NCBI GenBank assembly: GCA_018670825.1
Contig: JABHIW010000079.1
Coordinates: 1-51,856, forward strand
Direction of reading: 5' to 3'
DNA from: Candidatus Scalindua sp.
GTDB taxonomy: Bacteria > Planctomycetota > Brocadiia > Brocadiales > Scalinduaceae
Length of the DNA: 51,856 bases
The position numbers were made by a program, and so were the translations under genes. Under the pieces are notes generated by a model. That model searched no databases. It was not told where the DNA came from and saw nothing but the letters and a program-made list of their open reading frames with translations. Numbering within the stretch: the first letter of the stretch is position 1; each line of letters starts with the position of its first letter. Shown piece after piece: positions 1-51,856 of the stretch.

Positions 1-843
1 GCAGGACCTGTCGATTGTAACAAAGAGCTCTCTAATATAATTGAACAATCTATACAGTATAGTGAAATAACTGAAGGCGCCTTTGATATTACCATTGGCC
101 CACTCATGAAAAAGTGGGGATTTTTTAAGAAGCAGGGACGAATTCCTGGCAAGGAAGAGTTGGAATCCGTACTTAAATCGGTTTCTTATAAAAATATCAT
201 TATTGAAGAGAAAGCAATAAAATCACTTGCAAAGAACCCGATAACCGTAAAAAAAGTATCTTTTAAGAACACAGGTACCCAGATTGATCTGGGAGGAATT
301 GGAAAGGGCTACGCAGTTGACAGGGTAACCAGCGTACTGAAACAAAACGGAATAAATTCAGCACTGATAAACTTCGCAGGAAATATTTATACATTTGGAA
401 CCCCACCCGGAAAAGATTCATGGGTTATAGGGTTGCAGCATCCACGCGAAAGTGAGGGGCTTCTCGGTACATTTGAGATTAAGGACAAAGCCGTATCCAC
501 TTCCGGTGACTACGAGAAATTCTTTACTATTGAAGGAAAACGCTACTCACACATAATCGATCCCAGAACGGGCAACCCCGTTACGGGCATCGTGAGTGTA
601 ACAATAGTAACAGACAACGCGACCAGGGCAGACGCCCTTTCCACAGGGGTCTTTGTCCTGGGGAAAGAGAAGGGAATGGCTCTTATAGAAAAACTGCCGG
701 ATGTTGAGGGCATTATTATCTATGAGAATGCTAACTCCAAACTGTCCACCAAAACCTCCAGCGGAATGCAGGCACTTTTCAAAAGAAACACCGAAGGCTC
801 TCAAAAAGAGGCCAAGACAGACATGATTATGTCGGGTAGTTAA
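1..843 (+). CDS. apbE: FAD:protein FMN transferase (ApbE), 5' end outside the window
   Basis: ApbE family, which transfers FMN from FAD to a Thr/Ser of flavoproteins such as the NqrB/RnfG type, on the outer face of the cytoplasmic membrane. The frame is open from base 1, so 280 residues are visible and the N-terminus, including any signal peptide or lipobox, is missing. The Met at 106 is internal, because family motif FDITIGPL precedes it. Other family signatures are IDLGGIGKGYAVDR, the SGDYEKFF and HIIDPRTGNPV segments, and the metal-binding ADALSTGVFVLG stretch near the C-terminus. The last ~30 residues are a polar tail. No partner flavoprotein is visible; it would lie upstream, outside the window. 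Family assignment is secure. Confidence 0.93.
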   Translation, partial: AGPVDCNKELSNIIEQSIQYSEITEGAFDITIGPLMKKWGFFKKQGRIPGKEELESVLKSVSYKNIIIEEKAIKSLAKNPITVKKVSFKNTGTQIDLGGIGKGYAVDRVTSVLKQNGINSALINFAGNIYTFGTPPGKDSWVIGLQHPRESEGLLGTFEIKDKAVSTSGDYEKFFTIEGKRYSHIIDPRTGNPVTGIVSVTIVTDNATRADALSTGVFVLGKEKGMALIEKLPDVEGIIIYENANSKLSTKTSSGMQALFKRNTEGSQKEAKTDMIMSGS

Positions 844-954
844 GGTGTTCCGAGAAAATGTGGTAAAAGATGAAATACCCTGTAGTGGAAGCTTACAGGT
901 TTCCACTAATACTCTATCCATGGGCGTAATGATTGACTGCTTATACGTCAGTAT

Positions 955-1209
955 CTAATTGCATGTAAGGGGTTTATTGATAATTTTCTTTCTATCAACG
1001 ACCGTAAAATCACTCCCATAAATGCGTAGAAAAGGCTGTACACACAATTGCGAAGAAGAGAGTTTCCCCCCTTCACTTTTTATACTGGAGATTACAAGTT
1101 TTCTGCTTGAATCATACATTCTGCTTACCATCCGTAATCGTTCTGTAGGTGTTCGTGGCATAAGCATCTCTTTCTACCATAATTCTGCTTCCTTTGAAGT
1201 ATCACTCAT
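955..1209 (-). pseudogene. small conserved hypothetical protein broken by an in-frame TAG
   Basis: Reading from an ATG at 1209 gives MSDTSKEAELW, a TAG at 1176-1174, then in the same frame KEMLMPRTPTERLRM through to a TAG at 955. The pattern (MSDTS..., TPTERLRM, MYDSSRKLV, FLRIYGSDF) matches, from memory, a family of ~90-aa uncharacterised proteins (typically TPEERLRM...MFDTAR...LFLRFYG) usually encoded just after a nucleotidyltransferase-like gene. A GAAAGAG ribosome binding site precedes the first ATG. The start 8 bp inside the upstream fragment shows the original coupling. The shorter reading from 1167 has no good binding site. It is probably a recent pseudogene, though a truncated product cannot be excluded. 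Confidence 0.6.
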
Positions 1210-1400
1210 TCTCTTTCGCCTTTCGTAAGAGATTGACAATCCTAAGGACATCAACCCAATTCTGCATATACTTCCAATCAAGCCTATTGATAAACCAAAT
1301 AATAAGTTCACTATCCACTGTATTATCTTGTTTAGTGTGACACTGAGGCCAGCAAAAATACAGTATTTATTTGAAAGATTATGTTCATCTGCTTTAATAA
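1202..1400 (-). pseudogene. C-terminal remnant of a nucleotidyltransferase-like gene
   Basis: Minus-strand reading upstream of 1202 gives RLDWKYMQNWVDVLRIVNLL and a TGA at 1204-1202. This resembles the C-terminal end of nucleotidyltransferase-like proteins (pattern LDxxYLxxWxxxLGxxDLL) that pair with the small protein downstream. Further upstream the similarity continues only after a frame change (KADEHNLSNKYCIFAGLSVT in another frame) and then is lost. No start codon or nucleotidyltransferase active site is left. I infer a decayed gene pair, of the kind annotated as toxin-like or AbiEii-like nucleotidyltransferase plus partner. The upstream limit is approximate. Confidence 0.45.
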
Positions 1401-1430
1401 GAGAAATTTATTTGTATAAATTGATAAATC

Positions 1431-2843
1431 ATGAATAGAAGTCCAGTGGAAAGAGAGAGTTTTAAAGGCAAAAAAGTAACTGTGATGGGGTTAGGGTTAT
1501 TTGGAGGGGGTGTTGGCGCGGTCAGATACCTTGCTTCCCAGGGTGCGGATGTGACTGTTACAGATTTGAAAAGTGCTGAAGAACTGTCCGCTTCTCTTAA
1601 ACGAATTGGTAAACTGCCTGTTAAGCTCAAGCTTGGTAAACACGATAAAGAGGATTTTGTGAACGTGGACATGCTGGTTGTCAGTCCTGCTGTACCTGAT
1701 GATTCGAAGTTCTTAGAAATAGCATTTAAAAATAATATACGTATCGATTCTGAACTCAGTATTTTCTTCAGGCATTGCCCTGCACCCATAATAGGGATTA
1801 CGGGAAGTAACGGCAAATCTACAACTACATCATTACTGGGAGAGATGCTGAAAGAAGCGGGAATTAAAACATGGGTTGGCGGAAACATCGGCGTTTCATT
1901 GTTAGAAAATCTTGACGAAATAAAACCCGATGATGTTGTTGTACTCGAGATATCAAGTTTTCAGCTTGAATATCTCGCCAGGATAAAGATGAGTCCACAT
2001 ATAAGCATAGTAACAAATATAGCACCAAATCACCTTGACAGGCACAAAACTATGGAAAACTATATAGGCACTAAAAAGGCAATTGTTCATTATCAACAAG
2101 AGGATGATTACGCAATACTGAATTACGACGATCCGACATTGAAAAAATGGGAAGGTGAAAGTAAAGGCCGCCATCTTTGGTTCAGTATAACAAAAGAGCT
2201 GGAGCATGGCACCTTCCTGAAAAATAATGAAATTATTATTAATCATAATTCCACAAGAACAGTTATCCCCTGCTCAACACAAATTAACATAAAAGGAACT
2301 CATAACTGGCAAAATATAATGGCAGCATCATACGTAGCAACCTTAATGCATGCCAATGTAGAGTCTATTAAAAATGCAATTATAGGATTTACCGGATTAG
2401 AACATCGATTGGAGTACGTACACACTATCAACCAAGTACAATATTACAACGATTCAAAGGCAACTACACCGGAAGCGGCGATAGCAGGCATAAAGGCGTT
2501 TGACAGCCCAACAGTACTCATTGCAGGAGGATATGATAAAAAAGTCAGCCTTCATCAGTTTGCACAGGAATGTATCAGAAATACAAAATGCGTAATTCTA
2601 ATTGGAGAGACCGCGAATACCATACAGAAACTTATTCAAGACATAAAAGGAGAAAAGACAAAACCGGAGGTTTATATGGCAGCATCTCTGGATGAGTCAG
2701 TCAAAAGGGCATCTGAAGTTGCGGAGCCAGGAGATATCGTCTTGCTGTCACCGGCATGCGCAAGTTTCGGTATGTTTGCAAACTTCGAAGAGAGAGGAAA
2801 AAAGTTTAAAGAACTTGTGTCTCAATTGAACATGAAAGAGTAG
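1431..2843 (+). CDS. murD: UDP-N-acetylmuramoylalanine--D-glutamate ligase
   Basis: Cytoplasmic ATP-dependent ligase adding D-Glu to UDP-MurNAc-L-Ala in peptidoglycan precursor synthesis. The 470-aa product has the full three-domain Mur ligase plan: a Rossmann-like UDP-binding domain (glycine-rich GLGLFGGG near residue 20), the central ATPase with P-loop GITGSNGKST (about 122-131), the NIAPNHLDRH segment, the EHRLEYV segment, YNDSKATTPEA, and a C-terminal ADP-binding domain ending LLSPACASFGMF. The ATG at 1431 lacks a good Shine-Dalgarno but the N-terminus aligns with family length. The last codons and TAG stop lie in a sequence (ATGAAAGAGTAGAACT) that recurs in the REP-like repeats downstream. 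It stands alone rather than in a dcw cluster. Confidence 0.95.
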   Translation: MNRSPVERESFKGKKVTVMGLGLFGGGVGAVRYLASQGADVTVTDLKSAEELSASLKRIGKLPVKLKLGKHDKEDFVNVDMLVVSPAVPDDSKFLEIAFKNNIRIDSELSIFFRHCPAPIIGITGSNGKSTTTSLLGEMLKEAGIKTWVGGNIGVSLLENLDEIKPDDVVVLEISSFQLEYLARIKMSPHISIVTNIAPNHLDRHKTMENYIGTKKAIVHYQQEDDYAILNYDDPTLKKWEGESKGRHLWFSITKELEHGTFLKNNEIIINHNSTRTVIPCSTQINIKGTHNWQNIMAASYVATLMHANVESIKNAIIGFTGLEHRLEYVHTINQVQYYNDSKATTPEAAIAGIKAFDSPTVLIAGGYDKKVSLHQFAQECIRNTKCVILIGETANTIQKLIQDIKGEKTKPEVYMAASLDESVKRASEVAEPGDIVLLSPACASFGMFANFEERGKKFKELVSQLNMKE

Positions 2844-2846
2844 AAC
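2831..2846 (+). repeat. partial copy of the REP-like repeat overlapping the murD stop
   Basis: The bases around the murD stop, CATGAAAGAGTAGAACT, match the left part of the repeats at 5026-5046 and 5982-6002. Here the second palindrome is absent. The repeat appears to supply the last codons and stop of murD. Confidence 0.4.
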
Positions 2847-2883
2847 TGCTTGCTATAGGCAAAAGAACCAGGAAAAATGGTTA

Positions 2884-2972
2884 CTCACGCAAAGCCGCAG
2901 AGATCGCCAAGACAATACAAAAAATGTTTAAAAGTCTTTTTTCCCTTTACGAACTTAGCGGCTTTACGTGAG
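2884..2972. repeat. 89-bp palindrome-ended intergenic repeat
   Basis: The element begins CTCACGCAAAGCCGC (2884-2898) and ends GCGGCTTTACGTGAG (2958-2972): 15-bp inverted ends with one mismatch, joined by an A/T-rich centre. It lies between murD and cca. I read it as a MITE-like or REP-like repeat unit, because similar CACGCAAAGCCGC segments are frequent as dispersed repeats in AT-rich genomes. No other copy is present in this window. It could also act as a weak transcript-end hairpin. Confidence 0.5.
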
Positions 2973-3001
2973 AATATGTAATTTAAACTTGATTAATTGA
3001 A

Positions 3002-4423
3002 ATGATTGACAAAATTGAACACAATAGCTCACGCATAAATCAACTTAAAGAAACTGCAATAGGTATAGTTAAACGCCTGAAAGAAAACGGGTTCAGTGCG
3101 TTATTCGCGGGTGGTTGTGTTCGTGATATGCTGATGGGCAGTATACCGGAAGACTATGATATTGCTACGAATGCACGTCCCGATGATATTATAAATATAT
3201 TCAAACGAACAGTCCCTATCGGCATTCACTTTGGAGTAGTTCTGGTCATGGAAAATGACTTCGAGTTCGAAGTTGCCACATTCAGATCTGACGGCACATA
3301 CTCCGATGGACGTCACCCTGACACGGTAACATTCTGCGATGCCAGAGGAGATGCATTAAGACGAGACTTTACGATTAACGGAATGTTTTATGACCCGATT
3401 AAAGATAAACATTTTGATTATGTTGGAGGGGAAGATGATCTGAAAGCCCGTCTTGTCCGGGCCATTGGAAACCCCTTTGAAAGATTTAATGAAGACAGGT
3501 TACGAATGATAAGGGCCGTACGTTTTGCATGCCGATTTAATTTCAAGATTGAAGATAAGACTGCTGAGGCTATAAAAAAGCTTTATAATAAATTATTAAC
3601 CGTAAGCAAAGAAAGGATCAGGGATGAACTCCGAAAGACATTAACCGGCCCAAACCCGGATACGAGTATCAAAATGCTAGACGAACTGAACCTTCTGCAT
3701 GAAATACTTCCGGAAGTGACAGCAATGAAAGGTGTAGAACAACCGGAAAACTTTCACCCGGAAGGTGATGTCTTTACGCATACCCTGCTCACATTAACAA
3801 AATTGGCAGACGGAAGAGAAGTAACAGATACCAGTAAAGAACGTGTTTCCGTCTCGAGCAGCATTGATAATAAAAATATATCCGGCAGTTGGGAACTGGC
3901 AATGGCTGTACTTCTTCACGACATAGGTAAACCCGTAACATTTGAGGTTTCAGATCGTATCAGGTTTAACAATCATGATAGTGTTGGCGCCAAAATGGCG
4001 GAAAAGATATGTGAACGATTAAGAATGTCGAATGCCGAGAAAGAACGCATTACATGGTTAGTAAAAATGCATCTCTATCTAAGACATGCGCAGGAGATGA
4101 GGATAAGCAAGCTTAAGAGGCTTTTTGCCCACGAAGGCTACCCTGAACTTGCAGAGCTATATAAGGTAGATTCACTTGCCAGTACTGCAAATCTTGATGA
4201 TTACAACTTTTGTCAGAATATGTTTGAAGAACTGAAAGAAGAGGAGATAAAACCAGAACCCCTTATAACAGGCAATGATTTAATTGCTTTAGGACTAAAA
4301 TCCGGCCCAATATTCTCAAAAATCCTGGATGCGATAAAAGATGAACAACTGGAGCAGAAGATTACAACAAAGGAAGACGCTTTAAAAAAGGCAAAAGAGC
4401 TTGTGGCAATAGAATCAAGTTAA
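3002..4423 (+). CDS. cca: CCA-adding enzyme / tRNA nucleotidyltransferase with HD domain
   Basis: Class II nucleotidyltransferase of the CCA-tRNA / poly(A) polymerase family, which builds or repairs the 3' CCA end of tRNAs. In the 473-aa protein the head domain shows FAGGCVRDMLMG (about 36-46) and the metal-binding DYD (51-53). Next come RRDFTINGM and the RNA-binding FNEDRLRMIRAVRF segment. An HD-type phosphohydrolase motif, LLHDIGKP, lies near residue 303. The HD domain favours a CCA enzyme over poly(A) polymerase, which lacks it. Three of the five tRNA genes in this window (Val, Asp, Ser-GGA) encode CCA and two (Arg, Ser-CGA) do not, so CCA addition is needed here. The gene is monocistronic, between repeats. 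Confidence 0.9.
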   Translation: MIDKIEHNSSRINQLKETAIGIVKRLKENGFSALFAGGCVRDMLMGSIPEDYDIATNARPDDIINIFKRTVPIGIHFGVVLVMENDFEFEVATFRSDGTYSDGRHPDTVTFCDARGDALRRDFTINGMFYDPIKDKHFDYVGGEDDLKARLVRAIGNPFERFNEDRLRMIRAVRFACRFNFKIEDKTAEAIKKLYNKLLTVSKERIRDELRKTLTGPNPDTSIKMLDELNLLHEILPEVTAMKGVEQPENFHPEGDVFTHTLLTLTKLADGREVTDTSKERVSVSSSIDNKNISGSWELAMAVLLHDIGKPVTFEVSDRIRFNNHDSVGAKMAEKICERLRMSNAEKERITWLVKMHLYLRHAQEMRISKLKRLFAHEGYPELAELYKVDSLASTANLDDYNFCQNMFEELKEEEIKPEPLITGNDLIALGLKSGPIFSKILDAIKDEQLEQKITTKEDALKKAKELVAIESS

Positions 4424-4427
4424 CGCT

Positions 4428-4463
4428 CTATGAGTAGACTTTTACTGTTCGACAGTTCTACTG
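4428..4463. repeat. REP-like repeat, damaged copy upstream of the RAYT gene
   Basis: CTGTTCGACAG (4445-4455) followed by TTCTA and only the start of the returning arm (CTG). This is one arm of the 12-bp palindrome seen intact at 5054-5082. The preceding TATGAGTAGACTTTT resembles the first hairpin of the downstream copies. Confidence 0.55.
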
Positions 4464-4484
4464 CTTACCATAGACAACAGAATC

Positions 4485-5021
4485 ATGAAACTATATACAA
4501 TCGGTCACCGTGAAGGTATATACTTTTGTACAGATACGATAATAAGTTTCGCTTATATTTTTGTAGAAATTGAATTTTTTGAAATCATCATTGATTCTCT
4601 AAAATATTGCCAGAAAGAAAAAGGGCTACAGCTCATAGCATATGTAATTATGCCCAATCACGTTCATACTATTTTAGGTGCAAACAATGGTAACATTTCC
4701 AATATTTTACGTGATTACAAACAATATACTTCACGAAAGATCACTGAAACTCTCAGGCGAAGGAGAAAAGTTCAAACTCTTTCACTATTCAAATCTACGG
4801 CAAAACGTGATGGAAAAGATAATCAATACAAAGTATGGTAATCAGGCAGCCATCCCCTATTGATGGATTATGAAGAGAAATTATTTCAAAAAATTGAATA
4901 TGTTCACCATAATCCAGTACGAAAAGGTTTTGTTGAAGCACCTGAGCATTGGGTATACTCGAGTGCAAGAAATTATATCACCAATGATGCTTCTATTATA
5001 GAAATTCAGAAGTTATGGTAA
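4485..5021 (+). pseudogene. RAYT-type (REP-associated tyrosine) transposase with one nonsense codon
   Basis: One continuous frame runs from ATG 4485 to TAA 5019-5021, interrupted only by TAA at 4839-4841. The order of motifs is that of Y1 transposases linked to REP sequences: GIYFCTDTI, the HUH motif in MPNHVHTIL (His59 and His61), LRDYKQYTSRKI carrying the candidate nucleophilic Tyr, QYKVW-stop-SGSHP where families usually have VWQ.G.HP, then KIEYVHHNPVRKGFV and HWVYSSARNY. The stop therefore probably replaced a Gln codon (CAA to TAA). REP-like hairpins sit on both sides. As written it yields a 118-aa fragment with the HUH residues but without the C-terminal part, so it is likely inactive. 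Confidence 0.85.
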
Positions 5022-5025
5022 AAAG

Positions 5026-5082
5026 CATGAAAGAGTAGACTCTTTCCGTTTTACCTGTTCGACAGTAGAACTGTCGAACAGG
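5026..5082. repeat. REP-like double hairpin downstream of the RAYT gene
   Basis: Two perfect hairpins in tandem: GAAAGAG-TAGA-CTCTTTC (5029-5046) and CCTGTTCGACAG-TAGAA-CTGTCGAACAGG (5054-5082). The second has a 12-bp stem with a 5-nt loop. The tandem arrangement, the position directly after the transposase stop, and the second copy at 5982-6036 support a REP/BIME-like unit mobilised by this RAYT family. Confidence 0.8.
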
Positions 5083-5160
5083 AATTTCCGATATTTTCCA
5101 CAACTTTAGCTCACTTCAAACTTAAGGCACTTTTAACTTTTTCTGAAAGGCAAAAGAACA

Positions 5161-5730
5161 TTGAAGGTTATAATAAAAGATTCAAAAAGAGAATATGATG
5201 GTTTTTTTAAAGTTGATAAGGTCGTCCTTCAACATGAAAAATTTGATGGTTCAATGAGCAAAGATATTGACCGGTTAAACTTCAACAGGGGAGACACAGT
5301 AGCTGTTATCTTATATAATAAAATTAATAATTCTGTTGTTTTGATCAGGCAATTTCGGTATCCGGCATATGTAGATGACGGCCCGGGCTGGCTGATAGAA
5401 TGTGTTGCGGGGATCAAAGATAACGGTGAAGTTCTCGTCGCAAAGAAAGAAGTTCTGGAAGAAACCGGCTATAAGATCGAAGAGCTGAAATATCTAACAC
5501 GGTTCTATCCGAGCCCTGGGGGATGCTCTGAAATAATATCTGTATATCTCGCTTACGTTGAAGGAAGAGGGGAGATAGAAGATAAATATTTTGGTACAGG
5601 CAACGAAGATATTCAGGTTATAGAAATTCCACTGGTCAAAGCATTTGAGATGATTATGAACGGCGAAATTTGTGATGGGAAAACCATAATAGGCCTATTC
5701 CACCTTCGTGATAAACTGGAAAAAGGTTAA
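5161..5730 (+). CDS. Nudix hydrolase (NudK / ADP-ribose pyrophosphatase type)
   Basis: 189-aa Nudix protein that probably hydrolyses a nucleotide sugar such as ADP-ribose or GDP-mannose. The Nudix region AGIKDNGEVLVAKKEVLEE followed by TGY has the metal-binding EExGY end, with Lys in place of the usual Arg and slightly shorter spacing than the generic consensus. The same compact form occurs, from memory, in NudK. The loop FYPSPGGCSEIISVYLA and the C-terminal NGEICDGKTIIGL also match NudK-type enzymes. The start is TTG at 5161, with AAAGG about 10 nt upstream. Substrate cannot be decided from sequence. It stands between two repeat-rich spacers. Confidence 0.85.
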   Translation: MKVIIKDSKREYDGFFKVDKVVLQHEKFDGSMSKDIDRLNFNRGDTVAVILYNKINNSVVLIRQFRYPAYVDDGPGWLIECVAGIKDNGEVLVAKKEVLEETGYKIEELKYLTRFYPSPGGCSEIISVYLAYVEGRGEIEDKYFGTGNEDIQVIEIPLVKAFEMIMNGEICDGKTIIGLFHLRDKLEKG

Positions 5731-5754
5731 AGGCACTATAAGCAGTAAATGTTT

Positions 5755-5864
5755 GTAAGTACTCAATAAGCAGATGAGAACCTCCCCTTAATCCCCTCCT
5801 TTGCAAGGAGGGGAAATGGGGTGGTAATAATTTAAAAGTTCTCATCTGCTTATCAAGTACTTAC
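5755..5864. repeat. 110-bp MITE-like element with 27-bp terminal inverted repeats
   Basis: Left end 5755-5781 and right end 5838-5864 are inverted copies matching at 25 of 27 positions (GTAAGTACT..ATAAGCAGATGAGAAC). The interior holds a second, perfect hairpin CCCCTCCTT-TGC-AAGGAGGGG (5793-5813) and a GGGG-rich arm. It has no coding capacity. The nested palindromes suggest a non-autonomous transposable element; no matching transposase ends are visible here. Confidence 0.75.
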
Positions 5865-5911
5865 GTAAAAATAAAAACTGGATTCCCCACGAAAGTAGGG
5901 ATATTTTACTG

Positions 5912-5932
5912 TCCGATTGTTCTACAATCGGA
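5912..5932. repeat. short hairpin in the Nudix-to-hydrolase spacer
   Basis: TCCGATTGT-TCT-ACAATCGGA, a perfect 9-bp stem with a 3-nt loop. It is the same size class as the REP palindromes on either side but has a different stem sequence, so it may be another REP family or a diverged copy. Confidence 0.45.
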
Positions 5933-5981
5933 TACATAAAACATAAGTAGTTCCACTACTATTACGTGTTAACAGATAACC

Positions 5982-6036
5982 ATGAAAGAGTAGAACTCTT
6001 TCAATTTTGTATGTTCAACAGCAGAACTGTCGAACA
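5982..6036. repeat. REP-like double hairpin, second copy
   Basis: GAAAGAG-TAGAA-CTCTTTC (5984-6002) followed by TGTTCAACAG-CAGAA-CTGTCGAACA (6012-6036), the latter with one mismatch in its stem. The unit matches 5026-5082 in order and spacing and ends 28 bp before the next start codon. Confidence 0.75.
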
Positions 6037-6063
6037 GTAAGTAAATACGGTTAAATAAATATT

Positions 6064-6660
6064 ATGAAGAATAAGACTGTTTTCGTAGATATAGATACCC
6101 AATTTGATTTTATGGATCCCTGCGGAAATCTTTATGTTCCTGGTGCGGAAGATATCGTCGATAACGTTAAAAAACTCTTTGATTACGCACAAGAACACAA
6201 AATCAAAATACTCTCTTCAATGGACGCGCACACATCTGATGACCCGGAGTTCAAGCTCTTTCCTCCCCATTGTATAAAAGGCACCCCCGGCAATCATAAA
6301 ATTGAAGCAAGCACATGTAATGAGAATATCATAATCGAAAACAGAGAGCAGGACATTACAGAGTCTATAATGGACCATGAGCAAATAATTGTTGAAAGCC
6401 AAACATTTGATATCTTTGAAAGCACTAACACAGACAAAATCGTAAAAAAACTGGATGCACAGAACTTTGTAGTATTTGGAGTGGCGACAGACTACTGTGT
6501 AAAAGCGGCAGTTCTTGGATTATTAAAACGGGATTATAACGTTTCTCTGGTTATGGATGCGACAAAAGCAATTACAAAAGAAGGAGAAGAACAATCTCTG
6601 AATGAAATGAAAGATGCCGGAGCTGCTTTCACAATCACAAAGGATATCTTAGTAATGTAA
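6064..6660 (+). CDS. isochorismatase/nicotinamidase-like cysteine hydrolase
   Basis: 198-aa single-domain protein of the cysteine hydrolase (nicotinamidase/isochorismatase) fold. DTQFDF supplies the presumed catalytic Asp11, SSMDAHTSDD the candidate metal ligands, and GVATDYCVKAAVLG the nucleophile Cys145. In the position where relatives have a catalytic Lys (pattern EKQTFDVF) this protein reads ESQTFDIF, so Ser112 replaces the Lys. That makes classical nicotinamidase activity uncertain. The substrate may be an unusual amide, or the protein may be catalytically altered. The start ATG at 6064 agrees with family N-termini. No pathway neighbour is present. Confidence 0.8.
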   Translation: MKNKTVFVDIDTQFDFMDPCGNLYVPGAEDIVDNVKKLFDYAQEHKIKILSSMDAHTSDDPEFKLFPPHCIKGTPGNHKIEASTCNENIIIENREQDITESIMDHEQIIVESQTFDIFESTNTDKIVKKLDAQNFVVFGVATDYCVKAAVLGLLKRDYNVSLVMDATKAITKEGEEQSLNEMKDAGAAFTITKDILVM

Positions 6661-6736
6661 ATCACAAACTAAAGAGGTTCACATTATAGTACCTATTCAT
6701 TAGTATGAAAACAGTGTAGTTTGTGTATAATTTAGA

Positions 6737-7570
6737 ATGTTGAAAAGATTAATAATATATTCAGCCTTCATTACCGTATTAATAATGATTATTCCGAAAT
6801 TTATAGAAAAAAAATTGATTTTCCATCCGGACAAAAGTAATGACCACACAACTCCGGATGCTTATGGCATTGAGTATGATGATGTTACATTCAGGACCGA
6901 GGATGGGCTGGAGCTGCACGGTTGGTTCATTCCCGGTAAAAAATCCTCAACCGATGCAGATCTGCATACACTCCTATGGTTTCACGGTAATTCCGGCAAC
7001 GTAAACCGCAGGCTCGACAACATAAAGATGTTACATGATAGAGTGCCGGTAAATGTCTTTATCTTTGACTATCGCCAATACGGCAGAAGTGAGGGCAAGA
7101 TAACCGAACAGGGAACCTATATGGACGCAAGGGCAGCCCTTGCGTATCTACACTCACGAAATGACATAAACAGTGAAAAAATTATCTTCTTTGGCCGTTC
7201 CCTTGGCAGTGCAGTAGCTGTTGACCTTGCAGTGAAAGAGAAATGCCGTGCCCTGATCCTCGAAACACCTTTTACCTCTATAAAAGAGATGGGGAAAGAG
7301 CTCTATCCATTCCTACCCTTTACTATTTTTTTAAGAACAAAATATGACTCTCTCTCTAAGATCAGGGACATAAAAGTACCAACCCTTATCATGCATGGAG
7401 ACAAAGATGAGCTTGTTCCAATCGAACAGGGAAAGAGGTTATATGAGAAAGCTAATGAACCCAAAGAATTCTACACTATCCCCGGAGCCATGCACAACGA
7501 CACCCACATTGTTGGTGGAGTAGAATATTTTGACGTGATCAAAAATTTCGTGAATAAACTGGAAAAATAA
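6737..7570 (+). CDS. alpha/beta hydrolase, membrane-anchored (Bem46/YqkD type)
   Basis: 277-aa serine hydrolase with an N-terminal hydrophobic anchor (residues ~3-22, LIIYSAFITVLIMIIP). It shows the oxyanion segment WFHGNSGNV, nucleophile elbow GRSLGSA (Ser155), acid Asp224 in MHGDKDELVP, and His253 in GAMHND, a complete triad. The family includes Bem46-like and YqkD-like esterases or thioesterases of unknown substrate. The catalytic domain probably faces the periplasm, but orientation is inferred. It is followed by a tiny membrane-protein gene on the same strand. Confidence 0.85.
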   Translation: MLKRLIIYSAFITVLIMIIPKFIEKKLIFHPDKSNDHTTPDAYGIEYDDVTFRTEDGLELHGWFIPGKKSSTDADLHTLLWFHGNSGNVNRRLDNIKMLHDRVPVNVFIFDYRQYGRSEGKITEQGTYMDARAALAYLHSRNDINSEKIIFFGRSLGSAVAVDLAVKEKCRALILETPFTSIKEMGKELYPFLPFTIFLRTKYDSLSKIRDIKVPTLIMHGDKDELVPIEQGKRLYEKANEPKEFYTIPGAMHNDTHIVGGVEYFDVIKNFVNKLEK

Positions 7571-7625
7571 AAAAGCTGAGTACTCATTACGGAACAACAC
7601 TAACAAGAAAAGATAGGACGATTAA

Positions 7626-7790
7626 ATGAGCCCCATATATCATATTATTTTTGGGTTTGTACTTATTGGATTAAGTATTTATTTAATAAAGAATGAGATG
7701 AGTAAAGCTAAGAAAAAATATAGCATCATCCTTCTTATTCTTTCTATCACGACATTAATTGGAGGGATTGGTAGATTGTTTATTATATAA
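7626..7790 (+). CDS. 54-aa two-helix membrane protein
   Basis: ATG 7626 to TAA 7788-7790, reading MSPIYHIIFGFVLIGLSIYL, a short charged turn (KNEMSKAKKKY), then SIILLILSITTLIGGIGRLF. The two hydrophobic stretches with a basic loop suggest a hairpin in the inner membrane, loop in the cytoplasm. AGGACG lies 7-12 nt upstream. I do not recognise a family. It may be co-transcribed with the hydrolase, whose stop is 55 bp upstream. Confidence 0.5.
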   Translation: MSPIYHIIFGFVLIGLSIYLIKNEMSKAKKKYSIILLILSITTLIGGIGRLFII

Positions 7791-7902
7791 AAAACGCTAA
7801 CGAAGCTCTTCCCGCATGGCAAAAAGCAGTTCTTCCACTTCTGTTCCTTCCATCAGTATATCCGGTCAAATCATGTTAATCTTGTGAAAGAATATCCATT
7901 TC
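7791..7902. other. gap with a possible minus-strand gene fragment
   Basis: Minus-strand reading 7865-7797 gives PDILMEGTEVEELLFAMREE, then LR and a clean TAG stop, preceded by a TGA. It looks like the C-terminal end of a lost protein, but it is too short to identify. Nothing else is seen here. Confidence 0.25.
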
Positions 7903-10900
7903 TTATGATTCATCCTTTTCCTCAGTAGGAAGTTGTGTAACAACAAATGATTTTGTTGATAGCAGGTCCTGATCATCCCTGGTAACTATGGAGATGATGT
8001 TTGGGCCATCTTCAAGTGGAACATCACTGGCAAAAGCGAGGGTTGATTTGTCCTCTTCAGAAGCGTCTCTATTAGACTTATAAAACACTTTATCTTCATT
8101 TACCAGTATATAGACATATTTTATTGCATTATCATCTCTTACTGTGCCGGAAAGGGATATATGCTCCTGCCTGAATGTATCATGTGGTTTTTGTGTATCA
8201 AGTTCTATTAGTGGAGGAACGTTTTGTAAAAAGAGATCGTCTACCGTTTGTTGACCGGAGTAAGCACGCCAACTGATTTCTACGTGATCGGAAGAAATCC
8301 ATCCAAATCTACCTTCAGGCATTTTTACGCGATACCACGACTCCGTTTCTTTGTCGGCGATAAGAGTTGTTCCGTTACTCGCATAGGAAATTACCGGTGT
8401 TGAAGGAGATTTGCCGTTGTAAATAGGAACAGAATCATCAATTACTTTGAGAGTTTTTTCTGTCGACTCCATTTTCCCATTCTTCCCATTCAGGTCTACG
8501 TCAAATTCCAATTTACCGGAAATACGTGTTCCGTAAGTGGTATCCGCGATCGTAAGATCAACAGAAAAATCATCAGCTTCCAGAGTATCTCTTACCGAGA
8601 GTTTTATTTTAAGAGATTTTGACTCCCCTGGGAGTAATTCTCCTAATTCCATTTTACCCCTTTCTATATAGACCTCTTTCTGACTCAACTTTCTCAGGGC
8701 AATAATATTTTTTTCAGATGTACCTTTACCAATATTTTTTACAAAGAGTACCAGATCTACGACTTCCCCTTTTTGTATAATTCCATCTCCGTTTCCTGTT
8801 AATCCTTCACCTTCATCAATTATCTGATGTGAATATGAGAATACCGGTTTGGGCAGCGCATCAATTAATACGGAACCTTTAACATCTTCCAGTGTATTTC
8901 CATTAAATTCATTGAACTTAACGATAAGTTCATCCTTTCTGTTTACAGAGTTTTGTGGAATTTTTATTGTCTTAGAAGATGTTTTTGTCTCACCCTTCTC
9001 TACCTTGCCAAAAATAAACTCACGCTTGTTGATAAGAAGGTTCTTAGATTCCGTCATACCTCTTAGTTGATATAAGGGACCTTCACTGTTATTAGTAACG
9101 CTGATTTCTATTTTCAGTTCTTCCGCTGCTTTAACTTCCCCATTAGAAGGTGTAAGTTTTAGAGTTGTTGTTACAGATGGGAGGAAGGTTGTTTCCCCGG
9201 TAGACCAGTCAATGTCCTGGGTATTTAAGGCATCTGCGATCTTTGTTTCCTCGCTTTTTTTGAACTCTTCAATAATTGGTTTTAATTGGTCTAAAAAATC
9301 GTCATTTTTGCCGTAGAGATGAGAGTTAAGGATAATTTTTTTAGCAAATTGTACATGCGTATCTTTATCCAGATCAGGTATTTTATAGTAGTCTTCTTCC
9401 TTTATTTTTTCTTCTTTCTCACCTTCTTCACCTTCTTCTTTTTCGTCATCAACATGTACAAGATACCTTACTTTTTCATAAGGCACCTCGGCTTCTGAAT
9501 GTTCACCCAGGTGTTTCTTTAAATCTTCTTCTCTAAAATGAGGATTCTCATTGAATAAGACAATTTCATCTTTTGTAACCCGTGATTGTACAAGCAAAAC
9601 ATCCGGTGAGATGCCTACTGACTGTATATCGGTAAAGTTCGGTGTTAAATACTTGCCTACCGTAAGCTTTAGTGCCGCACCACTATTTATCAGATCGATC
9701 AGTTGCTGTATGGAGCCTTTGCCGAAGCTGGTATCACCAATAAGCGGGGCTCGATTATTATCTTTCAGTGCTCCGGCAACTATTTCTGCTCCGGATGCGC
9801 TCCCTGCATCTATAATCACAACCAGCGGGCATTTGTTAAGGTCTTTAGATGATTTTTTTGCCTTTTGAATTTTCTGTTTACCCATTGGTTCTACAGTAAC
9901 TACAATCATGCCCGAAGAAAGAAATTTGTCCGCAACGGCAATTGCCTGGCCTAACAAACCACCGGCGTTATTACGAAGATCAAGAATAACTCCTTTTAAT
10001 TCGCCGCTTTCAGTTGTTAACTTCTCAATTTCTTCTTCTAAAGATTGTGCTGTATCTTCCTGGAAATTTCTTATCTTTATATATCCAATGTTACCATCAG
10101 CCAATTTCGAGCTAACGCTGGGTATTGAGATAATTTCCCTGATAAGAGTAACTGTTTTATTGGTCTGAGATTTTTTGCTTTCCACTATTAAGATAACGGC
10201 AGTAGAAGGATCACCTCTAAGTTTATTAACCGCTTCTTGTAATGACATGTTTATTGTAGAATCTTCATCAATTGCGATGATTTTATCTCCTGACTTCAGG
10301 CCTGCCCTGAATGCGGGGGTCCCTTCAATAGGAGAAATCACGGTTAATATTCCATCTCTCAGGCCAACGACCATACCAAGGCCACCAAATTTACCTGAGG
10401 TCCCTATTTTAAACTCGTCAAAGTCTTTAGGCGGAAAAACAACGGAATGAGGATCTAATTGTGAAAGCATGCCATTAATTGCCGCATATTCAATATCCTC
10501 TGTTTTGATTTCGTGATGTTTATTATCATTTACAAAGTGTAAAACATCGTTCAAGGTATTGTATAATTCGCCAAGTCGCCGTATTTTGGAAATATCGACT
10601 ACTTTAGATGTTTCATCAACCAGGATTTCTATTTTCTCTGATTTGTCGTCCACATTAACTTGGACTTCAGGAATTATTCTTTCGAGCCAGGAAAGTGATG
10701 CTTTCAGCATTTCCTTGGGTTTTATTCTGTCAGGTTCAACATAGAAACGATTCACGTATGAACAAACAATACCGACTAAACGGAATTTATACTCTTCCTT
10801 TTCCTGACTAACCGCTTCGTTAAAATGCTTGTTAAGTGAACTGCTATTCGATATAGCGAAAAAAGTCACTAAAATAGATGCGCAGAAAAAGATTACAAGT

Positions 10901-10926
10901 GTGATAAGATATTTTTTCTTGTACAT
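7903..10926 (-). CDS. large S41 C-terminal processing protease with PDZ and C-terminal accessory domains
   Basis: 1007-aa exported Ctp/Tsp-type serine protease, more than twice the usual ~430 aa. In order: N-terminal signal/anchor (about 5-25), a helical region with ML.QLDPHS (about 153-161), a PDZ domain (~175-255), and the S41 catalytic domain with GYIKI, LDLRNNAGG, the Ser378 nucleophile in GSASGAEI and Lys403 in FGKGSIQ. The 25-residue Ser-Lys spacing matches E. coli Tsp. A Glu/Lys-rich acidic stretch lies at ~494-512. The second half holds CARDB-like beta domains (TNNSEGPLYQL; NIGKGTSE) and an SH3-like segment (WYRVKMPEGRFGWISSDHVE). The accessory domains suggest wall or substrate binding. 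It is monocistronic on the minus strand. Confidence 0.9.
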   Translation of the reverse strand: MYKKKYLITLVIFFCASILVTFFAISNSSSLNKHFNEAVSQEKEEYKFRLVGIVCSYVNRFYVEPDRIKPKEMLKASLSWLERIIPEVQVNVDDKSEKIEILVDETSKVVDISKIRRLGELYNTLNDVLHFVNDNKHHEIKTEDIEYAAINGMLSQLDPHSVVFPPKDFDEFKIGTSGKFGGLGMVVGLRDGILTVISPIEGTPAFRAGLKSGDKIIAIDEDSTINMSLQEAVNKLRGDPSTAVILIVESKKSQTNKTVTLIREIISIPSVSSKLADGNIGYIKIRNFQEDTAQSLEEEIEKLTTESGELKGVILDLRNNAGGLLGQAIAVADKFLSSGMIVVTVEPMGKQKIQKAKKSSKDLNKCPLVVIIDAGSASGAEIVAGALKDNNRAPLIGDTSFGKGSIQQLIDLINSGAALKLTVGKYLTPNFTDIQSVGISPDVLLVQSRVTKDEIVLFNENPHFREEDLKKHLGEHSEAEVPYEKVRYLVHVDDEKEEGEEGEKEEKIKEEDYYKIPDLDKDTHVQFAKKIILNSHLYGKNDDFLDQLKPIIEEFKKSEETKIADALNTQDIDWSTGETTFLPSVTTTLKLTPSNGEVKAAEELKIEISVTNNSEGPLYQLRGMTESKNLLINKREFIFGKVEKGETKTSSKTIKIPQNSVNRKDELIVKFNEFNGNTLEDVKGSVLIDALPKPVFSYSHQIIDEGEGLTGNGDGIIQKGEVVDLVLFVKNIGKGTSEKNIIALRKLSQKEVYIERGKMELGELLPGESKSLKIKLSVRDTLEADDFSVDLTIADTTYGTRISGKLEFDVDLNGKNGKMESTEKTLKVIDDSVPIYNGKSPSTPVISYASNGTTLIADKETESWYRVKMPEGRFGWISSDHVEISWRAYSGQQTVDDLFLQNVPPLIELDTQKPHDTFRQEHISLSGTVRDDNAIKYVYILVNEDKVFYKSNRDASEEDKSTLAFASDVPLEDGPNIISIVTRDDQDLLSTKSFVVTQLPTEEKDES

Positions 10927-11068
10927 TTTAAAAGTTTCCTTGCTAAAATATTACCGCAAAGTTAGTTATTAAATTTTATCAGCTATTTTTGAGAATGCAA
11001 TATAAGCTTGATTATATGCCAAGTCAAGGATAAGTTCGTTATGAGTAAACACTAAGCTTAAAAATTTA

Positions 11069-11097
11069 TTGACAGAATGATCCATAATGCTTAAACT
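11069..11097 (+). promoter_or_regulatory. sigma-70-type promoter for the tRNA/tadA cluster
   Basis: TTGACA (11069-11074), 17-bp spacer, TAAACT (11092-11097). Transcription would start about 13 bp before the first base of tRNA-Val. Confidence 0.6.
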
Positions 11098-11116
11098 TGC
11101 TTTCCTAGTATAAAAA

Positions 11117-11193
11117 GGGCGATTAGCTCAGTTGGCTAGAGCGCTTGCCTTACAAGCAAGATGTCATAGGTTCGAGTCCTATATCGCCCACCA
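11117..11193 (+). tRNA. tRNA-Val (anticodon TAC), CCA encoded
   Basis: Acceptor GGGCGAT pairs with ATCGCCC. Anticodon stem-loop CTTGC-CTTACAA-GCAAG gives TAC. T arm is ATAGG-TTCGAGT-CCTAT. Discriminator A at 11190 is followed by genomic CCA (11191-11193). First gene of a three-tRNA run ahead of tadA. Confidence 0.97.
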
Positions 11194-11240
11194 TCATAAA
11201 AGAGATAAAAGATTTATGGCTTCATGTAAATGAAGAAGTG

Positions 11241-11317
11241 GGGGCCGTAGCTCAATTGGTTAGAGTACCAGACTGTCGATCTGGATGTTGCGGGTTCGAG
11301 TCCCGTCGGCCTCGCCA
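11241..11317 (+). tRNA. tRNA-Asp (anticodon GTC), CCA encoded
   Basis: Acceptor GGGGCCG pairs with CGGCCTC including one G-T pair. Anticodon arm CCAGA-CTGTCGA-TCTGG gives GTC. T arm CGGG-TTCGAGT-CCCG. Discriminator G at 11314, then CCA. Confidence 0.97.
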
Positions 11318-11451
11318 TTATTAAATTTTTTATTCATCTGAGGTTTTTGGAATCGTTTTATAGAGGCGATCACTGTGCTTGCTAGCATGCTTTGGTTGGA
11401 AACCTCATTGTGGCGCTGTTTTTTGATAAGCAAATGTTTAGTGAGAACAAT

Positions 11452-11525
11452 GCGCCCATAGCTCAATTGGATAGAGTATCGGTCTACGAAACCGGGGGTT
11501 GCACGTTCGAATCGTGCTGGGCGCA
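11452..11525 (+). tRNA. tRNA-Arg (anticodon ACG), CCA not encoded
   Basis: Acceptor GCGCCCA pairs with TGGGCGC. Anticodon arm TCGGT-CTACGAA-ACCGG gives ACG. Discriminator A at 11525 is followed by TATAAA, so the CCA must be added by the CCA enzyme. A34 of this tRNA is the canonical substrate of bacterial TadA, whose gene starts 34 bp downstream. Confidence 0.97.
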
Positions 11526-11558
11526 TATAAATCCTTTTGAGTTATAGTTGTTAAGTTC

Positions 11559-12029
11559 ATGATAACTGAATTCCATTCGCATGAGTACTATATGCGGCAG
11601 GCAATCGCTGAAGCAAAAAAGGCCTTTGAAAAGGACGAAGTCCCTGTAGGAGCAATAATTGTTTATAATAATAGGGTAATTGCGAAGGCGCATAATCAAC
11701 GGGAGATGTTATTAGACCCCACAGCTCATGCTGAAATGATTGCCATCACACAGGCATCTGCATATCTTCAAAACTGGAGGCTGAGCGATACTACCGTATA
11801 TATAACCCTTGAACCGTGTACAATGTGCGCAGGTGCATTGGTCCAGGCCCGGGTCAAAAACCTGGTATACGGAGCAAAAGATGAAAAATACGGTGCTTGT
11901 GAGTCTACAGTAAATTTGGTTAATGATCCTCGCTTTAATCACCGCATGAATGTTATCTCTGGGGTTTTAGAGGATGAGTGTAGTTTCCTTTTGAAACAAT
12001 TTTTTCTGGAAAAACGTCGGATCGATTGA
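11559..12029 (+). CDS. tadA: tRNA(adenine34) deaminase
   Basis: 156-aa zinc deaminase converting A34 to inosine in tRNA-Arg(ACG). The active site is complete: HAE (His57, Glu59) and PCTMC (Pro86, Cys87, Cys90). The VPVGA and HNQRE segments are typical of TadA rather than of free-base or CMP deaminases. It is embedded in the tRNA cluster, directly after the gene of its expected substrate and before two tRNA-Ser genes, all on the plus strand. A terminator-like hairpin follows the stop. Confidence 0.95.
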   Translation: MITEFHSHEYYMRQAIAEAKKAFEKDEVPVGAIIVYNNRVIAKAHNQREMLLDPTAHAEMIAITQASAYLQNWRLSDTTVYITLEPCTMCAGALVQARVKNLVYGAKDEKYGACESTVNLVNDPRFNHRMNVISGVLEDECSFLLKQFFLEKRRID

Positions 12030-12033
12030 TCTC

Positions 12034-12060
12034 CCGGCTGAAACAGCGTGCCGGTTTTTT
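12034..12060 (+). terminator. terminator-like hairpin after tadA
   Basis: CCGGC (12034-12038), 11-nt loop, GCCGG (12050-12054), then six T (12055-12060). The stem is short but GC-only. An overlapping alternative stem (CCGG with a later CCGG) is possible. Confidence 0.45.
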
Positions 12061-12096
12061 ATGCCGGGCAGACGGCTTGTTCTACCATAGTAAAGT

Positions 12097-12183
12097 GGAG
12101 GGATGGCTGAGCGGTTGAAAGCGCTGGTTTCGAAAACCAGTTGAGGAGAAATCTTCACGCGAGTTCGAATCTCGCTCCCTCCG
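12097..12183 (+). tRNA. tRNA-Ser (anticodon CGA)
   Basis: Class II tRNA with a long variable arm (TGAGGAGAAATCTTCA). Acceptor GGAGGGA pairs with TCCCTCC. Anticodon arm CTGGT-TTCGAAA-ACCAG gives CGA. Discriminator G at 12183; no CCA encoded (TTTTG follows). Confidence 0.95.
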
Positions 12184-12267
12184 TTTTGATATGGAGGGGA
12201 CAATTTCCAGTAACAATATTTACCCGGATTGAGGCAGGTCTGAATCTCCTTCACTCAATCTCGGATT

Positions 12268-12357
12268 GGAGAGGTGTCCGAGTGGCCGAAGGAGCACGCT
12301 TGGAAAGCGTGTAGGTGGGTAACTGCCTCGCGGGTTCGAATCCCGCCCTCTCCGCCA
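12268..12357 (+). tRNA. tRNA-Ser (anticodon GGA), CCA encoded
   Basis: Class II tRNA. Acceptor GGAGAGG pairs with CCTCTCC. Anticodon arm CACGC-TTGGAAA-GCGTG gives GGA. The variable arm contains the pairing segments AGGTGGG and ACTGCCT. Discriminator G at 12354 then CCA. Confidence 0.95.
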
Positions 12358-12410
12358 TAAACATGCTCTTTTAGGTTATTTAAGTATTAAGTAACACTGT
12401 TAAAATTATG

Positions 12411-12677
12411 GCCGTGCTAGACGGGGAGCTAGCGGTTCCTTGTGACCTGCAAACCGCTTATGCAGGGTCGATCGCTTTTTGGAGGTTTTCGGACTTTTGT
12501 TACTTTTTAAGTAAGTGGTGTTGAAGACTGGGTCTCATGCAATAAGGCTATGTGAACCTGGTCAGATGCGGAAGCAAGCAGCCATAAGCATTTGTACTTA
12601 TGTGCCGTGAGGTTGCCTGGTTGGAGCTAACTGCATGGAAAGTAAAAGGGAAAGAAAATCGAATTAAAGTGCACGGC
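12411..12677 (+). ncRNA. ffs: large signal recognition particle RNA with Alu domain
   Basis: About 267 nt. The ends pair (GCCGTGC 12411-12417 with GCACGGC 12671-12677). The 5' Alu domain reads GCCGTGCTA..GGGGAGCTAGCGGT..CCTGCAAACCGC, closely matching Bacillus scRNA as I recall it. The SRP54-binding helix 8 is recognised from GGTCAGATGCGGAAGCAAGC followed by AGCC, with a GGAA tetraloop at 12570-12573. Five T follow the closing stem (12680-12684), so the RNA's own stem probably ends transcription. This is the long form, not the ~110-nt 4.5S form of gammaproteobacteria. dnaX starts 24 bp downstream. Confidence 0.93.
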
Positions 12678-12701
12678 CGTTTTTGCTAATTTAGGGAAGA
12701 T

Positions 12702-14384
12702 ATGTCATATATAGTTCTCTCGAGAAGATATCGACCAAAATCATTCAGTGAAATTGTCGGGCAAAAACATGTAGTTACTACATTGGTTAACGCACTTCAG
12801 GCAAACCGTGTTGCCCATGCTTATTTGTTTGCCGGCCCTAGAGGGGTTGGCAAGACATCTATGGCAAGGATACTCTCCAAGGCTCTTAATTGTCAAAAAG
12901 GCACTACCGATACCCCCTGCAATAAATGCTCTATATGTAATAGCATTACAAGTGGAAATGGCATTGATGTTCTGGAAATAGACGGGGCTTCCAACCGTGG
13001 CATAGATGAGATACGAAATATCAGGCAGAATGTGGGGTATGCCCCCGCCGCTTCAAGATATAAAATTTACATTATAGATGAGGTGCACATGTTGACGAAG
13101 GAAGCGTTCAATGCAATTTTGAAAACACTAGAGGAGCCTCCTGAACATGTAAAATTTATCTTTGCCACTACATCACCAAGCCGTGTACCTGATACTGTTC
13201 AGTCACGCTGCCAGAGGTTTGATTTTAAAAATATCTCCATACCTGATATTAGTGACAGGCTGGCACAGCTTTGCAAAACAGAGAATATTGCTGCAGAGGA
13301 AGAGGTACTCCAATCCATCGCGAAATATGCCAGGGGAGGATTGAGAGATTCCGAATCAATTTTAGACCAGCTTGCTTCCTTTTGTCATGAAAAAATAACG
13401 TTAAGAGACGTTTACGATATTTTTGGAGTCGTCAGCGAAGAGAAACTCTCAAGTTTAATTAATAGCTTTATTGAAAAAAATCCTGAATCCTCTATAGTAA
13501 TATTTCATGATATCATCGATAGCGGAAAGGATATAGAGGGTTTTATTGACCAATTACTCCTTTATCTCCGCGATTTGCTCCTTGTTTCAGTGCGTAAAAA
13601 GGAACGTGATACTATAGAGACGGTATCAGGAGATATTGATCTCTTAAGAATGCAATCCTCATCATTTTCTCCTGATACTCTGATGTATATGTTTCAGATA
13701 ATTTCTGAAGCTAAAACAAAAACACGGGATTTACTCCAACAGAAGATTTATCTGGAAGTTTTATTTGTAAAACTTGCTACCATGGAAGAATTAAGGCCAT
13801 TAAGCTCCGTTTTAGATAAAATAGAAGGAATGAAAAAGATGTTCGAAGGTAACGAGGGGAATGTAGACAAAGTAGTATCCATAAGAGATGCAGATGTTAG
13901 AGTACCGGTAAAACCTGGGATACCAGAAAAACCTTCTCATGATTATGTCGCTTTGAATAAAAAGGTAAATCCTGATAACAGTTTTGCTGATACCTGGAAA
14001 AAAGTTATGATAGAGATCCTTGCAAAAAAAAAGACAACCTGGGCCCTATTACAGAATGCAAGGGTATTAAACATTGACGATAATGAAGCGATTGTAGAAG
14101 TCCCAAAAAATTACCTTATTCATAAAGAAAGGCTTGAAAAACCTGAAGAAAAGCGGATAATTGACGGTTGTCTGAAAAAAGTAACAGGAAAGAAGATTCG
14201 TGTTAGATTTGTTGTCTCAAAAAATGATATTAAGGTAGTTGATAATAAGAGAAGCAGTCATGGAGTAGTACAAGAAGGAAAAAACAAAAAATCGGATGAT
14301 GATATAAAAAATGAGCCTATGGTAAAGAAAGCTATCGAGTTTTTTGATGGGTCAATTGTTAATGTAAGGGAGGAAAAGGGATGA
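12702..14384 (+). CDS. dnaX: DNA polymerase III subunit gamma/tau
   Basis: 560-aa AAA+ clamp-loader subunit. N-terminal YRPKSFSEIVGQ is followed by Walker A GPRGVGKT (45-52). The zinc-binding cysteines are Cys64, Cys73, Cys76 and Cys79, Walker B is IIDEVHML, and the SRC motif lies in VQSRCQRFDF. Domain III and a C-terminal tau-like part with a lysine-rich linker follow. It overlaps ybaB by 4 bp (ATGA), indicating translational coupling. The ffs-dnaX-ybaB-recR order is the classic one of Bacillus. Confidence 0.95.
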   Translation: MSYIVLSRRYRPKSFSEIVGQKHVVTTLVNALQANRVAHAYLFAGPRGVGKTSMARILSKALNCQKGTTDTPCNKCSICNSITSGNGIDVLEIDGASNRGIDEIRNIRQNVGYAPAASRYKIYIIDEVHMLTKEAFNAILKTLEEPPEHVKFIFATTSPSRVPDTVQSRCQRFDFKNISIPDISDRLAQLCKTENIAAEEEVLQSIAKYARGGLRDSESILDQLASFCHEKITLRDVYDIFGVVSEEKLSSLINSFIEKNPESSIVIFHDIIDSGKDIEGFIDQLLLYLRDLLLVSVRKKERDTIETVSGDIDLLRMQSSSFSPDTLMYMFQIISEAKTKTRDLLQQKIYLEVLFVKLATMEELRPLSSVLDKIEGMKKMFEGNEGNVDKVVSIRDADVRVPVKPGIPEKPSHDYVALNKKVNPDNSFADTWKKVMIEILAKKKTTWALLQNARVLNIDDNEAIVEVPKNYLIHKERLEKPEEKRIIDGCLKKVTGKKIRVRFVVSKNDIKVVDNKRSSHGVVQEGKNKKSDDDIKNEPMVKKAIEFFDGSIVNVREEKG

Positions 14385-14722
14385 AGGGAATGGGTAACAT
14401 GGGCAACATGATGAAGCAAATGCAGAAACAGGCTGCAACCATGCAGAAACAAATGGAAACTATTCAGGCCGACCTTAAAGAGCGTATCATAGAAACAAGT
14501 TCTGGCGGCGGGATGGTAACAGTAAATGTAAATGGAAAGCAGGAGCTTTTATCTATAAAAATTGATAAGGAAGTTGTTGACCCTGAGGATGTCCAAATGT
14601 TAGAAGACCTTATATTAGCTGCAGTATCTCAAGGTATGAAAAAGTCTCAGGAAATGTATCAAGAGGAAATGGGAAAGATGACAGGCGGTATGAACATACC
14701 GGGATTACCAAATATGTTTTAA
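14381..14722 (+). CDS. ybaB: YbaB/EbfC nucleoid-associated protein
   Basis: 113-aa YbaB/EbfC family protein, a homodimeric DNA-binding nucleoid component. An N-terminal Met/Gln-rich helix (MGNMMKQMQKQAATMQKQ) precedes the core SSGGGMVTVNVNGKQELLSI, and the C-terminus ends MTGGMNIPGLPNMF. The GGG turn and the GG.NIPG end are family hallmarks. It is translationally coupled to dnaX. Confidence 0.95.
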   Translation: MKGMGNMGNMMKQMQKQAATMQKQMETIQADLKERIIETSSGGGMVTVNVNGKQELLSIKIDKEVVDPEDVQMLEDLILAAVSQGMKKSQEMYQEEMGKMTGGMNIPGLPNMF

Positions 14723-14739
14723 TAAAACACTATATAAAA

Positions 14740-15018
14740 ATGAAAACGTATCCTCATCGATGTTGAATCTCATGAAAGAACTGGGCAGGATGCCCGGTAT
14801 AGGCCGGGGACAATAATATTCAAGAAGTGATCATTGCCACAAATCCGAATAGGGAAGGCGATGTTACCGCTATGTACATTCATGAACGTTTAGAACCTTT
14901 AGGGATTCAAGTAACACAACTGGCGAGAGGCATGCCATCGGGAAGTTATCTGGAATATGCAAATTCTGCAGTTATTGCCGATGCGATTCATGGTAAAAAA
15001 TTAATGCAAAAAGATTAA
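14740..15018 (+). pseudogene. recR: recR with a large internal deletion
   Basis: The N-terminal RecR segment MLNLMKELGRMPGIG (from ATG 14760, helix-hairpin-helix start) runs into a TAA at 14814-14816. From 14818 another frame reads IQEVIIATNPNREGDVTAMY and then IHERLEPLGIQVTQLARGMP to a stop at 15016-15018, which is the C-terminal half of the RecR Toprim domain. About 110 residues are missing, including the four-cysteine zinc finger and the first Toprim strand, and the junction is out of frame. Functional RecR cannot be made. The position (dnaX-ybaB-recR) confirms identity. Confidence 0.88.
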
Positions 15019-15039
15019 AGTTTTTCAAGGTAACAATAT

Positions 15040-16500
15040 ATGAGAATAGATACCGTATTATCACCGCAACTTCGACAACAGATGAAACTGGCACCTCAGG
15101 TGATCCAGTCCATTGAGATACTCCAGCTGCCAATGTTGGCTTTAGTAGAACATGTACAGCAAGAACTGGTGGAGAATCCCGTCTTAGAAGAAGTGACTGA
15201 TGATGAAAAAGATGAACAAAAAACAGATGAGCAAAAAACACTTGATGACACGCTTGCAGAAGGCAAAAACGAGGATGAAGAGAAGGAGGATGAAGAGTTT
15301 AAAAGGCTTGGAGAAATGGCAGATGATTGGGGTGACTACTTTTCTCAAACAAATATAAAAAGAAGTGATGGTGGAGAGGAACGAGATCGTAAACAGGAAG
15401 CATTAGAAAATACTGCCGCAGGATCAATATCACTTCAAGATTACCTTCTTGGACAGTTATCGATTATGGAGCTAGAGGATTCGCTTATGGCTATCTGTGA
15501 AAACATAGTCTTTAGCGTTAATGATATCGGATATCTGGCTTATCCTTTAGAAGAAATTACCGAACCAATGGAAATGCCGGTAAGCATTGAACAAGCGAAT
15601 GAAGCCCTGGCCATTATACAAAGCATGGAACCGCTTGGCGTAGGAGCACGGAACCTGAAAGAATGTCTACTGCTGCAATTAGATACACGAGACTCTGATT
15701 ATAATATCACTAAGGAATTAATCTCAAATCACCTTGAAGATGTTGAAACAAAGAAATATAAACTTATAGCAAAAAAGTTGGGATATAACCTGGAACTTAT
15801 CAGGAAAGTTATAGAATTCATTAAGACGCTGAATCCCAAACCTGGCTCTCTTTTTGGCAACGAACGAATTCCTTATGTAACGCCGGAAGTCAAAGTGGAT
15901 TGTGTGGACGGGAAATATGAAGTCACACTCATAGGAGACCATAATCTTCCACGCATTTATATAAGCTCGTTTTATAAAGACGTGCTTGTTGGTAAAGATC
16001 ATGACCTGAACACAAGGCGCTATATTCGCAAAAAGATCGAATCTGCCAGATGGCTTATAGATGCTATTGAACAGAGAAAAGGAACACTGCACAAAGTGGC
16101 TGTCAAGATAGTAGAAATGCAAACGAAATTTTTTGAAGAAGGCACCCTCGGACTTCGTACTTTAAAGATGCAGGATGTTGCAGATGCTGTAGGGATACAT
16201 GTATCAACGGTAAGCCGTGCTATAGCACATAAATATGCACAAACTCCTAAAGGAATTTTTGAGTTAAAATATTTCTTTACAGGAGGGTTTATGAATGCTG
16301 ATGGTAATATGGAATCGTGGGAAGCAACAAGACAAAAATTGGCAAAAATTGTAAATGAAGAAAACAAATCACACCCCTTAAGCGACGAGGAAATTGCTTC
16401 TAAATTAAGAGAGATGGGTGGTGATATTGCAAGGAGAACAGTAACAAAATATAGAAGAAGCATGAAAATTCCTTCTTCAAGAAAAAGAAGAGAATGTTAA
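15040..16500 (+). CDS. rpoN: RNA polymerase sigma-54 factor
   Basis: 486-aa sigma-54. Region I is Gln/Leu-rich (LSPQLRQQMKLAPQVIQSIE, then ILQLPM). Region II is acidic (about 55-90, DDEKDEQ..EDEEKEDEEF). The core-binding region follows, then the helix-turn-helix (TLKMQDVADAVGIHVSTVSR) and the RpoN box (RRTVTKYRRSMKIPSS) at the C-terminus. It needs AAA+ activators, none of which lie in this window. It begins 21 bp after the broken recR, so it may be transcribed from the dnaX side. Confidence 0.95.
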   Translation: MRIDTVLSPQLRQQMKLAPQVIQSIEILQLPMLALVEHVQQELVENPVLEEVTDDEKDEQKTDEQKTLDDTLAEGKNEDEEKEDEEFKRLGEMADDWGDYFSQTNIKRSDGGEERDRKQEALENTAAGSISLQDYLLGQLSIMELEDSLMAICENIVFSVNDIGYLAYPLEEITEPMEMPVSIEQANEALAIIQSMEPLGVGARNLKECLLLQLDTRDSDYNITKELISNHLEDVETKKYKLIAKKLGYNLELIRKVIEFIKTLNPKPGSLFGNERIPYVTPEVKVDCVDGKYEVTLIGDHNLPRIYISSFYKDVLVGKDHDLNTRRYIRKKIESARWLIDAIEQRKGTLHKVAVKIVEMQTKFFEEGTLGLRTLKMQDVADAVGIHVSTVSRAIAHKYAQTPKGIFELKYFFTGGFMNADGNMESWEATRQKLAKIVNEENKSHPLSDEEIASKLREMGGDIARRTVTKYRRSMKIPSSRKRREC

Positions 16501-16531
16501 AAACTCACTAATTCCGTTTTACAAAAAAACA

Positions 16532-16723
16532 TTGAAGTCAATTGAAATCATAAAAAAAACTATTATGTTTCTAATATTTATAGCGTGTGCTTCGGGATGC
16601 TATTCTTTTGACAAAAGTCACAATGCTGCTCAGAACCGTGCACTAAAGAAGGATTTAAGATTATTACATAAAGATGTCGATTCTTTTCTCGGCTCCCCAG
16701 ACTCGTCAATGCTCAGTAAATGA
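16532..16723 (+). CDS. small lipoprotein, 63 aa
   Basis: Start TTG at 16532; MKSIEIIKKTIMFLIFIACA then SGC. The hydrophobic stretch ends in a lipobox (ACASGC), giving a lipidated Cys at residue 23 and a mature part of ~41 residues with a charged helix (NRALKKDLRLLHKDVDSFLG). Similar short Cys-anchored proteins with a 'D(I/V)D.FLG' end seem familiar from planctomycete genomes, but I know no function. It follows rpoN by 31 bp. Confidence 0.6.
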   Translation: MKSIEIIKKTIMFLIFIACASGCYSFDKSHNAAQNRALKKDLRLLHKDVDSFLGSPDSSMLSK

Positions 16724-16892
16724 TAGAAACTACAGGTCCGGAAGAGGGCCATTCACATATAATATTTCCACCTTCCACATAATAGCTTAAAGCAAATCGC
16801 TAAAATATTCAATTCATAATAAATCGTAGTTTAAGGTTTTGTAATACGACCACTTACCTCTCATTGCAGAGTTATTTCAAAGGATATCTTTA

Positions 16893-18479
16893 ATGTCACA
16901 CGATTTTGATCTAATAATTAAGAATGGCATTCTTGTTGATGGGACAGGTAACGCCAAGAGAATTGCAGATATTGGGATTCGAGGCAAAAAAATTGTTTCT
17001 ATCGGCAATATTATTAACCATCCGGATTCCGACTTTATTGATGCTACCGACTGTATTGTCGCACCGGGATTTATTGATATCCATTCACATAGTGATTTTT
17101 TCTGGTTAGTTAGCCCGGAAAGCGAAAGTAAAATTTACGACGGTGTTACCACAGAGATTTGTGGTAACTGTGGCATATCCGCATTCCCGTTAAAAGGCCA
17201 AGTACTTGAAAACAAAAAAAAAGGGTTCAGTAAATTTGGCTTGGATATTAATTGGCAAACTGCTGAGGATTTTTTTACCAGAGCAAATGAAGCAAAGAGT
17301 TCTATAAACAGGGGGTTTCTGGTTGGCCATGGCAACGTCCGCGCTTGTGTATTGGGATATGACGACCGGGAACCGGATAGTAATGAGCTTGTTAAAATGG
17401 AACAGGAATTACGAGATGCCATGGAATCAGGTGTTTTTGGTATGTCAAGCGGATTGGTTTATCCCCCGGGATGTTACGCGAAGACCGAAGAATTAATTAC
17501 ATTATGCAAAATAGTCAGGGAATATAATGGTATATATGCAACCCATATGAGAAATGAAGGGAACGAATTAGAAGCAGCTTTAAACGAAACTATAAATATT
17601 TCTAAGGAGAGCGGGGTAAAGAGTCAAGTCTCCCACATTAAGACATGGGGAGAAAAGAACTGGTGGAAAATAGATAAAATAGAAAGAATGCTTAAAGGTG
17701 CCAGGGCAGATGGTATTGATATCACATGTGATCGATACCCATATACCGCATCGGCAACTGATTTAGATATAATTTTGCCTGATTGGGTATATGAGGGAGG
17801 AACCGCCAAAGAGAAAAAAAGGCTCGGGGACCCTTTATGCAGAGAGCGTATTATCAAAGAAATGGAACAAGAAGGTGTAAGTAAGGAGTTTTGGGGAACC
17901 ATAATGATTTCATCCGTGTTTAATAAAGACAAAAGAAGTTATGAAGGTAAAACGATTGCCGAGATTTCGACAACACTAAAAGTACCTCCTTTAGAATTTG
18001 TTCTTGACCTTCTCTATGAAGAAGATTGCAGAGTAAGTGTTATATTCTTTAATATGTCAGAAGAAAATCTTGCCAGGATCTTGAAATGGGATTTTGTAAT
18101 GGTCGGTTCGGATAGCTCTCTTCGTTCTTTAAAAGGAGTCTTGAATTACGGAAAACCACATCCAAGAGGTTATGGTACTTTTTCCAGAGTAATTAGAAAA
18201 TATGTTAATCAAACCTCCATTTTATCTATAGAAGACGCTATATATAAAATGACAGGGTTCCCCGCTCAAAAGCTGGGACTTGAAGACAGAGGCATCTTAA
18301 AGGAAGGATTTTTTGCCGATATAACTATTTTTGATCAGGAGACTATTGCAGAACAAGCAACCTTTACCGATCCGCATAATTATTCTATCGGAATCAAGCA
18401 TGTCATAGTAAACGGTAAATTAACTATTAACAATGGCAAGCACAAAAGCGTTATGAATGGCGCTATTCTCAGAAAGTAG
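16893..18479 (+). CDS. N-acyl-D-amino-acid deacylase (D-aminoacylase), amidohydrolase superfamily
   Basis: 528-aa zinc amidohydrolase, expected to release D-amino acids from N-acyl derivatives. N-terminal beta-sandwich strand DLIIKNGILVDGTGN is followed by the metal site APGFIDIHSHSD (His64, His66), and Cys93 in EICGNCGIS matches the metal-bridging Cys of D-aminoacylases. Other matches are FGMSSGLVYPPG, THMRNEG, VSHIKTWG, CDRYPYTASAT and the C-terminal VGSDSS (catalytic Asp). The C-terminus returns to the beta-sandwich (FADITIFD). It could serve turnover of D-amino-acid-containing wall or peptide fragments. Monocistronic. Confidence 0.9.
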   Translation: MSHDFDLIIKNGILVDGTGNAKRIADIGIRGKKIVSIGNIINHPDSDFIDATDCIVAPGFIDIHSHSDFFWLVSPESESKIYDGVTTEICGNCGISAFPLKGQVLENKKKGFSKFGLDINWQTAEDFFTRANEAKSSINRGFLVGHGNVRACVLGYDDREPDSNELVKMEQELRDAMESGVFGMSSGLVYPPGCYAKTEELITLCKIVREYNGIYATHMRNEGNELEAALNETINISKESGVKSQVSHIKTWGEKNWWKIDKIERMLKGARADGIDITCDRYPYTASATDLDIILPDWVYEGGTAKEKKRLGDPLCRERIIKEMEQEGVSKEFWGTIMISSVFNKDKRSYEGKTIAEISTTLKVPPLEFVLDLLYEEDCRVSVIFFNMSEENLARILKWDFVMVGSDSSLRSLKGVLNYGKPHPRGYGTFSRVIRKYVNQTSILSIEDAIYKMTGFPAQKLGLEDRGILKEGFFADITIFDQETIAEQATFTDPHNYSIGIKHVIVNGKLTINNGKHKSVMNGAILRK

Positions 18480-18684
18480 ATTTTATACTCATTTCAAAAT
18501 AGTTTTCGGATGGGTTTTACTGAAAAGTAAAAAAACCAAACCGGTTTTAGTTTAAACCAAAATACTTTATTAGCGAAACGAGGTTCGATTATCATATTGC
18601 TATTGATATTGAATTATAATACTATTTTAATGTGTTAAATCACTATTATATTTAATTGGGTTTTATACCTAAAAGGAGGTTTTC

Positions 18685-20193
18685 GTGTACAGGAAAAGAT
18701 GGAATATCAGAAACTATTTTTTATCCCTTATAGTTTCACTATTTGCTTTATCATTAATCTTGGGTTCAGCGGGTAGTGCTAAAGCGGCGACAAGTGTAAG
18801 AGAATTAGAACAGTCTTTAATGAATGTTTCGGAAGATGTTAAACTGTCAGTTGTCTCCATCACAACGGTAAAAGTTTTCAAACATCCTGCCACGGGAGGA
18901 TATCATGGTGATCAATATGGACGTGGCCATGGTGATGGACGTGGGCGTGGGCGTGGTGATGGACGTGGGCGTGGCAACGGGAGAGGCCCATTCGATGATT
19001 TTTTTGACAAATTTACGCCAAAACAACCGCCTAAGGGAGAGTTTAAATCACAGAGCCTTGGCTCCGGTGTAATAGTAAAAATTGATGGTGAAAAAGGATA
19101 CATCCTGACCAATAACCATGTTGTTGCAGATACTGACGAATTAAAGGTCAGGCTCAGCGACAAGAGAGAATTTGATGCAGAAATTGTAGGTACAGACGAA
19201 CAGACAGATTTAGCAGTGATTAAAATTGAAGGAAAGAATTTGGTAGCGGCAAAGATTGGAGACTCTGAAAAATTGAGGCAGGGGCAGTGGGCTATCGCTA
19301 TCGGAAACCCTTTCGGTCTTACCCATACCGTTTCAGTTGGTGTTGTCAGCGCGATAGGCAGATCAGGCGTCGGCATCGCAAATTATGAGAATTTTATTCA
19401 AACCGACGCTGCGATCAATCCCGGAAACAGTGGAGGTCCATTACTGAATATTGATGGAGAGATTATAGGGATCAATACTGCAATTTTCACTCGTTCAGGT
19501 GGCTACCAGGGAATCGGATTTGCCATACCGGTAAACATGGCAAAAGCCGTACTCAGAGACTTGATTGATAAAGGAAAAGTTACTCGAGGCTGGTTAGGTG
19601 TCGCCATTCAGGATATAGACGCATCACTTGCAGAGCAATTTGGTGTAGAAGTTACTGAAGGAGTGTTGATAAGTGATGTACAGGATGGTTCCCCTGCCAA
19701 GGAAGCTGGCTTCGAAAGAGGCGATATTGTAATCGGATATGATAATAAGGAAATAAGTGATGTTAATCGTCTGCGTAACTTCGTCGCTCAAACCGAAGTC
19801 GGCAAGGAGATTAAAGTTAAAGTCCTGAGAAAAGAAAAGGAAACAATTTTAACCGTAAAAATAGGTGAGCAGCCATCAGATATGTTTGCTTCAGGTAAAA
19901 CATCTATTGGTAATGATCTGGGCATATCAGTGCAAAACCTGACTGAAGAATTGGCTAAAAGCTTTGATTTTGAAGGTGAAACTGGCGTAGTTGTTACTGC
20001 TGTGGAACCAGACAGCCCTGCTGCTCAAGCTGATGTGAAAGAAGGAGATTTAATAAAGGAAGTTAATCGCAATAAAATTAATAATTTAGAAGAATTCAAA
20101 GGTACATTGAAGGGTACTGACAAAGGGAAAGATATTCTATTATTATTAAGAAGAGGTATGCATACACGTTTTGTGATAATTAAGAGTAAGTAG
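18685..20193 (+). CDS. degP: HtrA/DegP-type periplasmic serine protease with an Arg-Gly-rich insert
   Basis: 502-aa Do-type protease-chaperone. The GTG start at 18685 is fixed by AAAGGAGG 8 nt upstream. A signal peptide (residues ~11-34) ends SAKAA. The trypsin-like domain carries the triad His145 (TNNHVV), Asp175 (TDLAVIK) and Ser249 (NPGNSGGPL). PDZ1 spans ~285-380 (GWLGVAIQDI) and PDZ2 ~395-495 (LGISVQNL). Residues 71-102, the regulatory loop region, are replaced by a Gly/Arg/Asp/His-rich repeat (GRGHGDGRGRGRGDGRGRG). A strong terminator follows. Role: protein quality control in the cell envelope. Confidence 0.94.
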   Translation: MYRKRWNIRNYFLSLIVSLFALSLILGSAGSAKAATSVRELEQSLMNVSEDVKLSVVSITTVKVFKHPATGGYHGDQYGRGHGDGRGRGRGDGRGRGNGRGPFDDFFDKFTPKQPPKGEFKSQSLGSGVIVKIDGEKGYILTNNHVVADTDELKVRLSDKREFDAEIVGTDEQTDLAVIKIEGKNLVAAKIGDSEKLRQGQWAIAIGNPFGLTHTVSVGVVSAIGRSGVGIANYENFIQTDAAINPGNSGGPLLNIDGEIIGINTAIFTRSGGYQGIGFAIPVNMAKAVLRDLIDKGKVTRGWLGVAIQDIDASLAEQFGVEVTEGVLISDVQDGSPAKEAGFERGDIVIGYDNKEISDVNRLRNFVAQTEVGKEIKVKVLRKEKETILTVKIGEQPSDMFASGKTSIGNDLGISVQNLTEELAKSFDFEGETGVVVTAVEPDSPAAQADVKEGDLIKEVNRNKINNLEEFKGTLKGTDKGKDILLLLRRGMHTRFVIIKSK

Positions 20194-20246
20194 GAAAGTA
20201 GATTTTTCTAACTACGGAAGACGTTATTATCACAAAGGAAAATTTA

Positions 20247-20285
20247 AGCCTCGTTACCAGAGTACGGTAACGAGGCTAATTTTTT
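20247..20285. terminator. strong bidirectional terminator between htrA and nifS
   Basis: AGCCTCGTTACC (20247-20258), loop AGAGTAC, GGTAACGAGGCT (20266-20277), then AATTTTTT. A perfect 12-bp stem with a T-run on the plus strand and an A-rich flank (AAAATTTA) that gives a T-rich tail on the minus strand. It separates two convergent genes. Confidence 0.9.
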
Positions 20286-20288
20286 AGC

Positions 20289-21455
20289 TCAAGCTTGAGA
20301 GTCTTCAAAAAGAGGCGAGAGGCTTTGCAACCTTTTAACTATCGGTACAAGTTTTTCCAGAATGTAATCAACATCATCATCAGTATTGAATTTACTTAGA
20401 CTAAACCTGATTGTACCTCTGCTGGTAACAGGAGGGATCCCCATCGCCTGCAAGACGTGAGATGGTTCTGCAGAGCCGGTTGTGCATGCAGATCCTGAAG
20501 AAGTCGCAATGCCTGCCATATCAAGCAGAAGCAGGGTCGCTTCCCCTTCTACATATTCGAAGCTTACGCTACTCGTATTGGGTAGGCGCTCACTGTTTTC
20601 TCCGCTTATTACCACATGAGTAAGTTGGTCTTTTATGCCCTTTTCCAGTTTATCCCTGAGACGCCGAACCTCTGTCTGTTCTTGTTTCACAAATCCTTCC
20701 GCTAATTCGCAAGCCTTGCCTAGCCCGATAATGTAAGGAACGTTTTCTGTTCCGCTCCTTCTATTATCCTCCTGATGACCACCAATAATCAAAGGATCAA
20801 TCCTCACTCCTTTTCGTATGAATAAAACGCCAACACCTTTTGGTGCATGAAGCTTGTGCCCGGACATTGACAAAAGGTCAATATGGCTGTTTTTAAGATT
20901 TAAGGGGATCTTGCCAATTGCCTGGACTGCATCACAGTGAAAAAGGACCCCTTTTTCTTTGACTATTTTACCGATTTCTTCTATCGGAAATATCACACCT
21001 GTCTCATTATTTGCATGCATGATGGAAACAATAGCCGTATTATCTTTTATGGAATCTCTTAACTCATCCAGATCGAGCATTCCGTCCTTATTAACACCAA
21101 GCTCTGTTACTTCATAACCCTGCTTTCCAAAATATTTGCACACATTCAAAACGGCCGGATGTTCAACCTTGGTTGTAATGACGTGCTTTTTTTCAGGATG
21201 CGCTTCTAACGAACAATGTATGGCATAATTATTACTCTCTGTTCCACAACTCGTAAATACGATTTCAGATGTATCTGCACCCAGAATATTTGCCACTCTT
21301 TCCCTGGCAAGATCCATCTTGCTTGCGACCTGTCTACCAAAAGTATGTATACTCGAAGGGTTGCCATAAAATTCCTTAAAGTATGGCAGCATCTCTTCCA
21401 AGACTTCATCATCAACTCGTGTTGTCGCGTTATTATCTGCGTAAACTAACTTCAT
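20289..21455 (-). CDS. nifS: cysteine desulfurase (NifS/IscS family)
   Basis: 388-aa PLP enzyme that mobilises sulfur from cysteine for Fe-S cluster assembly. Signatures are YADNNATT at the N-terminus, HVITTKVEHPAV, the PLP aldimine Lys201 in SMSGHKLHAPKG, RSGTENV, and the persulfide Cys324 in SSGSACTTGSAEPSHVL on a flexible loop. The loop type is that of class I desulfurases (NifS/IscS). No scaffold (nifU/iscU) is adjacent. The nitrilase gene ends 14 bp upstream, so the two are probably one transcription unit. The symbol distinguishes class, not a nitrogen-fixation role. Confidence 0.93.
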   Translation of the reverse strand: MKLVYADNNATTRVDDEVLEEMLPYFKEFYGNPSSIHTFGRQVASKMDLARERVANILGADTSEIVFTSCGTESNNYAIHCSLEAHPEKKHVITTKVEHPAVLNVCKYFGKQGYEVTELGVNKDGMLDLDELRDSIKDNTAIVSIMHANNETGVIFPIEEIGKIVKEKGVLFHCDAVQAIGKIPLNLKNSHIDLLSMSGHKLHAPKGVGVLFIRKGVRIDPLIIGGHQEDNRRSGTENVPYIIGLGKACELAEGFVKQEQTEVRRLRDKLEKGIKDQLTHVVISGENSERLPNTSSVSFEYVEGEATLLLLDMAGIATSSGSACTTGSAEPSHVLQAMGIPPVTSRGTIRFSLSKFNTDDDVDYILEKLVPIVKRLQSLSPLFEDSQA

Positions 21456-21469
21456 GCGTAATCTCCATT

Positions 21470-22306
21470 TTAATATAAATCGGTACGTCTATGTTCAAAT
21501 AAAGGTATCTCTGTTCTTACCTCTTCCAGTAAATCTAAATCTATCTCCGCCAAAATCACATTTTCACTATCAATAGCTTTTGCAAGAACCCTTCCCCATG
21601 GATCCACTATCATGCTTTTTCCATAGCATGTTATATTATTTGGGCTGGTCCCTATCTGATTTGCAGCAACAACAAAAGCCTGATTTTCAATGGCACGAGC
21701 TTTAATCAAAGGTCCCCAGTGATATTCTCCGGTAGTTGCCGTAAATGCCGAGGGGATAAAAATAATTTTCGCCCCGTTTAACGCCAGAGACCGGTAAAGC
21801 TCGCAGAAACGTAAGTCATAGCAAATGCTCATTCCGACTTTTACGTTTCCCAAATTAGCGATAACTATTTTTTCACCTGCCACTACATTCTCTGATTCTT
21901 TATATCTTATCTTTTCTTGTATATCAACATCAAAAAGATGGATTTTTGAGTACTTTGCCACTATTTCACCATTTCGTCCAACTATTACGGATGTGTTATA
22001 GACCTTGTTCTTTCCGACCTTCTCAAATATACTCCCGCACACAATATAAATTCCGTGTGTTCGTGCTTTATCAGATAAAGCATTAATAGTATCACCCGGT
22101 ATATCTTCTGCGTTTTCTACCATAACTTTTGTATGGCCGCAGCAGTTAAACATCTCCGGCAAGACGACAACATCTGCACCTTCTTTAACAGCATCATCGA
22201 TAAACTTGCCAGCCAGTTTTACGTTTCCAGCTTTATCCTCATTTGAACAAAACTGGATAGCAGCAACGATGAATTTACGTCCTAACTCGTTTTTTGATTC
22301 AGTCAT
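21470..22306 (-). CDS. carbon-nitrogen hydrolase (nitrilase superfamily, NIT/omega-amidase type)
   Basis: 278-aa nitrilase-superfamily amidase. The Glu-Lys-Cys triad is Glu51 (VVLPEMFN), Lys121 (YSKIHLFD) and Cys162 (SICYDLRF). Close relatives include bacterial omega-amidase and Nit1-type deaminated-glutathione amidase; the HLFD following the Lys is typical of that branch. The substrate remains inference. Encoded just upstream of nifS on the same strand. Confidence 0.88.
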   Translation of the reverse strand: MTESKNELGRKFIVAAIQFCSNEDKAGNVKLAGKFIDDAVKEGADVVVLPEMFNCCGHTKVMVENAEDIPGDTINALSDKARTHGIYIVCGSIFEKVGKNKVYNTSVIVGRNGEIVAKYSKIHLFDVDIQEKIRYKESENVVAGEKIVIANLGNVKVGMSICYDLRFCELYRSLALNGAKIIFIPSAFTATTGEYHWGPLIKARAIENQAFVVAANQIGTSPNNITCYGKSMIVDPWGRVLAKAIDSENVILAEIDLDLLEEVRTEIPLFEHRRTDLY

Positions 22307-22506
22307 TTAATATACTAAAATAAGTAATTGACACTTATCATGTGCCAAAGTAGAATTTCAGACGTACAACATTAAAATATACGGTCTTTTTTTAATATTT
22401 CATTTTACCATAACCCAAAGCTTTCATATAATCTTTTCTTCTGCTCTCTGTGAGCTCAGTATAAGAATATTACAATTTATTTTTACCGTTTTTTGATGAT
22501 ATAAGA

Positions 22507-23337
22507 ATGCTTAAAGAAAAAATAGGTTTTATCGGTGGGGGCAAGATGGGCGAGGCTCTGATGAAAGGGCTCCTCAGGGCAAAGCTGAGTTCTGCGGATA
22601 AAATTATCGTCAGTGACGTTGACACAAAACGTTGTCAAACCCTTGAAGATGAAACCGGAATAAAGACGACTCAGGAGAACAGAGAAGTAATAGCCAATTC
22701 TGATGTCATAATCCTTGCTATCAAACCTAACGTAATGGGCACTATCCTTGAAGAATTAAAAAGCGACATTACATCTGAACATTTAGTTGTCTCTATCGCG
22801 GCAGGAATTCCGTTGAGCTTTATGGAATCCTCTTTAAACGAGGGATGCAGGGCGATCAGGGTTATGCCAAACACACCGTGTCTTGTAGGCGAAACTGCTG
22901 CTGGGTATGCCCTTGGGAAAAATGCCACCCGGAATGATGGGGAACTCGTCGGCCAGATACTTAATGCTGTTGGTAAATCCTTTTTACTGGAAGAGAAATA
23001 TCTCGATGCCGTTACGGGATTGAGCGGTAGCGGCCCAGCTTTCATTTATATGGTTATTGACGCGTTGGCTGATGGAGGAGTTAAGATGGGTCTGCCAAGA
23101 GAGATATCCAAGGAGCTTGCGGCACAAACTACCTTTGGCGCGGCAAAGATGGTGTTGGAGACGGGCATGCACATAGGCGAGCTCAAAGACTCTGTCACCT
23201 CTCCGGGAGGAACAACAATAGAAGGGCTTCACGCGTTGGAAAAAGGCGGTCTCACGAATGCCCTGATAAATGCCGTTGAAGTTGCGACAAAAAAATCAAA
23301 AAGGCTGGGCAAGGCATTTTCAAAACAGAAAAAATAA
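22507..23337 (+). CDS. proC: pyrroline-5-carboxylate reductase
   Basis: 276-aa NAD(P)H-dependent enzyme for the last step of proline synthesis. N-terminal Rossmann motif IGFIGGGKMGEALMKGL is followed by AIKPN, IRVMPNTPCLVGE, and the signature SGSGPAFIYMVIDALADGGV; the C-terminus carries SPGGTTIEGLHALE. Full length. The stop overlaps the next ATG by one base (TAATG), pointing to co-translation. Confidence 0.96.
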   Translation: MLKEKIGFIGGGKMGEALMKGLLRAKLSSADKIIVSDVDTKRCQTLEDETGIKTTQENREVIANSDVIILAIKPNVMGTILEELKSDITSEHLVVSIAAGIPLSFMESSLNEGCRAIRVMPNTPCLVGETAAGYALGKNATRNDGELVGQILNAVGKSFLLEEKYLDAVTGLSGSGPAFIYMVIDALADGGVKMGLPREISKELAAQTTFGAAKMVLETGMHIGELKDSVTSPGGTTIEGLHALEKGGLTNALINAVEVATKKSKRLGKAFSKQKK

Positions 23338-24158
23338 TGCAAACATACCAATTGCTGAAGAACATAAGGAACCTTCTCTTCATCTTCGTTTCAATGGGCA
23401 TAATAGTCACTGGAATGGAAAGTCCTTTGGCGGCATCAAACCGGGAAATAAGAAGCGTAAGAGACTCCTCTTTTAAGTCCTTCATAAAACAAGTCAATCA
23501 AAATTACGGCAAACAATACGCTTCACATGTAGAAGAACTTTTTCACGTACTTCTCAAAGAGGAAAAATTAGATCCCTCCGAAGCAGGGCCACACTTCATT
23601 GAATTTGATGTTCTAAAGATGAGAGAAACCGTTGGCACATATCAAACAGCAATAATTAAGGATGGCAATATGATGAGTGTCAGGGATAACTGTAAAATCT
23701 CCTTTACACCCAGAGAAAGATGCAACATATATATTTTCAAAATTGAAACGACAGGTAAGATATTCCCGCTATTCCCGAAAAAAGAGTTCAGCCAGCAGAC
23801 AAACTCCTTATCACCTAACCTGACCTACTTTGTCCCTCCCATGAAGAAGTGGCTGCCCTTTGACAAAGGCTACGGAAAAGAAGTGATCATTCTGTCCGCA
23901 TTCCTGAAAGGAAATTATGATATTGAAAGACTAATGAAATACTTTAATGCTTTCAGTACAGAAAATTTGCCCGCCAACAACGAAAAGGCCAAACCCGTAA
24001 AAGAGATCCCCATAATCAGCAAAGGTATAGTCGGCTTTAATAAAAGTGAAGAGAGAAAACTCCGACTGCCTTTTGATGAACTTACAACGTTTACGGCAAC
24101 GGAATATATATGGAAAGACAGTAAATTTGTGAAAACACTGTGGTATAAACGCAAATGA
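23337..24158 (+). CDS. exported DUF4384-like protein
   Basis: 273 aa with a signal peptide (hydrophobic residues ~12-26, cleavage near PLAAS). The middle part (CKISFTPRERCNIYIFKIE, then GKIFPLFPKKEF, YFVPPMKKWLPFDKGYGKE and VIILSAFLKG) follows the DUF4384 pattern of a small beta domain: strand with 'Yl.vf.i', 'G.i..lFP', and 'G.e.i..lAs'. DUF4384 proteins are typically periplasmic and of unknown function. It is translationally coupled to proC, perhaps by chance. Confidence 0.65.
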   Translation: MQTYQLLKNIRNLLFIFVSMGIIVTGMESPLAASNREIRSVRDSSFKSFIKQVNQNYGKQYASHVEELFHVLLKEEKLDPSEAGPHFIEFDVLKMRETVGTYQTAIIKDGNMMSVRDNCKISFTPRERCNIYIFKIETTGKIFPLFPKKEFSQQTNSLSPNLTYFVPPMKKWLPFDKGYGKEVIILSAFLKGNYDIERLMKYFNAFSTENLPANNEKAKPVKEIPIISKGIVGFNKSEERKLRLPFDELTTFTATEYIWKDSKFVKTLWYKRK

Positions 24159-24249
24159 AATAACTTGTAACCCGTTTTTCCTTGCTTTTACTATTTACTA
24201 AAGTATCGCCGCTAGTATACCCATTCCAAAATTGTTTTAGGTATTTGAA

Positions 24250-24945
24250 CTAATTATTTGAACTAATTATTTGAAAATTTTCAGTCAACAAAGAGGATAA
24301 ATCTTCCTTGTATCTTTTTATACGCCTAAAAAAAGATTTACATGCTTTTCTAAATTCATCAAATGTTCCATAGTATTCATTATAGAGGACTATCTTACGG
24401 AAATATTTCCAAAGCCTCTCTATTAAATTCAAATTTGGTGAATAGGTTGGTAAAAATACAAGCTCTATCTTCGACCTCCCCAAATACTCTTTCACCTTTT
24501 TTGACCTGTAATATCTTGCATTATCACATATCGTATAAATAACTTCTGCCTCCGGATGTCTTAATTCAACCTTTTTTAGCAATGATATTGTTGACTGTGC
24601 GTTTATAGAATCACTGTAATCAACTGCGATACTTAATCTCTCAATATCAATGGCAGCATTAATATTGAGCCTTTGCCGTCCTGTATTGCTCTTGATCTCT
24701 TTAACTTTTCCTTTTTTGATCCAACCATATGTGGCAACGCTGTTATGTTGCGGATGAGTACCATCCATAAAGTAAACAGGGTCATTAACCCCTTTGGTTT
24801 CCTTTAATTCATTGTAGAATTCTATAAACTCCTTCTGCGCTTCTGTATCTGCTTTTCCCGGTACTAACTTTGTCTTTTTGTATGAATAGTTCAATCGGTG
24901 AAGTAAATCGGTCATTCCACTAATACTATATGCTACTTTAAATGT
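24250..24945 (-). CDS. IS630 transposase, second frame (DDE catalytic domain)
   Basis: This frame contains the DDE catalytic core: first Asp in PVYFMDGTHPQHN, second Asp in YTICDNARYYRSKKV, and the Glu in PTYSPNLNLIERLWKYF. The frame is open upstream of its first ATG (24915) through TFKVAYSISGM, which completes the DNA-binding part encoded by the first frame, so it is normally made as a fusion of ~343 aa by a -1 shift at 24936-24942. No good binding site precedes ATG 24915. Both frames look undamaged, so the element may be active. Confidence 0.88.
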   Translation of the reverse strand, partial: TFKVAYSISGMTDLLHRLNYSYKKTKLVPGKADTEAQKEFIEFYNELKETKGVNDPVYFMDGTHPQHNSVATYGWIKKGKVKEIKSNTGRQRLNINAAIDIERLSIAVDYSDSINAQSTISLLKKVELRHPEAEVIYTICDNARYYRSKKVKEYLGRSKIELVFLPTYSPNLNLIERLWKYFRKIVLYNEYYGTFDEFRKACKSFFRRIKRYKEDLSSLLTENFQIISSNN

Positions 24946-25280
24946 CTGGCGACATACGATACTATGCCTTGTGTCCTCAGGTAAGTGGTTTCGTTGAGAT
25001 GGCTATCTAATTGCTCTATCTCTGGTTTGAGTAACTTGCCACTATATCCCTTATAGTTATCATTCAAGAGCGCATTCAGTTTACCTGATTTATAGCGCTT
25101 CATATAATTCCTGATCGTTTCATCATCAAGCAAAAGAACTTCTGCAACTTCAATGATTGCCCATCCTGTACCAAGAAGTATAATCGCTTTTATACGGTCT
25201 GCATCTCGTTTTTTCTTAGCCGCTCTGTGTGCTCTTTTCAAGCTTGATATTTCAGCTTGTAATAGGGTAAACTCAGTCAT
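24933..25280 (-). CDS. IS630 transposase, first frame (helix-turn-helix part)
   Basis: 115-aa N-terminal part of the IS630 transposase with a helix-turn-helix (KAIILLGTGWAIIEVAEVLL, then LDDETIRNYMKRY) and the helical LNDNYKGYSGKL linker. It ends ...VARHLK-stop, with TAG at 24935-24933 immediately after the codons TTA AAG. The heptamer T TTA AAG lies in the correct phase for a -1 slip into the catalytic frame. Alone the product would be a DNA-binding fragment that could repress transposition. Confidence 0.88.
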   Translation of the reverse strand: MTEFTLLQAEISSLKRAHRAAKKKRDADRIKAIILLGTGWAIIEVAEVLLLDDETIRNYMKRYKSGKLNALLNDNYKGYSGKLLKPEIEQLDSHLNETTYLRTQGIVSYVARHLK

Positions 25281-25349
25281 AAAAGTATTATGACATATTG
25301 AAACTCATTTGTCTCGAGTATTTTCTAATTCCTTTTCGTGACCAGTATA

Positions 25350-25608
25350 ACTTACGACCTACCAAGTTAATATACCACCAGATGATGGATACGCTTTTCA
25401 CAAGTTAAATCCTCGATATTAATTTCGGATTTTGTGACGCTTGCGCAAATGTATCTTCATCCACTTCTGGCTTCAAGCGTTCTGCTTCTCTTGATATGAA
25501 AAAAAGGAGAAAGAACCAACGCCTTCCATGGCTATATCTCGGCCAAAATTGCATGCAATATGAATGTTGTACTTGCAATTTGCATGAAAATTCTATATAT
25601 TTGGTATC
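25350..25608. other. spacer between the IS630 element and the ATPase gene
   Basis: Minus-strand reading 25500-25405 gives SREAERLKPEVDEDTFAQAS, then QNPKLISRI and a TAA: protein-like and probably the end of a decayed gene near the IS insertion. An inverted pair TGCATGCAA / TTGCAATTTGCATG lies at about 25550-25587 before the ATPase start. No other feature is seen. Confidence 0.35.
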
Positions 25609-26787
25609 ATGATTGACAGAACTCTTGAAACCACACTCAAAGAACTCTCAACAAAATACCCTGTTGTTACGGTTACCGGTCCGCGGCAAAGCGGTAAGAC
25701 AACGTTATGCCGCAAGGTATTCCCAAAAAAAGATTATGTAAACCTGGAAAACCTTGATATCCGGCAATTTGCCATAGAAGACCCGAGAGGTTTCTTGAGG
25801 AATTACCCGGAAGGCGCTATCCTTGACGAAATACAGCGTGCTCCGGATTTGCTTTCTTATATACAGTCAATTGTTGATGAGGCCAAAAAGGATGGATTAT
25901 TTGTTCTTACGGGTAGTCAACAGTTTGAAGTTTCAAGTAAGATAAACCAGTCACTTGCCGGGCGGACCGCCTTGCTGAAGCTCCTCCCCTTCAGCATCGA
26001 AGAGTTATCAGGACATTACGATATCTCTTCGATAAACAGAATGGTAATAACCGGTTTTTATCCAAGAATCTATGATAAAAAACTGGATCCGACAACTGCT
26101 CTGGGAGACTATTTCGAAACTTATGTAGAACGTGATCTCCGCCTACTGGTAAATATTAAGGACTTGAATCTATTCCAGAAATTTGTCAGGCTTTGTGCCG
26201 GCAGGGTGGGTCAAATATTAAATCTCAAAAATCTTGCTAATGATGTAGGTATTTCTCATACCACTGCTCGCTCCTGGTTGACCCTGCTTGAAGCCAGTTA
26301 TATTATTTTTTTACTGCAACCATACTATAGTAATATTTCCAAAAGATTGATAAAATCTCCCAAGTTATACTTTTATGACATTGGGCTGGCAAGTTACCTT
26401 ATCGGACTTGAAAGTGAACTGCATGCAAGCAGAGATCCTTTGCGTGGAAATTTGTTCGAAAACATGGTAGTAATCGAGGCCTTAAAATACCGGCTACACC
26501 GTGGTAAACGAAACAACTTATGCTTTTATCGAGACAGCGGAGGAAATGAGGTGGATATGGTAGTCACCATGGGTTCCAATCTCTTTCCCGTAGAGATTAA
26601 GGCCGGCGAGACAGTAACAAATGATTTCTTTAAGGGGCTAAAGACTTTTAAAAAGACATTTCCGGCAAATACACCATTAAGTAGCGGTCTTATCTACGGC
26701 GGTGAATCGATTCAGATGAGAAGTGATGTGATGGTCTATCCTGTCACAGGAGTACACACAATGCTTGAATCAATAGAGAATGAATGA
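25609..26787 (+). CDS. AAA_14/DUF4143 family ATPase
   Basis: 392 aa. N-terminal AAA-type ATPase with Walker A GPRQSGKTT (about 24-32), Walker B GAILDEIQRAP and sensor-like VLTGSQQFE, followed by a winged-helix segment (LNLKNLANDVGISHTTARSW). A C-terminal DUF4143 domain with nuclease-like residues follows: GNLFENMVVIEAL, FYRDSGGNEVDMVV, LFPVEIKAGET (the D..EIK pattern of PD-(D/E)XK folds). These proteins are widespread, often multicopy and of unknown role. It stands alone next to the IS element. Confidence 0.9.
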   Translation: MIDRTLETTLKELSTKYPVVTVTGPRQSGKTTLCRKVFPKKDYVNLENLDIRQFAIEDPRGFLRNYPEGAILDEIQRAPDLLSYIQSIVDEAKKDGLFVLTGSQQFEVSSKINQSLAGRTALLKLLPFSIEELSGHYDISSINRMVITGFYPRIYDKKLDPTTALGDYFETYVERDLRLLVNIKDLNLFQKFVRLCAGRVGQILNLKNLANDVGISHTTARSWLTLLEASYIIFLLQPYYSNISKRLIKSPKLYFYDIGLASYLIGLESELHASRDPLRGNLFENMVVIEALKYRLHRGKRNNLCFYRDSGGNEVDMVVTMGSNLFPVEIKAGETVTNDFFKGLKTFKKTFPANTPLSSGLIYGGESIQMRSDVMVYPVTGVHTMLESIENE

Positions 26788-27255
26788 AAAACCGTTAAAC
26801 AACCCTTCCTTAATTAAATATATGCCTAATAACTTTATTAAGCTCGCACCTTATTTAACTTTCTTGCTATTTGTTGTATCAGAACGCTAGTTTAAAACTA
26901 TGCACTTTCAGTGCAAGGCTTTTAGCTATTATTTTTAGGGTCTAGACTAGAACATCACACAGAAGCCATACATTGTTTGCCTTTGCCTTACAGCGTATAA
27001 AGTTCTTTACGATTAAAATGCTTATAATTTTACGTTTGAATAGAGGACTTTCAGTCCAGAGTGGTTTCGTTAAATAACGAAGAACTACATCCGAAATTTT
27101 TTTAATGCTCTATTTATCTTCTGCTCCCTCTTAACTCTTTTTCCCTTGATTTACGCAAAATTTAACGTTACCCTCGAGTTTCAAGCCTTAAGATATGATT
27201 GTCGTATTTTTCGTAACATATTCTGATAGTATACCGCCGTATTAAACGTAAAGAG
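26788..27255. other. 468-bp non-coding stretch with three short hairpins
   Basis: AT-rich, no protein-like frame. It contains TGCACT-TTC-AGTGCA (26901-26915) and GGACT-TTC-AGTCC (27045-27057), two hairpins with the same TTC loop and AGT/ACT edges but compensated stems. It also contains TTCGTTA-AA-TAACGAA (27067-27081). The first two look like members of one REP-type family 130 bp apart. Confidence 0.45.
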
Positions 27256-27259
27256 ATGA

Positions 27260-28456
27260 CTTTTAACTGAAGGGATTAAACAGATTAAAACAGATAGCCA
27301 TAAAGATGTTGGGAAGAATGGCCCTTCAATACTTGCCTGGGTAAGAATTGTCTCTTTCGTTTATATCCTTCTCCTGGGAGTCGGCATAATCAGTGCCGGC
27401 TTCTCTTGCGCGGCAGGTGGAAAAGAGGGCGCGGAGAGAATCTTTGCTTTTGCCACCAATCCTTTCATGGGACTGATCATGGGTATCTTTGCCACTGCAC
27501 TGATCCAGTCTTCCAGCACAATTACTTCGGTGATTGTAGGAATGGTTGCCGGTGGTTTGCCGATCTCAATTGCCGTCCCGATGATCATGGGCGCCAACAT
27601 TGGTACCACGATTACTAATACTATTGTCAGCCTTGGACACGCACGGCACAAAGACGAATTTAGACGAGCGTTTGCCGCTGCCACGATCCATGACTATTTC
27701 AATCTGTTGAGTGTAGTCATATTCCTTCCGCTGGAGGTAGCTTTTGGTTTACTGGAAAAATGCGGAGCCTTACTGACATCGTTGATTGCCGGAACCGGTC
27801 CGATGAGTACCCATCATTTGAACTTCATGAAACCTATCACAGAACCTATAGTCCGGTTCACGTTTAATCTTGTCCACCTCCTGCACATTAATGATATTTT
27901 CATTGGAATTATTCTAGTGTCCATAGGACTTGCCCTGATTGTAGGGTCAATCACTTATATCGGCAGACTTATGAAAATAATCATGGTGGGAAGAGCGAAA
28001 AAAATTCTTCATGCTGCCATTGGCCGTGGACCTATTACAGGAATTGCTTCCGGAACTGCTGTTACCATGATTGTTCAATCCTCCTCCACCACAACCAGTC
28101 TGATCGTCCCGCTGGTTGGCAGTGGAGTATTCGATATCAGAAAAGTATACCCTTTCACCCTGGGTGCCAATATTGGGACCTGTGTAACCGCCTTGTTAGC
28201 GGCAACCGCAATTACCGGCCCACTGGCCTCTGCAGCGCTCCAGATCGCTTTTGTTCATTTACTCTACAATATAATCGGCGTTATTGTTATTTATAGTATT
28301 CCTCACCTCCGGGAACTTCCACTCAAAGCTGCTGAAATATTTGCCGCAATTGCCAGCGAACGAAAGTCGTTAGCATTTGCTTATATAGTTACTGTCTTCT
28401 TCATCATACCAGGCGCGTTCATGGGTATAGCAATCCTTAAATTACCGACACATTGA
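27260..28456 (+). CDS. Na/Pi cotransporter family protein (NptA-like), start damaged or non-canonical
   Basis: Membrane transporter with two inverted PF02690-type repeats: LIQSSSTITSVIVGMVAGGL in the first and MIVQSSSTTTSLIVPLVGSG in the second, each with the QSSS phosphate/sodium site, plus GANIGTT/GANIGTC. The reading frame is open from just after the TGA at 27257-27259. Sequence before the first in-frame ATG (27467), including ILLLGVGIISAGF and FAFATNPFMG, clearly belongs to the protein. There is no in-frame ATG/GTG/TTG there. An ATG at 27256 lies one base out of frame, so a single-base insertion may have broken the start, or ATT 27272 is used. C-terminal PhoU domain is absent. Confidence 0.82.
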   Translation, partial: LLTEGIKQIKTDSHKDVGKNGPSILAWVRIVSFVYILLLGVGIISAGFSCAAGGKEGAERIFAFATNPFMGLIMGIFATALIQSSSTITSVIVGMVAGGLPISIAVPMIMGANIGTTITNTIVSLGHARHKDEFRRAFAAATIHDYFNLLSVVIFLPLEVAFGLLEKCGALLTSLIAGTGPMSTHHLNFMKPITEPIVRFTFNLVHLLHINDIFIGIILVSIGLALIVGSITYIGRLMKIIMVGRAKKILHAAIGRGPITGIASGTAVTMIVQSSSTTTSLIVPLVGSGVFDIRKVYPFTLGANIGTCVTALLAATAITGPLASAALQIAFVHLLYNIIGVIVIYSIPHLRELPLKAAEIFAAIASERKSLAFAYIVTVFFIIPGAFMGIAILKLPTH

Positions 28457-28493
28457 AATTCATCTGACATGAAACAGGCATATACAACAGCAC

Positions 28494-29972
28494 TTATTTA
28501 TCAGTCGTTATCGCCTCATACTTCATCATTAATATACTTGTTGTTACCTCTGAAACCCGAACACGATTATCAATCCGAAATCCCACGATCCACATCGGCT
28601 GCCCATTCATAGTTACTATTGGGACGGTGTCCCGCTCCATCACGGGAACTTTATGATCTATAAAAAAATCTTTTATCTTCTTAACCCCCTGTGAGCCTAA
28701 TGGCCAAAACCGATCTCCCTGCCTTCTCGTCCTAACCATAAGCGGCATATTAATCTTGCCAAAATCTACAGTTTCTTCATACTTTGTCTTGTTTCGTTTG
28801 AACTCTTCCAGTAAGCCATTTTTTATTTCTCTGACCTCTGTTTTTATCCTGTAGTTCATATCAACCAGTTCTGTTTCTCCCGGTACTTTTATTTCCGTTT
28901 CACTTAAAACAGGGCCTTCTTCCGCACAATATTTGTTCTTTGAGAGACACAACTCGTTTCTCTCGATCCTGACATTCAGGTACTCTTTAACAATATTATT
29001 TACCAATATTTTCTTAGAATTAAGCATGTTTAAAATATTTTTATAATTTCTATAACTTAGTTTCTTGAGAGGAATATTTAACCGGACGATTGCTTCTTTA
29101 ATAATCATCTGTTGTAAAATTTGCGGTGATTCTTTTAATTTGTCTATATCCAAGACTATATTATCTACATGTAACGGTGCCTCTGTTTTCACCTCTTTAT
29201 TCATCAAAACATCTTCGAATAAAACTTTTGCTTCTGCCTCCAGGCAATCACGATTTTGTACTGCTGTTTCACCTAACGTCACCAGGGACGTTTTTATCTT
29301 TGCATTGTAATTTTCTTCAAGATGTGGAATGAGCTCTATTCTAATCCTGTTTCTTAGTTTATCTTTTTCAATATTTGTCGAATCAATCCTGTAAGTGAGG
29401 TTCTCCTCTTCCAGATAAGCGATGATATCCTTACGCCATGTAAATAACAGGGGACGAACGAGACTAATTGTTGAAATCGGTGTAAGTTTTCGCTTTGGCC
29501 GTATGCCACCTACGCCTGTAATACCGGTACCTCGGATTATTCTATGCAGAATAGTTTCAGCATTGTCATCGGCATTGTGACCCACCGCGATGACATTAGC
29601 ACCCACCGTTTCCGCTGCACTCTCAAAAAATTTATATCTTTCATCCCGCGCCGCCTCTTCCAGTGATATCTTACGCTTCCTTGCAATTTCTCTAATATCC
29701 CTTTTTTCAGAAATGAGTGACACGTCATACTTTTCCACAAGAGTGCTTACAAATTGTTCATCTCCATCTGATTCTCTACCTCTGATTGAATGATTTAAAT
29801 GTGCGACAAAAATTTCAGAATAAGGAGGATTTATTCGATTTATATTATAAATAAGGCTCAACAGAGCAACCGAATCCGGCCCACCGGAAACACCTAATAA
29901 AACCCTGTCATTCACATTGAAAAGATTGTATTCCCTGATCACGTCAGCAACCTGTTTTCTCAATATCAACAT
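28494..29972 (-). CDS. tilS: tRNA(Ile)-lysidine synthase
   Basis: 492-aa enzyme that changes C34 of tRNA-Ile(CAU) to lysidine. PP-loop SGGPDSVALL near residue 36, followed by HLNHSIRG, the GHNADDNAETILHRIIRGTG segment and RPLLFTWRKDI. The C-terminal TilS domain contains RQGDRFWPLGSQGVKKIKDF and DHKVPV. I place the start at ATG 29972. A TTG at 30002 adds ten residues but would swallow the purine-rich GGGGAGGG that looks like the ribosome binding site, although its spacing to the ATG (about 14 nt) is long. Confidence 0.93.
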   Translation of the reverse strand: MLILRKQVADVIREYNLFNVNDRVLLGVSGGPDSVALLSLIYNINRINPPYSEIFVAHLNHSIRGRESDGDEQFVSTLVEKYDVSLISEKRDIREIARKRKISLEEAARDERYKFFESAAETVGANVIAVGHNADDNAETILHRIIRGTGITGVGGIRPKRKLTPISTISLVRPLLFTWRKDIIAYLEEENLTYRIDSTNIEKDKLRNRIRIELIPHLEENYNAKIKTSLVTLGETAVQNRDCLEAEAKVLFEDVLMNKEVKTEAPLHVDNIVLDIDKLKESPQILQQMIIKEAIVRLNIPLKKLSYRNYKNILNMLNSKKILVNNIVKEYLNVRIERNELCLSKNKYCAEEGPVLSETEIKVPGETELVDMNYRIKTEVREIKNGLLEEFKRNKTKYEETVDFGKINMPLMVRTRRQGDRFWPLGSQGVKKIKDFFIDHKVPVMERDTVPIVTMNGQPMWIVGFRIDNRVRVSEVTTSILMMKYEAITTDK

Positions 29973-30101
29973 GACAAAACTATATCCCTCCCCGTTAAGC
30001 AAGTCAAGAGTAGAAAATATTTGACATCGGTTGGATGTTCAGTAGAATTAACTTGTGGATTTATTTATTTTGGCATCCCGCCTTTGGATCAGATCATTAT
30101 A

Positions 30102-30293
30102 ATGGAAGATATTAAAAGCAGGCTTAAATTATTAGAAACTGACCTGAAAAAACTGGAAAACAGGTTGAAAAAAGGGTTGGTAACAGGAACAATAAAAGAC
30201 TGGGAGCACATTTTGCACCAGACCAGAAAGATTGAAGAGTTAGCAATTTCGCAAATAGCAATTCTAAAACTTCAGGATAAAAAAACCACGTGA
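30102..30293 (+). CDS. 63-aa coiled-coil protein
   Basis: MEDIKSRLKLLETDLKKLEN then RLKKGL..; a heptad-rich helix followed by a second helix (WEHILHQTRKIEELAISQIAI). No family recognised. ATG 30102 is preferred because the upstream in-frame residues, from 30021, are not helix-like and cover the spacer from tilS. It precedes the coiled-coil lipoprotein gene by 20 bp, so it is probably its operon partner. It could be a small scaffold or an envelope-associated factor, but that is guesswork. Confidence 0.5.
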   Translation: MEDIKSRLKLLETDLKKLENRLKKGLVTGTIKDWEHILHQTRKIEELAISQIAILKLQDKKTT

Positions 30294-30313
30294 TCATAAA
30301 AGGGGGGAATGCG

Positions 30314-31099
30314 GTGAGTAAAAAGCGCTCTAGATATCTGTTCATATTCACAGCTCCTATAATATTTATTGGATTAGTCAACTCAGGATGTTTCCAGTTA
30401 AACAAGGGTTCTTTATGGAAAGGCCAAAGTAAAAGTATCAGTAAGGAAGAAAGAATTGATACGCTGGAAGAAAAGGTGGAAACTTTATCCTATAGTTTAG
30501 GAACCCTGACTACAGAAAATTATGAATTAAAGAAAAACTTTAGTGAACTGGAAGCAGTCAAGAGCCAGTTAAATAAAGAGTACACACAAATAAAGAGCAA
30601 ACAGGACGCCCTCGATAAAACACAAGCATCAAATAGCATCACACGTAACCATCTAAAAGGAGAATTAGCAGAAACAAAAATTGCACTGGAAAAAATCAAG
30701 AGGCAACTGGTGCAAATGGAATCAGAGAAAAGCAGCCTCAGGGCAAAACTTGAAATACTGGAAGCAACTCGTGAGGCCAACACACAAACAGAAGAAGCCG
30801 TTGATAAGACCGCAAATATTAAGACAGAAAAGAGCCATACAGATCAAAGCAGAAAAGGCCTGATAAAGGAAACACAAGAAAAACGTAAATTATCTCTAGT
30901 CGAAGATCTATTAGATAAAGCAATTCGTTTATATAGAGAAGAACATTTTGAAGATGCAATAGAAAAATGGGAAGAGGTTCTGGTGCTTGACCCCAGCAAG
31001 CTGGAAGCAAAATTTAACATTGAAATTGCACAAGACAGGATTAAGGAAAAACAAATACAGAAAGATTTAGAAAAAACCCACATCCAGAAAAACAGGTGA
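30314..31099 (+). CDS. coiled-coil/TPR lipoprotein
   Basis: 261 aa from a GTG at 30314 preceded by GGGGGG 8 nt upstream; the longer reading from 30290 would include this binding site. A lipobox ends the signal peptide (LVNSGC, Cys at about 25). Then come a long coiled coil (residues ~45-150, LEEKVETLSYSLGTL, LKGELAETKIALEKIKRQL), a charged linker, and a C-terminal TPR-like pair (LLDKAIRLYREEHFEDAIEK, WEEVLVLDPSKLEAKFNIEI). The organisation resembles periplasmic scaffold lipoproteins. Adjacent to the J-domain gene. Confidence 0.75.
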   Translation: MSKKRSRYLFIFTAPIIFIGLVNSGCFQLNKGSLWKGQSKSISKEERIDTLEEKVETLSYSLGTLTTENYELKKNFSELEAVKSQLNKEYTQIKSKQDALDKTQASNSITRNHLKGELAETKIALEKIKRQLVQMESEKSSLRAKLEILEATREANTQTEEAVDKTANIKTEKSHTDQSRKGLIKETQEKRKLSLVEDLLDKAIRLYREEHFEDAIEKWEEVLVLDPSKLEAKFNIEIAQDRIKEKQIQKDLEKTHIQKNR

Positions 31100-31137
31100 G
31101 GCATGAGACGGTTGAATAAATTGGAGGACGTTGACTT

Positions 31138-31869
31138 TTGAAATGGAAAGGTAAAGCAATTGGCGCGGGCTTAGGATTTCTTTTCGGTGGCCCTTTTGGG
31201 GCAATCCTTGGCACAATGACAGGAGATTTTTTTGATAAGACCACTCTGAAACGAATACCCATAGGAGGGCCTTCGAGTAATCAGGAAAGATCCTTAAGTT
31301 TCATAACGCACTTAGTTGGAATACTTATGTCGATTGCCAAGGCAGATGGGCGTGTAAGCACACAGGAAGTTAATGTCATAGAAAGGGCATTCGTAAGTTT
31401 TGGTTTTAAGGGAGAAGACTTAAGTTTTATCAGAAATTTAATAAACCAGACTTCCCGAGTAGACCTGGACTTACGGGCAGTGTGCTATGAATTCAAACAG
31501 TATTCCAGTTACGAAGAGAGGCTATCTTTATTGCGGATTGTCTATCTGGTTGCGTTTGCCGATAAGGAATTACATCCAAATGAAGAAAGGATGATAAATG
31601 ATATAATCGGATTTGTAGAGATCAATACGGACGATGCATTCGAGATACGAGGAGAATTTTGCAGCGATAGTGACAAACACTATCAAATCTTAAATATTAC
31701 CAGAAACTCTTCTGTGGAAGATGTTAAAAAATCATACAGACTTCTCTCTAAAAAGTATCATCCAGATAGAGTCTCTCACCTGGGAGATGAATTTGCTAAG
31801 CTCGCCAGCGAGAAGTTCCAGATAATTAACAAAGCTTACGAAGAGATAAAAAAGGAAAAAAGATTTTAA
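31138..31869 (+). CDS. DjlA-like co-chaperone (TerB domain plus J domain)
   Basis: 243 aa, TTG start at 31138 with GGAGG 11 nt upstream. The N-terminal glycine-rich hydrophobic segment (GAGLGFLFGGPFGAILGTMT) resembles the DjlA membrane segment. The middle part is a TerB-like helical domain (IAKADGRVSTQEV, FADKELHPNEER, both acidic metal-site patterns). The C-terminal J domain has HPD in SKKYHPDRVSH (His about 217). It would stimulate DnaK at the membrane. Part of the operon 30102-32482. Confidence 0.88.
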   Translation: MKWKGKAIGAGLGFLFGGPFGAILGTMTGDFFDKTTLKRIPIGGPSSNQERSLSFITHLVGILMSIAKADGRVSTQEVNVIERAFVSFGFKGEDLSFIRNLINQTSRVDLDLRAVCYEFKQYSSYEERLSLLRIVYLVAFADKELHPNEERMINDIIGFVEINTDDAFEIRGEFCSDSDKHYQILNITRNSSVEDVKKSYRLLSKKYHPDRVSHLGDEFAKLASEKFQIINKAYEEIKKEKRF

Positions 31870-31885
31870 TACAAAGGAAAAATAA

Positions 31886-32482
31886 ATGTTTAAAAAAATA
31901 ATTCTTGTTTTGGCTTTTTTTACCATAATACTTCTGGTGGGTAAAACCGCCTATTGTGTATCTCTGGATTTAACACCCAATCAGATAAATGAAGCAATCG
32001 AATATGGAAAGAAGAACAAACGGCTAAGCCCTACAAATTTTGCCGAGCCCTGGGTTGTCCATCTTGATGATGAAAAAAGTGGTTGGGCTACTTTGTGGAC
32101 ACCTTATCACAATGTCGCTTTTAAAGCAAAGAAAGCGACTGTTGAAAAACGCGAACTATCTGAAGGTGAGATATTAAGGGCTTTACATTTCAAAGAAAGC
32201 CTGACTTTTGTTGTATCCGTTTTTGGTGAATATATGGAATTTGCAAAGGGTTATAACGCCATTCTTTATTCCGAAGATAAACCGATATATCCGATGTATT
32301 CATTTTTGCCTGATTATGCGGAGCCCAGCCGTTTTTACCCGGAAATACCTGCATATGTAGCGGGATGTGTATACAAGTTCCCGGTTGAAAATCTTAACCA
32401 GAGCTCAGCGTTAAAATTATTAATTACCTCTCCGGACGGGAAAGAATTAGAGTTTCCTTTCGATCTGGTTAAGATAAAATAA
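31886..32482 (+). CDS. exported hypothetical protein
   Basis: 198 aa with an N-terminal signal peptide (KKIILVLAFFTIILLVGKTA, cut near YCVS). The mature part is a mixed alpha/beta domain containing LTPNQINEAIEYGKKN, WATLWTPYHNVAFKAKKA and SPDGKELEFPFDL. I do not recognise the family. It is 16 bp after the DjlA-like gene with its own AAGGAAAA site, and ends the operon before a short terminator. The T.YHNVAF.AKKA pattern suggests a conserved outer-envelope domain, unproven. Confidence 0.65.
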   Translation: MFKKIILVLAFFTIILLVGKTAYCVSLDLTPNQINEAIEYGKKNKRLSPTNFAEPWVVHLDDEKSGWATLWTPYHNVAFKAKKATVEKRELSEGEILRALHFKESLTFVVSVFGEYMEFAKGYNAILYSEDKPIYPMYSFLPDYAEPSRFYPEIPAYVAGCVYKFPVENLNQSSALKLLITSPDGKELEFPFDLVKIK

Positions 32483-32521
32483 TTTACAAAGACGGCTTTT
32501 TACTTAGGAATGAATGGCGGT

Positions 32522-32541
32522 AAGAGTATCAACTCTTTTTT
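32522..32541 (+). terminator. weak intrinsic terminator between convergent genes
   Basis: AAGAGT-ATCA-ACTCTT followed by TTTT (32522-32541). The 6-bp stem is low in GC, so strength is doubtful. It lies 40 bp after the operon end and just before the 3' end of gmd. Confidence 0.45.
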
Positions 32542-32546
32542 CCTGC

Positions 32547-33521
32547 TTATGAGGAATGCTCTTGCGTGTCATACCTTTTAATATCAGAATCAACCATTAT
32601 TCTTATTAATTCTTCAAATTCAACCTTTGGTTGCCATTTTAGCATTTCCCTTGCTTTACTTGAGTCTCCCATAAGCAAATCTACTTCTGCAGGCCTGACA
32701 AACTTCGGGTCAATAACAACATAATCTTTCCAATCCAAACCAGCGTGTGTAAAGGCAATTTCTACCAACTCTTCTATAGAATGGGTTTCACCTGTTGATA
32801 TAACAAAGTCTTCAGGTTCATTCTGCTGAAGCATTAACCACATGACTTCCACATAATCACCGGCAAACCCCCAGTCACGTTTTGCATCAAGGTTCCCCAT
32901 TTTCAATTCTTTTGACAAGCCCAACTTAATTCTGGCCACAGCATCCGAGACTTTTCTGGTAACAAACTCCAGTCCCCTCCTTGGGGATTCGTGATTAAAA
33001 AGAATACCGGAACAACAATACATATCGTAACTCTCTCTATAATTTACCGTAATCCAATGTGCATATAACTTTGCAACTCCGTAAGGACTTCTTGGATAGA
33101 ATCGTGTTTGTTCATTCTGCGGTACTTCTGCTACCTTGCCAAACATCTCACTGGTAGATGCCTGATAGAAACGAATATTTCTGTTTACCAGCCTTATCGC
33201 TTCTAATAGTCTGGTAGCTCCTAGTGCTGTAAATTCGCCTGTCAAAACCGGTTTGTCCCAAGTTGCAGGAACAAATGATTGACCTGCTAAATTGTAAATT
33301 TCATCCGGCCGGCTTCCTTCTATTGCCTCTATTAAAGAGTTTTGATCGAGCAGATCACCGTGAATAAGCTTTATGTCATCCTGAATATGTTTAATTCTTT
33401 CGAGATTACTTGTACTGCTACGACGAACGGTACCATAAACCTCGTAATCTTTTTTTAGCAGTAGCTCAGCTAAATAGGAACCATCCTGTCCTGCAACACC
33501 AGTTATTAAAGCCGTTTTCAT
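32547..33521 (-). CDS. gmd: GDP-mannose 4,6-dehydratase
   Basis: 324-aa short-chain dehydrogenase/reductase forming GDP-4-keto-6-deoxy-D-mannose, precursor of GDP-fucose, GDP-rhamnose and related sugars. NAD(P) motif [16 protein letters not shown] and the Gmd-specific [13 protein letters not shown] follow the N-terminus. STSEMFG supplies the catalytic Ser/Thr, [15 protein letters not shown] the Tyr-Lys pair, and [13 protein letters not shown] the substrate loop. No downstream reductase (wcaG/rmd) is adjacent. Confidence 0.94.
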
Positions 33522-33607
33522 TTCTTATTAATAAAAAAATCAGGTACAAAAACTGTAACACCTTGCCAGATGTATTAAATCACTACCAGTTGCTGTCTCC
33601 TATATTA

Positions 33608-34984
33608 CTATAGCTCATTAAGAATAGCACGGCATAAATCTGTGAGAGAATCATCTCTTGCCCCCATAACCAGTACGCTGTCATGTGGGACTGCTCTCTG
33701 CTTAACTTCTGCTACAATGCCGTCTCTATCCGGTACAAAAAAAGCATTTACGCCTCCGTCTTTTAACTCCTTAATAATATCCTTTGACGATATTCTTTTG
33801 CTTGCAGTTCCACCCGCGTAAAATATTTCCGGCATAAGTAAAGTATCAGACGGTAATATCTTTTCTGCAAAAGCGGACACTAACTCTTCTCTCAAAAATT
33901 CTGTTGGCCCATAACCGTGCGGCTGAAATACGACTATCAACCTTTCGCTGATTAACCTTACGGTGTCAATTGCCGCCTGGATTTTTCTCGGGTTATGTGC
34001 ATAATCATCTATCACTTTTATTCCATTTGCCTCACCGATAACTTCCATTCGTCTTTTGGTACCTTTAAATGTTTTCAGTGCCTTCTTTGTCTCCAGATTT
34101 GATACACCTTCTGTCTCTGCTACGGCTATCGCAGCGAGCGCGTTATAAACATTATATAGGCCCGGAACATTTATCTCGAAATCATTATCCTTTATCTTAA
34201 ACCTTGAGCCAAAGGGGTTACAGGAAACTTGAGAAGCACAGACGTCTGAACTGCTACCTTCTCCGAACGTAATAATTTTTGCAGAACTATTATTAATTTT
34301 CATAAAAGGAGAGCAATTTTCATTAATTATTACGGTATCTGATGTGTTTTCGGCAAATTTACTGAATAACTCTCCAAGTTCTTCTACTGTCTTGTGGTCT
34401 TTAGATATGTTTGTTATAACTGAAACCTTTGGCATGTACTTTATTAGGCTACCATCACTCTCATCTGCTTCAATCACAACGGTTTCTGAACGACCAAACC
34501 TTGAGTTACCCAATGACGTATCTGTGATAAAGTTTTTTACATACCCACCACCCACAACAGTTGGATCACGACCGGCCTCATCAAGTATCCACGATGTCAT
34601 TCCGCATACAGTAGTCTTGCCATTGCTTCCACCTATGGCAATCCCATGTTTATTGTTGAAAAGACTTCCAAGTAAGTCAGATCTTTTGATAGTTTGAATG
34701 TTCTGCTGCGTCGCAACCCTCAGATCAGAATTGTCTTCTTCTACCGCACTGGAAATAACTACAAAGTCAGTCTCTTTAGAGACACCTGTTCCATCCTGTG
34801 GAGAAAGCTTGATACCCTGAGATACCAATTTATGAAAAACTTCCGGGGTTTGTTTTTTATCGTTTCTTCTGTCTGAACCTCCTACAAAGTGTCCCAGTGA
34901 TTTAATAATCTGTGCAAGAGCACTCATACCAATCCCGCCAATCCCCACAAAATGATATCTCAAACTTCTCTTTGTATCAAACAT
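33608..34984 (-). CDS. murC: MurC-like Mur ligase (UDP-N-acetylmuramate--L-alanine ligase)
   Basis: 458-aa Mur ligase. The N-terminal Rossmann domain YHFVGIGGIGMSALAQII and VVISSAVEEDN are MurC-like, as are the NVYNALAAIAVAE and VIDDYAHNPRKIQAAID segments. The P-loop reads GGSNGKTT instead of the usual GT.GKTT, and VVFQPHGYGPTEFLREEL differs from typical MurC. It may be MurC itself, a paralogue such as Mpl, or another amino-acid ligase. With murD at 1431 on the other strand, precursor genes are scattered in this genome. Confidence 0.75.
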   Translation of the reverse strand: MFDTKRSLRYHFVGIGGIGMSALAQIIKSLGHFVGGSDRRNDKKQTPEVFHKLVSQGIKLSPQDGTGVSKETDFVVISSAVEEDNSDLRVATQQNIQTIKRSDLLGSLFNNKHGIAIGGSNGKTTVCGMTSWILDEAGRDPTVVGGGYVKNFITDTSLGNSRFGRSETVVIEADESDGSLIKYMPKVSVITNISKDHKTVEELGELFSKFAENTSDTVIINENCSPFMKINNSSAKIITFGEGSSSDVCASQVSCNPFGSRFKIKDNDFEINVPGLYNVYNALAAIAVAETEGVSNLETKKALKTFKGTKRRMEVIGEANGIKVIDDYAHNPRKIQAAIDTVRLISERLIVVFQPHGYGPTEFLREELVSAFAEKILPSDTLLMPEIFYAGGTASKRISSKDIIKELKDGGVNAFFVPDRDGIVAEVKQRAVPHDSVLVMGARDDSLTDLCRAILNEL

Positions 34985-35037
34985 TCAACTATAAAATACT
35001 AATACTTTTAAACCTTACCGATAAAATAAGTTCAATC

Positions 35038-36213
35038 TTAACCGCTTATCAATTCCTGAAAAAAACTTTTCCCGTTATCACATTTTAATTTCAATAATGC
35101 CTCTGAAATAGTGGCCCCGACATCCGCAAATGATTTACGAATACCAAGTGACCGAGGCTTATTTAATTGCTTTCCAAAAACCAGTAGAGGAACATACTCA
35201 CGAGAATGATCTGTGCCTGGTGTCGTCGGATCACATCCATGATCGGCCGTAATTATGAGAATGTCTCCTGCGCTTAATGCATCAACAAGTACCGGCAAAC
35301 TATGATCAAAGGATTCCAGTGCGCCAGCATAGCCTTCCGGGTCATTCCTGTGGCCATATTTCATGTCGAAGTCAATCAGGTTCGTAAAAACGATGCCTTT
35401 AAAATTCTCCTTAATACACTCTATTGTATTTAGAATACCTTCGTGATTATTAGTTGCGTGTATTTCCCTTGTCAATCCCCTATGTGCAAATATATCACCT
35501 ATCTTACCAACACCAACAACTTCATACCCACTTCTTACGGTCCTATCTAACAGTGTATCTTCTGGCGGCGGTACTGAAAAGTCTCTCCGTCTCTCTGTCC
35601 GTGTGTATATACCGGTTTCTACTATAAATGGCCTGGCAATAACTCGGCCGACATTGTGTTCTCCCTTTAATATCTCTCTGGCACGTTCACACATTTCATA
35701 TAATGATTCGACCGGTATAACATCCTCACAAGCAGCTATCTGGAAAACACTATCAGCTGATGTATATACAATTGGACAACCCGTTTTAATATGTTCAGCA
35801 CCCAGCTCCTGTATTATTTCTGTTCCCGATGCCGTTTTGTTGCCTAATATAGATAGGCCAGTAGATTTGGTGAATTGTTCAATAACCTCATCGGGAAAAC
35901 CATTGGGGTAGGTTGGAAAAGGTTTGTCTGTTATAACACCCATAATCTCCCAGTGACCAGAAGTAGTGTCTTTGGCTGCTGATGTTTCAGCCATCTTGCC
36001 ATAAAAAGCCTTCTCGTCAACATCCTTAGAAACGCCCATAATATCGTCAATCTTGCCAATACCAAAGCTTTCCAGATTAGGGATGTTTAGGCCTCCAACT
36101 GCTTTGGCAGTATTTACGAGCGTGTTACTGCCTTCATCCCCGAATTTATGAGCGTCCGGCGATGCGCCAATCCCAACACTATCAAGAACGATAACAATTA
36201 TTTTGTTCGCCAT
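35038..36213 (-). CDS. deoB: phosphopentomutase
   Basis: 391-aa member of the alkaline-phosphatase superfamily that interconverts ribose/deoxyribose 1- and 5-phosphates. Metal site DSVGIGASPDAHKFGDEGSN at the N-terminus, TTSGHWEIMG with the catalytic Thr, the cap domain, and ITADHGCDPTTPGTDHSREY at the C-terminus. Complete. It lies between the MurC-like gene and yggT on the same strand. No nucleoside phosphorylase is adjacent. Confidence 0.96.
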   Translation of the reverse strand: MANKIIVIVLDSVGIGASPDAHKFGDEGSNTLVNTAKAVGGLNIPNLESFGIGKIDDIMGVSKDVDEKAFYGKMAETSAAKDTTSGHWEIMGVITDKPFPTYPNGFPDEVIEQFTKSTGLSILGNKTASGTEIIQELGAEHIKTGCPIVYTSADSVFQIAACEDVIPVESLYEMCERAREILKGEHNVGRVIARPFIVETGIYTRTERRRDFSVPPPEDTLLDRTVRSGYEVVGVGKIGDIFAHRGLTREIHATNNHEGILNTIECIKENFKGIVFTNLIDFDMKYGHRNDPEGYAGALESFDHSLPVLVDALSAGDILIITADHGCDPTTPGTDHSREYVPLLVFGKQLNKPRSLGIRKSFADVGATISEALLKLKCDNGKSFFQELISG

Positions 36214-36441
36214 TTCATTACTGATTCTAAATTATTTATGTTTTACTACTATAAATCTTTAATCTAGTGCTTGCTTGATCAAACGAACTTACAGGTTGTT
36301 TGTGTATGGTTTTATAACAATTCTGTTTTGCGCAAACAGCTCTGGTCGCCTGGGCTAAACGATAAAAAAGTTATGAAATTGGGTATGTAGTAGAGAAATG
36401 CACCATCTCGTCAGGGATTATTATCTTTATATTATTTGAGC

Positions 36442-36678
36442 TTAACTAAAAGCCCTTTGAAGTAAGCCAAGACCAAAAAATAAAATGATTGGAGAGATAT
36501 CTATTCCTCCTATAGATGGAATTATACGCCGAACAGGCTCAAGAACGGGTTCTGTTATTTTATAAAGAAATACTGCAGCAGAATTATTGGGATTATGGGG
36601 AATCCAGGTTAAGATAATTCTTACAAGGAGTACCATCTTGTAAAGTCCTAAAATTTGTCCAACGAATGCGAGTTCCAT
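36442..36678 (-). CDS. YggT family integral membrane protein
   Basis: 78 aa, two hydrophobic helices (AFVGQILGLYKMVLLVRIIL and PIILFFGLGLLQRA) with the family's ITEPVLEPVRRIIP between them, the usual single YggT unit. YggT proteins are linked, in other bacteria, to osmotic stress and cell division, with no established mechanism. The gene stands 228 bp upstream of deoB on the same strand. Confidence 0.85.
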   Translation of the reverse strand: MELAFVGQILGLYKMVLLVRIILTWIPHNPNNSAAVFLYKITEPVLEPVRRIIPSIGGIDISPIILFFGLGLLQRAFS

Positions 36679-36827
36679 GGAAGATATCCAAATGTTAAGG
36701 AAAATTTATTAGCTTAAAAGCTGCCGAATACTAACAGTTAATATTATTCATAGCAACAAAAAATTTATCATAAGCAATCAAAAATAGAGAAGAAGTCATC
36801 TTTTGGTATGTGCCATATACCTATTTC

Positions 36828-36856
36828 TTGAAATTATCATATTAAATTGATAGAAT
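36828..36856 (+). promoter_or_regulatory. sigma-70-type promoter for the hxlB-lysC unit
   Basis: TTGAAA (36828-36833), 17-bp spacer, TAGAAT (36851-36856). The ATG follows 15 bp later, leaving a very short leader. Confidence 0.55.
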
Positions 36857-36871
36857 CCATTCTAAACTATT

Positions 36872-37456
36872 ATGAAAAAAATAATTAATAGCAACGAGTT
36901 GAGTATTAAGTCTACAACGAAGACCATAATTAACGAAATAAACTATGTTCTGGGCGGAATCAAGGAAGATGAGTTTAAAAAGTTTATCACTGCTATCGGT
37001 TCGTCCAAGAATATCTTTGTAACTGGCCAAGGGCGTTCCGGATTGGTTGCCAGAACCTTTGCAATGCGTCTGACACATATAGGGTTCTCATGCCATGTGG
37101 TCGGCGACACAACAACACCAAATATTGACGAAGGTGACATGCTTATTGCATGTAGTAGTTCAGGTGCAACCTCTATTACGTGTCATATTGCCGGACTCGC
37201 AAAACGTCTGAATGCTTTGGTTGTTGTAATTACAGCACATCCTGGCTCTGAATTATCTGACTATGCAGGCTTAACTATTGAAATACCGGCAAGTGATACT
37301 GATCAGGTTATACAATCTCAACTAACAGCACAATTTCGGAGCACACTGTTTGAGCAGGCGTGTCTTGTATACCTTGACGCAGTGATTTTATCACTTGTAC
37401 GATTGCTGAACAGAGAAGAAGTTGAAATGATGAAAAGGCATGCTAATCTGGAATAG
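36872..37456 (+). CDS. hxlB: SIS-domain sugar-phosphate isomerase (6-phospho-3-hexuloisomerase type)
   Basis: 194-aa single SIS domain. FVTGQGRSGLVARTFAMRLT and ACSSSGATSIT form the phosphate-binding loops. The C-terminal LFEQACLVYLDAVILSLV matches hexuloisomerases (HxlB/Phi) rather than GmhA or KpsF. HxlB converts hexulose-6-phosphate to fructose-6-phosphate, in formaldehyde fixation or in pentose supply by the reverse route. The usual partner HxlA synthase is not in this window. lysC follows after 15 bp. Confidence 0.82.
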   Translation: MKKIINSNELSIKSTTKTIINEINYVLGGIKEDEFKKFITAIGSSKNIFVTGQGRSGLVARTFAMRLTHIGFSCHVVGDTTTPNIDEGDMLIACSSSGATSITCHIAGLAKRLNALVVVITAHPGSELSDYAGLTIEIPASDTDQVIQSQLTAQFRSTLFEQACLVYLDAVILSLVRLLNREEVEMMKRHANLE

Positions 37457-37471
37457 AATTATATAAATATA

Positions 37472-38692
37472 ATGAAATTAATTGTCCAAAAATTCGGTGG
37501 AACATCTGTCGCAGATGCAACACGTATGAAAGCTGCAGCCAAAAAAGCTGTAGAATCGCACTCTGCGGGTAACAAAACGGTTGTTGTGGTTTCCGCACAG
37601 GGTAAAATGACCGATGAGCTATTAAAACTGGCCTATGAAATTAATGACGAACCTTCCTCACGTGAATTAGATTCACTACTTTCTACAGGTGAGCAGATGT
37701 CAAGCGCACTTATGGCAATGGCCATTCACTCTTTAGGTGCACCTGCTGTTTCCTTTACAGGAAGACAAATCGGAATAACAACCGACAGCTTTCATACAAA
37801 AGCAAGAATCGTTAATATAAATGATGATAGAATATTAGAAGAATTGTCTAAAAACAAAATAGTAGTAGTTGCCGGATATCAGGGCGTAGATGAAAATGAT
37901 AATATAACAACCCTTGGACGTGGAGGTTCTGATACCAGCGCCGTAGCGTTGGCTGCTTTACTCAAGGCAGACATGTGTGATATCTATACCGACGTTGATG
38001 GAATTTACACTGCCGATCCACGAACCGTTCCCAATGCAAGAAGATTAAATAAAATATCCTATGATGAAATACTAGAACTGGCAAGCATGGGAGCACAGGT
38101 TGTTCATGTACGCTCAATTGAATTTGCGAAAAAATACAATGTCCCAATCCGGGTAAGACCCAGCTTTAATAATGGCACAGGAACCCTTATATGCAAAGAG
38201 GTAAGAGAAATGGAAAATATCGTTGTCAGTGGAGCAACCGTATCAAAAAATGATGCAAAAATAACTATAGTCGGAGTGTCTGATGAGCCAGGACAAGCAG
38301 CCAACATCTTCCACGAGCTCGCCAAAGAAAAAATAAATGTAGATATGATTATTCAGAATGTCAGCGCCCATGGACTGACAGATTTAACGTTTACTGTTGA
38401 TAAAGACGATCTGGCACTTGCCCTGGAAACAACAAAAATAACAAAAGGAGAAATCAAGGCAAAAGAGATCGTTGCTGATGGCAAAATAGCAAAACTCTCT
38501 GTTGTGGGTATAGGTATGAGGTCTCACTGTGGGATAGCAGAAAAAATGTTTAAAACATTATCTGACGAAAAAATAAACATACAAATGATCAGTACATCAG
38601 AGATAAAAATCTCTTGTGTTATAGAGGAAAATCAGGCGGAAAAAGCTTTAAATGCAGTGCATAACGCTTTCGATTTAGATAAAGAACGGTAG
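37472..38692 (+). CDS. lysC: aspartate kinase
   Basis: 406-aa aspartokinase, the entry step to lysine, diaminopimelate, threonine and methionine. N-terminal kinase KFGGTSVADATRM, LLSTGEQMSS, TTLGRGGSDTSAVALAA and CDIYTDVDGIYTADPR; C-terminal pair of ACT domains (ITIVGVSDEPGQAANIFHEL and LSVVGIGMRSHCGIAEKMF) for feedback control. The length is that of the monofunctional alpha-type enzyme. Internal translation of a separate beta subunit is possible but not shown. Confidence 0.95.
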   Translation: MKLIVQKFGGTSVADATRMKAAAKKAVESHSAGNKTVVVVSAQGKMTDELLKLAYEINDEPSSRELDSLLSTGEQMSSALMAMAIHSLGAPAVSFTGRQIGITTDSFHTKARIVNINDDRILEELSKNKIVVVAGYQGVDENDNITTLGRGGSDTSAVALAALLKADMCDIYTDVDGIYTADPRTVPNARRLNKISYDEILELASMGAQVVHVRSIEFAKKYNVPIRVRPSFNNGTGTLICKEVREMENIVVSGATVSKNDAKITIVGVSDEPGQAANIFHELAKEKINVDMIIQNVSAHGLTDLTFTVDKDDLALALETTKITKGEIKAKEIVADGKIAKLSVVGIGMRSHCGIAEKMFKTLSDEKINIQMISTSEIKISCVIEENQAEKALNAVHNAFDLDKER

Positions 38693-38718
38693 ATCACAAG
38701 CGCAGAAGGCTTTTGTTT

Positions 38719-39654
38719 TTATTTCTGCAGGACATTCCTGAAATACTCTATGGTTTTTTTCAGTCCTTCTTCACGTGAAACTTTCGGCTCCCAATTGAGC
38801 AGTTTCTTTGCTTTTGATATATCCGGTTGTCTGCACTTAGGATCATCGACAGGCAGGGGCTTAAAGGCAATTTCGCTTTTGCTCCCTGTCATACTAATTA
38901 TTTCTTTTGCAAAATCCAGCAACGTTATCTCAGTCGGATTCCCAATATTTACCGGATCATTAACATCTGAATCCAACAATCGGTAAATCCCTTCCACCAA
39001 ATCTGAAACATAACAAAAACTTCGTGTCTGTGACCCATCGCCAAAGACCGTCAAATCTTCTCCGTTAATTGCCTGTGAAATGAAAGCAGGTAACGCTCTC
39101 CCATCGTTTACTCTCATTCTTGGACCATAGGTATTAAATATTCTCACAATCCTCGTATCAACACCATGGCTCCTGTGATATGCCATTACCATTGCCTCTG
39201 CAAATCTCTTTGCTTCGTCATAGACACCCCTCGGCCCTATAGGGTTTACATTTCCCCAGTAGTCCTCCTTTTGTGGATGAACAAGAGGATCGCCGTAAAC
39301 CTCAGATGTTGACGCCAGGAAAAATTTTGCTTTTTTGAGTTTTGCAACCCCAATTGCATTCAACGTTCCCAATGAACCAACTTTTAGTGTTTGTATCGGC
39401 AATTTTAGATAATCTAAAGGGCTTGCTGGTGATGCAAAATGAAGGACGTTGTCTATATCCCCTCCGACATAAATATACTCACTAACATTATGTTTAATAA
39501 ACTTAAATTTTGGATTACCAATACAGTGCTCAATATTTTGAGCAGAACCGGTTAATAAATTATCAATGCAAATTACATCGTGTCCTCTTTCGAGCAAATA
39601 ATCGCATAGATGTGAACCAAGGAATCCAGCACCACCTGTAATAACAGTACGCAT
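38719..39654 (-). CDS. UDP-glucuronate decarboxylase (UXS-type SDR)
   Basis: 311-aa extended SDR making UDP-xylose from UDP-glucuronate, as in UXS family members. NAD motif [46 protein letters not shown], catalytic [10 protein letters not shown], and [10 protein letters not shown]. The ASPASP.dY segment is characteristic of UXS. Convergent to lysC, only 26 bp apart. Probably serves surface polysaccharide synthesis, like gmd. Confidence 0.9.
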
Positions 39655-39794
39655 ATTCTTATCCTAACAAAATTACAATTAAAAATTCTTAATATATTTT
39701 CAGTAATTCTACTACGTTCTTGCAACAGTGCAAGAATAAAAGTCTCTTCAATATAAATATACATAAAGCTGTGTCTATCTGATATTACTATCTG

Positions 39795-39822
39795 TTGACA
39801 AACAAAACTGCTTTGCTAAAAT
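39795..39822 (+). promoter_or_regulatory. promoter for dapF
   Basis: TTGACA (39795-39800), 16-bp spacer, TAAAAT (39817-39822), about 60 bp before the dapF start. Confidence 0.55.
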
Positions 39823-39883
39823 TATATTAACAGTCGTTTTATATACAAATGGTATTCAGTTTTTAACGAGGAGCTGGAGATAA

Positions 39884-40726
39884 TTGAAGTTTACTAAAAT
39901 GCATGGGATTGGAAATGACTATGTGTATGTCAACTGTTTTGAAGAAAATGTAAAAAATCCTTCTGAATTGTCAATCGTAATAAGTGACAGACATTTTGGT
40001 ATCGGTAGCGATGGATTGATACTAATAATGCCATCACAAGTTGCAGATGCCAAAATGCGTATTTTTAATGCTGATGGTAGCGAAGCACAGATGTGTGGCA
40101 ATGGTATCAGATGTGTTGCTAAATATATGTATGAATACGGATTAAAAAAAAGTGATCGGATGACAATCGAAACCGGCGCAGGATTAAAGACTATAGAACT
40201 GACAACCAAAAATGGAAATGTTACACAGATAAGGGTTGAAATGGGAACCCCGGAGTTACTGAGAAACGAGATACCAATGCTTGGTGATAACATACAGGTA
40301 ATTAATGAGCCTCTTCAGGTTAATAATACTATTTTAAACATTACCTGTGTTTCCATGGGTAATCCTCACTGCATAACATTTGTTGATGATATTGATTCAA
40401 TAGATTTAAACGTTACTGGCAAAGCAATCGAAAACCACGAACTTTTTCCTGAAAGAATTAATGCCCACTTTGTACAACAGATATCTGCTAACAAGGTTAA
40501 AATGCGCACTTGGGAAAGAGGTTCTGGAGAAACACTCGCATGTGGTACAGGAGCTGTCGCTACCGGTGTTGCGTGTGTGCTGAATAACCTGACAGAAAGA
40601 ATCATAAACACTCAGCTTCCGGGAGGAGAATTAACAGTAGAATGGACAGATGATACTAAAACGTTTATGACTGGTCCCGCAGAAATTGTCTTTACGGGAC
40701 AGTGGGATGAGGACAGGTCACCATAG
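39884..40726 (+). CDS. dapF: diaminopimelate epimerase
   Basis: 280-aa cofactor-independent epimerase making meso-diaminopimelate for peptidoglycan and lysine. TTG start at 39884 with GAGGAG and GGAG upstream. N-terminal KMHGIGNDYVYVN, DGSEAQMCGNGIRCVAKY with the first catalytic Cys, VSMGNPHCITFV, and RGSGETLACGTGAVATG with the second catalytic Cys. Both cysteines are present, so it is expected to be active. Together with lysC and the Mur ligases it supports a peptidoglycan wall. Confidence 0.96.
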   Translation: MKFTKMHGIGNDYVYVNCFEENVKNPSELSIVISDRHFGIGSDGLILIMPSQVADAKMRIFNADGSEAQMCGNGIRCVAKYMYEYGLKKSDRMTIETGAGLKTIELTTKNGNVTQIRVEMGTPELLRNEIPMLGDNIQVINEPLQVNNTILNITCVSMGNPHCITFVDDIDSIDLNVTGKAIENHELFPERINAHFVQQISANKVKMRTWERGSGETLACGTGAVATGVACVLNNLTERIINTQLPGGELTVEWTDDTKTFMTGPAEIVFTGQWDEDRSP

Positions 40727-40808
40727 TTAAATTCTCACTATTTCAAACGTTTTAGTAAAGTGTAATTCACCGTTTGTGTTTAATTGTTAAATCAAGAGTT
40801 TATACCTG

Positions 40809-43262
<2,454 letters not shown>

Positions 43263-43274
43263 TCAAATTCCTTC

Positions 43275-43595
43275 TTAAAAATTTCCTACTCTAAACTTTA
43301 TATCGGATATATATCCTCTTTTAAATTCATTCTGTATAGACGTCAACAACTCCTCTTTTTTGAAAGATGATATATGGTGCAACCATGTTGCTGAATCTAC
43401 CTCTATGTAAAGTACTCCGTTTCTGACGACTCCTACTTCTGTATGTTCTGATATAACCTCACCTGCTACATTTTTCCACTTTTCCCTCAGATTTTTATTT
43501 CGCTTCCCGGCTCTTTTTACTGACAATACTGTATTACTCAACATATCACCCAGCTTCTTAACCTCTATTTCGTTTCCTCTGGATGGTTTCATCAT
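43275..43595 (-). CDS. dciA: DUF721/DciA family protein
   Basis: 106-aa protein of the DUF721 family; DciA members load the replicative helicase in many bacteria lacking DnaC or DnaI. The KH-like domain contains LREKWKNVAGEVISEHTEVG and VLYIEVDSATWLHHISSFKK, both family hallmarks. It overlaps the dnaN stop by 4 bp (43592-43595), consistent with translational coupling. The location beside dnaN and gyrB is common for this family. Confidence 0.85.
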   Translation of the reverse strand: MMKPSRGNEIEVKKLGDMLSNTVLSVKRAGKRNKNLREKWKNVAGEVISEHTEVGVVRNGVLYIEVDSATWLHHISSFKKEELLTSIQNEFKRGYISDIKFRVGNF

Positions 43596-44704
43596 GTCGA
43601 TTTTTCATCTCCCAGATTCATTGGCATTACAACGTAAGTACATCCAGCTCCCACCTTCAATACCCCTGCAGTACCAGGATCTTTCAACTCTAACAGAATT
43701 CCTTCTGAATCAACATTTTTAAGGAAATCTAATAAAAATTCCGGGTTTAGGCCTATCTCTAACTCTTCTCCGGAATATTCTACCGGAATCACCGTTTTAG
43801 ACTCACCCACATCCGGGGATAAACATTTTATTTCAAGTGTTTCACCAGAGAATTTAAACCTTAATAATTTATACTCGTCCGTCGTCATAATAGATACTCT
43901 ACGGATAGCCGATGCAAATTTACTCCTGTCCATACTGATTTTTTTATCAAGATTTGTTGGGATCACTTCCTCATACTTCGGATATTGCCCTTCCAGCAAC
44001 TGTGAACATAATGTTGAATTTTTTGTTTTTACAAAAAGACGTTTTTCTTCTATCCTCAATTTTACTAAATCTTCCTGTTCACTGGCAATTCTCTGCATTT
44101 GCAATATACCCTTTATTGGTATTATACAACTTTTTGAAATACCTTGAGGATTATCTATTTTCTTCTTAACTTCGCTTAATCTTCTTCCATCATTTGCAAC
44201 CATTTTTACATGATTACCGTTTATTTCCAGGAAAACACCACTAGTACCATGTTTAGTTCTGTCCCCTAAAATAATAAATGCTGTCTTTTTTATCATATCC
44301 AATAGAACATCTTTATCTATTTCTACACATTCTTCTTCAATGAATTGGGGAATTGTTGGAAAACCATCAGGATCTGTACAGAGAATCTTAAAAAAATTAT
44401 CTTTTCCTTTTATTACACATTTCTTATCTTCTTCAGTTATTTCTATATCTTCTTCAGTCCATTCTTTAACTATTGAAGAAATTTGAATTTCAGGTCCAAC
44501 CATTTTGCCAGGAGTTAATACTTCAACAGAATCTATTAAATAACTAACACTAACTTCCATGTCCGTAGTAGATAGTTCTAAGGTATTATTTTTTGCTACA
44601 ATTCTAACATTCTGTAACATCGGATTTACATTTGAACCCGATATAACATTTTCTACTATATGAAAACCTTTCCTTATTATTTCTTTCTTACATTTAATTT
44701 TCAT
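43592..44704 (-). CDS. dnaN: DNA polymerase III beta sliding clamp
   Basis: 370-aa clamp with three beta-clamp domains. Recognised by NPMLQNVRIVAKNNTLELST (domain I), NDGRRLSEVKK and LLEGQYPKYEEVIP (domain II), and LNPEFLLDFLKNV and the C-terminal YVVMPM (domain III; the peptide-binding pocket). Starts 327 bp after dnaA on the same strand, in the order usual for a replication origin region. Confidence 0.95.
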   Translation of the reverse strand: MKIKCKKEIIRKGFHIVENVISGSNVNPMLQNVRIVAKNNTLELSTTDMEVSVSYLIDSVEVLTPGKMVGPEIQISSIVKEWTEEDIEITEEDKKCVIKGKDNFFKILCTDPDGFPTIPQFIEEECVEIDKDVLLDMIKKTAFIILGDRTKHGTSGVFLEINGNHVKMVANDGRRLSEVKKKIDNPQGISKSCIIPIKGILQMQRIASEQEDLVKLRIEEKRLFVKTKNSTLCSQLLEGQYPKYEEVIPTNLDKKISMDRSKFASAIRRVSIMTTDEYKLLRFKFSGETLEIKCLSPDVGESKTVIPVEYSGEELEIGLNPEFLLDFLKNVDSEGILLELKDPGTAGVLKVGAGCTYVVMPMNLGDEKST

Positions 44705-45031
44705 TATGTTGTTTTTATTAAGTGAAAGTTAGTTAGGTATAAACAGTGTGTTAATATAATATATTACTTTATATTTAAAAAATTATTATTCTTATTACTA
44801 TTATAGGTCATCATTAAAAAGCTAAATTTTACATTATAACTTATAACACATTTTGTTTTAAAGAGTTACAAAATAATAAGCTTGTTCATAAAATGAATAC
44901 ACGTATAGTCTTTCATGTAAATTACCTGTCAAAAAATACGTTGTTTAATACACAAAAAAACAAGTTTTCCTGTATATTACATTATATTGTCTTAATATTA
45001 GAAATTATATCTACAGTACGTGAACAAAGAG
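44705..45031. other. AT-rich dnaA-dnaN spacer, candidate origin region
   Basis: 327 bp with no gene and very high A/T, with runs such as ATATAATATATTACTTTATA. I find no perfect TTATCCACA box. Nearest matches are TTATAACACA (44841-44850) and TTAATACACA (44945-44954). AT-rich dnaA-dnaN spacers often hold the DNA unwinding element, but this is inference. Confidence 0.4.
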
Positions 45032-46381
45032 TTAATGCTCTTGTTGTTTAATAAGTGTGCTTTCTAATTTTCTTAATGTAGAAGACATATTTCGGTCGAT
45101 AGACTTGAGCTTTTTAATTTTGTCATCTGCATGCATGACAGTTGTATGGTCTCGACCACCCATATAACCTCCTATTTCTCCTAATGATAAATTAGTAAAC
45201 TTTCTTGCCAGGTGCATTGCGATCTGCCTAGGTAATGTAATGGATTTAAGCTTTCTTTTGGAATGAAGCTGAGAAAGCGGGACACCATAATGTTTTGTAA
45301 CAGTATTTAGTATTTTTTCAATACCGATATTATGCTTTTGTTTTGAAAACCCCCTGATTACCTGTTTTACGAGACTTAAGTCTATTTTACTTTCATTCAT
45401 CATCGCGTATCTGTGAATATTTGTGAGCGTTCCTTCAATCTCTCTAATACTTGAAACGACATTATCCGCCAGGTAACAAGCAACTTCGTAAGAGATTTCC
45501 ATATTTAGTAAAGCAGTTTTTTTTTGAATTATAGCAACACTGGTTTCAAAGCCGGGAGGATCTATTCTGGTTATCAATCCCCATCTGAATCTTGAAATAA
45601 GACGTTCTTCTATTGTTGGTATTTCTTCCGGAGGACAGTCGCTGGATAATACTATTTGTTTTTGACGTGTATAAAGCGCGTTAAATGTATGGAAAAATTC
45701 TTCTCTGGTACTCTGAGAGTTTGCCAGAAAATGTACATCGTCTATTAATAGAACATCAATCTGTCTATATTTATTTCTAAAACTGTCCCAATCGCCAGTT
45801 TTTATGGTAGAAATATAATGATTTACAAAACTCTCACATGGTAAGTATAGAACCTTGTGCCCACTTTCTTGTAGACGTAATAATATTGCATGAAGTAAGT
45901 GTGTTTTTCCTAAACCAACAGAACCATGGATAAACAATGGATTGTACGCAGTACCTGGTGATTCAGAAACGGCGAGAGCTGCTGCATGTGCCAGGCGATT
46001 GCAAGGTCCTACCAAAAAATTATTAAAGTTGTAATTTTTATTTATGTAAGAAGTGCTATCTACACTGGACGAAGAAGAACGGTTTTGAACATCATTTATT
46101 TCAGGTTCTAATGAACCGTTGTCATCAACAATAAATTTTACTTTGCGATTAGATATAGAAGCTTCTTCTAAGGACAATGTAACAACATCCATATAGTTGT
46201 TTTCTATCCATTCTCTACAGAACGAATTCGGAGTATGAATATATATTTCATTTGCATCGAGTTTGACTAAGCCAAGACTTGAAAACCATGTTGTAAATTG
46301 TTGTGGAGTAACTTTTTCTTTAATTTTGGCTTGGATAAGTTTCCATGTTTTCTTTTCGCTGGTAGATAGATATTGGTTCAT
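45032..46381 (-). CDS. dnaA: chromosomal replication initiator DnaA
   Basis: 449-aa initiator. Domain I (WKLIQAKIKEKVTPQQFTTW) is followed by a short polar linker with a Ser/Asn-rich stretch. The AAA+ domain shows FLVGPCNRLAHAAALAV, Walker A GSVGLGKTHLLHAI, Walker B LLIDDVHFL and the box VII arginine finger in SRFRWGL. Domain IV carries the DnaA signature PRQIAMHLARKFTNLSLGEI followed by GRDHTTVMHA. Complete. Confidence 0.97.
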   Translation of the reverse strand: MNQYLSTSEKKTWKLIQAKIKEKVTPQQFTTWFSSLGLVKLDANEIYIHTPNSFCREWIENNYMDVVTLSLEEASISNRKVKFIVDDNGSLEPEINDVQNRSSSSSVDSTSYINKNYNFNNFLVGPCNRLAHAAALAVSESPGTAYNPLFIHGSVGLGKTHLLHAILLRLQESGHKVLYLPCESFVNHYISTIKTGDWDSFRNKYRQIDVLLIDDVHFLANSQSTREEFFHTFNALYTRQKQIVLSSDCPPEEIPTIEERLISRFRWGLITRIDPPGFETSVAIIQKKTALLNMEISYEVACYLADNVVSSIREIEGTLTNIHRYAMMNESKIDLSLVKQVIRGFSKQKHNIGIEKILNTVTKHYGVPLSQLHSKRKLKSITLPRQIAMHLARKFTNLSLGEIGGYMGGRDHTTVMHADDKIKKLKSIDRNMSSTLRKLESTLIKQQEH

Positions 46382-46420
46382 ATGATACGAAAAATGTCTC
46401 TATTAATTTGCAAACCGGAA

Positions 46421-46449
46421 AGTATAAATCTGGGAATTGTTACTGAAAA
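46421..46449 (-). promoter_or_regulatory. possible dnaA promoter
   Basis: On the minus strand TTTTCA, 17-bp spacer, TATACT (46421-46449), about 40 bp before the dnaA ATG. -10 is good, -35 moderate. Confidence 0.4.
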
Positions 46450-46673
46450 TTGTAGCGGTATAAACCAGACGTTATCCATTTTTTTCTTTTATGATTAATT
46501 TTCTGGTAATTTCTTTTGCCACGCTTGAATTAGTCCTAGGTCTGGTGTAAAACCCATTATCCAAGGGTGAGATTATACCTTTACCATTTTTAAATATCAA
46601 GTAGTAACTGAGTCGTTATCAAGATCATTAGTACTTTACAGTTGTCAATGTATTATCATCATTTTTTAAAATA

Positions 46674-46703
46674 TTGACCCCCTAACTAATAATATGGTAT
46701 ATT
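46674..46703 (+). promoter_or_regulatory. promoter of the DUF1858-cupin cassette
   Basis: TTGACC (46674-46679) with GTATAT or TATATT at 46697-46703, spacing 17-18 bp. The leader to ATG 46766 is about 55 nt and contains AAAGGGGGAG, a strong ribosome binding site. Confidence 0.5.
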
Positions 46704-46765
46704 CCAACGTTCTAGTTTTGAATTAGTACTCTTTTTTAATTATCAGTTAAAAAGGGGGAGAAATA

Positions 46766-47032
46766 ATGATGCAGGAATCTATTGAATCTCAATCAGAAAT
46801 AACAATGGGAAAAGCTAATATTACGAAAAAGATGACAACTGGTGAGGTAACAGAGAAATATCCTGCAACAAAAGCGGTGTTTTCAAAGCACTTTGGCAAG
46901 AGCTGCTTTGATTGTCCTGCATTTGGTACAGAAGATATAAACTTGGCATGCATGATGCATAATACAGATGTTGAAATGTTTGTTAATGAATTAATTGAAG
47001 CAGTCCGGAAGGGAATTAATCCGGATTCATAA
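46766..47032 (+). CDS. DUF1858 (hybrid-cluster-protein-associated) small protein
   Basis: 88 aa with the DUF1858 core TTGEVTEKYPATKAVFSKHF followed by GKSCFDCPAF: the conserved CxxC is Cys47-Cys50, and a third Cys is at 62 (LACMMHNTD). Such domains occur alone or next to hybrid-cluster proteins, hemerythrins and di-iron proteins linked to NO or redox stress; a disulfide or metal role is inferred. Strong AAAGGGGGAG site ahead of the double ATG. First gene of a four-gene run that closes with DUF2249, a frequent partner. Confidence 0.82.
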   Translation: MMQESIESQSEITMGKANITKKMTTGEVTEKYPATKAVFSKHFGKSCFDCPAFGTEDINLACMMHNTDVEMFVNELIEAVRKGINPDS

Positions 47033-47053
47033 GAAACGATCGAGAGGAACAGT

Positions 47054-47350
47054 TTGAATTTAATAAAATTACGAGAAAAAGTTCAGTTTGGCGAACAATT
47101 TCGCCCGCAAATCTTGTGTGCATCACCTGATGCAAAGGTTCCTATGATATGTTTAGAGCCAGGCCAGGAAATACCGGCGCATCCAAGCGGTACAGGCGTA
47201 TTTTATGTACTGGAAGGAAAGGGAGTTATGTCTCTGGATGGAGAAGAAATAGAGTTGTCAAAAGGCAAAGTAGTATTTGCCCCTGGAGGTTCAGAGAGAG
47301 GTATCAGGAGTATCGAGAGACTAGTTGCGATTGCTGTTCATATTAGCTGA
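47054..47350 (+). CDS. cupin-domain protein
   Basis: 98 aa; TTG start at 47054 with GAGAGGA upstream. The single cupin fold has motif 1 around PGQEIPAHPSGTGVFYVLEG and motif 2 at KGKVVFAPGGSERGIRS. The usual His-x-His metal residues of motif 1 are reduced to one His (PAHPS), so metal binding is uncertain. 21 bp after the DUF1858 gene; second member of the cassette. Confidence 0.82.
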   Translation: MNLIKLREKVQFGEQFRPQILCASPDAKVPMICLEPGQEIPAHPSGTGVFYVLEGKGVMSLDGEEIELSKGKVVFAPGGSERGIRSIERLVAIAVHIS

Positions 47351-47360
47351 AAGGGATGGG

Positions 47361-47669
47361 ATGGGAGAATTTAATTTAGAAGATTTTGTAAGCTTTTCCG
47401 AAAACAATGCGGTATTGACAGATTTATGTGATTCTGAAAAAGTACGAGTCAATCTTCTTTGTATGGAAGAAGGCCAAACGGCACTAGAAGATACTAATGA
47501 TCAGAAGGTGGTGGTCATTGTCAATACGGGTAGTGGTTCCGTTGTCACGGGAGAGGTAGAGCAAGAAGTAGAAGAAGGAACTCTTATCATGTTTGAAAGC
47601 GGAGAAACACGTTCACTTAAAGCAAAAACAAAGCTAACTGCTTTAGTAACGACCATACTTAAAGGGTAA
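47361..47669 (+). CDS. second cupin-like protein, degenerate metal site
   Basis: 102 aa from ATG 47361, preceded by AAAGGGATGGG. A reading from 47325 would overlap the first cupin gene and is not needed. Pattern: RVNLLCMEEGQTALEDTNDQ, then VVVIVNTGSGSVVTGEVEQE, VEEGTLIMFESGETRSLKA: the G-rich and 'P.G..H' positions of a cupin remain as SGETRSL, but no histidine is left in the fold. Probably a non-metal-binding paralogue of the upstream cupin, perhaps forming a heterodimer with it. Confidence 0.7.
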   Translation: MGEFNLEDFVSFSENNAVLTDLCDSEKVRVNLLCMEEGQTALEDTNDQKVVVIVNTGSGSVVTGEVEQEVEEGTLIMFESGETRSLKAKTKLTALVTTILKG

Positions 47670-47739
47670 CTTTCTCGTTTTGAAAAAAATTAAAGCGAGC
47701 ATTACACCGTAAATTAACAATAAGGAAAGGAAAAAACAA

Positions 47740-47976
47740 ATGAGTGAAGGTAAAGTTATTACACTGGACGTACAAAATATTCCGCCGCGCGAAAGGCACC
47801 CGAAAATTTTTGATACTTTTGATTCTCTTCAACCGGGAGACAAGATGATATTAATAAATGATCACGATCCAAAACCGCTGAAGTACCAGTTGGACGCAGA
47901 ACGAACAGGTCAAATGGATTGGGAATATATATTGTCCGGTCCAGAGGAGTGGAAAGTAGAAATATTAAAAAAATAA
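47740..47976 (+). CDS. DUF2249 domain protein
   Basis: 78 aa matching DUF2249: VITLDVQNIPPRERHPKIFD, GDKMILINDHDPKPLKYQL, and MDWEYILSGPEEWKVEI. The small alpha/beta fold is related to TusA, and family members sit in operons with hemerythrins, DUF1858 and nitrite/NO genes. AAGGAAAGG precedes the ATG. Last gene of the cassette; no terminator seen. Confidence 0.85.
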   Translation: MSEGKVITLDVQNIPPRERHPKIFDTFDSLQPGDKMILINDHDPKPLKYQLDAERTGQMDWEYILSGPEEWKVEILKK

Positions 47977-48030
47977 TACACAGAGTATGAACATAAGAAA
48001 TACGAGAAAGAGCTAAGAACGGTAGAAGTA

Positions 48031-49236
48031 TTAATCTTCATATAAAACACCTTCGTTCAGGAGTTTTTCAAGCCTATTCATACCTTCCACAATATTTTCC
48101 ATGGATGTTGCGTATGAGATTCTAAGGTGGAGGTCAGAGCCGAAACATACTCCTGGGACGAAGGCCGTTTTGGCTTTATCTAGAATCAGATTTGCCAGAT
48201 CAACAGAATTGGTAACCTTCTGGCCGCAAATATCACGATTATATAAACCGGAGATATTTGGAAATACGTAAAAAGCACCCTTCGGCAACATGCAGGTTAT
48301 TCCGTCTATATTATTAAGACGTTCCACGATATATTTTCTTCTCTTGTCAAATTCTTTTACCATATCGGTAATTGTTTTTTCTTCTCCTTGCAGGGCAGTA
48401 ATTGCTGCTTTCTGTGTGAAAGAGTTTGGGCCAGAAGTTGAATGATCCTGAACGAGTGTTGCGGCTTTTATGATATCTAGGGGACCGGCCGCATATCCAA
48501 TTCGCCAGCCTGTCATTGAGTAAGCCTTTGAGAATCCATTAACGGTAATTAATTTTTCAAAAAACTCTTGTCCGAACGAAGCCGGGCTGACATGTTTTTC
48601 CCCGTCATAGATAATTTTTTCGTATATTTCATCTGATATTATGTATAGACCTGCGCTAACTGCAGGTTGGACTATTTCGTATAACTCTTCTTTTGTATAA
48701 AGACTACCGGTGGGATTGCTGGGACTATTTATTATAAGCACTTTCGTCTTTTCAGTTATGCTGCGCTCAATATCGCTTTTTGTAATCTTAAAATCATTTT
48801 CATCGGAAGATTCAATGAATACTGACTTTCCTCTTGCGAAGGTAACCTGTTCCGGATAGCTTAGCCAATATGGCGAAGGAATTAAAACCTCGTCTCCATC
48901 ATTACATAAAGCTTGGAGACAGTTAAAAATCACCTGTTTTGCACCGCATGAAGCAAGTATCTGTTGGGGCGAGTAGTTTATATTATTTTCTCTTGATAGC
49001 TTCTCACATATAGCCTCTTTCAATTCTGGAATTCCTGAAGTTGGAGTATACTTTGTGAAACCACTTTTTAGCGATTCAATTGCTGAGGCTTTAATCGCTT
49101 CAGGGGTATCAAAATCAGGCTCACCGGCGCCAAAACCGATTACGTTTTTGCCTTCTGATTTTAGTTGTTTTACTTTACTGCCTAATGCTAATGTTGCAGA
49201 CGGTTTGATTTTTTTTATAATGTTTGCTATAGTCAT
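48031..49236 (-). CDS. class I aminotransferase (aspartate aminotransferase type)
   Basis: 401-aa PLP aminotransferase of the 1-beta (thermophilic AspC) branch: IGFGAGEPDFDTP at the N-terminus, SGIPELKEAI, YWLSYPEQV, NSPSNPTGSLY, SDEIYEKIIYDGEKH, the aldimine Lys in NGFSKAYSMTGWRIGYA, and FCFGS-like VCFGSDLHLRISYA. Likely aspartate:2-oxoglutarate aminotransferase, perhaps with prephenate activity. Convergent with the DUF2249 gene. Confidence 0.92.
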   Translation of the reverse strand: MTIANIIKKIKPSATLALGSKVKQLKSEGKNVIGFGAGEPDFDTPEAIKASAIESLKSGFTKYTPTSGIPELKEAICEKLSRENNINYSPQQILASCGAKQVIFNCLQALCNDGDEVLIPSPYWLSYPEQVTFARGKSVFIESSDENDFKITKSDIERSITEKTKVLIINSPSNPTGSLYTKEELYEIVQPAVSAGLYIISDEIYEKIIYDGEKHVSPASFGQEFFEKLITVNGFSKAYSMTGWRIGYAAGPLDIIKAATLVQDHSTSGPNSFTQKAAITALQGEEKTITDMVKEFDKRRKYIVERLNNIDGITCMLPKGAFYVFPNISGLYNRDICGQKVTNSVDLANLILDKAKTAFVPGVCFGSDLHLRISYATSMENIVEGMNRLEKLLNEGVLYED

Positions 49237-49472
49237 TTTAGAATATTCTCTTTATGGTTTTCAGTAATTATAAGTGCAAAGTTGCTAGTTTATTAAAATA
49301 ACAAGTAACTGTCAATTTGTATTTGTCTCTAAATGTTTTGTAATTGACAATTTTATAAGTTAACGGTTATAATCCCAAGCTTACATTAGGCGTTATTAGT
49401 TATAAAAGTTTTAAATTTATCTTCTAATTTTGTGATGTAGTCTTAAGTAACGCCATCTATTTCCCATATCGG

Positions 49473-50786
49473 GTGATATTTTTAGAAGACGACAATTTAT
49501 ATACGTTATTGAATTACCTACCACAAGCATTATTTATGTTGTTCCTGCTGTGTTTCTCCGCCTTTTTTTCTGCTACAGAGACAGCCTTTTTTTCATTGAC
49601 CAGAGAAGAGGTTGATCGGTTTGGCAAAAGCAATAGTAAGTCTGAGAGATTAGTACAAACACTTCTGAAAACACCAAAGAATTTACTAACAACCATATTG
49701 CTTGGAAATATGCTGGCAAACATTGGATTTTACTGTACTTCTTATGGTCTTGCCCAAAAGATAGCAGTTGACAGTCCATATGGCGGCATCTGGGTCGTGG
49801 GGACTGTCTGCATTATCAGCCTTCTAACGATTATTATTATGGGAGAAGTAATTCCCAAAAATATTGCAGTAAAGATTCCGGACCAGTATTCCAGGTGGGC
49901 AGCAATACCTATCTACCTCTTTGATAGAATCTTTTGGCCCTTTCGAGTTATTTTAACTTCAATTATTAATTCAATAAGCAGTGTTTTTGATAAGGGCAGT
50001 GGCGATGAAAAATGTGTTACAATCGACGAATTAAAGATGCTTGTAGAGTTTAGCGAAAAACAGGGTATTGTCGATCAAGAAGAGCGTTCTATGATACATG
50101 GAATCCTGGATTTTAAAAGAGCGCAGATAAAAGAGATAATGCTTCCACGGGTAGACATGAATTTGTACGACATTGCTGATCCGGTACAAGGGCTCATTGA
50201 TCTTGCGCGGAAAACAAAAGAGACTAAATTTCCAATTTACGAAGAGACACCGGATAACATCTTGGGTATTGTTCATGCAAAGGACATTTTTCTCAACCCA
50301 AAAGCACAATTGAAGGATATTCTGAAACCGGTTCAGTTTGTTCCAGAACCGAAGAGTATCGAAGGCTTGTTACGACAATTTAGACGTGAAGGTAGCCAGT
50401 TGGCTATTGTAGTTGATGAACATGGCGGTACGGCAGGACTAATTACACTTGAAGACATTATAGAAGAGATTGTCGGTGAAATACAGGATGAGCATGAGAA
50501 ACCCAGAGAGACCATTAATAAGATTGATGAAAATAAATATCTGATTTCCGGCAATCTTAGTCTGCGTGACTGGTCAGATACTTTTGGTGTGGAAATAGAA
50601 CCAATGGGTGTTGATACTATTGGCGGACTTGTTATTGCTCTGCTCGAACACATTCCTCAAAAGGGCGATTCAGTTAAATATGAGGATTTTGTTTTTACTG
50701 TCGAAGGTGTCAGGAAAAAACGTATTACATCAATACTGCAGGAAATAAAAGTGAAAAGCAAGTCAGACGAGGAAGAAAATGATTGA
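49473..50786 (+). CDS. CNNM/CBS-pair membrane protein (CorC/HlyC family)
   Basis: 437 aa, GTG start at 49473. N-terminal CNNM (DUF21) transmembrane domain: LFMLFLLCFSAFFSATETAF, SLTREEVDRFGK, LLTTILLGNMLANIGFYCTS and MGEVIPKNIAVK. Then come a CBS pair (IKEIMLPRVDMNLYDI; ETKFPIYEETPDNILGIVH, and GSQLAIVVDEHGGTAGLITL) and a C-terminal CorC_HlyC domain (DENKYLISGNLSLRDW, TIGGLV). Such proteins are linked to Mg2+/Co2+ export. Its last 8 bp overlap the next, similar gene. Confidence 0.9.
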   Translation: MIFLEDDNLYTLLNYLPQALFMLFLLCFSAFFSATETAFFSLTREEVDRFGKSNSKSERLVQTLLKTPKNLLTTILLGNMLANIGFYCTSYGLAQKIAVDSPYGGIWVVGTVCIISLLTIIIMGEVIPKNIAVKIPDQYSRWAAIPIYLFDRIFWPFRVILTSIINSISSVFDKGSGDEKCVTIDELKMLVEFSEKQGIVDQEERSMIHGILDFKRAQIKEIMLPRVDMNLYDIADPVQGLIDLARKTKETKFPIYEETPDNILGIVHAKDIFLNPKAQLKDILKPVQFVPEPKSIEGLLRQFRREGSQLAIVVDEHGGTAGLITLEDIIEEIVGEIQDEHEKPRETINKIDENKYLISGNLSLRDWSDTFGVEIEPMGVDTIGGLVIALLEHIPQKGDSVKYEDFVFTVEGVRKKRITSILQEIKVKSKSDEEEND

Positions 50787-51747
50787 ATATTATCTGTTAA
50801 TTCTATTCATTTTGTCCTCTGCGTATTTTTCCGGAATTGAGATCGCCGTTTACTGTGTTAATCATGTCAGATTACAATATAATGTGGACAGGGGAAACAG
50901 AAGCGCAAAAATTATTAAGAAATTATTAAATGACCCACAAGCCTTGATATGCACGATATTAATAGGTAATAATATTGTAAACTACCTGGCATCTGCAATC
51001 TTTACGAATATCATATCAGAAAAAGTATCTTATGCGAATCCCGGGTTGGCCGCAACGCTGATTTTAGCACCAATTATGCTGATTTTTGCAGAGGTTATGC
51101 CAAAGGATATATGTCAAAGAAATGCCGATAAATTCCTTTACTCGGCATCACCCGGCATCAGGTTTTTTTCCCAGATTTTTTTCCCTTTAGTATATATTTT
51201 GAAACTGGTAAATAAAATTCCTCAATTGTTTTTAAAGAATGCGGGCAAAAGGACAGCAATCTTTACGCCATATAGATTAGGATTTTTTATAAGGGAAGGA
51301 GCCAAAGAGGGTGTCATCTCCGGTTATCAGGATATGATGACCAGAAACATTATGAGGCTTGGAAGTATTCCAATAAGGAAAATTATGATACCACTTAATA
51401 GTGCAACTGTGGTCTCGTCCGAAGTAAATGCAGAGCAAATGAAGGTTTTAGCAAAAAACGTAAGATTTTCCAGAATACCAGTTTTTAAAGGTCAGAAAAG
51501 TAATATTATTGGCGTAATTAACCTGTTCGATTTTTTGAGTGTTTGTACAGAAGATTTAAAAATAAGTGACTTCTTGAAAGAAACCGAACACATTACTGCA
51601 AATACACTTATAGACGATGCACTGGTAAGAATGCAGAAGATGAAACAGCGAATGGCCATCGTTATCGACAAAAATAATATACCAATCGGAATAGTAACAA
51701 TTAAGGACCTTGTAGAAGAGATTGTTGGGGAATTAATGGAGTGGTAA
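50779..51747 (+). CDS. second CNNM/CBS-pair protein without the CorC_HlyC domain
   Basis: 322 aa, ATG at 50779 overlapping the previous stop. The same CNNM core (SSAYFSGIEIAVYCVNHVRL, LICTILIGNNIVNYLASAIF, MLIFAEVMPKDICQRNADK) and CBS pair (IPIRKIMIPLNSATVVSS, FSRIPVFKGQKSNIIGVINL, RMAIVIDKNNIPIGIVTIKD) as its neighbour, but it stops at LVEEIVGELMEW. The protein looks complete, a tandem diverged paralogue that may form a heteromer. Role probably divalent-cation efflux. Confidence 0.88.
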   Translation: MIEYYLLILFILSSAYFSGIEIAVYCVNHVRLQYNVDRGNRSAKIIKKLLNDPQALICTILIGNNIVNYLASAIFTNIISEKVSYANPGLAATLILAPIMLIFAEVMPKDICQRNADKFLYSASPGIRFFSQIFFPLVYILKLVNKIPQLFLKNAGKRTAIFTPYRLGFFIREGAKEGVISGYQDMMTRNIMRLGSIPIRKIMIPLNSATVVSSEVNAEQMKVLAKNVRFSRIPVFKGQKSNIIGVINLFDFLSVCTEDLKISDFLKETEHITANTLIDDALVRMQKMKQRMAIVIDKNNIPIGIVTIKDLVEEIVGELMEW

Positions 51748-51772
51748 AGGTAAATACTCTAAAAAAATCAGT

Positions 51773-51800
51773 TTGACATTTTTTTTTAAAACAATAGAAT
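51773..51800 (+). promoter_or_regulatory. promoter of a gene beyond the window
   Basis: TTGACA (51773-51778), 16-bp T/A-rich spacer, TAGAAT (51795-51800). No start codon with a ribosome binding site follows before the window ends. Confidence 0.5.
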
Positions 51801-51856
51801 TTGACTTTGTCACAAACTTAGTCAAGAATGGATGATATTACTAACTATAAGTAATA

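Follow-up and report, generated by a model that had tools for sequence, protein, structure and literature searches.

Positions 14740 to 15018 of the window, i.e. the whole stretch of 51,856 nucleotides that was analysed (contig C26), hold what is left of a recR gene. The contig belongs to a Candidatus Scalindua genome of 4.45 Mb (G000; 178 contigs, 93.5% complete, 4.8% contaminated). The remnant is the third of four consecutive genes, dnaX, ybaB, recR and rpoN, all on the + strand. This bears out the dnaX-ybaB-recR order described in an earlier reading made from the letters alone (hereafter the sequence-only reading), and adds rpoN downstream. The features of the locus are:

12702..14384, + strand: dnaX, upstream neighbour of the recR remnant, intact
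14381..14722, + strand: ybaB/ebfC, upstream neighbour of the recR remnant, intact
14740..14802, + strand: recR 5' remnant, first ~21 ancestral codons, with a frame-shifting 1-nt deletion (from the frame and the alignment)
14803..14807, + strand: junction of a 329-nt internal deletion, within a short GCC motif (from the alignment, by eye)
14808..15018, + strand: recR 3' remnant, C-terminal ~70 residues with the rear half of Toprim and the original stop codon (from profiles and the alignment)
15040..16500, + strand: rpoN (sigma-54), downstream neighbour of the recR remnant, intact

The remnant measures 279 nt, whereas recR of a relative in which the gene is intact (G010) has 609 nt. In the alignment the net loss of 330 nt comes from the internal deletion of 329 nt plus a single missing nt around codon 6-7. 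The frame opened at 14740 reads MKTYPHRC and then meets a stop; the middle stretch, MLNLMKELGRMPGIGRGQ, is in a different frame, and the end, NNIQEVIIATNP...KD, returns to the frame of the 14740 start. Because the net loss is divisible by three, the two extreme ends share a common frame and the middle piece alone is shifted. The statement of the sequence-only reading that the two halves lie in different frames thus holds for the middle piece and not for the extreme ends. By eye, the relatives carry the GCC motif at both ends of the deletion, so the 329-nt loss is as would be expected for a short-homology deletion.

In the alignment with the relatives, the remnant has neither the Cys4 zinc finger nor the front of Toprim, in agreement with the loss of about 110 residues, zinc finger and first Toprim strand included, that had been described from the letters alone. 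The Toprim_4 profile matches the remnant at positions 47-85 of 85 (32.8 bits), and the 63-codon frame of the 3' part taken alone scores 23.7 bits, under the cut-off of 25. TIGR00615 matches positions 133-195 of 196 with 59 bits for the whole remnant and 53.7 bits for its 3' frame, the cut-off being 162.55. Compared with RecR as defined by this family, the recombination mediator of the RecFOR pathway, the remnant is alike in its place after dnaX-ybaB, in its residual sequence and in the rear half of Toprim. It differs in being 330 nt short, frameshifted and well below the family cut-off, and nowhere are a Cys4 zinc finger and a complete Toprim found in one frame. It is not a functional RecR: the recR of G000 is a pseudogene and truly broken. 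The second recR that had been thought possible was not found in the G000 assembly, where the TIGR00615 profile search (93.5% completeness) matched the remnant only. Toprim_4 matched the remnant and one further open frame of 604 aa, which from its length is taken to be DnaG.

We refer to the genus as Scalindua-like since the closest DnaX among the best 80 loci is that of ‘Candidatus Scalindua sediminis’ (67% identity). The sample of the genus comprises 13 genomes, G000 included, and the recR site is readable in 11 of them, G003 and G006 being omitted because contig ends interrupt it. The comparison of the locus in related genomes, which the sequence-only reading had proposed, shows five intact sites out of 11 and six that are broken or gone, with several types of lesion. 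TIGR00615 finds a full-length recR in G001, G002, G009, G010 and G011, pieces in G000 and G004, and none in the six others. In G005, G007, G008 and G012 a single contig carries both dnaX and rpoN, separated by nothing but ybaB and a recR scar. In G005 and G008 the scar retains a little of each gene end, and its junction is common to the two genomes. G004 lacks a different part of the gene in the alignment, i.e. most of its front; its dnaX match (C135) holds one TAA stop. At the S. sediminis locus a 206-codon open frame with a RecR-like start lies at the recR site. Over the 39 genomes surveyed, 29 have a TIGR00615 match.

Two further observations concern the distribution of recR. The recR of G002 is at dS 0.90 from that of G009 and 0.91 from that of G010, and its recO is nearer to G009 (dS 0.57); from these distances an exchange of recR within the genus appears possible. 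In two genomes of the same order and another family (G019 and G021; 5.9 and 7.6 Mb respectively, 93% complete) neither recR nor recO was found, and PD-(D/E)XK matches were nil in G019 and weak in G021. A further loss of RecOR within the order is possible in these two cases.

The recO site is flanked by ybeY on one side and by a gene for a TPR protein on the other. When the TPR gene served as anchor, the site could be read in 12 of the 13 genomes (not in G008). Profile and protein searches detect an intact recO in five of the 13 (G001, G002, G003, G009 and G011) and pieces in G000, G004 and G010. At the level of the sites, recO is intact at 5/12 and broken at 7/12 (G000, G004, G005, G006, G007, G010 and G012), the six genomes besides G000 carrying scars between ybeY and the same TPR gene. 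The degree of decay is very unequal. In G000 almost the whole gene is kept, with three indels and no stop codon within the original frame; it appears on C119 as two overlapping pieces in different frames and not as an intact recO. In G004 codons 1-74, approximately, and the final 16 are left. G010, where the gene is largely deleted, has a few start codons and fragments downstream of about codon 140. Some 22 C-terminal codons can still be recognised in G006 and G007, and almost nothing is left in G005 and G012.

These relatives also bear on the quality of the assembly. An assembly or binning error hiding an intact recR in the true genome, an explanation already raised in the sequence-only reading, could be favoured by the state of the assembly (178 contigs, 93.5% completeness, 4.8% contamination). 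But recR is broken at 6/11 and recO at 7/12 readable sites, in several different ways; the breakpoints vary and the two flanks lie together on one contig. Moreover there are no recR pieces elsewhere in the G000 assembly, and it is unlikely that coincident errors would have put indels into recO as well as recR of this one genome. We therefore regard an error as very improbable.

The substitutions in the remnants inform on the age of the lesions. Over 90 codons, the G000 remnants differ from the intact recR of G010 by 18 synonymous and 7 nonsynonymous changes (omega 0.085), and omega is 0.048-0.072 relative to the four other intact copies. Pairs of intact recR give 0.058-0.097, leaving out three G010 pairs with saturated or undefined dS; the recR of G010 itself is constrained (0.065 relative to G002). 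For the recO of G000 omega is 0.10-0.15 relative to the five intact copies, for 0.071-0.174 between intact pairs. Several of these dS are near or beyond saturation, and the values for the scars of G005, G006, G007 and G012 were discarded for poor alignment. Thus neither recR nor recO of G000 bears signs of long neutral drift and both decays look recent, as the sequence-only reading had proposed for recR. In G004 the recO piece has 2 synonymous and 7 nonsynonymous changes and the recR piece 6 and 4 respectively. Selection looks more relaxed on recO, which would be compatible with recO decaying first, but the two pieces do not differ significantly (Fisher p 0.17).

The predominance of synonymous differences from G010, together with the open frame of 63 codons from GTG at 14827, could also be explained if the 3' remnant coded for a small functional protein keeping part of the Toprim fold. 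Such a protein would have neither the N-terminal part nor the zinc finger nor the Toprim front, and in G005, G007, G008 and G012 nearly all of the corresponding region is deleted in the alignment. A low omega is in any case expected after a recent inactivation, and we hardly give credence to a retained small protein.

Both sites can be read in 10 genomes, whose joint states were assigned by inspection of recO and recR: both genes are intact in four, both broken in five, recO only is broken in one (G010) and recR only in none. Fisher's test gives p 0.048 for this distribution, kinship being ignored. Three genomes were omitted from this count: G003 (recO intact, recR unreadable), G006 (recO broken, recR unreadable) and G008 (recR broken, recO unreadable). 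G010 is the sole genome in the intermediate state, with recO largely deleted and recR intact. G003, 82% complete, has an intact recO and no recR match, its recR site falling between contigs; it could be a counterexample in which recR was lost and recO kept.

A tree was built from up to four proteins, the outgroup being placed by DnaX alone, G006 by the TPR protein alone and G003 by RecA and the TPR protein. G000, G005, G006, G007, G008, G010 and G012 form one clade (100%). The other group contains G001, G002, G003, G004, G009 and G011 with a support of 68, or 65 when G003 and G006 are dropped. In the clade of the window recO is broken at all six readable sites and recR at five of six, the exception being G010. 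Outside it, G004 has lost parts of both recO and recR and is the sister of the intact G002 (100% support); its loss is separate from those in the window's clade. We thus claim that recR was lost at least twice in the genus. The base of the window's clade has a low support (53/46, and 52/41 in a second tree), so the number of independent losses within it is uncertain. A first recO lesion shared by this clade was considered and rejected: two of the three indels of G000 fall in the part retained by G010 and are absent from it, the third lying within the part that G010 has lost. The lack of a common indel in the shared part suggests more than one recO event in the clade.

The third component, RecF, was sought by profile in G000 and 20 relatives. 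None of the 21 genomes has a match over the cut-off of 172 bits, which 9 of the 14 controls exceed. Weak partial matches occur in all 21, the best at 40.8 bits, and one of those of G000 is RecN. In many bacteria recF adjoins dnaN, as stated in the portion of Rocha et al. 2005 used here (PMC1193525). The corresponding region of the window is organised as follows:

45032..46381, - strand: dnaA
43592..44704, - strand: dnaN, followed by dciA
43275..43595, - strand: dciA (PF05258), with a 4-nt overlap with dnaN
40809..43250, - strand: gyrB

The order is dnaA-dnaN-dciA-gyrB, and the interval from dnaN to gyrB holds neither recF nor any trace of it; dciA overlaps dnaN by 4 nt, leaving no room for the gene. 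As far as sampled, RecF appears to be missing in the genus, unless it exists in a very divergent form. With recO a pseudogene in G000 and no RecF over the cut-off, the loss of the pathway that the sequence-only reading had envisaged is supported. In this same region the sign of the GC skew switches near dnaA (between 44000 and 48000), which suggests that the replication origin is close.

Other recombination genes are retained in G000: recA, addA, addB, recN (intact) and dprA. The addA and addB genes are neighbours and encode proteins of 1212 and 1047 aa in which Pfam recognises UvrD, PDDEXK_1 and ADDB_N; they are thus adjacent and carry the helicase and PD-(D/E)XK nuclease domains of AddAB, a DUF559 frame standing between them. 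Their best matches are the Gram-positive-type profiles TIGR02785 and TIGR02773, with scores under the cut-offs (444.6 of 707.65 and 327.7 of 903.7 bits respectively). Across the genus, recA exceeds the cut-off in all but one of the 13 genomes (the exception, G006, is 77% complete), and DprA is found in 12 of 13, being absent from G003 and partial in G002. Ten of the 13 have both addA and addB, either whole or split over contigs. G003 has the end of addB only, and profile and DNA searches detected neither gene in G005 (86% complete) and G008 (79% complete). For these two the best addAB DNA matches, among the matches listed, are short repeat-like stretches, and the only PDDEXK_1 match of G005 is in a frame of 264 aa. 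Given the completeness of both assemblies, the absence of addAB from G005 and G008 may or may not be a true loss.

Some particularities of the addAB loci can be added. G009 has two addAB-like pairs (C57 and C74), of which the second is truncated where its contig begins. In G010 (C28) addB and addA are about 35 kb apart and a frame that we take to be transposase-like lies near addB. The DUF559 frame (PF04480) between addA and addB of G000 (L234:6529-7048) is flanked by copies of a palindrome-like repeat of ~37 bp, also present elsewhere in at least 11 of the 13 genomes; frame and flanking repeats look like a small mobile cassette. One core copy of this repeat lies in the window at 5793-5813, as two overlapping matches, one per strand and each with 1 mismatch; the expected number of such matches is 0.

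The presence of AddAB, DprA and RecN in G000 leads to consider that a newly acquired mediator, or presynaptic complex, took the place of RecOR, an idea also put forward from the letters alone. However AddAB and DprA exist as well in relatives with intact recO and recR (G001, G002, G009 and G011) and therefore look ancestral, and no AddAB was seen in G005, where recO and recR are both broken, nor in G008, where recR is broken and the recO site was not read. No replacement emerged from the search among AddAB and DprA, and we hold it to be unlikely.

An adaptation of RecA itself was considered in an alignment of 13 proteins, 12 from the genus (G006 missing) and one from G013 of the same family. 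The residues in question are those that we take to correspond to V37 and E38 of E. coli RecA. The first is V in all 13; the second is A in G008 and P in the 12 others, among them G005, the sister of G008. Thus no change at these positions follows the loss of RecOR across the members concerned, G008 being the single exception. The acidic tail of E. coli RecA has a role in the context of RecA loading; none of the 13 proteins has a long acidic tail, those of genomes with intact RecOR included, and this character does not track the loss either.

Taken as a whole, we consider it very likely that the recR pseudogene is one step in a stepwise and repeated loss of the RecOR mediator pathway in this Scalindua-like anammox genus, part of which thus appears to be giving up the standard means of loading the recombinase RecA. 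Its order, its cause and the continuation of recombination are what we infer. RecF being already absent, RecO would be the sole known partner of RecR. Once recO was inactivated, RecR would be without function, selection on recR would lapse, and deletions would then remove the gene. This order of partner loss would explain why recO alone is broken in one genome and recR alone in 0/10. RecR interacts with RecF or RecO, and in the part of the survey of Rocha et al. 2005 referred to here (PMC1193525) every genome that has RecO or RecF also has RecR, which fits recO going first. Recombination at double-strand breaks would continue through AddAB and RecA, the latter nucleating spontaneously or with AddAB itself or DprA as its loader. 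DprA has been proposed as a third RecA loader, for transformation, in the section of the work cited (PMC4287498). Compared with the cooperation of AddAB and RecOR in Bacillus and Thermus, G000 has kept an AddAB-type helicase-nuclease and RecA, whereas its RecOR is gone.

Incomplete RecFOR sets are already known from the presynaptic gene losses surveyed by Rocha et al. 2005, with RecR more widely retained than RecF and RecO, according to the portion cited (PMC1193525). Here, by contrast, the loss is seen while still going on inside a single genus whose genomes measure about 2 to 5 Mb, and recO as well as recR occurs in intact, intermediate and erased forms. Among the matches listed, titles and abstract starts do not name a loss of recR or recO in anammox bacteria. 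The kind of event is known; its repetition, in stages, within one genus is the interesting part.

A further reading, which we put forward as speculative and rather doubtful, is that the genus recombines without RecF, RecO and RecR and that AddAB or DprA would serve as its general RecA loader, G005 and G008 perhaps using only DprA or a self-loading RecA. In any case, close relatives that differ in RecOR, some very recently, form a natural comparison set to address what loads RecA without RecOR and in which order the RecOR pathway falls apart. They are anammox bacteria, which are important for the loss of nitrogen from the ocean.
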